Source: Caulifigura coniformis (GTDB lineage: Bacteria; Planctomycetota; Planctomycetia; Planctomycetales; Planctomycetaceae). Taken from it: a DNA stretch of 64,000 bases. Positions 1 through 64,000 of the stretch are shown piece by piece (positions within the stretch are counted from its first letter, which is position 1; each line of letters starts with the position of its first letter). The position numbers and the translations under genes were made by a program. The stretch lies in the NCBI RefSeq assembly GCF_007745175.1, contig NZ_CP036271.1, positions 4,352,314 to 4,416,313 of the forward strand, written 5' to 3'. The notes under the pieces are model-generated. The model ran no database searches, had not been told where the DNA came from, and saw only the letters and a program-made list of their open reading frames with translations.

Positions 1-149
1 GTTGGCTTCGAGGGCGGGCATTGAGCGAACAGTCAGGAGCGAGGATTCAGGATTCAGTGGCGCGAAGCGGCGAAGTGATTTGTCGACTGGCGGGCGATTT
101 CATCATGAAACCGCGGCGTGGATGTCCAGACCGGTTCGCCCACACGATT

Positions 150-941
150 TCAGGCCTTCGACGCGTCGAAGCCCTTCTCCAGTTCGGAGTCCCACTCGTC
201 CAGGAGCGGCCAGTCGACGGCGCAGGTTCCGAAATCGGGCAGGTGGAGATACGACTCGAGGCGGTCGATTGTTTTCTGGATGTGCTTCGGATCGCGGCGG
301 AAGATCGGGCCGTGGCTGGGGAGGAGCCAGGTGACATCGCTGTCGCGGATCCGCTCCAGCGACTGGAGGAACGCAGGGAGGTCGGAGCCATGATGCGCAT
401 CGATATTGCCGACGCCGCCATCGCGATAGATGTTGTCGCCCGAGAGCAGGAGGTCGCCCATGCGGAACGACAGCTGCGCCGGCGCGTGTCCGGGGGTGTG
501 CCAGACTTCGAGCTTGCGTTTGCCGATCTTGAGGACGTCGCCTTCGTCAATGAACTCGTCGAACTTGACGGCAGGAAGGTCGATCGAAATTCCCTGCGCG
601 GTGATTTCGGCGTAGGTTTCGATGCGTTCTCCGGCTTCGAGGAGCCTCCCGGCCTGGGCGTGCCCGACGATCTTCGCCTGGGGCATGATTTCTTTGGCCC
701 GCTTGAGGCCCTGGACGTGATCGACGTCGGCATGGGTGGCGACGAGGTATTTGCAGTCGGCGAGGCGGAAATCCATCTGCCGGATGAGTCCGACGATGTC
801 CTCCAGGGTGTCCTGGTAGCCGATGTCGATCAGTGCCCACTCGGGGCCGTCAAAGACCAGATAAACACAGCACCCCAGCCGCCGCCGGGCCTGGTAGTTC
901 ATCTCGATAACGCCTGGGAAAACTTCACGGCGGGGAAGCAT
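150..941 (-). CDS. MBL-fold metallo-hydrolase
   Basis: This 263-residue protein has the metallo-beta-lactamase fold signature. The THADVDH stretch near residue 70 is the metal-binding HxHxDH motif with Thr in place of the first His. A later [11 protein letters not shown] segment and a LSGDNIY segment supply further metal ligands, and an SHGP motif lies near residue 210. Such enzymes are soluble zinc or iron hydrolases of the glyoxalase II type; the substrate cannot be read from sequence. The gene stands alone, divergent from the UDP-glucose dehydrogenase gene. The ATG at 941 gives a natural N-terminus ([10 protein letters not shown]). The family is clear but the specific function is not. Confidence 0.85.
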
Positions 942-1280
942 CAGTCACGCTTTCTCTGGAACCTGGTCGTCGACAAAACTTCGCCAAACACCCTGCTGTC
1001 GACAGCTGGTGACATTTGGCAACACCGCATTGTACCCGGCTCAACCGATTCGTGTCGCCTGAGCGTCGCTGAAAGCAGCACCGTTTTCGGACGAGGGAAT
1101 TGCAGGGACGATCGTCGCGGCGAGGCGCATGCATGTTCTAGAATGCCTGCATCAGCACTTGCCCCCGCACCGATTCTTCGTCGTCGAGCCAGTGACCCCA
1201 GTTTGGCAGACGTCGCTCGGGACCAGACGTCCGAATCGGCCCAGAATGCTTCGCGAACAGATCGACTTGGAGAAAACGCC
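942..1280. other. Intergenic region between two divergent genes
   Basis: This 339-bp region separates the divergent MBL hydrolase and UDP-glucose dehydrogenase genes and should carry both promoters. I see no convincing gene in it. A perfect 12-bp palindrome, GCTGTCGACAGC, lies at 995-1006. No clear -35/-10 pair could be assigned with confidence. Confidence 0.4.
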
Positions 1281-2594
<1,314 letters not shown>

Positions 2595-2765
2595 AATCGG
2601 GTTTGACGGCCCACGAATCAGAATCGCGAAGCTGAGCTGAGGAACGGCGGGGCAACGCCAGTCCAGTTCCGCTCATGACGTCAGGTCAGTGATTGATGGT
2701 TCGGCGGTGTCCGACCGGGGCTTCCTTCCCGCGGTTCGGTTCAGTCACCGTCCAGCCTGTCTCGA

Positions 2766-4199
2766 TCATTTTGACGGCGAAGTGAGTTGCATGTGGAGCG
2801 TCTCCTTCACTGCGGCGTTGGCCGCGCGGCTTGCGCCAACAAGCTCTTCGCGGGGCGAACCGTCGTCCCTGATCAACCCCAGCTTGACGGCGTCTCGAAA
2901 GGTCGTGAACCGGTCGATGTACTGGCAACGCATGTAGCCGATGACCTCCGGTCGTGCGAATGCGTCGCGGACAAACTGTTCAGTCGCGGCGGCCGCTTCG
3001 GCGGCGTCTGCACGCTGATGGTAGGGCCAGATTGACCGCGGGTATCGCTCAGTCGGAAATCCAATCTGGTGATCGCAGATCATGAGTGGCTTGCCGGATT
3101 GCGTCCGCAATTCGGCCAGTTCCTGTCGAGGCAGGACATCACCCGGTGTGTAGATGGGGATGTATCCATCACCCGGCTGGACAGCGATGGCATCGACGAA
3201 CGGGAGCGCCGCCGACAGAACCTGCGGAGGAATATCTCCGAGCAGGTACTTCTCGCCGAAGATGAGATGATGAGGGTCGTTCTGTCGCATCGCCCGACCC
3301 ACCAGGCCGTAATAGGTTTCGGCGATCACGCCCAGGAACGCCTCGTCATCACGGGCGACGTCGTAGCGACCGAGGTCGATTCCACGGAAGTCGGTCGCAG
3401 CGAGGTCGTCAACTGACTTCACTCCGTTGCCGAGGTCATAGGCGCGACTGACACGGGCAAGATCGTTGTCGTAGCGCTGTCGCAGGAATTCCGCATACCG
3501 GCGTTTTCCGGGAGCGGAGGCAGGGAGACGACGGACCTCCGAGACCCAGTCCGTTTTGCGAAACTGGCGAGTTTTCTGGATGTCCCAGGTGGGAGTATCC
3601 GTCCAGTAGTACGCGATCAGGTTGGGATTGTCGCGGTGCTCCCGACAGTAGAGTTCGACGTCCCGTTCGAGACGCATCGCGACCTGCGGGTCGAAGACAT
3701 CGGGAAACTCCCAAGCCCGCGGGCTGCCCGGCGGCTGATAGTACTTCGAGGTCCGGACGAGGTCGCGGCTGGCGAAATAGGGGAGTCGAGATCGCAACAA
3801 TGGAACGCCGTCGTCCACTGTGTTGAAGCCCCAGTCGTCGAATTGGCGGGTTAATTCTGTCACGAACGGCGCCCAGTCGCCGCGGTACTTTGTCTGGAAC
3901 AGATCGGGCTCGCCTGGTCCGTGACCTTTGATCGCGTTCAGGTGATTGACGCCCAGGGCGACGAAGCCATTCCCCCCGGGAGTGACCAGAAACGTCCGAC
4001 CGGCCCTGCTCTCCAGATGGAACCAGCCCGTCTTCCTGCCCTTCACGTCCGTCCATCCACCCCACTCATCGAGCTGCGGAGAACGATCCGGCCCCTGCGC
4101 GACTGTCGGCGGAACAGGCGACATGATCGACAGCACTGCCCACACAACGAGACTTCGGCCAACGACGCGGAATGACATGATGGCTTTGTCCTTGTGCAT
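2766..4199 (-). CDS. Exported agarase-like glycoside hydrolase
   Basis: The 477-residue protein has a signal-like N-terminus (SLVVWAVLSIMSPVPPTVAQ). A domain opening with WFHLESRAGRTFLVTPGGNGFVALGVNH follows, which is typical of agarase/GH50-like TIM-barrel proteins of planctomycetes. The motif that carries Asn-Glu in many agarases appears here as YYWTDTP, so the catalytic acid is uncertain and the substrate may not be agarose. The ATG at 4199 has a GAGGGG ribosome site; an ATG at 4178 is an alternative. It is a single gene with no partner enzymes nearby. Exported polysaccharide breakdown is the likely role. Confidence 0.7.
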   Translation of the reverse strand: MHKDKAIMSFRVVGRSLVVWAVLSIMSPVPPTVAQGPDRSPQLDEWGGWTDVKGRKTGWFHLESRAGRTFLVTPGGNGFVALGVNHLNAIKGHGPGEPDLFQTKYRGDWAPFVTELTRQFDDWGFNTVDDGVPLLRSRLPYFASRDLVRTSKYYQPPGSPRAWEFPDVFDPQVAMRLERDVELYCREHRDNPNLIAYYWTDTPTWDIQKTRQFRKTDWVSEVRRLPASAPGKRRYAEFLRQRYDNDLARVSRAYDLGNGVKSVDDLAATDFRGIDLGRYDVARDDEAFLGVIAETYYGLVGRAMRQNDPHHLIFGEKYLLGDIPPQVLSAALPFVDAIAVQPGDGYIPIYTPGDVLPRQELAELRTQSGKPLMICDHQIGFPTERYPRSIWPYHQRADAAEAAAATEQFVRDAFARPEVIGYMRCQYIDRFTTFRDAVKLGLIRDDGSPREELVGASRAANAAVKETLHMQLTSPSK

Positions 4200-4412
4200 G
4201 AATGCGCCCCTCAATCGCGATTGAACAGCCGGCCGGGCGCCTGTGCTCAGCCCACAGGCAGAATGACAGCGTGGGTGGGGACGCCGCAAAGTGAGGCCCC
4301 AGCCGAACGTTGCCGAGCGTTCAACTGCTGAACACTCTACCGCCTGGGGCAATGCTCGATGAGCCCGAATCCGAATGGAGCGTCGTTCGTCGCGAATTGT
4401 CCCCGGCCGGGT

Positions 4413-5408
4413 TCATCCCGGCCACCCGGCCGCAGCCGTCTGGCGGTCTGCGACGGGCGGTCGGCCGCGCAGGACGCCTGAGGAGGCCAGGATTCCAGTG
4501 ACAAACATCACAAGTCCCAGCACCGCGGGCGCGAGGTGGAGGGCGTCGTTGTAGCCGACGACCGGGTGGATGAAGACAGCGGTGGCGAAGCCGAGGGTCC
4601 CGGCGATGGCGACGGCGTCCCACAGGCTTCTCTGCCAGCGGCCGCACCAGAGGCAGAAGAACATTGTCACGCCGCAGCAACAGACGCCGCCGCCGAAACC
4701 GGCGCGGTCGTGCGCGATCAGCGGGACGAGGCGCGGGTTGATCGCGTTGAGCTCGACGACGGTGATGTTCATGTAGGTCAGGTCCTGCGGGACAAAAACC
4801 GTCGTGATGCCGACGATGGAGATGATCAGGCCTCCCAGGGCAATGCTGGCGGCGGTTGCCAGCAGCAGCAGACGCCCCCGCCCTTCCTAGGTCGATCGGT
4901 TGACCTGCGTTTCCGCTACCAGGAGTGACGATGGTCCGGAGGAAGGTTGCGTCGGCCGCGTCTTCCACATCCCCAGGAGGAAGACCGGGAGGAGCGCGCC
5001 GGTTGCGCAGCCGTGCCAGGTGTCGAGGTAGCCGTAGCCGAGATACGACAGGAAGCTGCCGAAGCCGATCAGGCCACTGAGGACGAGCGTCCACCAGGCC
5101 CAGGGTTCTCGCGCCTGGAGTGGAAAGAGAGCCAGCCAGAGGTAGAGAACGCCGACCGCGGCAATCGCTCCGCCGAAGGAGACGCGGTCGTGGATCATGA
5201 AGTGCACGATCCGACATTCGTTGATGTTGCACAGGGCGTCGGCAGTCATGCCGAGATAGGCAATATCGTGAGGCAGGAAGTGCTTTGTCGCGGAGAGAAA
5301 GAACGCGAAGAGGCCTGAGAGGACGAGTGCGAGGCCGGTGAAAGCGATCAGCGGTCGGCCATCGCCGATGAGAGCAGAGAGGAAACGCTGTTCGTTGTGA
5401 CCAGCCAA
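4413..5408 (-). pseudogene. Two-repeat integral membrane protein split by an in-frame TAG
   Basis: Two halves in one reading frame are separated by a TAG at 4887-4889. The upstream half (173 residues, from ATG 5408) ends ...VNRST. Past the stop the frame continues EGRGRLLLLATAASIALGG and then through NAINPRLVPLIAHDRAGFGG, with no other stop until 4413. Each half has the same pattern, [FL]xPxDxxxM...INxxR...HDRxxFGG followed by hydrophobic helices, so the full protein of about 331 residues is a tandem duplication of a membrane domain. The gene starts one base after the stop of the upstream Ntn-hydrolase gene, which suggests an operon. It may be a recent nonsense mutation, a read-through site or a base error. 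Function is unknown. Confidence 0.75.
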
Positions 5409-5409
5409 G

Positions 5410-6474
5410 TCAGGCTCGCTGGAAAAGGAACTCGCAAGGATCGAGCCGGGCGCCCTTCTCGTCGGCGACCGTATAAACGGACGGCCCCCAGATCGAGACG
5501 CCAGCCCGTAAACCGTCCTTCCGCAGCAGGTATAACTTCAGGCCGAAGTTTGGGCGGCCATCGGGGCGGAGCAGGTTCGGCTGCGTCGTGTGCTTCACGA
5601 TGCGGCGGAGCATTTCGAGGCCGGCTTCGGCCGGAGTCCGCCCTTGGCGCATGAGTTCCACCGCGACCGCGGACGTGGAATGGTGCAGGTTGCATTCTCC
5701 CCTGCCGGTCGAGCCGCAGGAGCCGACTTCGTTGTCGACGTAGAGACCCGCGCCGACGATCGGGGAATCTCCGACGCGGCCGGCGATCTTGAAGGCCAGT
5801 CCGCTGGTCGAGGTGCAGCAGGAGATGTCGCCGGCGGCGTTCATCGCCGAGCAATGCACGGTTCCGGTTGGACGTTTGCGCGGGGCGGGCTCGATCTCGG
5901 CCTCGGAGCGTGCAAAATCGCCTGGGGCCGGGGGATTGTGATCGTCCCGCTGGCTGAAGAAGTCCCGAACGTGCGGGTGTTCCTCGCCGAGCGGAGGTGC
6001 GATCCAGTCATCGATCGATGAGCGGGTCCGCAGCCAGTAGAGCCAGATCCGGCGGGCGCGGTCGGTCAGGAGGTTTTCCTCTGGAAAACCGTTCGCCCTC
6101 GCAAACTGAAGTGCTCCGTCGCCGGCGAGCAGGACGTGATTCGTCTGCTGCATGACGAGGCGCGCGAGCCGCGAGACATGCCGCACGCTTCGGACGGAGG
6201 CGACTGCCCCGGCTCGATGCGTCGGGCCGTGCATGACGGCCGCGTCGAGCTCGACGATCCCGTCTTCGTTGGGGAGGCCGCCGTAGCCGACGGTCAGTTC
6301 GTCCGGGGCATCCTCGACGGTGCTGATGCCGCTGATCACGCCATCCAGGGGATCCGCGCCACCCTGCACCGCCTTGACGGCGATGTCGCAGGCGTGGAGG
6401 GCATTGGCGGAGCCGATGCTGACGATCACACGAGAGTCCTTCGGCGCGGTTTGGCGGGATGCTGAGAACGACAC
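5410..6474 (-). CDS. N4-(beta-N-acetylglucosaminyl)-L-asparaginase family Ntn hydrolase
   Basis: This 354-residue member of the isoaspartyl peptidase/aspartylglucosaminidase family cleaves beta-amide bonds of asparagine derivatives after self-processing. The sequence shows an N-terminal alpha-subunit region (IGSANALHACDIAV...DGVISGISTVEDAPDE) and then the presumed autocleavage site TGTVHCSAMNAAGDIS. There the Thr after Gly would become the nucleophile of the beta subunit, and GRVGDSPIVGAGLYVDNEVG supplies the substrate pocket. The length is normal. It lies one base upstream of the split membrane-protein gene and is probably co-transcribed with it. The exact substrate is inferred from the family only. 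Confidence 0.85.
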   Translation of the reverse strand: MSFSASRQTAPKDSRVIVSIGSANALHACDIAVKAVQGGADPLDGVISGISTVEDAPDELTVGYGGLPNEDGIVELDAAVMHGPTHRAGAVASVRSVRHVSRLARLVMQQTNHVLLAGDGALQFARANGFPEENLLTDRARRIWLYWLRTRSSIDDWIAPPLGEEHPHVRDFFSQRDDHNPPAPGDFARSEAEIEPAPRKRPTGTVHCSAMNAAGDISCCTSTSGLAFKIAGRVGDSPIVGAGLYVDNEVGSCGSTGRGECNLHHSTSAVAVELMRQGRTPAEAGLEMLRRIVKHTTQPNLLRPDGRPNFGLKLYLLRKDGLRAGVSIWGPSVYTVADEKGARLDPCEFLFQRA

Positions 6475-6516
6475 AGGGGGCTGACGCCCCCCGCTCGTCT
6501 GAGACCGCAGTTTCGA

Positions 6517-7509
6517 TCAGCCGGGAAGCAGATCCTTAATGGTGTCCCGCTCGCTCTTGAGTTCATCGAGCGTGACCTTGATCTTCGACTGGGCGAACTC
6601 GTTGTGTTCGAGGCCCGGAATGATCTTCACGGTCTTGCCGTCGCTGGTGAGCGGGTACCCGAAGATCAGCCCCTTGTCGACGCCGTACTCACCGTTGGAG
6701 TAGACGGCCGCGCTGAAGCAGTCGCCGCTGGCGGTCGGACGAATGATTCCCTTGACGGTGTCGAGGACGGCGTTGGCCGCGGACGCGGCGCTCGAAGCTC
6801 CACGGGCCTTGATGACCGCGGCGCCGCGCTTCTGGACAGTGTCGACGAAGGTGTTCTGCAGCCAGGCATCGTCCTTGATGACTTCCGGCGCCGGCTTGCC
6901 GTCGATCGTGGCGTGGTAGAAATCCGGGAACTGAGTGGCCGAGTGATTGCCCCAGATGCCGACGTGCTTCACGCTGGTCACCGGCTTGCCGGCCTTCTGG
7001 GCGAGCTGCGAGACGGCGCGGTTCTCATCGAGCATCGTCATTGCGAACCAGCGGTCGCGGGGAACGCTCGGAGCGTTGTGCATCGCGATGAGGCAGTTCG
7101 TGTTGCACGGATTGCCGACGACGACGATGCGGACGTCCTTGGCGGCCGTCTTTTCGATGGCCTTGCCGGTATTCGTGAAGATTGGTCCGTTGATGCGGAT
7201 CAAGTCTCCGCGCTCCATGCCTTCCTTGCGGGGGATGCTTCCCACGCAGAGCACCAAGTTGCAGTCTCCGAAGCCCTCTTCGAGGTTGTCGCTGCCGACC
7301 TTCTTGACTCCGGCGAGCGTGTCGAAGGCGCAGTCGTGCAGCTCCATTTCGACGCCGTCGAGCGACTTCAGGACGGGCGGGACCTCCACCAGGTTGAGGA
7401 TGACCGGCTGATCCGGGCCGAAAACCTCGCCGCTGGCGAGCCGGAACGTCAGGGCATAACCGATATTGCCGGCGGCGCCGGTGATTGCCACTCGAATGGG
7501 AGCCTTCAT
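6517..7509 (-). CDS. mdh: Malate dehydrogenase
   Basis: Catalyses NAD-dependent interconversion of malate and oxaloacetate in the citric acid cycle. The 330-residue protein begins with the Rossmann motif [12 protein letters not shown] and carries the family segments [16 protein letters not shown] (mobile loop with arginines), [11 protein letters not shown] and the catalytic-histidine region [13 protein letters not shown]. This is the longer, cytosolic-type (group 2) malate dehydrogenase. The start ATG at 7509 gives a normal N-terminus. It is separated by about 40 bp from the Ntn-hydrolase gene downstream on the same strand. Confidence 0.95.
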
Positions 7510-7659
7510 CGCATCTCGTCCAGACTGTCAGACACCGATCAGTGAGTATCGGCGTTTTTTAATGGTTGAAATCGAGCCCGGCAAACAACCTTCCCGGTGT
7601 TGGGATGTTGTGTCCCGGGAATCCTTTCGCGAATCGGCCAGGTTTCAGAGAATCGGGCC

Positions 7660-8586
7660 ATGAACGACTATTCGACACGTCTGCACACTGCAATGCAGGC
7701 GAAACGGACTGCGGCGCTCGTCGGGCTTGATCCGCGCGAGTCCTCTCTGCCTGCGGAATTTGCCCGGATCCTCCAGGATCATCCGGGCGACCGATTCGAA
7801 CGGCGGGCACGGGCCTACGAGGAGTTTTCGCGGCGGATCATCGACGTCGTCGCCCCATTCGTGGCCGCGGTGAAGCCGCAAATCGCGTTTTTCGAGGACT
7901 GCGGCCCGGCCGGCATGCTGGCCGTCAGGAACGTCATGCAGCATGCGCGTGACGCGGGGCTGATCGTGATTGCGGACGCGAAGCGGGGAGACATCGGCAC
8001 GACGGCGGAGGCCTACGCGTCTGCGTGGCTGGCGGGCTCGGATCCTTCGGCCGCCCCCTACCCGGCCGATTCGCTGACGGTCAGCCCTTATCTCGGTTCA
8101 GACACGCTGACGCCCTTTGTGGACGCGGCGATCCAGCGCGGGGCGGGCCTTTACGTTCTCGTCCGGACAAGCAATCCCGGTTCGGGATCGTTTCAGGGAC
8201 TGGTCGCGAACGACAGGGCCGTCTGTGATCACGTGGCCGCGGAAGTCGAGCGGCTGAACCAGTCGACGCGGGGAAACGGATCGTACGGGAGCGTCGGCGC
8301 AGTCGTCGGCGCGACTCATCCGCTGGAGTTGCGCAGGCTGCGGCAGGTGATGCCGACGACTCCGCTGCTGGTTCCGGGCTACGGGGCGCAGGGGGGGACG
8401 GCGGCGGATATCCGTCCGGCGTTCGATGGGCAGGGGCTGGGCGTTCTCGTTAACAGTTCGCGCAACGTGATCTTCGCACACCTGCGTCCGCCGTATTCAG
8501 AGGTTGCGGAGTCCAGGGGCTGGGAGGCGGCTGTGGAAGCAGCGGCCCGCGATTTCGCCAGCGAGTTTCCTGTTCCGGCGGCCTGA
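7660..8586 (+). CDS. pyrF: Orotidine 5'-phosphate decarboxylase, type 2
   Basis: Converts OMP to UMP, the last step of de novo pyrimidine synthesis. The 308-residue protein has the type 2 layout: GLDPRESSLP near residue 22, KPQIAFFEDCGPAGM, the catalytic Asp/Lys cluster DAKRGDIGTTAEAYA, and the phosphate-binding VPGYGAQGGTAADI near the C-terminus. An in-frame start lies further upstream, but the ATG at 7660 begins the conserved part (MNDYSTRLHTAMQ), so I chose it. It is divergent from mdh. Confidence 0.93.
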   Translation: MNDYSTRLHTAMQAKRTAALVGLDPRESSLPAEFARILQDHPGDRFERRARAYEEFSRRIIDVVAPFVAAVKPQIAFFEDCGPAGMLAVRNVMQHARDAGLIVIADAKRGDIGTTAEAYASAWLAGSDPSAAPYPADSLTVSPYLGSDTLTPFVDAAIQRGAGLYVLVRTSNPGSGSFQGLVANDRAVCDHVAAEVERLNQSTRGNGSYGSVGAVVGATHPLELRRLRQVMPTTPLLVPGYGAQGGTAADIRPAFDGQGLGVLVNSSRNVIFAHLRPPYSEVAESRGWEAAVEAAARDFASEFPVPAA

Positions 8587-8771
8587 CCTTGAACGGGAAA
8601 CGCGATTGAATATTTTTCCATCGCCGACTGGCGTGGGGAACGTTCTCTGCTCTGCCTCGCCAGAAGGCATCAGACCTGCCAGTATGGCGGAAAATGCGGC
8701 GTTTCCCGCGGCATGACCGCGGCGAAACGCATCGTGAATCTCCTGCACCCTGGAAGAACCAAGCGATCAGC

Positions 8772-9518
8772 ATGAGCGAGAGTCTGACCAGCGGCCCAAT
8801 GATCGAGGCGATCGGCCTCAGCAAGTTCTATGGGAACTTCGCCGCCTCCCGGAACGTCTCCTTCTCGGTCCCGCGCGGACAGGTGGCTGCGTTCCTCGGG
8901 CCCAACGGGGCGGGCAAGTCGACGACGATGAAACTGCTGACGGGATTCCTCGCGCCGAGCGAAGGGGTCGCCAAGATCGGCGGATTCGATGTCGCCAAGC
9001 AGCGGATCGAAGCGGCCCGTCTGATCGGCTATCTGCCGGAAAACGGCCCGCTGTACAACGAAATGACGCCGCAGTCGCTGCTGCAGTATTCGGGCGAAGC
9101 CCGGGGGCTGTCGTCGGCCAAGCTCCGCGAACGAATGGAGTTTGTGGCGGACAAGTGTTCTCTCAAAGAGGTGTGGGGGAAGTCGATCGGCAAACTGTCG
9201 CGCGGGTTCCGGCAGCGCGTGGGCATGGCGCAGGCGCTGCTGCATGATCCCGAAGTGCTGATTCTCGACGAGCCGACCAGCGGCCTCGATCCCAACCAGA
9301 CGTTCCAGGTGCGGGACCTGATCCTGAGCCTCAGCAAAACGAAAACGATCCTGCTGTCGACGCACATCCTCACGGAAGTGAAGGCGGTCTGCGGCCGGGT
9401 GATCCTGATCAATCAAGGACGCGTCATCCTCGATGGCCCGGTTTCCGAGATGGAAGGCGCGACCCACGACATGGAAGCGACCTTCCGCCAGTTGACGGGT
9501 GGCTCTTCGGCCGCCTGA
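8772..9518 (+). CDS. ABC transporter ATP-binding protein, GldA-like
   Basis: This 248-residue ATPase subunit shows Walker A (GPNGAGKST), Q-loop region (YLPENGPLY), ABC signature (LSRGFRQRVG), Walker B (VLILDEPT) and H-loop (STHI). It belongs to the group of ATPases paired with the gliding-motility-type permease GldF. The next two genes on the same strand are a GldF-GldG fusion and a DUF4340 protein, so the three probably form one membrane complex. The ATG at 8772 was chosen because upstream in-frame codons encode an unlikely Arg-rich extension. In bacteria that do not glide, the transported substrate is unknown. Confidence 0.9.
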   Translation: MSESLTSGPMIEAIGLSKFYGNFAASRNVSFSVPRGQVAAFLGPNGAGKSTTMKLLTGFLAPSEGVAKIGGFDVAKQRIEAARLIGYLPENGPLYNEMTPQSLLQYSGEARGLSSAKLRERMEFVADKCSLKEVWGKSIGKLSRGFRQRVGMAQALLHDPEVLILDEPTSGLDPNQTFQVRDLILSLSKTKTILLSTHILTEVKAVCGRVILINQGRVILDGPVSEMEGATHDMEATFRQLTGGSSAA

Positions 9519-9609
9519 GGCCTGCGGGCGCCGCCGGCCCCCGACCGCTTCCCGCTCCCTCCTCGACACACTCCCAGACATTCCTGTCTGACGAATTTGG
9601 ATTCCCACC

Positions 9610-12351
9610 ATGTTTCGCTCGAATGTGATCCTGGCCGTCTGGAAAAGAAACGTTGCAAGTTACTTTTCCGGGGCCCTCGGATACCTGTTCATCGCTGTGT
9701 TCGTCGTCGCCGCGAGCATGCTGGCCTTCAATGAGCGGTTCTTCATCGAGAACCAGGCCAACCTCGACCAGCTGAGCCAACAGTTCCCGTGGCTGCTGCT
9801 GTTCATCGTTCCGGCCGTCACCATGACGCTGTGGGCCGATGAGCGGAAACAGGGAACGGACGAACTCCTGTTCACCCTCCCCGCCCACGACTGGGAGATC
9901 CTCGCTGGCAAGTATCTGGCAGGTCTGACGATCTACACGGTGGCGCTGGCGTTCTCGAGCACGATCATCCTGGTGCTGGCCTACTGCGGCAGCCCGGACC
10001 TTTCGCAGCTGCTGGCGACGTATCTGGGTTACTGGGTGGCGGGGGCGGCGCTCCTGGCAGCCGGCATGTTCGCGTCCGTCCTGACGTCGAGCGCCACGGT
10101 GGCGTTCATCCTGGGCGTCCTGTTCACGGCCGCGCCGATCGCCCTGGAGTGGGTCGGCCTCGACCGCATGTTCAACAACCAGGGGATTCGCGAATCGGTG
10201 AGCGTGCCTGGGAACCTGCGGGACTTCACAATCGGCGTCGTGCCGTTCGGCAGCCTGGTTTACTTCTTCGCCCTGGCCGCGTTCTTCCTTTACCTGAACT
10301 CGGTGATGATTGCCCGGAGGCACTGGGCGGGCGGCAAGAACGCCCGCAGCCTGGGCTGGCAGTTCGTGGTCCGCTCGCTGAGCCTGGCGGTCATCCTGCT
10401 GAGCGGAACGTACGTGCTGGCGCTGTTCTCGGGGCGGCTCGATTTCACCAGTGAGAAGCTGTACACGCTTGCTCCGGCCACGCGGAACGCGATCTCGAAG
10501 ATCGAAAAGGACAAGCCTGTGCTGATGCAGGCGTATGTCTCGCCGGACGTGCCCGAAGAACTGATCACGGTTCGCAAGAATCTGCTGGCGTTGCTCAAGG
10601 AGTTCCAGCAGCTGGGACGCGGGAAGATCGACGTCCGGATTGTCGACACCGCCCCGTTCAGCAAGCAATCGGAAGAAGCGACCACCGCAGGCATCGAACG
10701 CCGCCGGACGCAGTCCGAGCGTTCCGGCCGCGTGACGGAAATGGACGTCTACCTCGGCGTGGCCGTCTCGAGCGGATACGACCGCGTGGTGATTCCGTAC
10801 TTTGAAAAAGGAACCCCGGTTGAGTTCGAACTCACGCGGGCACTGGGAACCGTGGCCCGGGAAAAGCGACCGACCGTCGGAATCCTGACCACGGACGCCC
10901 GGGTGTTTGGCGGCCTGGATCAGAGAGTGTTCCAGCAGCGGCCCGAATGGCGGCTGGTGACGGACCTCAAGAAGCAGTACGTGGTGAAGGAGATCAATCC
11001 GGCCGAAGAGATCAAAGAGGGGGACTGCGACGTGCTCGTCGCGGTCATGCCGTCGTCGCTGCTGCAGCCGGAGATGGACAACCTCGTGAAGGCCGTCAAA
11101 CGGGGCCAGCCGACGCTGGTTTTCGACGACCCGATCCCATACTTCGTCGACCAGTCGCTGGAACTCGTGCCGAGCAATCCGCGGAAGCCGTCGAGCGGCG
11201 GCGGGATGTTCGGGATGGGACAGCAGCCGGGCGAGCCGAAGGCCGATGGCGGTGAAGCGCTGTCGCTGATGGACGCCCTGGGCGTCGCCTGGGACGTGCG
11301 GGACATCACGTTCGACTTCTCGAATCCGCATCCGGAGTTCGGCGACCGGTTCTACCCGCCGATGATCTTCGTGACGGCTCCGCCGATCGAACTCGCGACG
11401 ACGCCCGAACTGCGGACCTACTTCGAGACGTCGGGCCTGAGCCAGTCATCCCCGATCACGAAGGGGCTTCAGGAAATGATCGTCTGGTTCGGTGGTGAGA
11501 TCCGGCAGAAGACCGAGGCTGAAGCGAAGTTCGACTTCACGCCGCTGATCAGCAGCATGCGGGGCGTGTCGGGATCGATGGACTTCGACAAACTGGTGGT
11601 GAGCGGCGGCGGTTTCCCCTTTGGAGGGGGCCAGAAGCAGCTGAATCCCCAGGCGTCGCGGCTGGAGAAGCCGGATCGCCGGCAGCACGTCATGGCCGCG
11701 GCGATCAAGTCGAAGGACTTCAAGAAGGGGGACGGCGTGAACGCGATCTTCATCGCGGACGTCGACTTCGTGCACGACATCATGTTCTCGGTGTCGGAAC
11801 AGCAGCTGATGAACCTGAAGATCGACAACGTTCCGTTCGTGATGAACTGCGTCGACACGCTGGCCGGCAATTCGGACTACGTCTCCCTGCGGAACCGGCG
11901 GCCTGCCCAGCGCACGCTGACCCGCATCGACGACGAGCAGCGGTATTTCGTCCAGCGGACGCAGGAGAAGATCGTCGAGGCCAACAAGACGGCCGAGGAA
12001 CAGATCGACAAGGCGCGGAAGCGGCTGGTGGAAGTGGTCGCGAAGATCCAGGACGACAAGTCGATGCCGGACGCCGTGAAGGCGCAGCGGCTGGAGGAAG
12101 CGCAGCGGGCGGAACAGCGTCGGCTGGAACTCGAAGAGAAGAAGATCCGCCGCGAGGCCGAAGATGAAGTCATCAAGGCGAAGCGCGAAGCGGAAGAGCG
12201 GAAGAACGCCATTGAAACCCGCGTGAAGCTGCTCGCCTGGGCCCTGCCGCCGATTCCGGCGATCATTCTCGGCGTGATCATGTTCGGTCGTCGCCGGTTG
12301 CAGGAGCGCCGGAGCGTTGTCGGCGAACGGCTCGTCAAGAAAGAGGACTGA
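9610..12351 (+). CDS. Fused GldF-type ABC permease and GldG-like domain protein
   Basis: A 913-residue membrane protein. Residues 1-240 are an ABC-2 permease of the GldF type with about six hydrophobic helices (for example YLFIAVFVVAASMLAF and LLLFIVPAVTMTLWADERKQGT). After another helix near 255-275 there is a long extracytoplasmic GldG/ABC-type uncharacterised domain (TSEKLYTLAPATRNAISKIEKD onward). A charged coiled coil spans about 780-870 and is followed by a final membrane helix (LLAWALPPIPAIILGVIMFG). In Bacteroidota GldF and GldG are separate proteins; here they are one chain. It sits 91 bp after the ATPase gene and about 110 bp before the DUF4340 gene. Confidence 0.88.
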   Translation: MFRSNVILAVWKRNVASYFSGALGYLFIAVFVVAASMLAFNERFFIENQANLDQLSQQFPWLLLFIVPAVTMTLWADERKQGTDELLFTLPAHDWEILAGKYLAGLTIYTVALAFSSTIILVLAYCGSPDLSQLLATYLGYWVAGAALLAAGMFASVLTSSATVAFILGVLFTAAPIALEWVGLDRMFNNQGIRESVSVPGNLRDFTIGVVPFGSLVYFFALAAFFLYLNSVMIARRHWAGGKNARSLGWQFVVRSLSLAVILLSGTYVLALFSGRLDFTSEKLYTLAPATRNAISKIEKDKPVLMQAYVSPDVPEELITVRKNLLALLKEFQQLGRGKIDVRIVDTAPFSKQSEEATTAGIERRRTQSERSGRVTEMDVYLGVAVSSGYDRVVIPYFEKGTPVEFELTRALGTVAREKRPTVGILTTDARVFGGLDQRVFQQRPEWRLVTDLKKQYVVKEINPAEEIKEGDCDVLVAVMPSSLLQPEMDNLVKAVKRGQPTLVFDDPIPYFVDQSLELVPSNPRKPSSGGGMFGMGQQPGEPKADGGEALSLMDALGVAWDVRDITFDFSNPHPEFGDRFYPPMIFVTAPPIELATTPELRTYFETSGLSQSSPITKGLQEMIVWFGGEIRQKTEAEAKFDFTPLISSMRGVSGSMDFDKLVVSGGGFPFGGGQKQLNPQASRLEKPDRRQHVMAAAIKSKDFKKGDGVNAIFIADVDFVHDIMFSVSEQQLMNLKIDNVPFVMNCVDTLAGNSDYVSLRNRRPAQRTLTRIDDEQRYFVQRTQEKIVEANKTAEEQIDKARKRLVEVVAKIQDDKSMPDAVKAQRLEEAQRAEQRRLELEEKKIRREAEDEVIKAKREAEERKNAIETRVKLLAWALPPIPAIILGVIMFGRRRLQERRSVVGERLVKKED

Positions 12352-12460
12352 GTCCTTTCAGGAAGCGGACTGTCTCACCAGGTCACTGAATCCAGACGGC
12401 AGGCGGATTTTCGAGGGTCAAGATCCTCAATCGCCCGAAGCTGACGAGGAGTGGAAAGCA

Positions 12461-14638
12461 ATGAATTCGGCCAATCGCACGCTGGCGTTTGTCCTGGCGG
12501 CCGCATGTTCTGTGGCAGTCGCCGCGGGCGCCCATCGGATGTATCAGCCCGTGGTCGGCGCCAAGAAAACGGATGTCGGCACGGAGTTCTATCCGGACTT
12601 CAAAGACCCGCTGTCGGCCACGTACCTCGGAGTCGCCGCCTACAACGCGGCTGACAGCAAGGTCGACAAGTTCATCATTGAGAAACGGGATGGACAGTGG
12701 CGGATTCCGTCGCACCACAACTATCCCGCCGATGCGAAGGACCGCCTCGCCACCACGGCCGCTTCGCTGATTGGAGTGACGCGCGGCCAGCTGGTCGTCG
12801 AGACGGCCGACAGCCATGCCCGACTGAACCTGCTCGATCCACTGGACGACAAGCTCGGCGGGACGGAGGGCCGCGGCAGCCGGATCACGCTGAAGGCAGG
12901 CGATTCGGTGCTGACGGACCTGATCATCGGCAAGAAAGATGAAGCAGCCGGCGCCGATCGCTATTACGTGCGCCGCGCCGACGAAGATCGCGTGTACATC
13001 GCCGAGATCAAGCCTGATCTGTCGACGAAGTTCACGGACTGGATCCAGCCGAACGTCCTCGACGCGACGGCGGCCACGTTCCGCCAGATCATCCTCGACC
13101 GCTACAGCGTCGATGAATCCAAGGGGGCGATCGTCCAGGGCGACCGCAGCGTTCTGTCGCGGGATTCTTCCACCGACGAATGGAAGCTCGAAGAGCTGCC
13201 GAAAGGTGACAAACTGAAGACGAGCGTGGTCAACCAGATCACGACGGCCCTCGCCGACATGAAGATTGTCGGCGTGCGTCCGAAGACGCCGGGAATCGCG
13301 GCGATGATCAAGGGAGATCCGAAGGCCCGTCGCACTGCGATCGACATGCTCGACATGCAGGAGAAGGGCTACTTCGACGACGGCAAGGGAGGGATCGTCT
13401 CCAACGAGGGCGATTTTCTGGCAGGAACGTCGGAGGGGATCATCTATGTCCTGCGATTCGGAAAGGTGGTCTTCGGCGACGACGTCGACATCGAGTTCGG
13501 CAGCAAGAAGAGCCTGAGCGAAGAAGAAGCCAAGAAAGCGCTTGAGGCCGCGAAGGCGAAATCGGGCGAAGAGAAGAAGGAAGAAAAGCCGGCCGACGAG
13601 AAGAAGGCCGACGGCGAATCGAAGGAGCCGAAGAAGGAGAACCGGTTCCTGTTCGTGACGGTTCAGCTGAACGAAAAGATCCTCGGCGAGCCGCCGGTCG
13701 AACCGGTGAAGCCGACTCCGCCTCCGGGATACAAGCCGAAGGAGAAGCCGGCAGACGCTCCGTCACAGCCGAGCATTCCGGGGTTCAACGATCCCAAAAC
13801 GCAAACAGAGGCTCCCAAGGCGGCGCCGCCCGCTGACAAACCGGCTGAGGAAAAGAAGGAGACGACTTCCACTTCAACGGCCGGGGCGGCTGTGAGTCTT
13901 GCAGGGCCGGGCGCTGATCCGCAGGACGAACAGAAGCCGGCTCCCGCCGCAGAAGAGGTGAAGCCCGAAACTCCTGCCGCCGAAACGAAGCCTGCTGAGG
14001 AAAAGCCTGCTGAGCAGACGCCGGCCGGGGAGCCCAAGGCTGCTGAAGAAGCGAAGCAGGCGGAGGCCAAGCCGGCAGACCCGGCTGCGCCCGCAGCAAC
14101 CGACGAAAAGAAGACGGAAGCGCCCAAGGATCCGTTTGCCGAATACGAAGCCGCCCTTGCCAAATACGAGCAGGAGATGGACGAGTACAAGGTGAAGAAG
14201 GGCGAGTTCGACGAGAAACTGAAGAAGGCTCGCGACCGCGAGAAGGCCCTCAACGAGCGGTTTGCCGCCTGGTACTACGTCATCCCGGCCGAAGTGTTCG
14301 ACACGATCAACGTCAAGCCGTCCGAACTGGTCGAGCCGGAAACGACGCCTGCTGGCGGAGACAACGCTCCGGCGATTCCTCCCGGCCTCGGCGGCCGCCC
14401 CGGTGCGGCACCCAGGCCGATGACCGAACCGGCTGCCGAGACTGCCCCGCCGGCGACGCCTGCGGTCGACGCACCGAAGGCGGATGCGCCGAAGGAAGGC
14501 GCCCCGAAAGCTGAGACGCCGAAGGAAGAGGCTCCCAAAGAGGACGCTCCGAAGGCCGATCCCCCCAATGCCGAGCCTGCGGCGCCAGAGGCGGCGCCTC
14601 CCGCTGCGACAGACACGTCCGCCCCGAAGCCCGAATAA
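12461..14638 (+). CDS. DUF4340 protein with long Ala/Pro/Glu/Lys-rich region
   Basis: A 725-residue protein anchored by an N-terminal helix (TLAFVLAAACSVAVAAGAH). The first 350 or so residues match the DUF4340 pattern that accompanies GldFG-like transporters (FIIEKRDGQWRIPSHHNYPADAKDR, then a LIIGKKDE segment and a YYVRR strand). From about residue 350 to 570, and again in the last 90 residues, the sequence is low complexity, rich in Ala, Pro, Glu and Lys, and probably disordered. The ATG at 12461 has a GAGGAG ribosome site. It is the third gene of the Gld-type cassette and likely contacts its periplasmic domain. Confidence 0.85.
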   Translation: MNSANRTLAFVLAAACSVAVAAGAHRMYQPVVGAKKTDVGTEFYPDFKDPLSATYLGVAAYNAADSKVDKFIIEKRDGQWRIPSHHNYPADAKDRLATTAASLIGVTRGQLVVETADSHARLNLLDPLDDKLGGTEGRGSRITLKAGDSVLTDLIIGKKDEAAGADRYYVRRADEDRVYIAEIKPDLSTKFTDWIQPNVLDATAATFRQIILDRYSVDESKGAIVQGDRSVLSRDSSTDEWKLEELPKGDKLKTSVVNQITTALADMKIVGVRPKTPGIAAMIKGDPKARRTAIDMLDMQEKGYFDDGKGGIVSNEGDFLAGTSEGIIYVLRFGKVVFGDDVDIEFGSKKSLSEEEAKKALEAAKAKSGEEKKEEKPADEKKADGESKEPKKENRFLFVTVQLNEKILGEPPVEPVKPTPPPGYKPKEKPADAPSQPSIPGFNDPKTQTEAPKAAPPADKPAEEKKETTSTSTAGAAVSLAGPGADPQDEQKPAPAAEEVKPETPAAETKPAEEKPAEQTPAGEPKAAEEAKQAEAKPADPAAPAATDEKKTEAPKDPFAEYEAALAKYEQEMDEYKVKKGEFDEKLKKARDREKALNERFAAWYYVIPAEVFDTINVKPSELVEPETTPAGGDNAPAIPPGLGGRPGAAPRPMTEPAAETAPPATPAVDAPKADAPKEGAPKAETPKEEAPKEDAPKADPPNAEPAAPEAAPPAATDTSAPKPE

Positions 14639-14667
14639 TCCGGGATGCCAGAGTGCAGAACGAATCG

Positions 14668-14708
14668 AACTCGGCCACGATGACGACACATCGCGGCCGA
14701 GTTTCTTT
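14668..14708 (+). terminator. Rho-independent terminator of the Gld-type cassette
   Basis: AACTCGGCC at 14668-14676 pairs with GGCCGAGTT at 14695-14703. An inner CGATG/CATCG stem lies inside, and TTCTTT follows. It lies between the convergent DUF4340 and ybeY genes and would end transcription from the left. Confidence 0.75.
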
Positions 14709-15219
14709 ATGCGCCCGGTTGGCCAATGCGGGCGATGACTTCTCGTTCGCGGCGGCGCATCACGCGGCGCTCTCCTGGAGTGAGATCGTCGTAACCGCAC
14801 AGATGCAGCAGGCCATGCACGACGTACAGCTCGAGTTCGGATTGGGCCGTCCAGCCGTGTTTCGGCGCTTCGCGGCGGGCCGTTTCGTCGCTGACGACCA
14901 GTTCACCTTCAAGGGCCTGTCCTGCTCCCCGACGTTTCGACGTCCCCTTGCCCGCTACTGAATTCGGGTCGTGATTGCCTGAATACAGGAAGCTGATCAC
15001 GTCCGTCGGAAAGTCGTGGTCGAGGTGCTCGCGATTGACGCGGTGGATTTCCTCGTCGCCCACGATGGCGAGACTGATTTCAGCGCTGGCGACCTGCTCA
15101 TCCTCGAGAACGGCGCGGATCACCGACTTCAGTCGCGCGGCGGCCAGCGGGACGCAGCGGCTCGAGCGGTGAATCGCAATTTCAAACGGCGGGCGGCGGC
15201 GGGCGTTGGGTGTAGACAT
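14707..15219 (-). CDS. ybeY: Endoribonuclease YbeY
   Basis: YbeY is a metal-dependent RNase for 16S rRNA 3'-end maturation and ribosome quality control. The 170-residue protein has the family core ISLAIVGDEEIHRVNREHLDHDFPTDVISF and the metal motif HGLLHLCGYDD. In most YbeY proteins the motif is HGxLHLxGYDH, so the third histidine is Asp here. An extra insertion (NHDPNSVAGKGTSKRRGAG) lies before the conserved ELVVSDETA strand. The ATG at 15219 was preferred over an upstream in-frame codon. It converges on the DUF4340 gene. Confidence 0.88.
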   Translation of the reverse strand: MSTPNARRRPPFEIAIHRSSRCVPLAAARLKSVIRAVLEDEQVASAEISLAIVGDEEIHRVNREHLDHDFPTDVISFLYSGNHDPNSVAGKGTSKRRGAGQALEGELVVSDETARREAPKHGWTAQSELELYVVHGLLHLCGYDDLTPGERRVMRRREREVIARIGQPGA

Positions 15220-15332
15220 GACGGCGTGGTGATATCCTCCGAACCGATTGGAAGCCACCGTCGGAGTCGATGCCTCTGGGCACCTCCCTCCCCTGCCCAT
15301 TCAAAATTCGTACGTCGCGATCGGCCCGCTCC

Positions 15333-16115
15333 ATGCCCGAAGTCATTTACGGCAATCTTTACGACTATCCTCGATACTACGACCTCCTGTTCGGGGCGGA
15401 CTGGAAAGCGGAAATCAAGTTCCTCATCGGCTGCTTCGAGCGATTCTGCAAGCGGCCTGTGAAGACGGTTTTCGAGCCGGCATGCGGCACGGGCCGGTTG
15501 CTCGACAAGCTCGCGAAGCGCGGGTACCAGGTCTCCGGCAACGACCTCAATCCGCGGGCGGTGGAGTACTGCAACCGACGTCTGAAGCGGCTCGGCTTCC
15601 CGGAGACGGTCGAAGTCGGGGACATGTCGGACTTCCGGCTCAAGCGCCCGGTTCATGCCGCGTTCAACCTGATCAACACGGTGAGGCATCTGCCGACCGA
15701 GAAGGCGATGGAAGCACACCTGAGGTGCACGGGCGAATCGCTGGTCAAAGGCGGGATCTATCTTCTGGGACTGCATCTGACGCCCACGGAGGGACCGCGG
15801 ATGGATGGTGAAAGCTGGACCGCTCGCCGCGGCCAGGTCACCATCAAATCGAGGATGTGGACCAAGGAACTCGATCTGAAGGGACGCAACGAGAAGCTCG
15901 GAATCCGGTTTGACGTGAAGACTCCGACAAAGTCGTTTTGCATCGAAGACGAGATGAATTACCGCACCTACACCGCCCGGCAGATGGCGCGGCTGCTGCA
16001 CAAGGTGGGCCTGTTCGAAGTCGCCGGGACGTTCGACTTCCTGTACGACCTGAACGACCCGCTGGAGGTCGATGAGACGACGGAAGACGTCGTGTACGTG
16101 CTGCGGAGAAAATGA
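15333..16115 (+). CDS. SAM-dependent class I methyltransferase
   Basis: A 260-residue protein with the Rossmann-like methyltransferase fold. Motif I is FEPACGTGRLLDKLAKRGY near residue 47, the acidic ribose-binding residue is in GNDLNP, and an adenine-site GDMSDFRL segment follows. It then contains FNLINTVRHLP and a C-terminal beta-rich extension. The N-terminus (MPEVIYGNLYDYPRYYDLLFG) is typical of small-molecule methyltransferases of this class. The substrate cannot be deduced. It is divergent from ybeY and the ATG at 15333 begins the conserved part. Confidence 0.85.
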   Translation: MPEVIYGNLYDYPRYYDLLFGADWKAEIKFLIGCFERFCKRPVKTVFEPACGTGRLLDKLAKRGYQVSGNDLNPRAVEYCNRRLKRLGFPETVEVGDMSDFRLKRPVHAAFNLINTVRHLPTEKAMEAHLRCTGESLVKGGIYLLGLHLTPTEGPRMDGESWTARRGQVTIKSRMWTKELDLKGRNEKLGIRFDVKTPTKSFCIEDEMNYRTYTARQMARLLHKVGLFEVAGTFDFLYDLNDPLEVDETTEDVVYVLRRK

Positions 16116-16210
16116 CGCGCCGGGCGATTGAAGGCGTGAACCGGTCCGGATGCCCTCGGCAGGGATCGTTCGGCGATCGTGGCCGACAAGGCCGAGAGAG
16201 GCGTTCCTGA

Positions 16211-18412
16211 ATGCAAGTTCTGTCGCTTTGCTGGCTGGCACTTTGGCTGGTGGTCATTCCGCTGGGAACGACCATCATTCACGCCGACGAGCCGGCCTCC
16301 TCCGGCCCGAGGAAGCCAGTGACGCTGCGCGTCGTCGCCCGTCCGGACAACGATCTTGTCCGGGGCCTTGTTCTCGGCGGAACACCGCACCAGCGTTTCG
16401 ATTCGGCCGAAGCGGCGATCTCCGATGCACCACCCGCATCGGCGGTGCTTGTCCTGGCCGACGGCTATCCCGAGCGACAGACTTCCGTTACCGGCGAGGC
16501 GGTGCTGCAGGTCCGGCAGAAAAAACTGATGCTCTATTGGGAGTATCCGGACGCAGTCCCGGGGATCGAGTTCGGTCCTGCGCGCGGGGTGCAGTGGGAG
16601 CGCGGGATCGTGGCTGCGGATGATCCCGCGATCGGGCTCCCGGGATCGCGCATTGTTTCATTGCAGGACTGCCGGTTCCTGCCGGTCGCGCCCCGGCCGT
16701 CACTGCTGGTCCTGGGACGCGTCGCCGGATTCAACACGGCCGTTTACGGGATTCCCGACAACGCAGCGCCGCTCCTGTTCCGAGCGGATGACCAGACTCT
16801 GATCGCGACAACAAAGTTGAGCGGCTTCGTCACGGCCCGATTGGCTCCCACGGCCGACTGGGTCACGATCTGGCGGGCCATGCTCGCCTCTCTCGATCCA
16901 GCCGGCAGTCCCCATTCCCTCAAGGTGACACCAACGGTCTCTCCTTCGTACTCCGCCGAGGACAGGCTTCCCAATACCGCTGAACGTGATGCGTTGAGAC
17001 GCTGCGCGAACTGGTTCCGGAACTCGGGGCTGCTCATCTCGGCGGAACGGCGTCCGAGGATCGAAGCCCTGTTACGGGCCGGCCAGGAACTGACAGACGC
17101 GGAATCTGGCAGCGCCGGAGACGGCTCCCACGGCATTCTCGAAGGGTATGCTTCGCAGATCCGTCCCGATGGCAGCCAGCCGCAGCGGACGCCGATCCGT
17201 GCCGATTGCCAGGCGGAATCGGCCGCCGTTCTGGCGCTGCATGGGGCCCTCTTCGACGACGACCGAAGTCGACAGGTCGCCCGGAACCTTCTGAACTTTC
17301 TCTACGTCGACTCGGAACTTCATCGAGGCGACCGAGGCAACCCGCGCCATCCGTCGTTTGGTCTCATTGCGTGGGGCGCCGTGGCGCCCGCCTGGCAGGT
17401 CGCCAACTACGGCGACGACAACGCCCGTGTTCTGCTGGCGACCATCGTCGCGGCCGCAGCGCTGGAATCTGATGCGTGGGATGAGGCCGTTCTGAAGGCA
17501 CTCTACGCGAACCTGCGAACGACAGGCCGGCTGGGATTCCGAGGAGACCGGATCGATATGCCGCAGCTCCAGGAACGCGGGTGGCGCGCCTATCGTGATT
17601 CCGCGACCGTCAACGTTTCTCCGTCATTTGAAGCCTACCTGTGGGCGTGTTACCTGTGGGCTTACCGGCAGACCCGAGACCAGGAATTTCTCGACACGGC
17701 TCGAGCCGGCATTTGCCGAACGATGCAGGACTATCCGGCCGGCTGGCGCTGGGGCGATCATCTCGACCGATCCCGCATGCTGCTGCCGCTGGCGTGGCTT
17801 GTCCGACTGGAGGACACGGCTGAACACCGCGGCTGGCTGAAACGCGTCAGCGACGACCTGCTCCGTCATCAACAGCCCTCGGGAGCGATCCCCGAACAAC
17901 TGAGCGGCAACGCGGGGGGCCATTTTGTGGTCCCGAAATCCAACGAAGCCTATGGAACGACGGAAACGCCCCTGCTCCAGCAGAACGGCGATCCAGTGAC
18001 CGACCAGCTCTATACGACGAACTTCGTGCTGATCGGCCTCCATGAAGCCGTCGCCGCCACGAACGATCCTGCGTTGAAAGCGGCTGAAAACCGCCTGGCC
18101 GAATACGTCGTCCGGATCCAGGTTCGGGCACCCGGTCATCCGGCCGTCGATGGAACGTGGTTCCGCGCATTCGACTACGCCCGCTGGGACTACTGGTCGA
18201 GCTCGGGCGACCTGGGCTGGGGGGCGTGGTGCGCGGAAGCAGGCTGGGGGCCGGCCTGGAATGGCATCGTCCTGGGCCTGAGGCTCAGGGAGCGCTCTCT
18301 GTGGGACATGACCACATCCTCCCGCATCGCGGAACGACTCGATCACGTCCGAAGCCTGATGTCGCAGAACGACGGCCGCCCGTTCGTCACCGCCCCGGCG
18401 CCATCGCGATAG
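16211..18412 (+). CDS. Large exported protein of unknown function
   Basis: A 733-residue protein with a signal peptide (residues 1-25, LCWLALWLVVIPLGTTIIHA). Residues 30-250 look beta-rich. Residues 310-720 contain repeated helical segments with aromatic and acidic pairs (SPSFEAYLWACYLWAYRQTRD, YPAGWRWGDHLDRSRMLLPLAWLVRL, FDYARWDYWSSSGDLGWGAWCAEAGWGPAW). This pattern resembles an alpha/alpha-toroid as in glycoside hydrolases, lyases or epimerases. I do not recognise a specific family. It stands alone, just left of the mobile element. A role in glycan processing is a guess. Confidence 0.65.
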   Translation: MQVLSLCWLALWLVVIPLGTTIIHADEPASSGPRKPVTLRVVARPDNDLVRGLVLGGTPHQRFDSAEAAISDAPPASAVLVLADGYPERQTSVTGEAVLQVRQKKLMLYWEYPDAVPGIEFGPARGVQWERGIVAADDPAIGLPGSRIVSLQDCRFLPVAPRPSLLVLGRVAGFNTAVYGIPDNAAPLLFRADDQTLIATTKLSGFVTARLAPTADWVTIWRAMLASLDPAGSPHSLKVTPTVSPSYSAEDRLPNTAERDALRRCANWFRNSGLLISAERRPRIEALLRAGQELTDAESGSAGDGSHGILEGYASQIRPDGSQPQRTPIRADCQAESAAVLALHGALFDDDRSRQVARNLLNFLYVDSELHRGDRGNPRHPSFGLIAWGAVAPAWQVANYGDDNARVLLATIVAAAALESDAWDEAVLKALYANLRTTGRLGFRGDRIDMPQLQERGWRAYRDSATVNVSPSFEAYLWACYLWAYRQTRDQEFLDTARAGICRTMQDYPAGWRWGDHLDRSRMLLPLAWLVRLEDTAEHRGWLKRVSDDLLRHQQPSGAIPEQLSGNAGGHFVVPKSNEAYGTTETPLLQQNGDPVTDQLYTTNFVLIGLHEAVAATNDPALKAAENRLAEYVVRIQVRAPGHPAVDGTWFRAFDYARWDYWSSSGDLGWGAWCAEAGWGPAWNGIVLGLRLRERSLWDMTTSSRIAERLDHVRSLMSQNDGRPFVTAPAPSR

Positions 18413-18490
18413 CTTGCGTCCCGCCAGGTCGAGTGGCCACGGGCCGGCAGCCGGGGGAGTTTCAGGTGAAGGCGAGCCCCGGATGAATAA

Positions 18491-18543
18491 GTGCGAGAGA
18501 CAGGAATCGAACCTGCACGGGTTGCCCCACTGGATCCTAAGTC
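18491..18543 (-). repeat. attL: 53-bp direct repeat, 3' part of tRNA-Leu
   Basis: These 53 bases are identical to 30961-31013. They contain the 3' portion of the tRNA-Leu gene (anticodon loop through acceptor, minus strand) but no 5' half, so no functional tRNA is made here. The match ends sharply: the next bases differ on both sides. This is the far attachment site of the integrated element. Confidence 0.92.
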
Positions 18544-18647
18544 TTCGAAACCGGGCCGATGAGCGTTCGGTGATCTTCCGAACATTGTGAATTGCCGTAC
18601 CATCGTGCGGTGGTCGCGGAGGGCGAAACGCTCTACCAAGCCGCTTT

Positions 18648-18667
18648 AGGTAACTTTCTAGGTAACT
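18648..18667 (+). promoter_or_regulatory. Candidate left integrase arm sites (two AGGTAACT boxes)
   Basis: AGGTAACT occurs at 18648-18655 and again at 18660-18667, a 12-bp step. The same pair with the same step lies near the right end at 30877 and 30889. Such paired boxes near both ends of a tRNA-integrated element fit arm-type binding sites for the tyrosine integrase. A weaker variant, GAGTAACT, starts at 18680. Confidence 0.7.
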
Positions 18668-18766
18668 CCAGGTTCGCGGGAGTAACTACCCGCAGTGCTG
18701 GCCGACTCTAGCGAATCAATTCCCCTGCGAGCGTCGGTCGGCTGCCTGGTGAGTTGGGAAATAGGA

Positions 18767-19657
18767 ATGGGTTACGAGACGACACAGCGCACGGCGGCTT
18801 CCGCACTGTTCACCTGCTTCGAAGTGACCACAGGGCGAGTCTCCAGATGCATCGCCTATGCCATGCTCCGAGACAGCATTTGTCAGCTTCGCGAGCAGGT
18901 GACCAGTGAACCCGACCCGGCGGAGAGACAACGGCTACAAACTCATCTACGGGTCGGCGAGCTCATTCTCTCAAGGCATAGAGATGAACGGCCATTCGGG
19001 ACGGTGCCGCCCTTTTGGGATTTCAAAAGTGCATCCGAGTTTCTTGACGGCTTTCTCGCGGCAGTGGACGACGGTCTTGGGATGCATCTCCAGGAAGGAA
19101 AGCCGCTGTGTGATCCTGAATTCGGCTTGACCTACCGAGACACCGACGCCGACTTCGAGAAATATGCTTGGTGGGAAACGCAGCTTTGCGATCGCGTGCT
19201 GTCGGAAGAGGCGACGATCGTGCGATCATTCCGCTCTTTGCCTGACACCTGGCCTGTTTGCGACCACCGTACCTGGGTGTACGCGACCGCTCACGGCGCC
19301 GCGGCGCGTCTTCTCAACGAAGTGCTCTATCACGGGATTGTACCGATCATGGAGAACCTTGAAGAGATCCGCAAACTTCGCGGACGCGTGCTGCAGGAGC
19401 GGCTATTGGTCAGCATCAACTGCAAGCCACAACGCGCTCAGGAGTCGGAAGCGAGCGCTGATGTAAAAGAGCCAAAGCAGCTTCAGTACGAGTTCTGGGC
19501 GTCTCACCGAGCATGGTCGGCGGCAGAGGCAAAGAGGGCGTACGAAAAGACCTACGATACAGCGATTCCTTCAGTACGGGCGTTCACGAAAGCGTGCGAG
19601 CGGTGGGCCAAACAGGAGGGGCTTCCATTGCTCGGGCGGCGACGTAAGACGACATAA
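18767..19657 (+). CDS. Unknown protein of the mobile element
   Basis: A 296-residue protein with no domain I recognise. It is soluble and charged, with several aromatic-rich helices (FWDFKSASEFLDGFLAAVDDG, TWVYATAHGAAARLLNEVLYHGIVP) and a basic C-terminus (GLPLLGRRRKTT). The last 90 residues (FWASHRAWSAAEAKRAYEKTYDT) could be a DNA-contacting helical domain, but this is only a guess. Codon use looks less GC-biased than in the chromosomal genes. The ATG at 18767 was chosen; the frame is open to 18695. It is the first gene inside attL. Confidence 0.65.
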   Translation: MGYETTQRTAASALFTCFEVTTGRVSRCIAYAMLRDSICQLREQVTSEPDPAERQRLQTHLRVGELILSRHRDERPFGTVPPFWDFKSASEFLDGFLAAVDDGLGMHLQEGKPLCDPEFGLTYRDTDADFEKYAWWETQLCDRVLSEEATIVRSFRSLPDTWPVCDHRTWVYATAHGAAARLLNEVLYHGIVPIMENLEEIRKLRGRVLQERLLVSINCKPQRAQESEASADVKEPKQLQYEFWASHRAWSAAEAKRAYEKTYDTAIPSVRAFTKACERWAKQEGLPLLGRRRKTT

Positions 19658-19790
19658 CGCGACGGGCTGGGAAATGTTGCGACACGCGTCTCGCGCCTAC
19701 TTCAATTCGCAACCGCATTAGCTCTGATAGCTCCCGAACAGGCCACCGTCGACCTGGTGGCCATTCTTAGTTCAATGGGAGCTTCCGAAG

Positions 19791-20000
19791 ATGGCAGTAG
19801 CTCAAGCATTGCCGGTCATTCAAGCGGGTGTTTCTTACCCGCTGCCAGTGTTCATGAAACTTGTGAACATGGGCCGCCACGCGATCCGGGTCGCGCGAAG
19901 GAACGGTCTCGATGTCCGATATGTTGGGAACCAAGGCTTCGTGACGGGAGACGCCTGGCTCAAGTATCTCGAAGAGCACGGCGAGCAATCGTTTCGCTGA
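19791..20000 (+). CDS. Small excisionase-like HTH protein
   Basis: A 69-residue protein whose centre, PVFMKLVNMGRHAIRVARRNGLDVRYVGNQGFVTGDAWLKYLEEHG, follows the helix-turn-helix plus wing pattern of excisionase/MerR-like DNA-binding proteins (HTH_17 type). A position just upstream of the initiator-like gene, in a tRNA-integrated element, fits a recombination directionality factor or a repressor. The similarity is structural rather than motif-exact, so the role is tentative. Confidence 0.65.
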   Translation: MAVAQALPVIQAGVSYPLPVFMKLVNMGRHAIRVARRNGLDVRYVGNQGFVTGDAWLKYLEEHGEQSFR

Positions 20001-20101
20001 CGTGCTGGGGTGAGTGCGCCCCAATTCGCGGCACGCTTGAAACGGCGAAGGCCGGCTGACACCGGCCCCCACCCACTTCGAAACTTGGAGCATTCTCACG
20101 G

Positions 20102-21232
20102 ATGGAGCCTCAATCGGCAAGAAGGCCGCTGACCACTCACTTGTCTGAGCAGTCCGCCGGTTCGTCGAAGGCGGGAATCCACCGTCGCCGACAGCTTGAG
20201 TGGGACTTCACAGCTCGCGGCCACCAGCTGCGAATGCTCGATGGGGCCGTGTTTGGGCGTTCCTATCCAGCACCGGGTGGGAAGAATGTCAGCGGAGCTG
20301 CACTGAAGTCAGTTCTGCGCGTCATTGACAGCCATGCCCGCCAGAAAAGCAGTTGCTTCGCTTCGATCGAGATCATTGCCAAAGAAGCGTGCTACTCAAA
20401 AAGCGTCGTCAAGAGAGCGATCGCCGTTCTACGTGACGAGTTCGGGATCCTCATGGAGGAAGAAATTCGCGACGCGTGTGGCCACCGCTTTCGATTTCAC
20501 CGCACGATCTGCTGGTCCAACCTCGCACCATTTGCCGAGTCCCAAGCGGTTGACGAGAGGTCCGCTCCTTCTCAACCCGAACGCCGCCCAGAAACCACCA
20601 GTCAAAGCCCCAGGGACCACAACGGACAAGCCCAGAGACCACGAGAGAGGGCCCCAGGGACCACGAGGGGAAACCTGACTACTAATGGAAGCGCAAATGA
20701 ACCGCCACCTCCAATCGTGACGGTCGCGACCGTCGACCGGGCGGCGGCGGAGCTTTCAGAACTTGGAGTCGAATGGCCAGGGGCAGCCCTTCAGGCTGCT
20801 CGTGCGGCCAAGCCGGAGGAGCATGTGCTCGCGATCCTCTCGTATTTCCGAGAACACGCGCCACGAAACGGATGGGGGCCAGGCGCTCTAGTTCAACGAC
20901 TTAGGAATTCGCGACATCACATCGCGATCGAGCGAGGCTGGCCGCAAGCAGCACCGAAGGCAATCCAGTCGAAACAACGTTCTGACGAGCTGCAGAAGAG
21001 GCAGGCCCAGGACGACGAACAAAAGCGAAAGGCCGAGGCTGACGCATCCGCCGCGGCAAGACGTGAGATTGAGCTCGGCCCCCATCTCGACAGCATGGCG
21101 CTCATCCAACAGCACGACCTCGCGCAACGTGTCTCCCGAGAACTCCACACTCACTTCCAACGTCGCGGGATGACGCCTTACGTGCGACAGCAATTGCTTC
21201 GGAAACTTGAACTGGAGGCAGTCAACAAATGA
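20102..21232 (+). CDS. Replication-initiator-like protein with iterons inside its gene
   Basis: A 376-residue protein. Residues 60-137 look like a winged-helix domain of the replication-initiator type (SCFASIEIIAKEACYSKSVV then KRAIAVLRDEFGIL). Residues 150-200 are a polar linker rich in Pro, Arg and Thr. Residues 200-270 form a second small helical domain, and 285-325 a charged coiled coil. The linker-coding DNA holds four repeats at an exact 22-bp step. This arrangement, N-terminal DNA-binding domain, origin repeats in the linker and a C-terminal partner domain, is that of lambda O. I infer an initiator; there is no sequence proof of helicase-loader contact. Confidence 0.65.
   Translation: MEPQSARRPLTTHLSEQSAGSSKAGIHRRRQLEWDFTARGHQLRMLDGAVFGRSYPAPGGKNVSGAALKSVLRVIDSHARQKSSCFASIEIIAKEACYSKSVVKRAIAVLRDEFGILMEEEIRDACGHRFRFHRTICWSNLAPFAESQAVDERSAPSQPERRPETTSQSPRDHNGQAQRPRERAPGTTRGNLTTNGSANEPPPPIVTVATVDRAAAELSELGVEWPGAALQAARAAKPEEHVLAILSYFREHAPRNGWGPGALVQRLRNSRHHIAIERGWPQAAPKAIQSKQRSDELQKRQAQDDEQKRKAEADASAAARREIELGPHLDSMALIQQHDLAQRVSRELHTHFQRRGMTPYVRQQLLRKLELEAVNK
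20587..20674 (+). repeat. Four 22-bp iteron-like repeats (candidate origin)
   Basis: The core CCCAGRRACCAC starts at 20587, 20609, 20631 and 20653, exactly 22 bp apart each time. The cores read CCCAGAAACCAC, CCCAGGGACCAC, CCCAGAGACCAC and CCCAGGGACCAC. Because 22 is not a multiple of three, each copy is read in a different frame by the surrounding gene and the encoded peptide is not repeated, so selection acted on the DNA. A comparatively AT-rich stretch follows at about 20670-20702. This fits an initiator-binding origin. Confidence 0.8.
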
Positions 21233-21543
21233 GCGATCCTTCCGATATGGATCGAACCCGGGTCGAGGGCCCGACTGCCCCAGGACCATGCTGCAGTTGC
21301 CTGTCCAAGTTGGAGCCAGAATTGCGAGAGGTTGATGCACGGTTACCGGCACTTTCGAGCCGATGGACCGCCGTTTCACATTGCGGCGCGCCGCCGCGGT
21401 CAACTGGCCGGCAAGACCACCTTCGTTGGCGTGCTGCAGACTGTCCCGGGCGACTGAATCACTTCGCCTCGGATTCTTTTATGACAGCCCGTGTCAGGGG
21501 CCGCGAGTACGGCGGCAATCGATCGACTTCAGCGGAGCTCACG
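21233..21543. other. Stretch without a confident gene; possible 40-residue ORF
   Basis: An in-frame reading from an ATG at 21229, overlapping the previous stop, runs into the HTH gene at 21544. Its first 105 codons encode an unlikely Cys/Arg/Ser-rich sequence. A different frame holds a short open frame at 21335-21457 (MHGYRHFRADGPPFHIAARR onward, 40 residues) with a protein-like composition. Neither is supported by a recognisable family. Confidence 0.3.
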
Positions 21544-21849
21544 ATGGGAAAGACGACAACTCGCAAACGTGTGGTCAAACGGGACATGCCGACTCCGAGG
21601 CTGGTGGCCAAGGTTCGCGAATTGACCGGCCTTTCCGTCGCTCAAGTTGGCCAGCTCGTGGGCGTCGACCGCCAGACGGTCTGGAAATGGCAGCACGGTG
21701 CACCGGCTCGCGCTCGGCACCTGGTCGATCTGCGTTTGATCATCAGCAAGCCGGCCGAAGCGAGGGAACTGGCTGTCCGCGCCGAGCGTGGTCTCTTGCA
21801 TCTCGGTTCCGTCGCGAAGCTGATGAAGGCCTTGCAAGGGACGCGGTGA
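21544..21849 (+). CDS. Small XRE-like HTH protein
   Basis: A 101-residue protein. The segment LVAKVRELTGLSVAQVGQLVGVDRQTVWKWQHGAPAR (about residues 19-55) is a helix-turn-helix of the XRE/Cro type, with a conserved recognition helix and a Trp-Lys-Trp turn. The N-terminal TTTRKRVVKR is strongly basic. The ATG at 21544 has a GGAG ribosome site; longer readings from 21229 look artificial. The next gene starts on the last base of its stop codon, so the two are translationally coupled. It is probably a regulator of element genes. Confidence 0.65.
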   Translation: MGKTTTRKRVVKRDMPTPRLVAKVRELTGLSVAQVGQLVGVDRQTVWKWQHGAPARARHLVDLRLIISKPAEARELAVRAERGLLHLGSVAKLMKALQGTR

Positions 21850-22184
21850 TGTTCGAAACCCCGACGTTTCAGCCAGACCCGATCGAGCCGGAATCCGCTC
21901 GGAACGCGCGAGAAATTGCGCGAGTCTTCCGCATCTCGTCGCATCGTGCGGCGGAACTGCTCGAAGTGGATCATGGCCACTGGAAGGCGATTCTGGCCGG
22001 GACGCGGCCTGCACGGCCGGGACTGGCCTCGCTGATGCAGTCCATCGTCGACACCCCGCTGTTCAAGTTGCGGGCTCGCCTCGTTGACGAGCTCGAAAAG
22101 ACCGACCGGCCCATCGAGCAGCTTTGCGCCGGGAAAACCGCTGCGCGGATTTACGGCGTATGGGAGCAACGCAGACCGAAGTAG
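21849..22184 (+). CDS. Small HTH-like protein coupled to the upstream regulator
   Basis: A 111-residue protein that starts with an ATG overlapping the previous stop by one base. Residues 20-65 (AREIARVFRISSHRAAELLEVDHGHWKAILAG) resemble a helix-turn-helix, followed by a helical tail (LFKLRARLVDELEKTDRPIE). With its neighbour it forms a two-gene unit of possible DNA-binding proteins. A toxin-antitoxin pair is conceivable but nothing in the sequence proves it. Confidence 0.55.
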   Translation: MFETPTFQPDPIEPESARNAREIARVFRISSHRAAELLEVDHGHWKAILAGTRPARPGLASLMQSIVDTPLFKLRARLVDELEKTDRPIEQLCAGKTAARIYGVWEQRRPK

Positions 22185-22227
22185 TTTCCCCCTTCAATGG
22201 AAGTCTTTTTCTCGCAAGGAAGTGACC

Positions 22228-22998
22228 ATGATCAAGAACACGAAGGCCGCGGCGGGCGTCGTCGCAACATCCCCATTCCTCACACTGGAACAAGCCGCGG
22301 CCGAGCTGCGGATTGAACAGATCAACGTGCTGCGGTTGATTGCCCGCGGACGGCTCCTGGGCATTCGGGCCGGCGACGACTGGAAGGTCCGGCCAGCCGA
22401 CCTCGAAGAGTACGTCGCCCGGGGGGCGCAGGACCTCCAGGCACCGGGCTGGGGTCGCGATGAGGATCGCCCCGCGGACCCGGACGGGAGCTCGCAGGCG
22501 CATGCGGCCGGTCAGATTGTTCGAAAGGCAATGAAGACCCTCATCCCGGCATCGCTCGATTCGATCTCCAAGGACGGACGAGGCCGCTATCCGGCCTTCC
22601 TGATGCTCTCCGGCGCGACGATCCGGCCTCTCTTGAACCAGGTCTATTCTCCGCTCGTCCGTTTCAAAGACGCGGAGCCGTCTCGCTACAAGACGCTGAA
22701 AGAAGCTCTGGCCACAGCGGGTCTCCGGTCGAAGGCTGTCTCCCGCATAGTGAATCAGTCGGCTTCCGAGAGCGCCCTCAACCCTCAATCAATCCGCGAA
22801 CGGCTGTTCGGCGACGGTCCGGAAGCCTTCGAGCGGAAGATGAAGGCGGCGTGGGACGTGCTCATGAGCGACGGCATTCCGGCCCGACACACCTACACTT
22901 CTCCGCAGCCAGGCGAGGACGCTGTGTCGATCGGCTTTCGAGTTCGGTACAGCGATCTCGGGCTCGACTACGTCACGGCCCGCGAACTGGCGTTTTGA
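22228..22998 (+). CDS. HTH_17 (excisionase-type) domain protein with unknown C-terminal domain
   Basis: A 256-residue protein. Residues 15-65 (FLTLEQAAAELRIEQINVLRLIARGRLLGIR...WKVRPADLEEYVARG) match the HTH_17/excisionase fold. The C-terminal part from residue 95 (IVRKAMKTLIPASL...FGDGPEAFERKMKAAWDVLMSDGIP) is not recognised. The ATG at 22228 has an AAGGA ribosome site. It is followed by a large non-coding repeat region, so it may bind there. Confidence 0.65.
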   Translation: MIKNTKAAAGVVATSPFLTLEQAAAELRIEQINVLRLIARGRLLGIRAGDDWKVRPADLEEYVARGAQDLQAPGWGRDEDRPADPDGSSQAHAAGQIVRKAMKTLIPASLDSISKDGRGRYPAFLMLSGATIRPLLNQVYSPLVRFKDAEPSRYKTLKEALATAGLRSKAVSRIVNQSASESALNPQSIRERLFGDGPEAFERKMKAAWDVLMSDGIPARHTYTSPQPGEDAVSIGFRVRYSDLGLDYVTARELAF

Positions 22999-23567
22999 AA
23001 AGCGGTAAACCTTGCGAGCGTGCGGCGGCGGGGCTTTTCAGAAACCGGGCTCCGTCGCCGCACGTCCTTTCAGACCGTGGCGACGCCGCCGAACGCGTCA
23101 GGATCCCGGTGCCACGTCATACGCCCGGGATTATCGCTTTCCGAGAACCCAATCATTTCAGCAGCGGCGAGTCACTCCCCGCCGTCGCAGGTCCATGCCC
23201 TCGGCGCGTGCGAGAAAAACCGCTTCTCACTCGACCCCAGCTCACCGTTCGTCGCGTCGCCCCCTTCCTCGCCGAACCGGTTGCAGTACTCCCCTGGCTC
23301 GAGCACGTCCACGAGAGAAGATTTCCGCATCGTCAGACAGTAGACTTCGCAGCCCGGCTCAATCGGGCCCAGCGCCGCCGCACTCGAACCCCGCGAACCG
23401 CGGCCCTCTAACTGAGGGCAGGAATCCCGTGCCAATCGCACAGAATCCGCCCCGCCGCGCCACAGGCATCCCGCTGTCGGGAAGGGCTGCCACGGCCGCA
23501 TGCCGCAAACGGATCGAACGGCGCCGCCGCCAGCCCCGCCCGATGGGCTGCTGAGCGTCGCTGCGGA

Positions 23568-23754
23568 GTCACGGCCCCGCGTCACAGATTGTCGGAACTC
23601 GGTCACACCGCGCAGCCCGGAAACGTCCCGCCAGTTTGCGATTGCGGCGTCACACTCCGGCCGGCGGGTCACGACATCGGGGCACGCTTCCGCCGAGCGG
23701 CTTCCGCCCGCGGCGTCACACTTCCGCCGGGGTGGTCACGGCGGCCGCGTCACA
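23568..23754 (+). repeat. Array of eight same-strand GTCAC boxes
   Basis: GTCAC starts at 23568, 23581, 23602, 23649, 23668, 23715, 23735 and 23749, always on the plus strand; five copies are GTCACA. The steps are 13, 21, 47, 19, 47, 20 and 14 bp. Pairs about 20 bp apart recur every 66-68 bp and the spacing pattern is nearly symmetric. This looks like a multi-site protein-binding array. Confidence 0.65.
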
Positions 23755-23892
23755 CCGCCTGCAGCGACGCTCTCTACCGCGTCGGGGCCCGTTCCGGGCG
23801 GAGCCGATGTTGCCGAGCTGCTGTGAGAACGCCGCGGTGCGAATTCTGCGCGAAACAAAGTGTCTCACTTTAGCCGACTGCCTCGGCGGCCC

Positions 23893-23931
23893 CACCGTGT
23901 GCGTGGAGAAAAGTAGTACCTACACCGTGTG
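23893..23931 (+). promoter_or_regulatory. Paired CACCGTGTG boxes upstream of the OLD-family nuclease
   Basis: CACCGTGTG occurs at 23893-23901 and 23923-23931, exactly 30 bp apart. The second copy lies inside a short palindrome, ACACCGTGT. They sit 70-110 bp before the start of the nuclease gene and could be repressor sites. Confidence 0.45.
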
Positions 23932-24003
23932 GCGATGTTTGTTCTGGAGTTGCTCCGGGGATAACGTAGGGCTTCTTGGGCAATCTCAAAACTGGTGGGC
24001 AAC

Positions 24004-25815
24004 ATGGCTAAGAAAAAGGCGGCTGCAACTGAACAGCAGGAGGCACCGACTGAACTCGACAACGTCGGAACGAAGCTGCGGAAGCTAGTCATCAAGAATT
24101 TCGGGTGCATCGGCAGCACGCCTGTCGAGATCGACCTTGATGATGTGGTGGTGCTGGTCGGTCGGAACAACACTGGAAAGAGCACGATTCTCCGGGCATA
24201 CCAGGTGATCATGACGTCATCCGCTCCCAAACTGGAATTAGATGACTTTCCAGAATCCAAAGTCGACGCCGCCGCGTTGCCCGAAATCGAGCTGCACACA
24301 CGCATCATTGACAACCCACCTGCAAGCAAGTGGATCGCCAAGATCGACGGCGAAGATATTGTTCGCGAACGATGGACTTGGACGAAGGACAAGGTGGTGG
24401 GCAAGCGACAAGGTTTTGATGTCGCATCAGACCAATGGTCAGATCAGGTACCTTGGGGTGCCGCGAATGTGGCGAATTCGCGCCGGCCTAGGCCGCACAG
24501 AATCGACGCGTTCGGCAGTCCAGAAGAGCAAACCGAGGCTGTTGTGAAGTTGCTACTTGCAGCCCTTTTGAGCGCGATCGGCAACCTTCCCCACACCGAG
24601 GCCGGAGAAGACGGAGAACTGAAAGAGACGGAGTACGGCAAGCTGTTGAAGGATATTGCCAGCTTGCAGAGAGCGGTCGTCGAACAAGTGCAGGACCAGA
24701 TCGATCACGCGCAGCAGCAGCTAACGGAAGTCATTCAGAATGTTTTTCGAGGATATCGGATTGAGTTTGACGCGAAGCCTGAGGAAGACATCACGAGCTG
24801 CCTCAATTTTTTCAAACCTGGGGCGCTACTGCGAATGGGACCGAAGGACGGCCACATGAGTTCGGCCGAACGTCAGGGAAGTGGCGCTAGACGGACGTTG
24901 ATGTGGGCCGCCCTGAAATACGCGGCTGACAAGAAAGCCGACGAAGACGCGAAACCGAATTTGTTGTTGATGGACGAGCCAGAGCTTTGCCTGCATCCCA
25001 ATGCAGTTCGCGAGGCGTGCAACGTACTCTACGACCTTCCTAAGACCGGCAAGTGGCAGGTCATGGTGACAACACACTCACCGGCATTTATCGATTTGTC
25101 TCGAGACAACACCACCGTTGTGCGGGTTGAACGTGATGCAGACGGTGTTGTGATCAGGGGAACGACAGTCTTCAGACCGGAGAAGGCGAAGCTGAGCGAT
25201 GACGAGAAGGAGGAACTCAAGATGCTCAACCTCTGCGACCCTTCCCTTTGCGAGTTCTTTTTCGGGGGGAGGACTGTGATCGTCGAGGGCGATACCGAGT
25301 ACACCGCCTTCCGCTTCTTGCTGGACAAGTTCCCTGATGACCCGCGGTTGAAGGACGTTCACGTCGTTCGTGCTCGTGGCAAGTACACCATTTGTTTGGT
25401 CGCCAAGATTCTTAATCAGTTCAACTCGCGCTATGCGGTGCTCCACGACTGCGATGCCCCGAAGGTGTTGCGGAAGAAAAAGGGGTCAAACGAAAAGGAA
25501 GAAATCGTCAATCCTGCCTGGACCAACAACAGCAGGATTCGCGACGCGGTGAGTGACTCAGTTCTCGCTAAGCGCGCTCGGCTGGTTGCGCTCATCCCCC
25601 ACTTCGAAGGTGCGTTCTTCGGTGAGGAACTGTCTGGTGAAAAGCCGGTGAATGCATGGACGCGGTTGAAAAACGACAACGACATTGCCGAGCAGGTGAA
25701 GGGCCTGCTTTGCAGCCTGCTCGATTTCAACGAACAGGTTCCTACAACCTGTTCGGAATGGTCTGATGAGCAGGCACTTCTCGCCCGCTACGAGCAGTTT
25801 GCAAGCTCGACCTGA
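24004..25815 (+). CDS. OLD-family ATP-dependent endonuclease (ATPase plus Toprim)
   Basis: A 603-residue class 1 OLD (overcoming lysogenisation defect) protein. The N-terminal ABC-type ATPase has Walker A GRNNTGKS (residues 53-60), a degenerate signature region GSGARRTLMWAAL (from 293), Walker B LLLMDEPE (320-327) and the switch histidine in THSP (357-360). The C-terminal Toprim domain has the catalytic Glu in VIVEGDTEY (Glu428) and the acidic pair in HDCDAPK (482-484). Such proteins cut DNA and act in phage defence; GajA of Gabija is a relative. No GajB-like helicase lies next to it. GC content looks lower than in the neighbours. An upstream GTG at 23995 is an alternative start. Confidence 0.88.
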   Translation: MAKKKAAATEQQEAPTELDNVGTKLRKLVIKNFGCIGSTPVEIDLDDVVVLVGRNNTGKSTILRAYQVIMTSSAPKLELDDFPESKVDAAALPEIELHTRIIDNPPASKWIAKIDGEDIVRERWTWTKDKVVGKRQGFDVASDQWSDQVPWGAANVANSRRPRPHRIDAFGSPEEQTEAVVKLLLAALLSAIGNLPHTEAGEDGELKETEYGKLLKDIASLQRAVVEQVQDQIDHAQQQLTEVIQNVFRGYRIEFDAKPEEDITSCLNFFKPGALLRMGPKDGHMSSAERQGSGARRTLMWAALKYAADKKADEDAKPNLLLMDEPELCLHPNAVREACNVLYDLPKTGKWQVMVTTHSPAFIDLSRDNTTVVRVERDADGVVIRGTTVFRPEKAKLSDDEKEELKMLNLCDPSLCEFFFGGRTVIVEGDTEYTAFRFLLDKFPDDPRLKDVHVVRARGKYTICLVAKILNQFNSRYAVLHDCDAPKVLRKKKGSNEKEEIVNPAWTNNSRIRDAVSDSVLAKRARLVALIPHFEGAFFGEELSGEKPVNAWTRLKNDNDIAEQVKGLLCSLLDFNEQVPTTCSEWSDEQALLARYEQFASST

Positions 25816-25863
25816 AAGGTCCTCGCGACAAAGGCTTGGCTGGGGGGAAATAGCTGTGCGATT

Positions 25864-26068
25864 TCACACGGCCCTCAGCTCAGCAAGGGCCCGGCGAAAC
25901 GAGTCGGCGACGATTTCCGAGCCTGGATCCTGCAATCGGTCAACATCAAACTGGAGATTCACGCCCTTGGAGCCGTGAAAAGACGCTTACAAATAAAGCG
26001 AAGTCCCAAACCTTCAGAGCGACCGTTTCACCTTCATGAAGTTCATTCAGCATTGTCTCGACCAGCAT
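25864..26068 (-). pseudogene. Frameshifted small gene remnant
   Basis: On the minus strand an ATG at 26068 opens MLVETMLNELHEGETVALKV and continues WDFALFVSVF. Removing one base in the run of four T (plus strand A at 25978-25981) joins this to HGSKGVNLQFDVDRLQDPGS, continuing EIVADSFRRALAELRAV before a stop at 25864. Together they give a natural-looking 67-residue protein. The family is unknown. It may be the decayed 3' end of a larger cargo gene. Confidence 0.35.
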
Positions 26069-26129
26069 CGTTTTGGCCCCGGCTCATGAAGGGCGCGCGG
26101 CAGACTATAGCCCCTCGCTTTTCAACCAG

Positions 26130-26190
26130 TGCCCAGAGAGGACTCAAACCTCCATGAGAGTGATCCAACTAGCTCCTGAAGCTGGACGCG
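26130..26190 (-). other. Possible degenerate tRNA fragment
   Basis: Read on the minus strand, GGAGGTTTGAGTCCTCT forms a T-arm-like hairpin followed by CTGGGCA, as at a tRNA 3' end. AGCTAGTTGGAT just before it resembles a D-arm. No matching 5' acceptor strand or anticodon arm was found. It could be an old attachment-site scar. This is a weak call. Confidence 0.22.
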
Positions 26191-26380
26191 TTTCGCAGCT
26201 TGCCCGACTAGAACACCCCTCGTAAATGGGATCATGTACTGGGATGCTGCAATAGCCGCCAGAGAGTGGCCGAACTCACCGGTTCATGGTGCGGAAATGG
26301 CAGCTCTCGTTCCCGGTTACCGCCCCGGTGATGCTGAGGACAGCAATCAACTTCTTGCACCCGATGCTCCCTCGCGCCAG

Positions 26381-27496
26381 TTAGCGTGCACCACCGCTCG
26401 GCGATGACATCACGTCCGCCATCTCGCGAAGCATCTGGACTATGTTCTCGCGCTCAGCTCTTTTCAGGCGGTGGTGTCTCGCGTCGCAGTATTCTCGAGA
26501 GTTCCTGGCAAGTCGCGTCGTGGTTGCAATTAGTCCTGACGCCGCCGCCCTGACGTTTACATCGGCCCACAGGGCCTTGACCTCGTTGATCTTTACCTCG
26601 TTCGTTCCGCTGTAGCGCTTGCATTGGATTAGGATGACTTCGGGGCCGGCAAAGACCCTGTCCTTTTCGAGGATGATGTCGACGCCGTCGTCGCCTCTGC
26701 CGGGCCCTATCTTGATCCTGTAGCCCAATCGCTTGTAGTACTCGGCCACCAGGTACTCGAACTGGCGCCAGTGGATCCTGTTGAGGTCTTCTCCCTGGGC
26801 GTTCAAGTAGTCGATGAACCGCTGGTCGAAGTAGGTCTCCGGGTCAGCCGGCGCTGCTTCGCTCTCGAACAGATCGTCGAGTTGGACGATGCCATTCCAT
26901 GACTTTGAAGTCGGAAGCCTGTCCATCACGTTGCGGATAGCGAACGCCCGCTTGATGTCCTGCCATTCAGGCAGAAGCGTCAGGCCTCGCACATGCTCGG
27001 TGGGTTCTTCACTCATCCCGTTCAGAAGCGCAGAAAGGTCCTGAACTGCTAAGTACCCCGTGGGCAAACGAAAATCGGGTTCGTCTTCGACTTTGCCGAG
27101 TCGATGCAGATGCGCCCGCACGAACCGGATGAGGAGCCCGATACTGTCCAAAGGCTCAGAAATCGCACCGACGCGGTGCAGCAGCAAAACCAGTCCCGAT
27201 TCGACCTCTCCGCCTTCGAGTCGGATGACATCGAGCGGATCTCCACTCCACCAAGGAGTCACGTTACTCTCGGTTCTCTTTTTGAGAAGCGAAACGGCCT
27301 TGGGGACTGTGACGCCGACTCCAGCCTTGATGCCAGTGAGCTCAACGATGGTGTCGAGGAAGTACTGTCGAACACGCGTGACATGCATGGCGAGGCAAAG
27401 AGATCGGAGGGAAGGGGGGAAAGAACTGGCACCAGCTAACGTAGAGGCCGCCCTGATGCCGTTCAAGAACCCCTGAGCTTTGTCGTTGACTCGCAT
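26381..27496 (-). CDS. Mrr-like restriction endonuclease
   Basis: A 371-residue protein. The C-terminal domain from residue 240 has the Mrr_cat (PD-(D/E)XK) motifs: Glu247 in WRQFEYLVAEYYKRLGYRI, the Asp pair in GRGDDGVDI (residues 267-274) and the QCKR motif at 291-294. The first 230 residues are unrecognised and may sense the target. Mrr-type enzymes cut modified or foreign DNA. It converges on the OLD-family gene and is divergent from the second recombinase, with a long palindrome between. An internal Met at residue 37 is an alternative start. Confidence 0.82.
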   Translation of the reverse strand: MRVNDKAQGFLNGIRAASTLAGASSFPPSLRSLCLAMHVTRVRQYFLDTIVELTGIKAGVGVTVPKAVSLLKKRTESNVTPWWSGDPLDVIRLEGGEVESGLVLLLHRVGAISEPLDSIGLLIRFVRAHLHRLGKVEDEPDFRLPTGYLAVQDLSALLNGMSEEPTEHVRGLTLLPEWQDIKRAFAIRNVMDRLPTSKSWNGIVQLDDLFESEAAPADPETYFDQRFIDYLNAQGEDLNRIHWRQFEYLVAEYYKRLGYRIKIGPGRGDDGVDIILEKDRVFAGPEVILIQCKRYSGTNEVKINEVKALWADVNVRAAASGLIATTTRLARNSREYCDARHHRLKRAERENIVQMLREMADVMSSPSGGAR

Positions 27497-27865
27497 CGCC
27501 CCGCTGTGGCACCGTCAGAATGGCGGATGCGTGAACAACTTTCGGCGAGCGAAGAGCCCCCTGAACGCGGCGGTCGCGCCACGAGAAAAAGGCGATCGCG
27601 CGGACCAGCGAAGCAGCAGGCAGCCCCAAATGCAGGCGAGCCCGCGTCGCGTTGGAGAGCGGCACCGTCCCCACTATTGGGGAAAGTGCCGCTCTCCAAC
27701 GCGGCGCGCGATGCTTCTGTGTTTGAAGAGTGTAGTGTCGCGCCAGAACGGTAGTCGCGGACCGTTTGCAACTGAACCAAGCTGGCGTCTTCGATGCGCC
27801 GGCCCAAGCCTCTTTCGGGACCGCGACCCCGACTGAGGTTTTTTCTTTTGTCGATGAGGTCTGCC
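27497..27865. other. Divergent intergenic region with a long palindrome
   Basis: This 369-bp spacer separates the divergent Mrr-like and recombinase genes. Open frames within it give unnatural protein sequence. Its main feature is the palindrome at 27648-27703. Both promoters should lie here. Confidence 0.45.
27648..27703. repeat. 56-bp palindrome with perfect 18-bp arms
   Basis: CGCGTTGGAGAGCGGCAC (27648-27665) is the exact reverse complement of 27686-27703. The 20-bp centre holds a second small stem (TCCCC/GGGGA around ACTATT). No run of T follows on either strand, so it is unlikely to be a simple terminator. It sits between two divergent genes. Confidence 0.8.
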
Positions 27866-29644
27866 ATGGTCTCCGTCGCGGAAACCAAGAGAGACGACAC
27901 GCAGTGCAGAGCTGTCGCCCAACTCGCCGGTAACAAGAAAGCATCTTGCACCGCGCCGGCGACGCTCCAGGGCCTTCTGTGGACGCATTACCGCAAAGCT
28001 CATTCTCGGGCGTCCGAAGCAACGGTGATGCGGCTCCACTACGTCGTTCGCTCCGTTGATCGTTTCACCGGCAGGTTGACATTGGTCGATGATCTCACCG
28101 AGGAGCTGTTCAACCGATGGGTGGAGCACCGGGAGAACCTGGTCTCCGCGTCGACCGCGTATCACAACCGGGTAGACTTCTTGACGCTCTGGAGATGGGC
28201 CTCGGCAGCGGGCTATTGTTCGACACCGCTGCCAAGTTCGCTGCATCGAGTCTCCGCCGAACAACGGAACGATGCGGCCGACCAATCGGCTTCCGGGCTG
28301 ACGCTTCGCCAACTTCTTTGGGACCGGTACGTCCCGAGCCGCCAGAACCTGAAGCCGAGCAGCGCCAAGCTCATCGAATACTCGGTCCGTTCATTCCAGC
28401 GCTACGTCACACGCCCCGTTCTCGTTGAAGAGTTGTCGGAAGACTTCGTGATGCCATTCCTGGCTCATCGCCGGCGGACAGTGTCGCTGGAAACGGCCAA
28501 ACGCGAAGCATCCAATTTGTTGTGCCTGTGGCGATTCGCCCTGCGGAAGCGACTTTGTGACAACCCGTTGCCGGAGGATTGGGAACCGATTCGGCTGACG
28601 CGAAAGATCCCGCGAGCATGGTCACTGGAGGAGTTCGGCAGAATTCTTGATGCCGCCAGCCATCGTGCCGGGATGTTTCGAACCCTTCCCGTCCACGCTC
28701 GCGACTTCTGGACTGCGCTGCTGCTCTTCCTGTACGAGTCCGGCGCACGCATCGGAGCCACAATGTGCATGGAAACGGCTGATGTGGTTCTGCCCCGTGC
28801 GCAGGCGATTCTAAGAGCGGACTTCGCGAAGACTGGCATCGAGTCTGTGGTCGACCTTTCGCCCGAAGCCGTAATCGCGCTCCAGGCCATCTACGATCCC
28901 AATCGCCGGGTTTTGTTCGACTGGCCCTATGCCCGTCGACAGCTGTGGCTGGACTATCGAGACATCGTGGTCGATGCGGGGCTCGAGACGGTCAAGGGCG
29001 AGGGATTCCACAAGATTCGTCGGACTTCAGCGACGCAAGCGGTCATCGCAGCAGGATGGGATCATGCCCGAGTCGCTTTGGGACATAGCCAGGAAGCGAT
29101 GACGCGTCGCTACGTCGACCTTCGGCAAGTCCCTCGACCGAAGATCCACCTGCCGCTCCCGAGCATCGTTCAGACGACCGCAGCGGCCAGCAGGCTCACC
29201 ATTGCGCCAAGCGACGGGCGGCCCGTCGCCCTCATCGCTTATCGCCCTGATCTGGCCGGCCGCCCTGCTGAGCCGATCGAGCCCGTCGACTCGCGGCTGT
29301 GGGAATTCCGACGCGGTGGTTGGGCTCAATATGGCGGCGGAAAGTGGCTGCGAATCAATTCCAGGTGGTTTGAGGCGCTCAAGGTGCTGGCCGCGGGAAC
29401 GGTGATTGACACCAATCGAGTGCAGCTTCTGTGGTCCCCTTCGCCCACGGATCCCATGCCGCCAAAGGCGATCGGCCGGGCCATCGGCAAGCTCCGCAAT
29501 TGGCTCCGGCGCGTGATGGACGCGCCGGCCGGGTTCGATCCGCTCCCATCGGCTGGCAAGCAACCGACGCGATGGCGCCTTCAGCAGCCGAGCGCGTCGG
29601 TCTCTGATCACCAGGTCCCGTCTCCGCTCGATCACGCCGGTTGA
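27866..29644 (+). CDS. Tyrosine recombinase with duplicated core-binding domain
   Basis: A 592-residue site-specific recombinase. Two copies of the N-terminal SAM-like core-binding domain lie at about 34-124 (LQGLLWTHYRKAHSRASEAT...) and 147-236 (LRQLLWDRYVPSRQNLKPSS...). Each ends in a W-aromatic helix and an N/S-x-L-P turn. The catalytic domain has Arg295 (ESGARIG), His382 and Arg385 (FHKIRRTS), His407 (LGHSQ) and the nucleophile Tyr416 (RRYVDL). Residues 450-592 are an extra C-terminal region with a possible winged helix. The ATG at 27866 has a GAGG ribosome site. It is unlike the integrase at 29726 and may resolve or invert DNA. Confidence 0.85.
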   Translation: MVSVAETKRDDTQCRAVAQLAGNKKASCTAPATLQGLLWTHYRKAHSRASEATVMRLHYVVRSVDRFTGRLTLVDDLTEELFNRWVEHRENLVSASTAYHNRVDFLTLWRWASAAGYCSTPLPSSLHRVSAEQRNDAADQSASGLTLRQLLWDRYVPSRQNLKPSSAKLIEYSVRSFQRYVTRPVLVEELSEDFVMPFLAHRRRTVSLETAKREASNLLCLWRFALRKRLCDNPLPEDWEPIRLTRKIPRAWSLEEFGRILDAASHRAGMFRTLPVHARDFWTALLLFLYESGARIGATMCMETADVVLPRAQAILRADFAKTGIESVVDLSPEAVIALQAIYDPNRRVLFDWPYARRQLWLDYRDIVVDAGLETVKGEGFHKIRRTSATQAVIAAGWDHARVALGHSQEAMTRRYVDLRQVPRPKIHLPLPSIVQTTAAASRLTIAPSDGRPVALIAYRPDLAGRPAEPIEPVDSRLWEFRRGGWAQYGGGKWLRINSRWFEALKVLAAGTVIDTNRVQLLWSPSPTDPMPPKAIGRAIGKLRNWLRRVMDAPAGFDPLPSAGKQPTRWRLQQPSASVSDHQVPSPLDHAG

Positions 29645-29725
29645 GCAGCACACGCATCGAAATCCGCCAGGACGCGCGGGGTTCTACGCACGGATGCGCG
29701 CCCTCAGATCTCGGAGAGCATTCCC

Positions 29726-30958
29726 GTGTCACATGAAACCGTCAAAGTCCACGTCGTCAACTACGGTCGCGCAACGCTCTACATGAGGTATCTCGACCCG
29801 ACGACGGGGAAGCATGTCGCGCGCTCAACAGGCACCAAGAAACAAGCGGAGGCAGAAAAAGCCGCCGGCAAATGGGAAGCGGAGCTGCGAGAGGGACGGT
29901 TCAAGCCGCGGTCGCGAATCACATGGGCCGAGTTTCGCCGCCGATACGAGGACGAAGCGCTGTCTGCTCTGGCCAATGGTTCAGCTGAGCGATATGGGAC
30001 CGTCCTCGACGACGTCGAGTCGACGATCTCCCCTGCCCGGCCGGCCGATATGACAGCGGAGAAGATCAGCCAGTGGCAGCAGTCGCTTCGTGCCCGGAAG
30101 CTGTCTGAAAACACGATCCGCAGCTACTCGTCGACACTGCGGGCGGCGCTCAACTGGGCGCACGAGGTTGGCATGGTGCATCACCCGGCCAAAGTCCGAA
30201 TGCCGGCCAGGGCGACCGTGGGCAAGGTGATGAAAGGCCGCCCGATCACGACCGAGGAATTCGACCGAATGCTCGCGAAGGTGTCCCTCGTCGTCACGGG
30301 GAAGCGGCCGCAGGGCGCGGCGGAGCGAGTCGCCGGGTGGGAGTTCACGCTTCGCGGTTTGTGGTGGAGCGGCCTGAGACTCGGAGAAGCGCTGGCTCTT
30401 ACTTGGGATGGCCGGGAACTTTCAATCGACCTGGCCGGGAAGCGGCCCATGCTCCGCATCTCTGCGGGCTCAGAGAAAGGACACAAGGACCGGATCCTGC
30501 CGTTAGCGCCCGAGGCCGCCGAATTCTTCCTGGCGGTCCCTGAAGCTCATCGCACGGGGTTCGTGTTCAATCCCCTGTCTTCGCGTGGAACACGCTTGCC
30601 CGCCCGCGAAGCCGGACGAGTGATCTCCCTGATCGGTGAGAAAGCCGGGGTGAAGGTGAACGAAGGGACGTACAAGGGCCGATCGCATGTGAAGTTCGCC
30701 AGCGCTCACGATCTCCGCCGCGCGTTCGGCCTTCGATGGGCGGGTCGGGTCATGCCCGCTGTGCTTCAGCAGCTCATGCGACACGAGAACATCGAGACGA
30801 CGCTGCGGTACTACGTTGGCTCCGATGCCGACGGAATGGCAGAGATTCTCTATGCCGCAGTCCCCAAAGCGCCGTTAGGTAACTCTTCAGGTAACTCTGC
30901 CCCTCAGCACGAAGAGGCCGCCGACCAAGCTTGCGACGCAAACCATGTCAGCGGTTGA
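29726..30958 (+). CDS. int: Tyrosine integrase of the element
   Basis: A 410-residue lambda-type integrase. The N-terminal arm-binding-like domain spans residues 1-60 (YGRATLYMRYLDPTTGKHV). A SAM-like core-binding domain follows at about 65-155. The catalytic domain has Arg218 (WSGLRLGEAL), a Lys in EKGHKDR (251-254), His328 and Arg331 (AHDLRRAF), His353 (MRHEN) and a Tyr at 362-363 (TLRYYVG). The GTG start at 29726 has a GGAG ribosome site. The gene ends two bases before the attR repeat and its last codons carry two AGGTAACT boxes. It almost certainly inserted the element. Confidence 0.93.
   Translation: MSHETVKVHVVNYGRATLYMRYLDPTTGKHVARSTGTKKQAEAEKAAGKWEAELREGRFKPRSRITWAEFRRRYEDEALSALANGSAERYGTVLDDVESTISPARPADMTAEKISQWQQSLRARKLSENTIRSYSSTLRAALNWAHEVGMVHHPAKVRMPARATVGKVMKGRPITTEEFDRMLAKVSLVVTGKRPQGAAERVAGWEFTLRGLWWSGLRLGEALALTWDGRELSIDLAGKRPMLRISAGSEKGHKDRILPLAPEAAEFFLAVPEAHRTGFVFNPLSSRGTRLPAREAGRVISLIGEKAGVKVNEGTYKGRSHVKFASAHDLRRAFGLRWAGRVMPAVLQQLMRHENIETTLRYYVGSDADGMAEILYAAVPKAPLGNSSGNSAPQHEEAADQACDANHVSG
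30877..30896 (+). promoter_or_regulatory. Candidate right integrase arm sites (two AGGTAACT boxes)
   Basis: AGGTAACT lies at 30877-30884 and 30889-30896, 12 bp apart, inside the 3' end of the integrase gene and 65-84 bp from the attR core. Spacing and orientation match the left pair at 18648/18660. Confidence 0.7.
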
Positions 30959-30960
30959 AG

Positions 30961-31482
<522 letters not shown>

Positions 31483-32445
31483 ATGAACGACGGCCGCGGC
31501 TCGCGACGTGTTGGGGGCTTGGTCGATCCCGGCCGAACGCTCCCGGCGTTCACCCTGATCGAACTGTTGGTCGCCATTGCCGTGATCGCGATCCTGGTGT
31601 CGCTGTTGCTGCCGGCGGTCCAGCAGGCGCGTGAAGCGGCCAGGAAAACCCAGTGCCGGAACAACCTGCACCAGTATGGGATTGCCCTGCACAGCTACGT
31701 CGATACCCACAAGCTGTTCCCTCCCTCGAGCACGAGCGACGTGGAACAGGGGGGCTGGATCGACGCTCCCATCTCGCGAGACCTGCACAGCTGGCACATG
31801 ATGACGCTTCCGCAGATCGACCAGTCGAACCTCTATCAGCAGGTTGACCAGAAGGTGTCATCCCTGCACGCCAACAACCGGGACGTGGCCCGCGTCCGGG
31901 TGCCGGTGCAGCGTTGTCCGTCTTATTCCGGTCGGACGTTCTCGGCCGACGCCAGCTATACGAGGTTCGGTCTCGAATACGCGACGACGAACTATGTCGC
32001 CATGGGAGCGACGTCGGCCGGGGTCATCTATGGAGCAAACACGGGGCTATTCGCGCCCGAGGGAATCCTGTTTCCACTCTCGTCGACCCGCATCGACGAC
32101 ATCACGGACGGAACGTCAGACACGGTCCTGCTCGTCGAGACACGCGAGGAGGACTATTCCGTATGGGTGGATGGGGGCGTCATGGCGGTGGTCGCGACGT
32201 TCTACGACGAAGGGAACTCACCGACCTATGCCGGCCGCGGGACGGCGCTCAATCACACGCCCTATTTCGAGTACGAGACTCCGAACGTCAAATGGGGACC
32301 TTCCAGCATGCACAGCCAGGGAGCGTTTCACTTATTTGCCGACGGCGGAGTTCGATGGGTTTCGAACACCATCGACCAACGGCTCTACCTGGCGATCGTC
32401 ACGAAAGCCGGCAAAGAGCCGAACGCCGCGGGGGCGATCCAATGA
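31483..32445 (+). CDS. DUF1559 pilin-like protein (H-X9-DG type)
   Basis: A 320-residue protein of a family strongly expanded in planctomycetes. The N-terminus has a type IV pilin-like cleavage and methylation motif and helix (AFTLIELLVAIAVIAILVSLLLPAVQQAREAARK). The DUF1559 domain follows, and near the C-terminus the motif His-(9 residues)-Asp-Gly appears as HSQGAFHLFADG. It is probably exported and cell-surface associated; its function is unknown. The ATG at 31483 was chosen over an upstream frame extension. The next gene overlaps its stop by four bases, so the two are coupled. Confidence 0.9.
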   Translation: MNDGRGSRRVGGLVDPGRTLPAFTLIELLVAIAVIAILVSLLLPAVQQAREAARKTQCRNNLHQYGIALHSYVDTHKLFPPSSTSDVEQGGWIDAPISRDLHSWHMMTLPQIDQSNLYQQVDQKVSSLHANNRDVARVRVPVQRCPSYSGRTFSADASYTRFGLEYATTNYVAMGATSAGVIYGANTGLFAPEGILFPLSSTRIDDITDGTSDTVLLVETREEDYSVWVDGGVMAVVATFYDEGNSPTYAGRGTALNHTPYFEYETPNVKWGPSSMHSQGAFHLFADGGVRWVSNTIDQRLYLAIVTKAGKEPNAAGAIQ

Positions 32446-33068
32446 AATTCCCCCTGGCGCTGATGGCCGGCCTGCTGATCTGTCTGCTGTCCGGATGCGG
32501 TCCCGGACCGGGCGACTGGATATCACAGGTGAAATCGTCGGACGTCACGGTTCGTCGCGCGGCAGCGGAACGGCTGGCCCAGGCGGCGCCGACATCGGCC
32601 GACACCGTCACCGCATTGACGGAGGCGGTGGCTGATGCCGATCCCGAAGTGAGGCGCTGGGCCTGTCGGGGGCTGGGACGTCATGGCGCCAGGCAGGCGG
32701 TCACGCCTCTCGAGCAGCGGTTGAGCGATCCGGCTGTTGCGGTTCGCCGGGCCGCGGCCTTTTCACTGCAGCTCGTGGCGCCGGAGTCGCTGGCCTTTCG
32801 CGAAGAGTTGCTGGCGGGGATGCGCGAGGGCGATGGGGGGCTGCTGGTGGCCATCCGGGGATTCGAGCCACCGGCCAGTTGGGCGGTTCCCGTCCTTCTC
32901 GACCTGACCAGAGATCGCAGGCCCGGAATCCGGCGGCTGGCGATCGAGGCGCTCGGGGAGATTGCACCGGCGATGGAGGCGCCCCGAAAAGCGATGGAAG
33001 CGGCCCGCCGGGATCCAGACGACAGGGTGCGCGAGGCCGCCAAGCTGATCCTGAACCGCAGACGCTGA
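32442..33068 (+). CDS. HEAT-repeat lipoprotein
   Basis: A 208-residue protein with a lipoprotein signal (MKFPLALMAGLLICLLSGC, with the lipobox cysteine at residue 19). About four HEAT-like repeats follow, with the motif DxxxxVRRxAAxxLxx (for example SSDVTVRRAAAERLAQ, DADPEVRRWACRGLGRHG, SDPAVAVRRAAAFSL). Such repeats form a curved protein-binding surface. The start overlaps the DUF1559 stop (ATGA), so the two may act together at the envelope. Confidence 0.85.
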   Translation: MKFPLALMAGLLICLLSGCGPGPGDWISQVKSSDVTVRRAAAERLAQAAPTSADTVTALTEAVADADPEVRRWACRGLGRHGARQAVTPLEQRLSDPAVAVRRAAAFSLQLVAPESLAFREELLAGMREGDGGLLVAIRGFEPPASWAVPVLLDLTRDRRPGIRRLAIEALGEIAPAMEAPRKAMEAARRDPDDRVREAAKLILNRRR

Positions 33069-33365
33069 GCCGTCACCTCTTTCGGCGGGCTTGCGTGGCT
33101 CGCGGTTCGGTTACCGGCCAGAGTGTCTGCAGAACGGACACGCTCCTGATCGATGGCGTGGAACCCCGGCGCGATCCCAAGGGAGCAATTTGCCGCGATT
33201 CTGCGGCCATCAAGGCAACGCCAGTTCGAAGTTGAAACGCGCGGACTTCTTTTCACTTTGATTCCCGAAACGACTGTGGCCAGCGCTCGTCAGCGGCATG
33301 ACACCTGCATCGCTGGAGTCCGCTGGACGCGATGGGGAACGTCGAGTCGTGAAGGAGCCGCTGAG

Positions 33366-33671
33366 ATGCCGCAGGGGGACAAGGGAAAATACACGGCGAA
33401 GCAGAAGCGGAAGGCCGAGCACATTGCTGAATCGTACGAGGAACGGGGAGCTTCAAAGAAAGTCGCGAAGGCCCGAGCGTGGGCGACAGTCAATGCAACG
33501 GACGGCGGCGGCAAGAAAAGTGGTTCTGGCCGCGGCAGGACTGAGAACAAAGCTCCGGCGACAAAGGGGGGACGCAAAGGGGGAGCGGCATCCGCCGCGC
33601 GACCGGCAGCAGCCCGCAAGGCATCTGCCCGGAAGGCCGCTCGCACGAGAGCGAAGAACCAATCGAGTTGA
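33366..33671 (+). CDS. Small basic protein with Lys/Ala/Arg-rich tail
   Basis: A 101-residue protein. The first 50 residues (GDKGKYTAKQKRKAEHIAES then YEERGASKKVAKARAWATVN) match a small family often labelled plasmid stabilisation protein, without known activity. The tail is rich in Lys, Ala, Arg and Gly (APATKGGRKGGAASAARPAA, KASARKAARTRAK) and resembles histone H1-like DNA-condensing tails. The ATG at 33366 follows a GAGCCGCTGAG stretch. It lies outside the mobile element. Confidence 0.7.
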   Translation: MPQGDKGKYTAKQKRKAEHIAESYEERGASKKVAKARAWATVNATDGGGKKSGSGRGRTENKAPATKGGRKGGAASAARPAAARKASARKAARTRAKNQSS

Positions 33672-33706
33672 TCCGGCGCGACCGTACGCGCGCGAGCCGC
33701 CTTTTG

Positions 33707-33764
33707 ACCAGCGTCGCTCAGGTCGATTCCCCCAGAATCGACCGGGCGGCGCTGGTTCTTTCGT
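33707..33764. terminator. Bidirectional terminator between convergent genes
   Basis: GGTCGATTC (33721-33729) pairs with GAATCGACC (33735-33743). Outer arms ACCAGCG and CGCTGGT extend the stem. TTCTTTC follows on the plus strand and CAAAAG on the minus strand. It lies between the small basic-protein gene and apgM. Confidence 0.7.
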
Positions 33765-33765
33765 T

Positions 33766-34971
33766 TCAGCGTCCGAAGAATCTCGGCATGAGTTCGCAAC
33801 CGCGGTCGAGCACCACGCCGCTCTCTGCAGCGGCGGGCTCGTCATAGGTTGTACCGCGGGCCTCGATTCCCGCGCCGCACATCGCGAACGGAACGTAGCC
33901 GTGGCTGTGCGTTTTCGTGCGGCAGAAGGTGGGATGGTCGGGGCACACGATCAGGCGATAATCCCCCTGCTCCTTCAGGTAGGCATGGAGCGGTCCGACG
34001 ATATGGTGATCGATGTTCTCCAGGGCCCGCACTTTTTCGTCCGTGTGTCCCTCGTGGGAAGCTTCATCCGTGGCTTCGACGTGGACGACGATGAAGTCGG
34101 TCCCTCCCTTCAGGGCCTCGATGGCGTAGCGGCCCTTGGCGGCGTAGTCGGTATCGAGATACCCGGTGGCGCCGGGCACTTCGATGACCTGCCAGCCCAG
34201 GAGCCGCCCGATGCCCCGGAGCAGATCGACGGCGGTGATCACGGCCCCCTGCACTCCGAATCGGTCGGCGAAGGGAACAAACGCCGGCCGGCGTCCCTGG
34301 CCCCAGAGCCAGATCTGTGTCGCCAGAGGCTCGCCGCGCGCCGTCCGCTCGCGATTGACGTCGCAATCGGCGAAGAGCTTGGCGCTAGCATCCATCATGG
34401 CTCGGAGGTCGCAGGCTCCTGAGCCAAGAGGCAGGTGACCGGCGATCGGCTGGTCGGTGATGTCGTGCGGCGGTGTGGTCGTGGTGTCCTGCTTCAGGGG
34501 AGCACGTCCGTCCCGTGAGCGGTAGAGCAGCAGGTTTCGGTAGCTGACGCCCTGGTAGAACTTCCAGTGCTCGTCGCCGCAGTGCTGTTTCTGAAGCATC
34601 TCGATCAGCCGCGCGCCGTCGGCGTTCGAGATCTGGCCAGCCGTGAAACTCTTCATCACTCCCCGGTCGACGGTGACGAAGTTGCAGCGGACGGCCCAGT
34701 CGTCGGCTCCGAGCTCGATGCCCTGGGCCGCGGCCTCCAGCGGCGCGCGCCCCGTGTGGAACTGCAGCGGGTCGTAGCCGAACAGACTCATCGTCCCGAC
34801 GTCGCTCCCGGATGGCATGCTGGCCGGCACGTGGTCGGCCAGACCTGTTTCGCCGAGACGTGCAATCGCGTCCATGTGGGGCGTGCGAGCCGCCTGCAAC
34901 GGGGTTTTGCCTCCCAGCGAGGCCTGTGGCTCGTCGGCGCAGCCATCCGGAATGACGAGGGCGTACTTCAT
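33766..34971 (-). CDS. apgM: 2,3-bisphosphoglycerate-independent phosphoglycerate mutase, ApgM type
   Basis: Interconverts 3- and 2-phosphoglycerate in glycolysis without the bisphosphate cofactor. The 401-residue protein belongs to the archaeal-type branch of the alkaline phosphatase superfamily. It starts with the metal motif VIPDGCADEP and has MPSGSDVGTMSLFGYDP, with the catalytic serine. Later come VVHVEATDEASHEGHTDEKV and CPDHPT, which bring metal-binding Asp and His residues. Length and order are normal. The ATG at 34971 gives the conserved MKYALVIPDG start. Confidence 0.92.
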   Translation of the reverse strand: MKYALVIPDGCADEPQASLGGKTPLQAARTPHMDAIARLGETGLADHVPASMPSGSDVGTMSLFGYDPLQFHTGRAPLEAAAQGIELGADDWAVRCNFVTVDRGVMKSFTAGQISNADGARLIEMLQKQHCGDEHWKFYQGVSYRNLLLYRSRDGRAPLKQDTTTTPPHDITDQPIAGHLPLGSGACDLRAMMDASAKLFADCDVNRERTARGEPLATQIWLWGQGRRPAFVPFADRFGVQGAVITAVDLLRGIGRLLGWQVIEVPGATGYLDTDYAAKGRYAIEALKGGTDFIVVHVEATDEASHEGHTDEKVRALENIDHHIVGPLHAYLKEQGDYRLIVCPDHPTFCRTKTHSHGYVPFAMCGAGIEARGTTYDEPAAAESGVVLDRGCELMPRFFGR

Positions 34972-35224
34972 TGTGAGCAGGACTTATTGACCGGCCTGAG
35001 GCCGGTGAAAATTGGAACGAAGGTCGGGGCGCGTCGCATCTTCCCACGGCGGGCTCTATGTCACAACGGCGGATCGGACCGTCGCCATGCGTGAGAACGC
35101 AGGCCGTGCTTCCCGTTGAGGGGGAAGCACCAATGTTTGGGACATCCTTCTTTACCGCGGTCCCTCACTGAGCGATCATTCCCGGTTGAGCGGCAAAGCG
35201 TTCTTTAATTCGTGGCCAACTCTG

Positions 35225-37330
35225 ATGACGCGCTGGTGGACGACGTTGCGCAGACTCTGCGCCTGCAGACCGGAAAATCGCAGATCGCGACGTGGAGTGG
35301 AGTCGTGCGCTGCGCGCGTCCAGTTCCTCGAGGATCGGCTCCTGCAAAGCCGTCCGAAGGTTGAGATCACCCCGCTCCCGGAACCGGCAGACTTCGAATC
35401 CGGCAGCCCGATGGTCCCGCCACTCCCGACGGACCTCGACCTGTCGAAGACGTTCCAGCTCGCAAGTCTGCCTGGCGCCACGAAAACGATCTTTCTCGAC
35501 TTCGATGGGCACGTCACCTCGGGGACGTACTGGAACTCCAAGTACAGGCCGGGGAAGATCAGCATCGCGACTCCCCCGTACACCATCGACGACAGCTACG
35601 CGTTCAGCGACATCGAGCTGGCCACGATCCAGGCAATCTGGCAGCGTGTCGCGGAGGACTTCGCACCGTTCGACGTCAATGTGACGACGATTGAGCCTTC
35701 CTCGGCCGACCTGGTCCGCTCCGGCGTGGGCGACGATCGCTGGGGAATGCGGGTCAATATCGGCGGCTCCTACATGGACTGGCTGCGGCAGAAAGCCGGC
35801 GGCATTGCCATCGTCGGGTCGTTCGGCGGATCGGCCGACGTCGGAGCGTTTGTCTTCACCGAGCATCGCTTCGGGGCGGAGAAATACACGGCCGACTGCA
35901 TCAGCCATGAAGTCGGCCATACGCTCGGCCTGTCGCACAAGGGAGCGCCTGGCAGTGTTTACTACAGCGGACACGGCTCGGGCGACACGGGCTGGGCTCC
36001 GCTGATGGGGGCGTCGTACAACCAGCCTCTCAGCCAGTGGAGCCGGGGGGAATATGCCGGGGCCACCAACCGCCTGGATGAACTGAAGACGATCACCACG
36101 GGCAAAGGCGTCAACTATCGGGTCGACGACTACGGCAGTTCGCGGACTTCGGCCTCCATGCTTCCGATCGACGGCATTGAGGGAGACGTGCGGCGAGTGC
36201 AAGTTTCCGGGCTGATTGAAAAGAACACCGACCAGGATTGGTTTGTGTTCGCCACAACTGGCGGCCTGCTGTCGCTCGACTTTCTTCCGGCCGCGCGGGG
36301 CGCGAACCTCGACATTCTCGCGAGCCTCTACGACGCCAGCGGCAATCTCGTTGCCTCCAGCAATCCTGCCGACCGCATTGACGCCCGCCTGGAACTCGAG
36401 CTGCCGGCCGGCGTGTACTCCATCATGGTGGACGGCGTCGGCGCCCGGAGCGTCAGCGACGGCTATAGCGACTATGGAAGCCTCGGACAGTACACGATTT
36501 CGGGAACGATCGCCGGGAGCGGCGCGGTCGCCGGCGAGCTTCCCGCAGGGGGCTGGATTTCCGGATCGATCTGGAACGATGTCGACCGCGATGGCGTGAC
36601 TGACTCGAACGATCGCGGCCTCGAGGGGATTCTTGTTTTTCTCGACCTCGATGGAGACGGGCTATTCAATCCTGAGATCGAGACTTCCACGACGACTGAC
36701 GCCGCGGGGCGATATTCCTTCTGCGGACTTGCCGCGGGCAGCTACCGGGTCACCGCGGGTCTGGCTGGAGACTGGCTGCCGACGGGCGGCGGCGTCGACT
36801 GGAACCGAACGGCCGTCGTGCCGGAGTTCGGCCTCGTGGAGAACGTCGATTTCGCGGCCTTCGTTCCCCCGCTGATGGTGGACGACGTGACGGATGTGTC
36901 CGTTGACGTTCGTTCGAAACAGACCCGGGTCGCCGGCGGAGCCATGCTCCACGATCCCGACACGTCGAGCTTCGCCGGTTCGCGCATCTCGATCCAGATG
37001 TCAGCCGGCGCCACATCATCGGACCGACTGTTCGTCGCGGCCGGAATGTCGTCGGCGGGTACGTTGACGATCGTCAAATCGACCATCCGCATCGATGGCC
37101 GTGCGGTGGCGACGTTCACTGGCGGATCGGGCACCAAGACGCTTGTCATTACGTTCAACGCAGCCGCCACGCGCGAAATCGTCGAGGCCGTGGTTCAATC
37201 CATTGCGTACCGGACGACCAGCAGCCGCGTGCCGCCCGTCGCCAAATCCGTTTCCATGTCGTTGCTGGAATCGAACGGAACCCGCAGTAACGTGCTTCTG
37301 AAGTCACTCAGCCTGTGGAAGAGCGTCTGA
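35225..37330 (+). CDS. Exported metalloprotease with pre-peptidase and SdrD-B-like domains
   Basis: A 701-residue protein. An N-terminal VQFLEDRLL segment is the LEPRxLL-type planctomycete leader found on large exported proteins. The zinc protease motif HEVGHTLGLSH lies near residues 228-238, with a possible Met-turn (APLMGASY) after it. About residues 310-430 resemble a bacterial pre-peptidase C-terminal domain (GLIEKNTDQDWFVFATTGG). A SdrD-B-like domain follows (ISGSIWNDVDRDGVTDSNDR, GLEGILVFLDLDGDG), then a beta-rich C-terminus. A TTG at 35186 is an alternative start. It is probably secreted or surface-bound. Confidence 0.82.
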   Translation: MTRWWTTLRRLCACRPENRRSRRGVESCAARVQFLEDRLLQSRPKVEITPLPEPADFESGSPMVPPLPTDLDLSKTFQLASLPGATKTIFLDFDGHVTSGTYWNSKYRPGKISIATPPYTIDDSYAFSDIELATIQAIWQRVAEDFAPFDVNVTTIEPSSADLVRSGVGDDRWGMRVNIGGSYMDWLRQKAGGIAIVGSFGGSADVGAFVFTEHRFGAEKYTADCISHEVGHTLGLSHKGAPGSVYYSGHGSGDTGWAPLMGASYNQPLSQWSRGEYAGATNRLDELKTITTGKGVNYRVDDYGSSRTSASMLPIDGIEGDVRRVQVSGLIEKNTDQDWFVFATTGGLLSLDFLPAARGANLDILASLYDASGNLVASSNPADRIDARLELELPAGVYSIMVDGVGARSVSDGYSDYGSLGQYTISGTIAGSGAVAGELPAGGWISGSIWNDVDRDGVTDSNDRGLEGILVFLDLDGDGLFNPEIETSTTTDAAGRYSFCGLAAGSYRVTAGLAGDWLPTGGGVDWNRTAVVPEFGLVENVDFAAFVPPLMVDDVTDVSVDVRSKQTRVAGGAMLHDPDTSSFAGSRISIQMSAGATSSDRLFVAAGMSSAGTLTIVKSTIRIDGRAVATFTGGSGTKTLVITFNAAATREIVEAVVQSIAYRTTSSRVPPVAKSVSMSLLESNGTRSNVLLKSLSLWKSV

Positions 37331-37484
37331 CTCATCGTTGAATCAGTTCGAACCGCGGTCTGCGACCAACCCGGCCGAATGCGACGCCAGTGTTCCCGCC
37401 GGGCCGGTTCCGCGACGGCGCATTCCTGTTCGCTTACCATTCGGGCGACTCTCCGCCCGTCTGCCGTGAAGCGATCCTGAAACC

Positions 37485-37859
37485 ATGACGACGTTTGCTG
37501 AACTTGTGGCCTCGCGACGCGCCTGGCTGACGGAGCAACTGATTCCGTGGTGCCGCGTCGCCCGACGGGCCGATCTGCTGCGTGCGGAACAGGAATGGAC
37601 GGACATCGCCGGAAAGGTCGCCCCGGAACGCAGCCTGTGGCTATGGGCGTGGAGCCGTTTTCCTCCCCTGTATGTGGAAGGTCTGGGAGGGCTCGAGGAA
37701 TCGTGGCCCGTCCGCATGGAACTGCGCGATGGATCGACGCTCGAAGGCTTCCCGGACAACCGGGCCAGTGAGCGGGGCCAACTGGTCATTCAGACCGCCA
37801 CCGGGGCCACGCCGCCAGTTTCGATCGACGAAATCCTGACGGTTGAACGCATTGCCTGA
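37485..37859 (+). CDS. Conserved-looking small protein, unknown function
   Basis: A 124-residue soluble protein. The N-terminal half is helical (FAELVASRRAWLTEQLIPWC) and rich in Trp and Arg (SLWLWAWSRFPP). The C-terminal half looks like a small beta-barrel (PVRMELRDGSTLEGFPDNR, VSIDEILTVERIA). I recognise no domain. It ends 9 bp before the convergent stop of the next gene, so the two genes share almost no terminator space. Confidence 0.6.
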   Translation: MTTFAELVASRRAWLTEQLIPWCRVARRADLLRAEQEWTDIAGKVAPERSLWLWAWSRFPPLYVEGLGGLEESWPVRMELRDGSTLEGFPDNRASERGQLVIQTATGATPPVSIDEILTVERIA

Positions 37860-37868
37860 GGAGCCTCG

Positions 37869-39884
37869 TCAGTTCTCCTGCGTTTTCTCTGTGGCGAGTT
37901 CCAGGAACTTGCCGGACCGGACAACGACCAACCGGCGGACAGCGAGCACGCCCTGACTCTGAGCGTCCCTGGTCTCTACGTTCCAGTACGCGACGCCGAA
38001 CGGAAGTTCGGGCGTGCTCCAGCACTCGCTGCTGGTATGCACGACAGGAAGCCCTGGGGAACTGGTCTGCCGCGCTCCCACTCCGAACCAGGTGTCGCAG
38101 AGAAACGCGTCATTGCGGACGCCGATCCGCTGGTAACGCCGTCGTCCAGGCCGGTAGGCCGGCAGTACGGGACTGCCGTTCGCGGCGCCCACCGGCACTC
38201 CGCACAGCAGTTCCAGATCGCTGAGCACCTGCCGCTCGGCTGGCTCCCCCTCGGGCCAGAGGAGGAGGCCTTCTGACCGTCCTTCAGTCAGTGACTCCAC
38301 GTCGACGATCAGCGTACGGACCGACTGAGTCGGGCGTCCCTCGTTCGAAATGAAGGCAATCTTCCGCCCTGCCCGATTCCCAACGGCGATCGGTCCACCG
38401 TCCGCGACCCGGAGCGTGATTGCGGAACCATCGACGCCAGCTCCGGAAAGTTCGACCCAGTAGTCGGGATCGGCCACGTCTCCGGCCGGCAACTGGGACA
38501 GCCAGCTGCGCCGCGGGAATTCATAGGTGATCCGCGGTTCGTCGTACTGACGGAAGAATCCGTGCGGATACAGGGTGGTAAAAATCCACGGCTGCTTCCA
38601 GGGCGCATCGAACGGGTGCCAGGCGCTGAACACCGAGGGGGCCATCAGCAGCATGAGAAGTCCCTGGCCAAACCGGTTTCCCGAGAACAGGTCGACCGCC
38701 GGCATCATCATCAGCAGCCAGAACGGAATGAGCCACAGCATCCACCGCAGCCCGACACTGACGCCGCCGTAGTTCCAGTTTTCGGTGCGTGACAGATAGA
38801 ACCCCAGCACAATCACGGTCAACATCGCGCCCAGGAGGTGGAATGCCGCGAGTGGAGAAAGCCGCCACTTCCCGATCCGGAAGAGACCGATCAGCGACAG
38901 GAAGAAGATCGGTGTCAGCGACAGGATGCCGTGATGCCCCAGTGTGCAGTGGAACAGGTAGACGTAAAACGTGTCGGCGTTCTTATCGAGCCCTTTCGGC
39001 TCCTTCCAGTAACTGGGGACACCGTTCTCGTCATACTTGTACGGGCTGTTCTCCTTGTCGTACGACGCATAGGCCGGCTCCCATTGCCCCATCGCCATCT
39101 TGTTCGTCGCGAGAAAGGCCGCCAGCGGGATGATCGCCATCGGCAGGAACGCGAGGATCGCCCTTTTCGGTGTGAGCTTCAGAAGGATGACGAACAGGCC
39201 AGCGAGGAACGCGAGTGCCGGAAGCTCAAAGGTCACCGCGAGGCCGCTCATGAAGCCGGCGATCAGCATTCGCTGTGTGGTGAGGCTCCCAGGGACGCTT
39301 GCGATGGCTGCCCGCAAGGCGAACACCACGCAGCAGATCGCCGGCGTGTGGTTATTGAGTGATGGCATGTACGCCGACCACAACGTACCAAAACATGCGG
39401 CCGCAAGGAGGAAGTTGCGGGTGAACGAGATCTCGCCGTGGCGCCAGACGATCTGGGCGAAACAGCCGAGCGCCAGCGTCGTCGGCACGATGTTGAACAG
39501 AAACAGGATCAGCCGACTGACTGGAGTGACGGTTTCAAGGTTGTCGGGGTCGATCTTCCAGCCAAGGAAGGTCTTCGTCGCCCAGTAGCCGCCGGCCACG
39601 ATCGTGGCATAGAGCGGAGGCTTGGAGGAATAGTAGTCGTCGCCGATTTTCACTTTGTCGATCGTATCCCATCCGCGATGGGTTCGGATCTCGTTGATCC
39701 TGAACGTTTGCCGTTCAACCAGGGACCAGGCCGTCGCCCAGCGTGAGCGGTCGTTCGCGCTCTGCAGCGGAGGCGACTCGAACAGGCGCACTGTCCCGAG
39801 CACCATTGCAATCAGGATCAGCAGGCGGACCCTGCCGCTGGAGTGCTCGGGGCGGGGAGGCTGTTTGGTCGTATCCGACGGCAT
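37869..39884 (-). CDS. Polytopic membrane protein, glycosyltransferase-like
   Basis: A 671-residue protein with about ten hydrophobic helices in the first 430 residues (for example LLILIAMVLGTVRLF, LAFLAGLFVILLKL and WMLWLIPFWLLMMMPAVDLF). An acidic SANDRSRWATAWSLVERQTF loop and IGDDYYSSKPPLYATIVAG follow the first helix. This layout resembles GT-C type membrane glycosyltransferases, which place catalytic acids in the first loop. The last 200 residues form a soluble beta-rich domain. The donor and acceptor are unknown. The identification is by topology only. Confidence 0.65.
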   Translation of the reverse strand: MPSDTTKQPPRPEHSSGRVRLLILIAMVLGTVRLFESPPLQSANDRSRWATAWSLVERQTFRINEIRTHRGWDTIDKVKIGDDYYSSKPPLYATIVAGGYWATKTFLGWKIDPDNLETVTPVSRLILFLFNIVPTTLALGCFAQIVWRHGEISFTRNFLLAAACFGTLWSAYMPSLNNHTPAICCVVFALRAAIASVPGSLTTQRMLIAGFMSGLAVTFELPALAFLAGLFVILLKLTPKRAILAFLPMAIIPLAAFLATNKMAMGQWEPAYASYDKENSPYKYDENGVPSYWKEPKGLDKNADTFYVYLFHCTLGHHGILSLTPIFFLSLIGLFRIGKWRLSPLAAFHLLGAMLTVIVLGFYLSRTENWNYGGVSVGLRWMLWLIPFWLLMMMPAVDLFSGNRFGQGLLMLLMAPSVFSAWHPFDAPWKQPWIFTTLYPHGFFRQYDEPRITYEFPRRSWLSQLPAGDVADPDYWVELSGAGVDGSAITLRVADGGPIAVGNRAGRKIAFISNEGRPTQSVRTLIVDVESLTEGRSEGLLLWPEGEPAERQVLSDLELLCGVPVGAANGSPVLPAYRPGRRRYQRIGVRNDAFLCDTWFGVGARQTSSPGLPVVHTSSECWSTPELPFGVAYWNVETRDAQSQGVLAVRRLVVVRSGKFLELATEKTQEN

Positions 39885-40020
39885 GGGGAGCGGCGAAGCT
39901 GGGAATGGCGGGCGATCGGCCGGGGGGCCGATGCACGGAGAAGGACGTCATGGGCCTCGAAAAACTCTGCGCATGCCCGCCATGCGGAGATCCGTATCCC
40001 ACAGAAACGGGCGGATGGGG

Positions 40021-40728
40021 TCAATGGGCAGCCTTCGGGGGGACAGCGTTTTCGGCTGTCACTGGAGTCCGGTAAAGCCGGTGGGCCCGGATGTATTGCT
40101 CCACGGCCCGCGGCGTCTGGAACCGGATGCTCCGCTCGGCGGCGACCCTCTGCCGCAGATCGGTCGCCGAGATGTCCATCTGCGGCATCGTGACGAAATC
40201 GACTTCGAAGACGAGTCCGGGATGACCCGTGATCTCCACATCCGCGGAGAACAGGTAGGGATTCACCGGCTCGGGCCTGCCAAACTGTTTGAAGCGGGCG
40301 TCTTCAAAGTCTTTGTCCCACGACCGGCTTGTCCGGTTCACTGCGACGATATTCGCCAGTTCCGAAATCGCCCTGGGGTCTCTCCAGGTCGGCAGGTCGA
40401 ACAGCGAGTCCTTGCCGATGAGGAGAAACAGTTCATCCTCCGGCCGCTGTTCGCGAACCAGCCGCAGAGTATCCACCGTGTAATGCGGTCCAGGACGGTC
40501 GATTTCGAGGCGCGACACCTGAAACTGCGGCAGGCCCGCGATCGCCAGCTCCAGCATCTCGCGGCGGGATTTCGCGGGGGCGATCTCCACACCCGGCTTG
40601 TGAGGCGGGGTCCCGGTCGGAATAAACCAGACCTCATCGAGCCTCGCGACCTCCCGGCAGGTCTCTGCCAGGAGCAGGTGTCCGAAGTGGACGGGGTCGA
40701 AGGTTCCGCCGTAGAGTCCGAGACGCAT
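40021..40728 (-). CDS. nadD: Nicotinate-nucleotide adenylyltransferase
   Basis: Makes nicotinate adenine dinucleotide from NaMN and ATP in NAD synthesis. The 235-residue protein starts with the nucleotidyltransferase motif GLYGGTFDPVHFGHLLLAE. It then has IPTGTPPHK, the substrate-side segment IGKDSLFDLPTW and a C-terminal ISATDLRQRV motif matching the ISSTxIR signature. Length is normal. It is divergent from truD with about 70 bp between starts. Confidence 0.92.
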   Translation of the reverse strand: MRLGLYGGTFDPVHFGHLLLAETCREVARLDEVWFIPTGTPPHKPGVEIAPAKSRREMLELAIAGLPQFQVSRLEIDRPGPHYTVDTLRLVREQRPEDELFLLIGKDSLFDLPTWRDPRAISELANIVAVNRTSRSWDKDFEDARFKQFGRPEPVNPYLFSADVEITGHPGLVFEVDFVTMPQMDISATDLRQRVAAERSIRFQTPRAVEQYIRAHRLYRTPVTAENAVPPKAAH

Positions 40729-40799
40729 ATCGAAGTGGCCTGTTGATGGTCACGTTGTCATTTCGCCCGAATCTGTCGGGCATCCTGTGAGACAGCTTA

Positions 40800-41906
40800 A
40801 TGGATCGTGAGACCGGGACTGGTCCCCTGCCTGCGGGAAACATGCCCGCCAGGTCAGCGATCGGGTATCTGACCCCTGGCGAGCTCTCAACCGGAGGGGA
40901 ACTCAAGACCTCTCCCGAGGACTTCGTCGTCGAGGAGCTTCCGGCCTACCTCCCGGGAGGCGCGGGCGAGCACCTGTACCTGTGGATCGAAAAACGGGAT
41001 GTCAGCGCCGATTTCCTGCTGGACCAACTCGCTCGTGCCCTGAACATCTCCCGCGGCGACATCGGGACTGCCGGCATCAAGGACCGCAGGGCCGTCACGA
41101 GGCAATGGGTCTCGGTCCCCGCGCGCTGTGCGGCCCTGATCCCTGAACTCGCGATCGACGGCGTTCGCGTGCTCGAGTCGGCCCTGCATGGAAACAAGTT
41201 GCGGACCGGCCACCTGGTCGGGAACCGGTTCGAAATCCGCCTCCGCGGGATCAACGACTCGGCCACGGCAGTCGTTCCGCAGCTCGTGGAACAACTGAGG
41301 ACGCGGGGCATTCCCAATCTGTATGGCGACCAGCGGTTCGGAATCGAAAACCAGACCCTCTCGCTGGGACTGTCGATCCTTCGCGGCGAACGTTCTCCAC
41401 GTTCGATTCCCTACGCAAAACGCAAGTTCCTGCTCAGGCTCGCCCTGTCGGCCGTACAGTCCGCCCTGTTCAACGAAGCCCTGGCCGAGCGCCTGCGTGC
41501 CGGGACAATCGACAAGGTGCAGACAGGGGACGTGATGCAGGTTGTCGCCAGCGGCGGCTGCTTTGTGGCGGAGGACCCGGCCGTCGAACAACCACGCCGG
41601 GACAGCGGTGAAACGGTGATCACAGGTCCGATGTTCGGCCCGCGGATGAAGTCGCCCGAGGGGGACGTCCGGGAGTTCGAATCGGGCCTGCTTGCCCGCT
41701 GGGGATTCGAGGCCGCGGCCTTCGAGAAGTTCCCCGATCTGACGTCGGGGACCCGCCGGCCCTACCTGGTACCGGCAGGCGACCTGGAGGCGACGGTGGA
41801 TGGCGATGGGCTGCTCCTGAAGTTTCAATTGCCGGCGGGCGCCTACGCCACGTCGGTCGTGAGGGAATTCCTGAAGGGGGATCGCGGTTTTCCCTGCGGG
41901 CCGTAA
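40800..41906 (+). CDS. truD: tRNA pseudouridine(13) synthase TruD
   Basis: Isomerises uridine 13 of tRNA to pseudouridine. The 368-residue protein has the N-terminal KTSPEDFVVEELPAY segment, the catalytic motif GIKDRRAVTRQW with Asp95, and the NLYGDQRFG region. The C-terminal half shows LQRALSAVQSALFNEAL-like helices typical of TruD, ending in AGAYATSVVREFLK. The first ATG has no strong ribosome site; an ATG at 40842 would remove 14 residues and is equally possible. Confidence 0.9.
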   Translation: MDRETGTGPLPAGNMPARSAIGYLTPGELSTGGELKTSPEDFVVEELPAYLPGGAGEHLYLWIEKRDVSADFLLDQLARALNISRGDIGTAGIKDRRAVTRQWVSVPARCAALIPELAIDGVRVLESALHGNKLRTGHLVGNRFEIRLRGINDSATAVVPQLVEQLRTRGIPNLYGDQRFGIENQTLSLGLSILRGERSPRSIPYAKRKFLLRLALSAVQSALFNEALAERLRAGTIDKVQTGDVMQVVASGGCFVAEDPAVEQPRRDSGETVITGPMFGPRMKSPEGDVREFESGLLARWGFEAAAFEKFPDLTSGTRRPYLVPAGDLEATVDGDGLLLKFQLPAGAYATSVVREFLKGDRGFPCGP

Positions 41907-41960
41907 ACAGTATCTTCCCGGGCTTCAGTTCCCCGGACACTCGCCAGAACGGCGCTAGGT

Positions 41961-43007
41961 ATGGCTGTCGAAAAGATTCGCATTGGCATCATCGGAGCAG
42001 GAGCGAACACCCGGCTCCGGCACATCCCGGGCTTCCGGGCGCTCAAGAACGTCGAAATCGTCGGTGTCGTGAACCGGACGCCGCAGTCGACCGCGCGCGT
42101 CGCTCAGGAGTACGGCATTCCGCAGCAGTTCAGCGACTGGCGCCAGCTCGTCGAAAGCCCCGACATCGACGCCGTCATGATCGGCGCCTGGCCGAATCTA
42201 CATTGCGGCGCAACGGTCGCGGCTCTCGAATCGGGAAAACACGTCCTGTGCGAAGCGCGCATGTCGCGCAACCTGGGCGAAGCCAGGCAGATGCTCGAGG
42301 CCTCGAAAGCCCGTCCCGAACTCGTCGCCCAGATCGTCCCGAGTCCCTATGGACTCGCCTGCGGCCCGGCCGTCTCGCAGCTGCTCAGCTCGCACTATCT
42401 CGGGACGCTGCGGGAGGTGATCGTCATCGGGGCCGATGACCAGTTCTGGGATTACAGCAAGCCCCTGCACTGGCGTCAGGACGAAAAGATCAGCGGGAAG
42501 AACGTGCTGTCGCTCGGGATTCTCCACGAAACGCTGATGCGCTGGGTTCCCCCGATCAAGAAACTTTACGCCCAGGGGACGGTCGTCGAAGAGACCCGGC
42601 CCGTTCCTGAAGAATCGCGGATGGCGAACTGCACCGTCCCCGACAACCTGCAGGTTGTGGCCCAGTTCGAGAACAACATCCGCGGGATTTACCACATGAG
42701 CGGCGTCGCCATGTTCGGCCCCGGGAAGCAGATTCACCTCTACGGAAGCCGCGGCACGATCCGCATCTATTTCGGGGAACGCGAACGGGTGATGATCGGC
42801 CATTCCGGCGAAGCGGCGATGCACGAGGCGACCATCCCGGATGACATGCTGGGCCGCTGGCGCGTCGAGGAAGAGTTCATCGGGGCGATCCGCGGGACGG
42901 AGTCCGTGAAGCTCAATGACTTCGCCACGGCGGTAAAGTCCATGGAGTTTGTGGAAGCGGTCGCCGTCAGCCGGGCCGAAGACCGATCCGTCACGCTGCC
43001 GCTCTGA
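41961..43007 (+). CDS. Gfo/Idh/MocA family oxidoreductase
   Basis: A 348-residue cytoplasmic NAD(P)-dependent sugar-type dehydrogenase. The Rossmann motif is IGIIGAGANTRLRHIPGF. The cofactor-side motif that normally reads EKP is HVLCEARMS here, so the conserved lysine is replaced. A DQFWDYSKPLHWRQDEKISG segment starts the substrate domain. The missing lysine suggests altered chemistry. It is followed closely by an FmdB-like gene on the same strand. The substrate is unknown. Confidence 0.85.
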   Translation: MAVEKIRIGIIGAGANTRLRHIPGFRALKNVEIVGVVNRTPQSTARVAQEYGIPQQFSDWRQLVESPDIDAVMIGAWPNLHCGATVAALESGKHVLCEARMSRNLGEARQMLEASKARPELVAQIVPSPYGLACGPAVSQLLSSHYLGTLREVIVIGADDQFWDYSKPLHWRQDEKISGKNVLSLGILHETLMRWVPPIKKLYAQGTVVEETRPVPEESRMANCTVPDNLQVVAQFENNIRGIYHMSGVAMFGPGKQIHLYGSRGTIRIYFGERERVMIGHSGEAAMHEATIPDDMLGRWRVEEEFIGAIRGTESVKLNDFATAVKSMEFVEAVAVSRAEDRSVTLPL

Positions 43008-43040
43008 TCCGCCCATCAAGTCTTCTGTTTCGCCACGCCG

Positions 43041-43268
43041 ATGCCACTCTTCGAATTCCACTGCCCGCCGTGCAGGTCCCAGTTCGAGCTGCTTGTTCGC
43101 AACAGCGAGAAGCCCGCCTGCCCGGAATGCGGGAGCGTGAAGATTGAAAAGCTCCTGAGTGCCCCGGCCCGTCCGTCGGCGAATGGATCGTCGCTGCCGA
43201 TCGCCTCCAGTTGCCCGCCGCCGTCCCACGGACCGTGCGGGACCGGCTGTTGCCGGCTGCCCGGTTGA
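43041..43268 (+). CDS. FmdB-type zinc-ribbon protein
   Basis: A 75-residue protein with two zinc-binding pairs, CPPC at residues 8-11 and CPEC at 27-30, in the pattern MPLFEFHCPPCRSQFELLVR...CPECGSVKIEKLLS. This is the FmdB_reg/CxxC_CxxC_SSSS family of putative regulators. The C-terminal half is Ser/Pro/Cys-rich. It lies 33 bp after the oxidoreductase gene. Confidence 0.82.
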   Translation: MPLFEFHCPPCRSQFELLVRNSEKPACPECGSVKIEKLLSAPARPSANGSSLPIASSCPPPSHGPCGTGCCRLPG

Positions 43269-43336
43269 GTCCTCCTCGCCCGACAATCGACGGCCGCGCT
43301 TCCCCACGGGAAACCCCGTTGCGCGTCGAACCAACG

Positions 43337-43371
43337 AAAAAGGGACAGGCCCCGGGCCTGTCCCTTTTTTT
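43337..43371. terminator. Strong bidirectional rho-independent terminator
   Basis: AAAAAGGGACAGGC (43337-43350) pairs with GCCTGTCCCTTTTT (43356-43369) around CCCGG. It has T-runs on both strands and lies between the FmdB-like gene and the convergent halogenase-like gene. Confidence 0.9.
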
Positions 43372-43392
43372 GCATTCCGGCCGCAGGGCCGT

Positions 43393-44715
43393 TCAGCGCA
43401 GCTCTCCTTCGGGGAGGAACAGCTCGTTCACCTTATTGTCGCGAATCACCTCCGGCGGCTCATCGTTCCACTTCGGGATTTCGTGCTTTCCTTCCACGTA
43501 GGTCGATTCGAGCGGCGCCCAGATCTCGTCGACCCGGTCGTCAAACAGGTCGCCGATCAGCAGGTCGGTAATCATGTTCCGGTACTGCGGAAACTTCTTG
43601 ATGAACCGGCCGAAGCTGAACCCGTCGTAGTATTCGCACACGAGCCGCCGCATGCGGTCGACCCCCTTGTTGAAATTCTCACTCCAGGCGCCGAGCTTCT
43701 CGCCTGACGTATCGCCTGCGGCGATGCCATCGGCAATCGCATCGCCCGCCAGTTCGCCCGACTTCAGGGCGAGCAGCACGCCCGACGAGTAGAGCGGGTC
43801 GAGGAATCCATAGGCGTCGCCGACCATCACCCAGCCATCGCCGGCGGCCTTGCTGGAACGATAGGAGTAATCCTTCGTGGCGAAGTAGCCGGTCGCCCGC
43901 TCCGCCCCCTCGATCCGCCGTTTCACGGCGGGGCAGCGCTCCACTTCTTCGTTGTACACCTGCTCGTGGGAGCCACGACCTTTGAAGAGATCGTCGAACG
44001 GGGCGACCACGCCCACGCTCATCGTGCCGTCATGCTGCGGGATGTACCAGAACCAGCCCTTCTTGTCGGGTGTCTGGATGACGACCGTCGCTCCCTCGTC
44101 ACGGCCGGTGTCGCGATACGCCCCCCTCCAGTACGTCCAGATTGCTCCCTTGTTGAGAATCGGATCCCACTTCCGGAGTTTGAGGCGGTTCTGCAGCATC
44201 GTCGACTGGCCGCTTGCGTCGACGACGGCCTTCGCACGGACTTCCCGCGTCTCGCCATCCTGCTGCACCTTTACGCCAACTGCCCGTTCCCCTTCGAAGA
44301 GCACCTCCAGCACGCGGGCCGGCTGATGCACATTCACGCCATGCTCGCGGGCGTTGTCGAGCATCATCGTGTCAAAGTCGCTCCGGATGACCTGCCAGGT
44401 CTGCGAACACTCATGCGGCTTGTTGTCGTGGAAGTAGAACGGGGCCGATTCCTTCCCCTGCGAATTGACGAACTGCACGCTGTATTTCTTGACGAAGGCG
44501 CTCTTCTTCATCTTGTCGAGCATGCCGATTCGCTTGAAGACCCAGTAGGTCTCGGGAATCAGCGACTCGCCGATGTGGAACCGGGGATAGAGATCGCGCT
44601 CGAACAGCTCGACCTTCAGGCCTCGGTCGGCGAGCACTGTCGAAACCGTCGAGCCGCCCGGCCCGCCGCCGATCACGACCACATCCGTCTCAGTCACCTT
44701 CGCTGCAGCCATCAT
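43393..44715 (-). CDS. FAD-dependent oxidoreductase of the tryptophan-halogenase type
   Basis: A 440-residue flavoprotein. It begins with the FAD-binding motif VVVIGGGPGGSTVSTVLADRG, then FHIGESLIPETYW. The segment GWFWYIP matches the WxWxIP motif of flavin-dependent halogenases. GWVMVGDAYGFLDPLYSSGV is the second FAD contact. The group also includes geranylgeranyl-reductase-like enzymes, so halogenation is not certain. Two ATG codons overlap at the start; 44715 has an AAGG ribosome site. It follows the MarR-like gene on the same strand, a likely operon. Confidence 0.85.
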   Translation of the reverse strand: MMAAAKVTETDVVVIGGGPGGSTVSTVLADRGLKVELFERDLYPRFHIGESLIPETYWVFKRIGMLDKMKKSAFVKKYSVQFVNSQGKESAPFYFHDNKPHECSQTWQVIRSDFDTMMLDNAREHGVNVHQPARVLEVLFEGERAVGVKVQQDGETREVRAKAVVDASGQSTMLQNRLKLRKWDPILNKGAIWTYWRGAYRDTGRDEGATVVIQTPDKKGWFWYIPQHDGTMSVGVVAPFDDLFKGRGSHEQVYNEEVERCPAVKRRIEGAERATGYFATKDYSYRSSKAAGDGWVMVGDAYGFLDPLYSSGVLLALKSGELAGDAIADGIAAGDTSGEKLGAWSENFNKGVDRMRRLVCEYYDGFSFGRFIKKFPQYRNMITDLLIGDLFDDRVDEIWAPLESTYVEGKHEIPKWNDEPPEVIRDNKVNELFLPEGELR

Positions 44716-44835
44716 CAAGACCTTCGTGAGGAATGAAAAAGCCCGGCTTCTCAGTTCACATGCGAAGCCGAGAGTCGAATTGGAATCGGCGATTCGCGTC
44801 AGAGAACGGGCTTTTCGGCCCGGCCTCAGACGCAC

Positions 44836-45330
44836 TCACTGCCAGACACTCTGCTCGCCCTCATGAACCGAACGGGCCGACCGCAACAGCGTCGAAAGGC
44901 TCTTCAGGTCCGTTTTCGAGAGATGTCCCAGCTGCTTTTCGTGACACTTCCGCAGAGGCTCGCTCAGAGCTTCCAGCAACTTCACGCCGGCCTCGGTCAA
45001 ACCGACATGCACCACTCGCCGGTCTTCCGGAGGCCGCTCACGGTGAACGAGGCTGCGTTGCTCGAGCTTGTCCAGCATGCGGGTGATGTCGGGGGCCCGG
45101 GAAACAAGGCGGCCGGCGAGTTCAAGCGTCGGCAGGGCGGCTGGGAACACATTTCCAAGGAGCCGCAGGAGGTTGTATTGCTGGGCCGTCAGTTCGTAGC
45201 GGGCAAAGAGTTCATCTTCGAAGGCCTTGAGGCGATCGTAAGTCCGCCAGAGTCCGAGGAAGACTTCCTGTTCGAGCGAATCGAATTTCGCCGGCGGACG
45301 CTTCGGGGAGGGGGCGGCATGTTTGACCAT
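44836..45330 (-). CDS. MarR-family transcriptional regulator
   Basis: A 164-residue protein with the MarR winged-helix core. YELTAQQYNLLRLLGNVFPAALPTLELAGRLVSRAPDITRMLDKLEQRSLVHRERPPEDRRVVHVGLTEAG spans the recognition helix and the Asp-Arg wing. The ATG at 45330 was preferred over an upstream start. An inverted repeat ACAATAG/CTATTGT lies 7-32 bp before the start and is a likely autoregulatory operator. It probably controls the flavoprotein gene behind it. Confidence 0.9.
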   Translation of the reverse strand: MVKHAAPSPKRPPAKFDSLEQEVFLGLWRTYDRLKAFEDELFARYELTAQQYNLLRLLGNVFPAALPTLELAGRLVSRAPDITRMLDKLEQRSLVHRERPPEDRRVVHVGLTEAGVKLLEALSEPLRKCHEKQLGHLSKTDLKSLSTLLRSARSVHEGEQSVWQ

Positions 45331-45336
45331 ACTCTC

Positions 45337-45362
45337 ACAATAGCTGTTGGAACGACTATTGT
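45337..45362. promoter_or_regulatory. Inverted repeat, candidate MarR operator
   Basis: ACAATAG at 45337-45343 and CTATTGT at 45356-45362 are exact reverse complements with a 12-bp spacer, directly upstream of the MarR-like gene. It could also affect the ExbB-like gene transcribed the other way. Confidence 0.6.
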
Positions 45363-45470
45363 CCAGACGAGAAGTGGGCGGTGGCCACCCTGCCAAAAGC
45401 GGTCTGACCCTCGATCGCCACATTCGCTAGCATCTTGGTCGTTTTGGAACGGAACTCCAGAGAATCCCTC

Positions 45471-46313
45471 ATGCAACGCCTCCGGACGTGGCGAACGCTG
45501 CTTGTCATCGCTGCGGCCCTGATCCTCCTGCTGGCCGGGCCGATCGACGCCTTTGCTGCCGAAGATGCCCCAGCGCGTCACGGCGCCATCTTCCAGGAAG
45601 GGCGTCTCAACGTCCGTGAACTTCTCCGCGCCGGCGGGCTCATCGGGTACGTCACCATCTTCCTCAGCCTCGGAATGGTGGCCCTCATCGTCGAGCAGGT
45701 GCTCACGGTCCGTCGGGGAACCCTGATGCCCCGCGGCCTCCCCGAAGACGCCCACAAGCTAATCTCGGCCGGGAAGTATCCCGAGGCCGAAGCCCTCACC
45801 CGCGACCATCCCAGCTTTCTGGGGTTCCTCATCGCGACGGGTCTGCAGGATGTCGATCTTGGCTATGCCTCCGTCGAGAAGGCGATGGAGGACGCGGCCG
45901 TCGAACAGTCGGCCCGCCTCCTGCGCAAGGTCGAGTACTTCACCGTCATCGCGGCCGTCGGCCCCCTCCTCGGGCTGATGGGAACCGTCTGGGGCATGAT
46001 CCAGGCGTTCGCCGAATTCGCAGAACGCGCCAACCCGAGCCCGGCCGATTTCGCCCCCTCTATTTCCGAAGCACTCGTCACGACGTTCTTCGGAATCTCC
46101 GTCGCTGTGCCGGCCGTCTGTTGCTTCGCCTTTTTCCGCAACCGGGTCGACGAACTGACTGCGGAAGCCACGATCACCGCCGGTCACGTTATGGCCCCTC
46201 TCAAGCGGGCACTGGTCACCCGAGCCCGCCCGGTCGCGCCGGCCGCTGTGCGTCCCGACGCCCCACGGCCAGCCGTTCCGCCGGTGGTCGCGGAGCGGGA
46301 GCCGCGGCGATGA
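45471..46313 (+). CDS. exbB: MotA/TolQ/ExbB proton-channel protein
   Basis: A 280-residue membrane protein with a signal-like first helix (LLVIAAALILLLAGPIDAFA). The ExbB/TolQ core follows: a helix at GGLIGYVTIFLSLGMVALIVEQVL, a cytoplasmic loop, and the conserved helices VEYFTVIAAVGPLLGLMGTVWGMIQAF and EALVTTFFGISVAVPAVCCFAFF. It forms the stator channel with ExbD-type partners, which follow directly; the first overlaps its stop by four bases. No TonB or TolA is visible here. Confidence 0.9.
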   Translation: MQRLRTWRTLLVIAAALILLLAGPIDAFAAEDAPARHGAIFQEGRLNVRELLRAGGLIGYVTIFLSLGMVALIVEQVLTVRRGTLMPRGLPEDAHKLISAGKYPEAEALTRDHPSFLGFLIATGLQDVDLGYASVEKAMEDAAVEQSARLLRKVEYFTVIAAVGPLLGLMGTVWGMIQAFAEFAERANPSPADFAPSISEALVTTFFGISVAVPAVCCFAFFRNRVDELTAEATITAGHVMAPLKRALVTRARPVAPAAVRPDAPRPAVPPVVAEREPRR

Positions 46314-46723
46314 GAGTTCCGGTTCGCAGGCGGCGCGGCGACCTGGGGTTCAATCTCACTCCGATGATCGATGTCGTCTTCAACCTGATCGTCTTTTTTC
46401 TGGTCGCCTCACATTTTTCGCACGCCGAAAGTGAAGCCCCGATCTCGCTGCCGGTCGCCAGCCAGGCCGGTTCCAACAACGTCGATCCGAACCGGCTCAC
46501 AATTACGGTCACGGCGACTGGCGAGTGGAGCGTCGCCGGCCGCGCGGTGACGCTCGAGGAAATCGACACCATGATCCGCGGCGGTGCGGAAGCGAATCCC
46601 GTCAACTACAGCGTGCACATCCGGGGGGACCGTGCGGTCCGCTACGAGTTCATCGAGCCGCTGCTTCTCGCCAGCGCTCGGAACAATGTGACCAGCGTCC
46701 GCTTCAACGTCGTCAGTCCCTGA
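46310..46723 (+). CDS. exbD: ExbD/TolR biopolymer transport protein, copy 1
   Basis: A 137-residue protein with a basic N-terminus, a single helix carrying the proton-binding Asp (LTPMIDVVFNLIVFFLVASHF) and a periplasmic domain (TITVTATGEWSVAGRAVTLEE onward). The start overlaps the ExbB stop (ATGA), showing translational coupling. It is a normal ExbD length. Confidence 0.9.
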   Translation: MRVPVRRRRGDLGFNLTPMIDVVFNLIVFFLVASHFSHAESEAPISLPVASQAGSNNVDPNRLTITVTATGEWSVAGRAVTLEEIDTMIRGGAEANPVNYSVHIRGDRAVRYEFIEPLLLASARNNVTSVRFNVVSP

Positions 46724-46738
46724 TTCACCGAATCCCAC

Positions 46739-47197
46739 GTGCGCGCACCCCGAAGTTCACTGGCTGGCCTCGATCGCGATTATGGCGGAATGACGCCGAT
46801 GATCGACGTCGTGTTCAACCTGCTGATTTTCTTCGTTGTCGGCGCGGGCTCGTTTGCGGCCGACAAACTGCTGGCCACGAAGCTCTCCGCCTCGAGCGGC
46901 AAGGTCACGTCGGCCCAGGCCGCGACGGAACGACCCGCCGGGGCGGTCACGGTCAACCTGGCGCTCAAGCTCGATCGTGCGGGGCACGCCGTCGTCGACA
47001 TGAACGGCACGACCTACAGCGACCGGCAGCATCTGAAATCGCAGTTAAGGGCGCTCGCCGAAATCCGCCCGGACAGCCCAATCAATCTCGACGTCGCGTC
47101 GGACGTGGCGCTGGGCGACATGATCGACATCTACGACGCCTGCCGGGCGGCCGGATTTGAAACGATCAACTTCGTGACGGACGCTCCGGCCGGATAA
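46739..47197 (+). CDS. exbD: ExbD/TolR biopolymer transport protein, copy 2
   Basis: A 152-residue ExbD-like protein with the helix GGMTPMIDVVFNLLIFFVVGAG and its essential Asp. The periplasmic domain (VTVNLALKLDRAGHAVVDMNGTTY) differs clearly from copy 1. It starts with GTG at 46739, 15 bp after copy 1. Two unequal ExbD proteins behind one ExbB suggest a hetero-ExbD complex. Confidence 0.88.
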   Translation: MRAPRSSLAGLDRDYGGMTPMIDVVFNLLIFFVVGAGSFAADKLLATKLSASSGKVTSAQAATERPAGAVTVNLALKLDRAGHAVVDMNGTTYSDRQHLKSQLRALAEIRPDSPINLDVASDVALGDMIDIYDACRAAGFETINFVTDAPAG

Positions 47198-47219
47198 TTA
47201 AAGGCCGCATGGAGGGGCT

Positions 47220-47696
47220 TCAGGATTTCGCCAGCGCGGCCCCGTCCAGCCGGAACAGTCGCCAGTCATCCAGCATGCGAGCGCCGCGGGCCTTGTAGAA
47301 CGTGATCGCCCGTTCGTTCCAATCGAGCGCCGACCATTCCAGGCGGCCGCAGCCGCGCTCCTGCGCCAGCTTCACGACATGCTCGAACAGCTGCGACCCG
47401 AAGCCCTGCCCCCGATGTTCCTCCTCGATGTAGAGGTCTTCGAGGTAAAGTCCGGGTTTGCCAAGAAATGTTGAAAAGGTTTGAAAAAGCGTCACGTATC
47501 CGATCGCCGTGCCGTCCCGTTCCCCCAGCCAGATTTCGGCGGATCGGGTTTTCCCGAACAGGGCTTTCTCGAAATCGTCAGTCGTCGCAACGAACTGGTC
47601 TTCCAGCTTTTCGAAACGGGCCAGTCCGCGGACGAGCCTCAGGATCTCCGGCAGATCGGACTGGAGTGCGGGGCGGATGGTGATCGATGAGGACAT
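47220..47696 (-). CDS. GNAT-family N-acetyltransferase
   Basis: A 158-residue protein with the GNAT fold. ITIRPALQSDLPEILRLVRGLARFEKL forms the first strand and helices. YLEDLYIEEEHRGQGFGSQLFEHVVKLAQERGCGRLEW contains the acetyl-CoA pyrophosphate loop (RGQGFG). It resembles diamine/thialysine acetyltransferases (SSAT-like) in length and motif. The ATG at 47696 follows the usual MSSSITIRPA pattern. Confidence 0.87.
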   Translation of the reverse strand: MSSSITIRPALQSDLPEILRLVRGLARFEKLEDQFVATTDDFEKALFGKTRSAEIWLGERDGTAIGYVTLFQTFSTFLGKPGLYLEDLYIEEEHRGQGFGSQLFEHVVKLAQERGCGRLEWSALDWNERAITFYKARGARMLDDWRLFRLDGAALAKS

Positions 47697-47800
47697 GGAC
47701 GATTCCGCGGGTTGAAATGCGGCACACTTTCGCAGCACGGCCCGCCGGTTACCATCGCAGCTCCTCCTGTTGGTTTTGAAGCCCTTCCAGTCGGAATCCC

Positions 47801-49120
47801 ATGCCGCACTCCCCCCTTCGCCCCACCCGTCGCCAGTTCCTCGGGACCTCCGCAGCGATGCTGGCCCCTTTCGCGTTTCCGACCGTCGGACGCGCCATGG
47901 CCAACTCCAAGGTCAACATCGCCTGCATCGGCGTCGGCGGCAAAGGGGCGAGCGATCTGAAGGAGGTCGCCGTCGGCCATAACATCGTCGCCCTGTGCGA
48001 TGTCGACACCGATCGCCTCGAAACGGCCGCGAAGAACTTCAAGGAGGCGAAGAAGTTCCAGGACTGGCGTGAAGTATTCGACATGAAAGGGATCGACGCC
48101 GTCACTGTGTCGACGCCCGACCACATGCATGCCCCCGTCACGTTGACGGCCCTCAGGCTCAAGAAGCACTGCTACACGCAGAAGCCGCTGACGCATTCGA
48201 TCCACGAGGCCCGCGTTCTGACGAAGGCCGCCGCCGAAGCGGGCGTCGTCACCCAGATGGGGACGCAGCACCACGCCACCAAACGCCTCAAGATCGCCGT
48301 CCAGACGATCCGCGACGGCGTCATCGGCAAGGTGTCGGAAGTTCACTGCTGGACCGATCGTCCGGGCACCTTCTGGAAGCAGGGACTCGAACGTCCGGCC
48401 ACCAGCGACACGCCGCCGGCCAACCTCAACTGGGACATGTTCCTCGGCGTCGCTCCCGAGCGGCCGTTCGTTGCCAAGCTCTACCACCCGTTCCACTGGC
48501 GCGGCTGGTGGGACTTCGGCACCGGTGCCCTGGGCGACATGGGGTGCCACATCATGGATCCCGTGGTGAACGCCCTCGAACTTGGCGCGCCGACGACGGT
48601 GAAAGCCGAAGGCGGTCCGCTCCTGCCGGAAAGCGGCCCGACCAGCTGCAAGGTGGACTACGAGTTCCCGGGCACGAAGCACACCACGGCCACCGTGAAG
48701 GTCACCTGGTACGAAGCCGGCGCCCAGCCGCCGCGCGAAATCTTCCAGGCTCCGGCCGACTGGAAGAACGACACCAACGGAGTGTTGTTCCGCGGCGAGA
48801 AGGGGAACCTGTTCGTCGGCTTCCCGATCATGCCGAAGCTCTTCCCGGTCGCCGACTTTGAAAATCACAAGTGGCCCGAACTGGAAGACCACAACCACTA
48901 CCAGGAGTGGACGAGCGCCATCGCCAACGGCGGAAAGACTGGCTGCCCGTTCTCCTATTCCGGCCCGCTCACCGAGACGGTCCTCCTGGGGAACGTCGCC
49001 TTCCGGGCCGCCGCGACGATCAACTGGGACAGCGCCAACCTGAAAGCGACCGGACTTCCGGCCGCCGACAAGCTGATCCGCCGCCAGTATCGCAAGGGCT
49101 GGGAAGTGGAAGGCCTTTAA
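47801..49120 (+). CDS. Tat-exported Gfo/Idh/MocA oxidoreductase
   Basis: A 439-residue protein with a twin-arginine signal (TRRQFLGTSAAMLAPFAFPT). The Rossmann domain has IACIGVGGKGASDLKEVA. The cofactor-side motif is YTQKPLTHS, keeping the conserved lysine. FGTGALGDMGCHIMDPV and a long substrate domain follow. Exported members of this family are very common in planctomycetes and presumably act on sugars in the periplasm. It ends just before a strong terminator. Confidence 0.9.
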   Translation: MPHSPLRPTRRQFLGTSAAMLAPFAFPTVGRAMANSKVNIACIGVGGKGASDLKEVAVGHNIVALCDVDTDRLETAAKNFKEAKKFQDWREVFDMKGIDAVTVSTPDHMHAPVTLTALRLKKHCYTQKPLTHSIHEARVLTKAAAEAGVVTQMGTQHHATKRLKIAVQTIRDGVIGKVSEVHCWTDRPGTFWKQGLERPATSDTPPANLNWDMFLGVAPERPFVAKLYHPFHWRGWWDFGTGALGDMGCHIMDPVVNALELGAPTTVKAEGGPLLPESGPTSCKVDYEFPGTKHTTATVKVTWYEAGAQPPREIFQAPADWKNDTNGVLFRGEKGNLFVGFPIMPKLFPVADFENHKWPELEDHNHYQEWTSAIANGGKTGCPFSYSGPLTETVLLGNVAFRAAATINWDSANLKATGLPAADKLIRRQYRKGWEVEGL

Positions 49121-49149
49121 GGCCGCGTCCGCGAATCCCTGTGATTCCA

Positions 49150-49185
49150 AACCTCTGGCAGCCGCGTGCTGCCAGAGGTTTTTTG
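49150..49185 (+). terminator. Rho-independent terminator
   Basis: AACCTCTGGCAGC (49150-49162) pairs with GCTGCCAGAGGTT (49168-49180) around CGCGT, followed by a T-run. It ends the oxidoreductase transcript. Confidence 0.9.
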
Positions 49186-49248
49186 TTCCAGTGTGACCAT
49201 GCGGCCTGTCGCAGGAGCTGGCAGCGTCGACCACGAACCTGCGCCCCT

Positions 49249-50535
49249 TCACTTCGTCACGGTGGCATCCTCCTCGAAGTGCCATGTCACGAGGATGTTC
49301 GGTGCGTTGCCGCTGAACACCCAGAACTCGCGACGCGCGTTCAGCTGTTTGGAAAGATGCGGGCGTTCGCTTGCGGGACGATTCTCCTTGAGCAGCAGGA
49401 ACAGGTCTCCCAGCACGTGGCGGTTGGCCCCGTAGTAGCTGTGCCCGAGGAAGCTCGTGTAATCGACCGTCGAGCAGTCGACCGTTTCGACGCCGGAGAG
49501 CAGCACGGGCGGATGCGCATCCCCTGCCCGCTGTTCCGCATGCAGGCTCTTGGAGGCGATCAGCGCCGCGTCGTTTTCGCTGGCATACAGGGTCACCCGA
49601 TCGCACCGGGCGGCGACTCCCGGGGCCCATTCTTCGAAGTCGCCCAGTCCCACGTCCGGAGCGCAGAGCACGACGTTGGCCAGCCGCGCGCCGGGCGAGA
49701 GCCGGTTGATCCCCTGCATGACGATCCGGTTTCCCATGCTGTGGACGAGAATGGAAACGCGCGTGTCGGCCGGAACTCCATCCAGGAGGCTCTGCAGAAA
49801 GTCGGCGAAGGGGGCGACGGAGGCCTGGTTGGCCGGCTCATCGGCCCTGTAGTTCTGGACGCCGCCCTGGCTCGGCCAGGCATACGCGACCACCGCGCCG
49901 TTGAACGGAACGTCCAGGGCCACCTGGGCGGCCCGCACGATGGCCGAGTGGAAATCGACATTGAACCCGTGCACGAACAGCAACAGGTCCTTCTGCCGCG
50001 ACCGGGCCAACTGGTTATTCACGCCGGCGAGGAATGATTCGGGCTTCTGCACCTCGACCGTGCCAAACTGGACGACTTCGTCGTCGGTCTTCGGCTTGCT
50101 GAAGGACACCGGCATGAGCCGGGAGCGCCCGGCCGCGGTCGGCGGGTCGATTCCCCGTCCGCGTCGGGGGAGCGTCACCTCGGCGCGGCCGTACTGCGGC
50201 GAACTGCTGACCTGGTTTCCGAAGTCGACCCGCGCGTCCGGCGAACCGAAGACGCGGCCCCGGTTCGTTGCGTAGAAGACTTCCCAGGTGGAGATTCCGT
50301 CCCGCCAGTCGACGATCGCGGCCGGCTCGGACAGCGTATCGACGTAGCGGCCAAAGGCTTCGGCGGCGAGGCCTGCCATCTTGCCGGTTCGGAGGTCGGC
50401 CTCGTGGGCCGTGTCGTAGATGATGCCGACGGCGGTGCGGTCGATGACCGGCAGCCTCGTCCCACGGCACCCGGCCACGACCCCGAGAATGACCGCGCAG
50501 CTTCCTCCCAGCTCAATCCAACCCTGCCTCAGCAT
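49249..50535 (-). CDS. Lipoprotein alpha/beta hydrolase (DUF900-like)
   Basis: A 428-residue protein with a lipoprotein-type N-terminus (LGGSCAVILGVVAGC). The hydrolase fold shows LLLFVHGFNVDF, the nucleophile elbow in VHSMGNR (G-x-S-x-G variant with Ser) and a late GHSYYGA histidine. The pattern matches the DUF900 family of esterase-like proteins. The ATG at 50535 was chosen; the frame is open for 90 more codons upstream but that part overlaps the repeat region and looks artificial. Confidence 0.82.
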   Translation of the reverse strand: MLRQGWIELGGSCAVILGVVAGCRGTRLPVIDRTAVGIIYDTAHEADLRTGKMAGLAAEAFGRYVDTLSEPAAIVDWRDGISTWEVFYATNRGRVFGSPDARVDFGNQVSSSPQYGRAEVTLPRRGRGIDPPTAAGRSRLMPVSFSKPKTDDEVVQFGTVEVQKPESFLAGVNNQLARSRQKDLLLFVHGFNVDFHSAIVRAAQVALDVPFNGAVVAYAWPSQGGVQNYRADEPANQASVAPFADFLQSLLDGVPADTRVSILVHSMGNRIVMQGINRLSPGARLANVVLCAPDVGLGDFEEWAPGVAARCDRVTLYASENDAALIASKSLHAEQRAGDAHPPVLLSGVETVDCSTVDYTSFLGHSYYGANRHVLGDLFLLLKENRPASERPHLSKQLNARREFWVFSGNAPNILVTWHFEEDATVTK

Positions 50536-51226
50536 TGTTTCTCGACCCGCAGTGATCTGGCCCACCCTGCGTTGCAACCGCCGGACTCTAACGGGATTCC
50601 GTCCGCCGCCGCGAGAGGGAAATGCTCCCTCAAGCGGCGGATTGAGGGGGGACCTGTGACGACCTGTGACGACCTGTGACGGCAGAAAATGGCCTGAATC
50701 CCTGGGATTCCTGACCTGTGACATGTGTGACGAGTTTTGGGAGGTCTTCTGTCGTTGCGTCTGGCCGGGTGGATGGCCTGTCCGTCCTGCATTGGCCATG
50801 AACAACCCCCCTCATCTGTCCGGGAGTGGTTGCGCGGGCGAGGGGAGAACGGATCGTGGCGGGGGATCGGGCGCGTGAGGGCCCAGTCCCGATGTCCCGA
50901 CGGCCCTCGTCCAGCTGGCATGGCCCTTACGGTCGGAACTTCCCCCCGGAAACCGGTCTCAATTGCCCCCTTCGACCGCAGTGAAATCGTCCGTAAGCCG
51001 TTGACTGGCATACGCTCTGCAACATTCAGTAAAGTGCCGGAATTCTGGCGCGACTCGCAGCCCTTTCCGGGCAAGCTGCATCATTTCGCAGCACATTTTC
51101 GATCATGTCGCCACTCCCGACGAGCCTGAACGTTCGCGGCCTCACCGGCCCTGGTCGTTTTGTCGGCGGGATTCCCAGCTTCCTGACCCTCGAGTCCGCC
51201 GGCCCCGTCGCCTCGGAGATCCCGTC
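50536..51226. other. Intergenic region upstream of the pseudopilin operon
   Basis: This 691-bp region separates the divergent hydrolase and pseudopilin genes. It holds three tandem copies of a 10-bp repeat (50651-50680), a 15-bp palindrome GAATCCCTGGGATTC (50696-50710), a fourth repeat copy at 50713-50722, and a small open frame overlapping the pilin start (51105-51230). Promoters for both genes should lie here. Confidence 0.5.
50651..50680 (+). repeat. Three tandem GACCTGTGAC repeats
   Basis: GACCTGTGAC is repeated exactly at 50651, 50661 and 50671, a period of one helical turn. A fourth copy starts at 50713, and another GTGTGAC follows it. It could be a regulatory array or a simple expansion. 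Confidence 0.7.
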
Positions 51227-51230
51227 ATGA
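51105..51230 (+). CDS. Possible 41-residue leader peptide of the pseudopilin operon
   Basis: An ATG at 51105 opens MSPLPTSLNVRGLTGPGRFV, continuing GGIPSFLTLESAGPVASEIP and one Ser. Its stop overlaps the start of the first pseudopilin gene (ATGA). The same overlap joins several later genes of the operon. No ribosome site or family supports it, so it stays a candidate. Confidence 0.3.
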   Translation: MSPLPTSLNVRGLTGPGRFVGGIPSFLTLESAGPVASEIPS

Positions 51231-52369
51231 TGCGTCGCCTCTCCTCCGTTCAAACGGCCGCTGTCCGATCTGCCGGTGGCCAGCCGGCCGCTGTCCAATC
51301 GGCCGCTGGCGAGCCGGCCACTGAATGCTCCCGGGGGCGTTCCGCCCGGCGGGGTTTTTCGATGGTCGAGTTGCTGATCGTGATCACGATCATCGCCATC
51401 CTGGTGTCGTTGCTGCTGGTGGGTGTGCAGGCCGCTGTCGGCCGGGCCCGCGTGGCGACGGTGGTGTCGGAGCTGAAGAATCTCGAGCAGGCGATCAAGG
51501 CCTTCGAGTCCGAGTTCGGAATGCAGCCGCCGAGCTTCATCCTGTTGTATGAGCGTGGTTCGGACTGGACCGCTAACGATCAGTGGACGAGGGCCAGCCG
51601 TTCGATCATTCGCCAGCTCTGGAAGGACTACGACTTCACGCAGAATGTCGACTTTGACGGCGATGGGAATACCGGCGGGGTTTACAAGACATTCCGGCTG
51701 ACCGGCGCGGAGTGCCTGGTGTTCTTCCTGGGGGGGATGGTGAGTGTCGATAACTCCGTCACCCCGCCCGTCTACACTCCCAAGGGATTCTCGAAGGTTC
51801 CTGCCAATCCGTTTGGCAGGCAGGCGGGAGGAGCCCTGGGCGGGGCCCGGTCTGGTCCATTCTACGAGTTCAAGTCGACCCAGTTGCTGTCGTCCACCTC
51901 GACGACCACGGGGTCGACGAACCCGGAGGGGATGTACGTCTACCTCGACGCCATTCCTGGGCAGACGCGGCCGATCCAGTATTTCAGCAGCTATGGCGGA
52001 AGCGGCTACCGGGTTTACGGCATCAACGGGCAGCTCGGCGCGAGCGCGAGCAGTACCGAGGCTGGAGACAACGAGGCGTTTTACGATTCGTTCGGCTGGG
52101 TCTACACGAAGACGCCCGGCTCCGCGTCGACCGCACCGGAGCCTTACAATCCCAACACGTTCCAGCTGATCTCTCCCGGTCTGGATGGCGAGTATGGCGA
52201 CGCGAATCTGTGCGGTGGTTATGTGAATGCCACCAATGGCGTGCAGGGCGTGACGACCTACCTGCCGCCCGGCACGTTGCCCGCCGGCGGGACGCTGGCG
52301 AAGACGCCGGCCAACATCGCGCGGGAGCGCGACAACATCACGAACTTCGCCGGTGGCGAGATTCACTGA
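51227..52369 (+). CDS. Type II secretion-like pseudopilin (GspG/PilE type)
   Basis: A 380-residue pilin-like protein. A 42-residue leader ends at the prepilin site before FSMVELLIVITIIAILVSLLLVGVQAAVGRARVATVVSELKNLEQAIKAFESEFG, the methylated helix and first conserved alpha-helix. The globular part is long and polar. The leader is unusual: it consists of near-perfect 15-bp repeats coding AAVRS-AGGQP-AAVQS-AAGEP. It is the first gene of a six-gene same-strand operon of pseudopilins. Confidence 0.88.
   Translation: MMRRLSSVQTAAVRSAGGQPAAVQSAAGEPATECSRGRSARRGFSMVELLIVITIIAILVSLLLVGVQAAVGRARVATVVSELKNLEQAIKAFESEFGMQPPSFILLYERGSDWTANDQWTRASRSIIRQLWKDYDFTQNVDFDGDGNTGGVYKTFRLTGAECLVFFLGGMVSVDNSVTPPVYTPKGFSKVPANPFGRQAGGALGGARSGPFYEFKSTQLLSSTSTTTGSTNPEGMYVYLDAIPGQTRPIQYFSSYGGSGYRVYGINGQLGASASSTEAGDNEAFYDSFGWVYTKTPGSASTAPEPYNPNTFQLISPGLDGEYGDANLCGGYVNATNGVQGVTTYLPPGTLPAGGTLAKTPANIARERDNITNFAGGEIH
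51255..51314 (+). repeat. Tandem 15/30-bp repeat in the pseudopilin leader
   Basis: Two 30-bp units (51255-51284 and 51285-51314) each split into two related 15-mers beginning CGGCCGCTG or a close variant; a partial fifth follows. The repeat keeps the reading frame, adding five residues per copy, so leader length could vary between strains. Confidence 0.7.
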
Positions 52370-52409
52370 CTGTTCCACAGGTGCCCCTCGTCTGCCGGGA
52401 AGATTCCTC

Positions 52410-53450
52410 ATGCGGCCTGATCGACGCCTACGCCTGAACCGCTCCGGCTTCTCGCTGATCGAGTTGCTGGTTGTCCTCACGATCCTGCTGATGCTGATCG
52501 GCCTGATCGTGTCGTTCTTCGGAACGGCCGGAAACGCGGCCCGCGAAGCGGCGACGAGGGTGACGATCACCAAGCTCGATGCCCTCCTGCAGGCCCGCTA
52601 CCGGCAGATGGTCGATTCGTTCGCCGAGCAGGACCGGAAGCCGAGCCAGAAGGCGGAATGGCCGAATCTGGCCCGTTCGGCGGCCGTGGCGCTGACGGGA
52701 ACCGAGCCGACGGCCGCCAAGAAGGCGATGGTGAGGATCAATCGCTACCGCGGCGCGTTTCCACAGCGGAAAGAGGATTTCGTCTACTTGGGAGGCGGGG
52801 ACTTCCCGAACCCCTATGCGACCGGCTGGCCCTCAACGATGCCCGTCGGGCATCTGCCCGAGACGGAAAGCAGTGAGCTGCTGTACTTCATCCTCGCCAG
52901 CGGCGGCGGCACGGGAGCTGAGGCCCAGATCGCCGATTCGATCAACCCGAAGCACATTCAGGACACGGATGGCGACGGACTGATGGAGTTCGTCGACGAC
53001 TGGGGCGTTCCGCTCAGGTTTTACAACAGCCCTACCCGGCTGCTGCGGCCGAACGGGGCCTACATCCCGGGCGCGTCTGCGGAGCAGGAATCGGTGGCTC
53101 GCGCGTTGATGTCCAGTGCGCCGTCGCGGGCTGGGAATGCGTTCGATTTCACGAATCTGTTCAACCAGGATCCTTTCGATCCCAAGGGGGCCCTTCGCGC
53201 CACGTCGCCGCTCACGGCCCCGGCCGGCGCCTCGGATCGGCACTTCTACACGAATCCCGGCGGCTTCGAGATTGATTATCACACGCCGGACACCTTCTAC
53301 GCACCGTTGATCGTCTCCTGCGGAGGCGATGAGGCGCTGGGGCTCGGCGAGCCGACTGCGACGACGTCCGATCGCCATGCCGCGATCCTTGTCGCCGGGG
53401 AAGCCTCGGACAACATCACCAATCTCCAGTCAGTCGGAGGTGGGCCATGA
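52410..53450 (+). CDS. Pseudopilin 2
   Basis: A 346-residue pilin-like protein with a short basic leader and the motif SGFSLIELLVVLTILLMLIGLIVSFFGTAGNAAREAATR. A long globular region follows with an acidic segment (HIQDTDGDGLMEFVDDWGVP) resembling a calcium-binding loop. The ATG at 52410 lies 40 bp after pseudopilin 1, and the next gene overlaps its stop (ATGA). Confidence 0.85.
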   Translation: MRPDRRLRLNRSGFSLIELLVVLTILLMLIGLIVSFFGTAGNAAREAATRVTITKLDALLQARYRQMVDSFAEQDRKPSQKAEWPNLARSAAVALTGTEPTAAKKAMVRINRYRGAFPQRKEDFVYLGGGDFPNPYATGWPSTMPVGHLPETESSELLYFILASGGGTGAEAQIADSINPKHIQDTDGDGLMEFVDDWGVPLRFYNSPTRLLRPNGAYIPGASAEQESVARALMSSAPSRAGNAFDFTNLFNQDPFDPKGALRATSPLTAPAGASDRHFYTNPGGFEIDYHTPDTFYAPLIVSCGGDEALGLGEPTATTSDRHAAILVAGEASDNITNLQSVGGGP

Positions 53451-54562
53451 TCTCGCGTCTCCCGCGCGGCCGTGCCAGCCGGCAGGGCTTCACGCTCGTC
53501 GAAATGCTGGTGGCCCTGGGCATTTTCGTGATCCTGGCGACCATCACGCTGGGAGCGTTTCGCGGCGTCTCGAAAGACGACCAGATTTCAGCGGCCGCCC
53601 AGACGGTGAAGGGCTGGCTCGAGCACGCACGGTCCCGCGCCATCAAGACGAAATCGGCCTATGGCATCCGGTTCGTTCCCGATGCCAACGCGGGCCGTTA
53701 TTGCAGCACGGTGAGCTACATCGCCGCCGGCGCCATGGATGAGTCGAACCTCGATGCGACGACCGGCGCGGACCTGAAGTGGATCACTGTGGCCTACCTT
53801 CCCTCCGGCCTGACCGGGCGGTTGATTCCGGGAGGAGCGGCGATCGAGGCCTGGCGGGGGTTCGTGGATTCCGGCGCCTTGCCGGCGGTCAGCGGCGGGA
53901 ATCCGCTGGGGCTGCGCATCGAGGTTCCCAAGGACAGCGGTCATTGGTTTGCGCTGCAGGATGTCGAGTCCGACGGCGCGACGCCTCCGGTGTTTCGAAT
54001 CGTCGTCGGGTCGGGGGCCAGGTCGATGCTGACGAACCTGATCGACCAGCGGGTGGAGTACCGCCTCGAACTCGGTCCCACCGCCCAGTCCGAGGCCGCG
54101 CCGGCGCTTCCACGCGGTGTCGTGATCGATTTCGACGCCTCCCAGCTTCCCGACAACTGGCGGCCCGGGTTCGCGACCGCCGAGACTCCGTATCCGTCCT
54201 CTGGTCTCGACCTGATGTTCTCGCCCAATGGGGCGTTGATGGGCCGGGGAGCCGGTGCGGGCGGGGTGCTGCACCTGTGTCTGTCGACCCGGGAAGACGC
54301 GGAGGCGATCCGCATCAACTTCCAGTCGTCGACGCCTCCTCATCCACAGTGGGTCACTTCGCCGACCGTGCCGACGTATCCGTTCATCCTGGCCGATCCG
54401 AAGACCGCACAGAAACTGGTGTCGGTGTTTCTTGGCTCGGGCAGGATCGGCACGGCGAGCGTCAACACGCTGCTGGGCGATACGAATAACGTCTTCCAGA
54501 ACGAACTGGTCGACGGAGACGACGCCCGGCTTTACGCAGTCCGTGGGAGGGAATCGAAGTGA
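53447..54562 (+). CDS. Pseudopilin 3
   Basis: A 371-residue protein with the prepilin motif RQGFTLVEMLVALGIFVILATITLGAFRGVSKDDQIS. After the helix the sequence (AAQTVKGWLEHARSRAIKTK, SAYGIRFV) is like GspH/FimT minor pseudopilins, in which a short helical bundle precedes a beta domain. It is coupled to both neighbours by four-base overlaps. Confidence 0.87.
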   Translation: MISRLPRGRASRQGFTLVEMLVALGIFVILATITLGAFRGVSKDDQISAAAQTVKGWLEHARSRAIKTKSAYGIRFVPDANAGRYCSTVSYIAAGAMDESNLDATTGADLKWITVAYLPSGLTGRLIPGGAAIEAWRGFVDSGALPAVSGGNPLGLRIEVPKDSGHWFALQDVESDGATPPVFRIVVGSGARSMLTNLIDQRVEYRLELGPTAQSEAAPALPRGVVIDFDASQLPDNWRPGFATAETPYPSSGLDLMFSPNGALMGRGAGAGGVLHLCLSTREDAEAIRINFQSSTPPHPQWVTSPTVPTYPFILADPKTAQKLVSVFLGSGRIGTASVNTLLGDTNNVFQNELVDGDDARLYAVRGRESK

Positions 54563-56028
54563 GAGGTTTCACTCGTGTTCCTTCAGGCGGATCGGCGCGC
54601 GGGGCTCGCTCCCGGATGGGCGCCACGCTGGTTGAAGTGCTGATGTCCCTGATGGTGATGGGCATCGGGATTGTCTCGGTCGTGACGCTGTTCCCGATCG
54701 CGGCGCTCAAGTCGATCCAGGCGACGCAGCTCACCAACGCCAGGATGCTGCGGAAGAACGCCGAAGAGGCGTTCCGGATGCCGTACCAGTCGTCCGGCAC
54801 GCCGTCGGTTCGGTTCGATCTTTTGAATTACTCACAGGCCCTCGCCCGGTTCCGGGGCGAATGGCGTGCGAACACGTCGTACGCCGTCGGCGACATCGTC
54901 GTCCCCACCCGCAAGAAGGGGCTTCCTCATCCCGTTCCGAATCGCTGGTTCATCATGGGGACCGGAAGTTCGGCCGATCCCGTCACCAGCGGTTATGTCG
55001 AGCCGAACTGGCTGACTTCGGCCGTGACAAATGAGACGGTCGCCGGAACGTCGAACCTGATTGAATGGACGGTTCCAACGGCCGCGCCCTTCGGCACGAG
55101 CAACTACAGCACGCTGAACTACATTGTCGACCCGCTGGGCTGGTGGCAGCTGAACGCCAGTGGAGATCTGGATGTTGCCCTGGACGTGAACAAGTTCGGT
55201 TATCGGGTGCTCGACGGAATCCAGTCGGAAGTCCCCTCGACCTCGGGCGTCAAGCTGCTGCGCCTCAACGGGGGAACGGCGTCGCTGGCCGCTGCGGAGC
55301 AGGTGGCTTTGCATCCCGACAGCTGGCAGGTGGTGATTTCCGAACCTCCCAGGACCGCCACGGGGACGAACGCGACGTTCCGCGGCGCGCTCGACTTCTC
55401 CAACATCCTGCAGACCGGCAGCGTGGCTTTCCCGCCGCGGATCGTACTGACGAGCAATCTGTCGGAACAGGCGGTCATTCGTCCGATCATCGCCCCCCTG
55501 CCCGGCGGCGGCGCGGCCGACTGGACCGTCAACTGGACGGAGCCGCTGCCGACCGGTTTTCAGGCGGACGGCCCCGCGCGGATCGAAAGCTATGAGCCGC
55601 GATTCTCCTGGATGGCGACGGTCAACAAGCTGGCGGACGGCGCCCAGAAGGTGACGCTGGCCGTCTTCTTCAATCGCAACTTCGCCCCCCAGAACGAGCA
55701 CGTCTACTACGCCAACTTCGGCAACACGAGCACCAGCCTGCCCTTGACCTGGCAGGTGACGACGACTGACCAGGTGCGGATCAACTGGCAGGTCCTGTCT
55801 CCCAACCGCGAGCCGGAGCCGCTGCTGAAGGAAGGCAATTACATCCTCGATGGGCGGAACGCCGTCTGGTACCGGATTGTCGCAGTCAGCCCGAATGGAA
55901 ACGGCTCGGCCACCCTGACGGTCGATCGCCAGATTCCCGAGGCCCTGCGCACGACCGACCCGTCCGATCCCGATTTGACCGGACGCGTGATCCTGATGCG
56001 CGGCATCATCCATCTGTTTGAGCTGTGA
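54559..56028 (+). CDS. Pseudopilin 4 (PilV/GspI-like)
   Basis: A 489-residue protein. Its leader ends at MGATLVEVLMSLMVMGIGIVSVVTLFPIAALKSIQATQLTNARMLRKNAEEAFR, the pattern of PilV/GspI-type minor pilins (Glu at position 5 of the mature helix, and a helix breaking earlier than in major pilins). The GTG start overlaps the previous stop and has a GGGAGGG ribosome site seven bases away. The large C-terminal domain is beta-rich. Confidence 0.85.
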   Translation: MRGFTRVPSGGSARGARSRMGATLVEVLMSLMVMGIGIVSVVTLFPIAALKSIQATQLTNARMLRKNAEEAFRMPYQSSGTPSVRFDLLNYSQALARFRGEWRANTSYAVGDIVVPTRKKGLPHPVPNRWFIMGTGSSADPVTSGYVEPNWLTSAVTNETVAGTSNLIEWTVPTAAPFGTSNYSTLNYIVDPLGWWQLNASGDLDVALDVNKFGYRVLDGIQSEVPSTSGVKLLRLNGGTASLAAAEQVALHPDSWQVVISEPPRTATGTNATFRGALDFSNILQTGSVAFPPRIVLTSNLSEQAVIRPIIAPLPGGGAADWTVNWTEPLPTGFQADGPARIESYEPRFSWMATVNKLADGAQKVTLAVFFNRNFAPQNEHVYYANFGNTSTSLPLTWQVTTTDQVRINWQVLSPNREPEPLLKEGNYILDGRNAVWYRIVAVSPNGNGSATLTVDRQIPEALRTTDPSDPDLTGRVILMRGIIHLFEL

Positions 56029-56039
56029 GGTCACCAGGC

Positions 56040-57785
56040 ATGTTTCGTCCGCCTCACATTTCCCTTCGACGCGCGATCCGCCCTGCCCGCGGCGGCTTCA
56101 CGCTCGTCGAAATGCTCGTCGCGACGACGCTCGTCGTCATGATGCTGATGCTGTTCGCCCAGATCTTCGGCGACACCGTCCGGATCATGCGGAACCAGCA
56201 GGCCCTCTCCCAGAACGACCAGAAGGCCCGCAGCGTCGACTCCCAGCTCCGCGTCGACCTCGAGAAGGCGACGTTCCGCCAGGTCCGCGACAAAGGGGTT
56301 TTTGGCATCACGCCGCTGCGTCCGAGCTGGCCCGTCGATGCGGAGCGCCAGCGCGGCTATTTCTACTTCTCGGAAAACGATCCCAACGATCCGACCGACG
56401 ACGTCCTGCAGTTCACCATCGACATGCGGCTGACGCACCGCAACAGCGACGTCGGGACCCTCCGCGGCAAGGCGACCCGACTGGGCACGCCCAATGCCAA
56501 CGAACCCAATCAACCTGACAACGACGACGGGATCATGGGAAACGGAGTCGGTGAATCGCCCGCGGCGGAAGTCTCGTACTTCCTGCGCGGCGGCAATCTC
56601 TACCGCCGCACGCTCCTTCTGCGAAACCCGCCGACTCCGGCGACCACGTCGGCCCCCGGCCCGTTCCCGATCCAGCCCGGTTCGGGAGCCGACGGCGCGA
56701 CGGTGCTGTTCCAGAGCGCATCGAGTCCCGTCTACCCCAATAACTTCTGGGAAGATTTCGACTACTCCGCCTGGAACCGCCAGATCGACCAGGATGGCGA
56801 CAACATGGTCGACGAGTACCAGGTGATGTTCAACGGCGTCGACTCGCTGCAGAACGTCGTCGGAGCGACGTCCCACCCGCTCGGAATTCCCTACTACCGC
56901 TACGGCCACATGCCGCTGCGCATGCCGCCCGTCCCGACCATCGGACGTCCGATGGAGTTCGTGTTCTACAACAGCGGCGCGAATACGAAGTTCATCGGCC
57001 GCTTCGTACAGGAAGAGACGTCGAGCACCGCCTTCGACTGGCCCGCCGGTTTCAGCACGAACAACCCTTACTACAGAACCTATCCGGCGACCGTCGACGC
57101 CCCGCCGCAACAGGACGACATCCTCGACCTGTTTGCCGGCGGCGACCGTGCCGGCGAAGACCTGCTGCTGTCCGGCGTGGAATCGTTCGATCTCGAGGTC
57201 TGGGATCCGGGCCTCAACTCGTCGACCGGCGGCTGGGCCGATCTCGGCCACGACCTCACGGGGGGCCAGTTCCGCGACACCTCCGGCAACTTCACGCACT
57301 CGCAGTATGGGCCCCGCAACAGCGACAACTGGCTCTTTGATACCTGGCATCCCCGGGCGAGCCTGTTCTCGACCTTCAATGCGACCACGAACGTGACGAA
57401 CCAGCCCCCCTGGCGGGCGACCACGGTTTCGGCGGTCCCTTCGGGGTCGAACGATGTGCGCACGTGGAGCCCCAACTCCTCGGTGACGACCTCCACGTAT
57501 CTGTTTCCGCGGATCAGCAATCCTTCGGGTTTCAGCGCGACGAACCCGAACCTGGCCGACGACGACAGTTACTTCTACCAGCCCGTTTTCATCAACGGCA
57601 ACACCGGAACGCGGCAGCCCGACTGGCCCCGCGAACCGGGCGCGACCGTGATCGACGGCGGGGTCATCTGGCAATGTTTCGACAACCGTGTCGGCCTGCA
57701 GGCCATCAAGATCACCGTTCGGTTCCGCGATCCGGGGAATGGGTCCCCCAGGCAGGTCAGCGTCATTCACTCGTTCGTCGAGTAA
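56040..57785 (+). CDS. Pseudopilin 5 (PilW/GspJ-like)
   Basis: A 581-residue protein with RGGFTLVEMLVATTLVVMMLMLFAQIFGDTVRIMRNQQALSQNDQKARSVDSQLRVDLEKATFRQV, the GspJ/PilW signature with its long amphipathic second half. The rest is a long beta-rich domain with many Asn, Asp and aromatic residues. The ATG at 56040 has a GAGGT ribosome site; a GTG at 56025 overlapping the upstream stop is possible. Confidence 0.85.
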   Translation: MFRPPHISLRRAIRPARGGFTLVEMLVATTLVVMMLMLFAQIFGDTVRIMRNQQALSQNDQKARSVDSQLRVDLEKATFRQVRDKGVFGITPLRPSWPVDAERQRGYFYFSENDPNDPTDDVLQFTIDMRLTHRNSDVGTLRGKATRLGTPNANEPNQPDNDDGIMGNGVGESPAAEVSYFLRGGNLYRRTLLLRNPPTPATTSAPGPFPIQPGSGADGATVLFQSASSPVYPNNFWEDFDYSAWNRQIDQDGDNMVDEYQVMFNGVDSLQNVVGATSHPLGIPYYRYGHMPLRMPPVPTIGRPMEFVFYNSGANTKFIGRFVQEETSSTAFDWPAGFSTNNPYYRTYPATVDAPPQQDDILDLFAGGDRAGEDLLLSGVESFDLEVWDPGLNSSTGGWADLGHDLTGGQFRDTSGNFTHSQYGPRNSDNWLFDTWHPRASLFSTFNATTNVTNQPPWRATTVSAVPSGSNDVRTWSPNSSVTTSTYLFPRISNPSGFSATNPNLADDDSYFYQPVFINGNTGTRQPDWPREPGATVIDGGVIWQCFDNRVGLQAIKITVRFRDPGNGSPRQVSVIHSFVE

Positions 57786-57844
57786 CGACGCTGCGACAGG
57801 CAGGACGCCAGCCCGATGATTGGCTGCCGAACTTGCGAACAACA

Positions 57845-57893
57845 CAAACGCTCATCGGGCGTTTGAGTCAAAACAGACGCCTGCGGGCGTCTG
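57845..57893 (+). promoter_or_regulatory. Two tandem hairpins upstream of the GspK-like gene
   Basis: CAAACGC/GCGTTTG (57845-57865) and CAGACGCC/GGCGTCTG (57874-57893) form two stems with short loops and no T-run. They lie in the only sizeable gap between genes 2 to 6 of the operon, just before the ribosome site AGGAG. They may affect mRNA processing or translation. Confidence 0.5.
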
Positions 57894-57909
57894 ACAGGAG
57901 AGAGTGTCC

Positions 57910-60900
57910 ATGCGCCAGATCCATCGCACCCTGAAGCTCAGGCCTTCCGAGGCCCGGTCCGGGCGGTTCTCCCTGTCGGCCCCCCGCTCCGGCGGTGCGG
58001 TGCTGATCATCGTGCTCACGCTGCTGTCGACGCTCGTCTTCCTCGGCTTCTTCTACTTCGCGTACACCAGCCAGGCGGAAAACGCCGCCCGCAGCTACGC
58101 CACCGCCGAAGACTACAAGCTCGACGCCGACGAAATTCTCGACAAGACCTATGAGCAGATTCTCGTCGGCACGCGGGCGGGCTATCCGAACAGCGCCCTG
58201 TACGGGAACCGCCACAGCATCGTGTCCCACATCGTCGGCCCGGTCGATCTCGAACTGCGGCCTACGAAGGACCAGCCCTTCTCAGGCGCCGGCATCCGCA
58301 TGGAAGTCAGCGACAACGGCGACGGTGTGCTCGCGGCGGGCGAATACCTGCGGTTCGATTTCGACGGCGACGGCTACCCCGACGCAACGCTCGATCGCAC
58401 GAACGATCCATCGCTCGCCCCCCTGCCGCTCAACTTCAGCAAGGTCGCCCGGTACGACACCCAGTTTTATTCGGGGGGAACGCCAGACTACTCGCGGGGA
58501 CTGCACGACAGCCCGCAATTGTCTGTCGACGAGAAAAACGTTTTTGCGAATTACCAGCCGCACGTCGGCTACACGTATCCCGACATCAACTCGCTGTTCC
58601 TGAGCTACGACTCGATCGTCTCCGGGCAGCGCGTCAGCATTCCGTCGTATTTCCGGCCGCAGCTCGAGCTCGAGTATCGCAGTTCCGGCTTCGACGACTA
58701 CTTCACGACGGAAGCGACTTCATCCCGCTCGCTCAGGCCGCATTCGTTCCACCGTCTCAGCAACAACACGAGCCGCCGGTTCATCTCGGCATCAGGTGGC
58801 GTGCAGGCCGAGAGCGGGGACACACGGCGGATCATCATGCCGTTTCCGTTCCAGACGGATCTCGACGGCGACGGGAACTTCAATGCGATGGGCGTGCTCT
58901 CCAGAGACGGCCTGTATGAACTCGATGTCGACACCGATGGCGACGGCATCCGCGATGCTATCTGGATGGATCTCGACCTGCCGCTCGTGACGCTTCCGGA
59001 CGGCCGCCAGGTTGTTCCGCTCGTTGCGGTCAAGATCGTCGATGCCGACGGCCTGCTGAACGTGAACGTCATCGGCAATGCGGCCGGAGTGACCCGGCTC
59101 AACGAAACTCCGACCGCGACCGATTCGCTTGGCCGGCCCGTATCGATCTCGAAATCGAACCTCGGCCTGAGCCCCGCGGAAGTCAATCCGGTCTGGGCGC
59201 TCGTCTCCGACTCCGACGTCTCGTCCCCCGCGCCCGACATTCCGTCGGCGACCTCCGAAGCGCACCTGGCGCTGAGCCTGGTGATGGGCGGAGCGACCCT
59301 GCCCAACGCCGTCGCCGTCGCCAATACCGAACTGCTGTTCCTGCTGTACGGCCGCATGCCGCTGGACGGCGGATCGTCGTTGCCCGGTCGTTACGCGGGC
59401 CCTGCCACGACCGAACAGTTGGACTCCTACGTGGCGGCGGACAACAGCTTCATCTTCACGCCCTTCAGCGGCCCGCGGCCGGGAGCGTCGAATATCGACG
59501 ATGATTCGGATGGGCCGTCCGGTATCCGTCCGGGCGGCGGACAGGACTCCCGCAGCGAGTTCATGCGCAAGGTCGCCAATGCGGCGCCCCAGATGCAGAT
59601 TCCTCCGGCCGTTCATCCGCTCGATTTCCTCGGCCTGGGACACCTGGTGAACACCGGAACGGCGAGGAGCTACCTGTCGCTCGGCGGAGAGGCGACTCCC
59701 CTGTCGCCCTCCGTGGACGAAGGCGCCCAGCGGCGGCTGACCACGCCTGCCGCGCTGACTGCCGGCGGAGCGAACCCGAGCACCTGGCCCACCTACCAGG
59801 GCTTCTGGCACGCGAATCAGGATACACTCGCCACAACCTACGGAATCAGCGGGTATCATCAGGCGGTCGGCAACCAGTTGCAGCCGAACGTCACGGCGTT
59901 TCCCAGCGGCGACGCGATCACCACCGACTTGACGGATGAAGACAACGAGGTCATCGCCAATCGCTGGCTGTACAATGTCAACGATTCGCTGTTCCTGCCG
60001 TCAGAACTCGCTGGCCTGCATCTGTCGAATCCCGATTTCGCCCTCACCGGCGAGTATTCGCGTCTGCGGGATCTGCTCCCGTTCGCGTTCCGCGGCGCTC
60101 AGAACTCGTCCGTCACGCGGCGGCGATTCACGACCGATTCCTGGGATCGTCTCGAGTTCACCCGGACGATCTACAACCCCTTCCCGGACAGCTTCGGCCC
60201 TTCCTCCGGCAACGATGAGCCGATGCCCCGCCAGTGGGAGTTCACGGTCTGGACCGGCTACGACGCCGCCGACGTGCACTTTCCTCCGCAGTTCGCCAAC
60301 TCGACAGTCTTCTCGGCGAACGACCCGTTCCGCAGCGAACTCCGGCAGCTGCTGCAGACGACGATTCGCGGCGCCGGCAGCGGAACGAGCCTCTCCAATT
60401 TTGATTCGATGCGCGCCCGTCCCCAGCAGCGTCTGAATCTCAACGGGCTGCTGGTCAACTTCGACAGCGCCGGCAACCCCGTCTATCGGCCGCTCACTCC
60501 GCACCCGAACTTCGCCGACATCGCGGCTGCATCGACGCCCGCTCAGCAGACGCTCCCCAACATGTATCACGGGCAGCTGAACCCGGCGACGGCCTCTGCG
60601 CCCAACTACGAAGCTGACCCCCCGGCCGGGGCCGCTCCGGATGATTATCCTCCGTACGCTTCCGTCCCCTCCACCTCCACCGGGACGGAAGCCCAGCTTC
60701 GCGCCCAGGAATGGTGGGCCCGCTTCGATCGCCAGCGGATGGCCCGCGACATTTACGTCCTCCTGTGGACCCTTGGCGGCGCCCAGGACCTCGCAACCGG
60801 AGCCAACGCCCCCTACACGCAGGTCCGCACCTACACCGACGAGCAGGCGCGCGAGATGGCCCAGTTCGCCGTCAACGTGGTCGATGCGCTCGATCGCGAT

Positions 60901-63060
60901 GATGTCATCACCCGCTTTGAATATGTCTCCGATCTCACCGTGGCCGGTTGGACGAATCCCGATCGGGTCGTCTACGGCGTGGAGTCGCAGTTGCTCACGC
61001 TCAGCGAAGCGATGCTGATCAACGAGCCGCAGCAGTCGGGCGACCTCGCTCGCACGCTTCATGACGACGCCGACTCGGCCCATCAGTTCCTCTACATCGA
61101 ACTGCGGAACACCAGTCCGTTCGATGTCAGGCTCGATGATGAAACCTGGCGGATCGTCCGCGTCACTTCCGACATGCCGGTGGGCTCCAGCGACGCGAAC
61201 GTTGAGGCCGCCGTAAAGTTCAAGAGCGACGGCACCAATTCGCCGACCGACTCCAAGATCGTGGGGCCTGGCGAAAACTTCGTGATCGCCTGCCACGACG
61301 GCAACGTGCGGACAACGGGCGGCCAGGACCTCCCGGCCGATTTCTACGTCGACTTCGAGGGCGGAGCCGAATTCGAAGCCGTCGTCCCCCGCGCGACCTC
61401 GACGGTCACGACGGTCACCCCGCCGCTCCCCGCGCTCTCCGACCTGGACTTGAACTCCACGGAGCCGGCCCATCAGCAGTACCACTCGATCACCCCGTTG
61501 AGCGTCTTCGAACCGACCAACGGCGGCACGACTCTCGTGGGGCGCGATGCGACGTCCAAGACGTTCGATCTGGTGCTGCAGCGTCGCCGTAATCTGCTGG
61601 CCAAGGGGCATGGAGAAGACCTCGGCGCCGGCACGCCGACACCGGTCTGGGTCGAAGTCGACCGGATCAAGATTGAAGGAACGGATGTGGTCGACTTTTC
61701 GCCCGGTGGCGATACGCAGACGGTGATGCAGAACTTCCTCACCAACGGGGCGGGGTCCGACGGCATCCGCAGCGTCGAACGGGCTCAGCCGTTCGGCCAT
61801 GTGCGCCAGGAACGTCACGGCAGCAGCAGTCCCCGGAACCACACGCTCGTCTCGCGAAACGAGACCGATCGCCACGGCCCGAACTCGAACCTCGCGCCGC
61901 TGACCCAGTTCACGATGTTCGAGCCGCATTTCAATCGCGACTTCTCCTCCGTGATGGAACTGCTGTCGATTCCGATCTATGGCTACCAGGGAACCAGCAG
62001 CGTCGACCCGGATACGCTGACGCCATTTTCAACGAATGTCGGCGCCATCGGCGGGGCGGTCGCGAACCTGTCGACTCATGGAGCGACGAACGCCCGCATG
62101 GAAGGGAACGCCGTGGCCGCGGTCCGATTCCTGAACCCGCACCCCGCCCTCACCGCCCCGTACAGCACGCCTCTGAACGGCGCTCCGCACTACGCCAACC
62201 GCTGGTACCGGCTACTCGAGTTCCTCACGGTTCCCGATCGCAGCGAGGAGGCCATTCAGCCGCGCCTCGACGACGCGACGCTGCCGCAGGTCCGGTTGCA
62301 GCGGCGGACGCCGGGCAAGGTCAACCTGAACACCATTCGCGACACGACCGTCCTGCAGGGGGTGGTCGATGATCACGATCAGCTGGCGACGGTGGACAGC
62401 AGCACCCGCTTGCCGTCGATGGACGACCGATACCAGACGACCAATCGGAACTGGTACGACATGCTGCTGCGCTCGCGCGACGGCATCGATCCGACCGCAT
62501 TGAACGGGGGGACGACCATCGCCATTCCCGGCAGTATCGCCTCGCGTCCCTTCCGGGATCTGGGCTTCATGGAGGCGGACCGCAACACCGGTTCGACGAT
62601 GCTCCGCGACAACAGCATCGAATCGACGATCCTGCGCAGCCTGTCGGCCATCAGCTCGCCTCCGCTCGACCTCTCGACGGTCAGGTCGTCCAGTGCCCAG
62701 GGCATCTTCGATGCCCGTACGCAGGCCGACGCGGCCGCCGGAGCCAGCACGGTCGATTACCACACGCGGAATCGCCTGCTCGCCAAGATCCACAACCGGA
62801 CCACCAACCGCAGCCACGTGTTCATCGTCTGGACGACGGTCGGTTTCTTCGAAGCTCACCGTCTCGACACGACCAACGGTGCGGCTTCGGGCGAAGTGCA
62901 GATTGGCGCGGAAGCCACCGACATTCCCCGCCGCCGGGCGTTCATGGCCTGCGACATGTCGCAGCTCGAAGAAGCCTATGAAGATCCTGATCCGACCGAT
63001 GACCTGCCCGGCTATTACGATTTCCGGAAGTTCATCATCTATCGGAAACTGGTCAAATAA
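57910..63060 (+). CDS. Giant GspK/PilX-like minor pseudopilin
   Basis: A 1716-residue protein. The N-terminus (SGGAVLIIVLTLLSTLVFLG then FFYFAYTSQAENAARSY, residues 28-65) has the GspK/PilX helix, which lacks the Glu at position 5 as GspK does. Calcium-loop-like Asp runs occur at about residues 135-162 (SDNGDGVLAAGE, DFDGDGYPD) and 317-350 (DLDGDGNFN, DVDTDGDGIRD). GspK is normally about 330 residues, so this is roughly five times longer. The C-terminal part has GKVNLNTI, a phrase typical of GspK helix-hairpin regions. It is the last gene of the pseudopilin operon. Confidence 0.82.
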   Translation: MRQIHRTLKLRPSEARSGRFSLSAPRSGGAVLIIVLTLLSTLVFLGFFYFAYTSQAENAARSYATAEDYKLDADEILDKTYEQILVGTRAGYPNSALYGNRHSIVSHIVGPVDLELRPTKDQPFSGAGIRMEVSDNGDGVLAAGEYLRFDFDGDGYPDATLDRTNDPSLAPLPLNFSKVARYDTQFYSGGTPDYSRGLHDSPQLSVDEKNVFANYQPHVGYTYPDINSLFLSYDSIVSGQRVSIPSYFRPQLELEYRSSGFDDYFTTEATSSRSLRPHSFHRLSNNTSRRFISASGGVQAESGDTRRIIMPFPFQTDLDGDGNFNAMGVLSRDGLYELDVDTDGDGIRDAIWMDLDLPLVTLPDGRQVVPLVAVKIVDADGLLNVNVIGNAAGVTRLNETPTATDSLGRPVSISKSNLGLSPAEVNPVWALVSDSDVSSPAPDIPSATSEAHLALSLVMGGATLPNAVAVANTELLFLLYGRMPLDGGSSLPGRYAGPATTEQLDSYVAADNSFIFTPFSGPRPGASNIDDDSDGPSGIRPGGGQDSRSEFMRKVANAAPQMQIPPAVHPLDFLGLGHLVNTGTARSYLSLGGEATPLSPSVDEGAQRRLTTPAALTAGGANPSTWPTYQGFWHANQDTLATTYGISGYHQAVGNQLQPNVTAFPSGDAITTDLTDEDNEVIANRWLYNVNDSLFLPSELAGLHLSNPDFALTGEYSRLRDLLPFAFRGAQNSSVTRRRFTTDSWDRLEFTRTIYNPFPDSFGPSSGNDEPMPRQWEFTVWTGYDAADVHFPPQFANSTVFSANDPFRSELRQLLQTTIRGAGSGTSLSNFDSMRARPQQRLNLNGLLVNFDSAGNPVYRPLTPHPNFADIAAASTPAQQTLPNMYHGQLNPATASAPNYEADPPAGAAPDDYPPYASVPSTSTGTEAQLRAQEWWARFDRQRMARDIYVLLWTLGGAQDLATGANAPYTQVRTYTDEQAREMAQFAVNVVDALDRDDVITRFEYVSDLTVAGWTNPDRVVYGVESQLLTLSEAMLINEPQQSGDLARTLHDDADSAHQFLYIELRNTSPFDVRLDDETWRIVRVTSDMPVGSSDANVEAAVKFKSDGTNSPTDSKIVGPGENFVIACHDGNVRTTGGQDLPADFYVDFEGGAEFEAVVPRATSTVTTVTPPLPALSDLDLNSTEPAHQQYHSITPLSVFEPTNGGTTLVGRDATSKTFDLVLQRRRNLLAKGHGEDLGAGTPTPVWVEVDRIKIEGTDVVDFSPGGDTQTVMQNFLTNGAGSDGIRSVERAQPFGHVRQERHGSSSPRNHTLVSRNETDRHGPNSNLAPLTQFTMFEPHFNRDFSSVMELLSIPIYGYQGTSSVDPDTLTPFSTNVGAIGGAVANLSTHGATNARMEGNAVAAVRFLNPHPALTAPYSTPLNGAPHYANRWYRLLEFLTVPDRSEEAIQPRLDDATLPQVRLQRRTPGKVNLNTIRDTTVLQGVVDDHDQLATVDSSTRLPSMDDRYQTTNRNWYDMLLRSRDGIDPTALNGGTTIAIPGSIASRPFRDLGFMEADRNTGSTMLRDNSIESTILRSLSAISSPPLDLSTVRSSSAQGIFDARTQADAAAGASTVDYHTRNRLLAKIHNRTTNRSHVFIVWTTVGFFEAHRLDTTNGAASGEVQIGAEATDIPRRRAFMACDMSQLEEAYEDPDPTDDLPGYYDFRKFIIYRKLVK

Positions 63061-63094
63061 CGCCCGCTGTTCCGGCAGCCGCCCCACACTTCTC

Positions 63095-63130
63095 AGCCCG
63101 GCCGCAACCCTGCGGCCGGGCTGTTTCTTT
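63095..63130 (+). terminator. Rho-independent terminator of the pseudopilin operon
   Basis: AGCCCGGCCGCA (63095-63106) pairs with TGCGGCCGGGCT (63111-63122) around ACCC, followed by GTTTCTTT. It closes the operon after the GspK-like gene. Confidence 0.85.
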
Positions 63131-63292
63131 GTCGGGGCCGAGTCGTTCCGGAAGGTTCTCCTGGCCGTTAATACCCGGGCCTCGGTGCGGTTCCAAAAAA
63201 AGACCGGCGGTGGGGCCGGCGGGAACACTCACGCACGTCGGTCGTCCGGCCTATACTCCGCCTGTTGCCCGGTTTTTGCACACGCAGGTTCC

Positions 63293-64000
<708 letters not shown>

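Follow-up and report, generated by a model that had tools for sequence, protein, structure and literature searches.

A candidate iteron origin within an initiator-like gene of a planctomycete integrative element

Introduction

Among the genes of a planctomycete integrative element is one that resembles phage replication initiators and contains four evenly spaced direct repeats in its own coding sequence. Does this gene carry the origin at which its product would act, and could the element replicate from it after excision? Two known layouts provide the background to this question. In bacteriophage λ, passages of PMC5043065 place the origin iterons within the linker of the O gene, followed by an A+T-rich stretch. 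For pSK41, passages of PMC5703833 describe a Rep protein whose four Rep boxes are central in the rep gene and bound by the N-terminal domain, whose linker is dispensable, and whose C-terminal domain is conserved within the genus only. According to the same passages, an N-terminal domain of the pfam13730 type together with its origin, about 500 bp in all, replaces that of pSK41 in pPR9.

The whole stretch of DNA that was analysed, 64 kb in length, is referred to here as the window, and Table 1 presents an overview of its features. Null sets for the repeat statistics were drawn from the window, from control ORFs, from the loci fetched and from Markov sequences.

Table 1. Features of the integrative element and of its initiator-like gene in window coordinates.
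Feature	Position	Strand	Basis
Integrative element, ~12.5 kb, at tRNA-Leu 3′ end	18491..31013	.	53-bp repeat, two tyrosine recombinases, lower G+C
attL-like copy, perfect 53-bp repeat	18491..18543	.	direct repeat of tRNA-Leu 3′ end
Initiator-like gene of 376 aa with an N-terminal HTH domain, a linker that holds the repeats, and a C-terminal domain	20102..21232	+	PHROG 391, Pfam HTH_36
Four 22-bp iteron-like direct repeats	20587..20674	+	core positions, codon-shuffle test, array scan
A+T-richer stretch, candidate unwinding element	20674..20702	+	directly 3′ of repeats; limits set by eye
C-terminal domain (profile A2)	20693..21232	+	nearly confined to a single planctomycete family
Small HTH gene, regulator-like	21544..21849	+	Pfam HTH_23 (E 1e-5) and weak matches to PHROG regulators
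ORF next to small HTH gene	21849..22184		scanned with Pfam and PHROG
HTH_17 gene, excisionase-like	22228..22998	+	Pfam HTH_17, PHROG 66
Cluster of eight same-strand GTCAC, second candidate cis site	23568..23753	+	non-coding gap 22998-23995
OLD-family ATPase/TOPRIM gene	23995..25815		PADLOC Old, E 6.9e-88
Mrr-type nuclease gene	26381..27496	-	
Tyrosine recombinase	27794..29644	+	Pfam PF00589
Tyrosine recombinase adjoining tRNA-Leu repeat	29726..30958	+	Pfam PF00589
attR-like copy, 53-bp repeat	30961..31013	.	inside tRNA-Leu 30960-31043 (-)

An integrative element at tRNA-Leu

The gene lies in a segment with the features of an integrative element, namely a flanking repeat of a tRNA 3′ end and a tyrosine recombinase beside that repeat. 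Its G+C content is 60.3%, compared with 63.5% and 63.7% in the two flanks. By virtue of the 53-bp tRNA-Leu repeat and the two tyrosine recombinases, the integrative element proposed in the initial annotation is well supported. In an empty-site comparison, the left-flank gene had no match in one other genome of the genus. The OLD-family and Mrr-type genes (23995-27496) are likely to be defence cargo.

No capsid, terminase, other phage structural or conjugation genes were recognised among the element ORFs scanned with Pfam and PHROG. Such a gene content would suit a copy in which gene and origin are as proposed below and which has itself decayed into a defective remnant, past excision or replication. 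Since the 53-bp repeats are identical and the ORFs of both recombinases and of the initiator are all open, this course of events is unlikely.

The initiator-like gene and its repeat array

The description of the gene as initiator-like is upheld by a match of the N-terminal half of its product (aa 71-195) to PHROG 391, 'replication initiation O-like', at E 9.2e-7, a match that is weak beside that of λ O itself. Five more replication-initiation PHROGs were matched more weakly, and a weak Pfam HTH_36 (PF13730) match reached 22.1 bits, under the cut-off of 25. Past aa 201, the protein has no Pfam or PHROG match. The linker is rich in Pro, Arg and Ser and disorder-like in composition. AlphaFold models made without an alignment were of low confidence, with pLDDT averaging 64.1 over the C-terminal part and 60.6 over the N-terminal part, a Foldseek search of the N-terminal model against the PDB returned nothing at E ≤0.001, and a PDB sequence search gave weak HTH matches only, the best being 2d1h at E 0.017; no claim is therefore made about the fold.

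The array consists of the cores CCCAGAAACCAC, CCCAGGGACCAC, CCCAGAGACCAC and CCCAGGGACCAC, which start at 20587, 20609, 20631 and 20653. These positions reproduce the four 12-bp cores at an exact 22-bp period noted at the outset (spacings of 22, 22 and 22 bp), with 10 of the 12 core columns invariant. The array occupies nucleotides 486-573 of the gene, or roughly codons 162-191. It is preceded by the HTH region, where the Pfam match covers aa 75-111, and followed by the C-terminal domain; the repeats do sit in an inter-domain linker, as had been claimed. The iterons are not evidently palindromic.

Three lines of evidence bear on whether chance could have produced this pattern. With up to one mismatch allowed, the core CCCAGRGACCAC is confined to the array on both strands of the 64-kb window. 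A scan of the window + strand for four copies at a constant period of 15-40 bp, in which no fewer than 10 of the 12 columns are invariant, yielded the array at 20587 as the single qualifying place, and none of 150 first-order Markov sequences of 64 kb each contained such an array. Finally, the linker has a repeat score of 10, compared with a mean of 3.3 and a maximum of 7 in 300 codon shuffles (p = 1/301). The array is confirmed as real and not a product of chance. By a coarser repeat score it is less striking, in that 2.1% of 1-kb blocks (family genes included) equal the window gene; other genes are equalled by 0.9%-12% of blocks, and L005, L008, L011 and L015 by 48-99%, so that this score separates the family poorly.

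Turning to base composition, the best 24 nt within the 60 nt after the array are 62% A+T, as compared with 46% before the array and a gene average of 40%.

Recurrence of linker arrays among relatives

The window protein has matches in 10 of the 170 genomes of its planctomycete family, its own genome included, and a profile built from 18 C-terminal domains has matches in 40 of the 170. When a phylum-wide sample was searched with the C-terminal profile, 13 of 392 genomes matched, 12 of which belong to the same family. No match to the window protein was obtained in the searches of genome contigs, viral contigs, plasmids and phages; alignment A3 and L023 likewise found none among the viral contigs, nor did L018 and L023 among the phages. 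No paper on this gene family was among the literature matches listed. A second match in the window's own genome (L091, near 6493104) covers only the end of the C-terminal domain (model positions 79-180) in an open frame of 164 aa and is possibly a relic.

The loci fetched yielded 49 distinct genes that have the C-terminal domain, the window gene counted in, and for 39 of them the 240 nt before the domain were scored against 300 codon shuffles. The other ten (L005, L009, L011, L015, L027, L073, L077, L091, L092 and the second fragment in L071) were left out on the grounds that the part before the domain was missing or shorter than 300 nt, or that the domain start was uncovered by the match. Since the close pairs L004/L080, L081/L082, L003/L007 and L023/L063 were kept, some of the 39 scored genes are not independent of each other; L063 and L048 probably represent one record.

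Linker repeats exceed codon shuffling in 32 of the 39 genes at p<0.05 and in 26 at p<0.01. Where each gene was scored from 560 nt before the domain to the domain end, the strongest repeat fell in the linker in 34 of 39. As a control, the most disorder-like stretch of other ORFs reached p<0.05 in 14 of 199 cases, and a score of at least 8 was attained by 26 of 39 relatives versus 6 of 199 control ORFs. There is no significant array in six of the scored genes (L072, L076, L087, L090, L093 and L094), nor in L008, a relative by its N-terminal half only, which stands outside the 49 with a C-terminal part that has no profile match. The array of L024 lies further upstream than the linker stretch. The initial annotation had named an absence of the repeats from homologous genes as evidence against an origin; given the 32 relatives with linker repeats, as set against six genes and L008 without them, that outcome did not occur. 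Among the relatives, arrays recur in a constant place, the linker, and the cores and periods vary.

By a hand count, 73 of 89 spacings are of 11, 12 or 21-25 bp and so come close to one or two turns of the helix. As 59 of the 89 are divisible by three, the repeats of many relatives are in frame and give rise to repeated peptides. The argument that a period not divisible by three excludes a protein repeat consequently stands for the window gene, where the out-of-frame 22 is informative, and fails as a general rule.

The abundance of in-frame spacings could be taken as the mark of slippage, which in a fast-evolving, low-complexity linker would leave repeats as a by-product with no function in the DNA. 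The Pro/Arg/Ser-rich, disorder-like linker would lend itself to this process, and copy number does shift in one close pair: the 12-bp CCCGGGTATCAC unit is present in two copies in the gene of the circular replicon pPLIM01 and in three in a relative of 96-97% identity, a change that keeps the frame. Slippage is nevertheless very improbable when weighed against the out-of-frame period of the window array, the failure of composition-keeping codon shuffles to give arrays, and the rarity of scores of 8 or more in ORF stretches that are equally disorder-like. The clustering of spacings around one or two turns of the helix also speaks against it, as do iterons that move with the N-terminal domain (see below).

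In the relatives, the best 24 nt after the arrays average 62% A+T, versus 55% before them and 53% in random gene stretches (p 0.004). As A+T is higher downstream of the array in only 21 of 33 genes, the A+T-rich side of the arrays amounts to a trend. One side observation concerns L007, where three 21-bp direct repeats (29-nt matches) at 1047-1117 lie about 300 bp past the end of the family gene, outside the linkers; none are reported for its near-twin L003.

Genomic settings of the family

One member of the family is located on pPLIM01 of Planctopirus limnophila (NC_014149.1), a circular molecule of 37,010 bp that encodes ParB as well as phage head and tail proteins. PLIM_RS21975 (WP_013112521.1) belongs to the family by its C-terminal profile and carries linker repeats. 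It is annotated as 'hypothetical protein' and by itself matches neither Pfam nor PHROG; eight further pPLIM01 proteins, scanned from a record of 54 features, include no initiator-like one. A TraDIS study of P. limnophila reports just one essential gene, of unknown function, on the plasmid, and because the passages of PMC10632474 leave the gene unnamed, its identity with PLIM_RS21975 is put forward only as a prediction. According to passages of PMC11958385, planctomycete model strains are without a replicative plasmid; the planctomycete plasmidome paper of Quinonero-Coronel (2024) is cited there. On pPLIM01 (L049 19799-21029), the initiator-like gene shares its first 8 nt with a gene annotated as carbon storage regulator.

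Among ten relatives scanned, six have replication-initiation PHROG matches at E 0.01, and four, including the pPLIM01 gene, have no replication PHROG match. Of 18 family genes from ten genomes, 11 have an integrase match (PF00589, E 1e-6) no more than 5 kb away (hand count), and a tRNA gene is present in six of ten fetched loci. In one of these, from genome G395, a 55-bp tRNA-Leu repeat (L040, 4932 and 17674) bounds a second element of about 12.7 kb with a family gene, L010. The other five tRNA-bearing loci have no tRNA repeat of at least 18 bp in the fetched stretch. A homologue of the window's HTH_17 gene also lies inside the G395 element.

A second candidate cis site

Within the window element, the gene array is not the sole candidate for a cis-acting site. 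The GTCAC cluster in the gap before the OLD-family gene packs its eight copies into 186 bp, partly on a composite period of about 66 bp. Among 200 second-order Markov simulations, no pentamer count reached eight in 190 bp, the maximum being 7 in two of the 200. The cluster may serve as an operator, as an additional site of replication or as the actual origin. In the last case, the repeats within the gene would bind the encoded protein for autoregulation or incompatibility, and replication would begin elsewhere, for example at 23568-23753. An excess over chance in an intergenic gap of about 1 kb would be compatible with such an arrangement, and non-coding origins are usual, as in PLE, a Vibrio cholerae satellite that passages of PMC7145576 describe as integrative, with its own RepA_N initiator and an iteron-type non-coding origin. 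Against this, the GTCAC spacings are irregular (13, 21, 47, 19, 47, 20 and 14), and the linker arrays recur at a fixed place in relatives, with an A+T-richer stretch that tends to come after them. An origin away from the gene array is quite unlikely.

Comparison with known initiators and a proposed mechanism

The favored reading, to which a probability of roughly 0.78 is assigned, is that the window gene contains an initiator-embedded iteron origin that would work in the manner of λ O and its origin or of pSK41 Rep, with a clade-restricted C-terminal domain. Counted against it are the arrayless genes (six of 39, and L008), the four of ten relatives that lack a replication PHROG, a residual C-terminal correlation described below, an A+T bias that is only a trend, the GTCAC cluster, and the missing loader.

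The comparison with λ, which the initial annotation had put forward, applies to one half of the protein and to the layout. As in λ O, the iteron array is inside the initiator gene, in a linker between the N-terminal DNA-binding and C-terminal parts. The A+T-richer stretch 3′ of the iterons, a candidate unwinding element, is weaker in the window than its counterpart in λ. The four λ iterons are spaced 20, 24 and 23 bp apart (J02459.1), against 22, 22 and 22 in the window. When λ O was put through the repeat test as a positive control, it behaved in the same way (score 12, p 1/301), and the offsets of 20, 44 and 67 are those of the annotated λ iterons; the coding sequence in J02459.1 is labelled as another product and was taken as O by its place and a PHROG 277 match. 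PHROG 391 is common to λ O and the window protein. Since the two match opposite ends of this profile, only the N-terminal half of the window protein is O-like by this test. The likeness ends at the C-terminal domain, for which no similarity was detected in the window protein and where λ O matches PHROG 391, and at the P-type helicase loader, which was not recognised among the element ORFs scanned (Pfam, PHROG).

The RepA_N initiators of pSK41 and pPR9 are an equally close parallel. As in pSK41 Rep, candidate binding sites, here as sequence only, are central in the gene. Neither the window protein, at E 0.1, nor any of ten relatives, at E 0.01, matches PF06970 (RepA_N), and the window protein differs further from RepA_N initiators in its other C-terminal domain, in its location on an integrative element and not a plasmid, and in its hosts. 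Because there is no RepA_N match, and because the λ comparison failed for both the C-terminal domain and a P-type loader, the window gene is best placed in a family of its own, alike in kind to λ O and RepA_N. Within the family, the pPLIM01 gene departs from the window gene in its 12-bp units and its circular phage-plasmid setting. With PLE, the window shares an integrative element that has its own initiator and an iteron-type origin, both of them candidates in the window; the repeats lie inside the gene in the window, unlike PLE, where the origin is non-coding and the initiator is of the RepA_N family.

Under the favored reading, the N-terminal helix-turn-helix domain would bind the four 22-bp iterons within its own gene. 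Being about two helical turns apart, the iterons are positioned on one face of the DNA. The bound array could then distort or open the adjacent A+T-richer stretch, and the C-terminal domain may recruit a host helicase or primase. The excised circle would subsequently replicate, most likely in the theta mode. Such a gene offers Planctomycetota a candidate replicon module, so far unannotated in pPLIM01, and origins are predicted in genes of 40 of 170 genomes of one planctomycete family, with arrays in most of the scored genes.

Exchange of the N-terminal domain and iterons as a unit

Two family genes of genome G048 document how N-terminal domain and iterons vary. L028 and L081 are 44% identical in their N-terminal domains and 89% identical in their C-terminal domains, and their iterons differ, being of the CGGGTCAC and TGATCA types, respectively. 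At the DNA level, the two share 70-95% identity over some 450 bp upstream of the gene and 80-95% through the C-terminal part. Between these stretches, from the gene start to the iteron end (about 0.5 kb), identity is only 33-62%, with one 78% patch; past the gene it drops again. The same pattern is seen between L028 and L082, a close relative of L081. In this pair, the N-terminal domain and the iterons have been exchanged naturally as a single cassette, an exchange of the type seen in pPR9, whose pfam13730 domain is also the one weakly matched by the window N-terminus.

Across the family, the similarity of iterons was compared with that of the protein domains by a Mantel test on 33 genes, made up of L024 and the 32 genes with p<0.05. 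When C-terminal similarity is controlled for, iteron and N-terminal similarity have a partial correlation of 0.23 (p 0.0005), or 0.17 (p 0.008) in 27 non-redundant genes. A smaller partial correlation of 0.14-0.15 with the C-terminal domain is left (p 0.02-0.03), so the Mantel test taken alone is modest. In this one family, a candidate initiator and its putative gene-embedded binding sites can be seen to change together with the reading frame kept.

A broader proposal can be drawn up, for which the odds are about even. In planctomycete mobile elements, the N-terminal domain and iterons would form a swappable specificity cassette of about 0.5 kb placed before a clade-restricted, host-facing C-terminal domain; swaps would change replication specificity, i.e. 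incompatibility, and the same family would provide both the pPLIM01 origin and the gene found to be essential there by TraDIS. If true, the swapped specificity would allow several elements of this type to coexist in a single genome. Genome G048 has four family genes.

A different front end is seen in L006 (988-2034): this member of the family matches another type of initiator, PHROG 2509, in its N-terminal half at E 7.9e-49. By these matches, the C-terminal domain is combined with different front ends. The linker of L006 is A+T-rich and has weak repeats (p 0.03).
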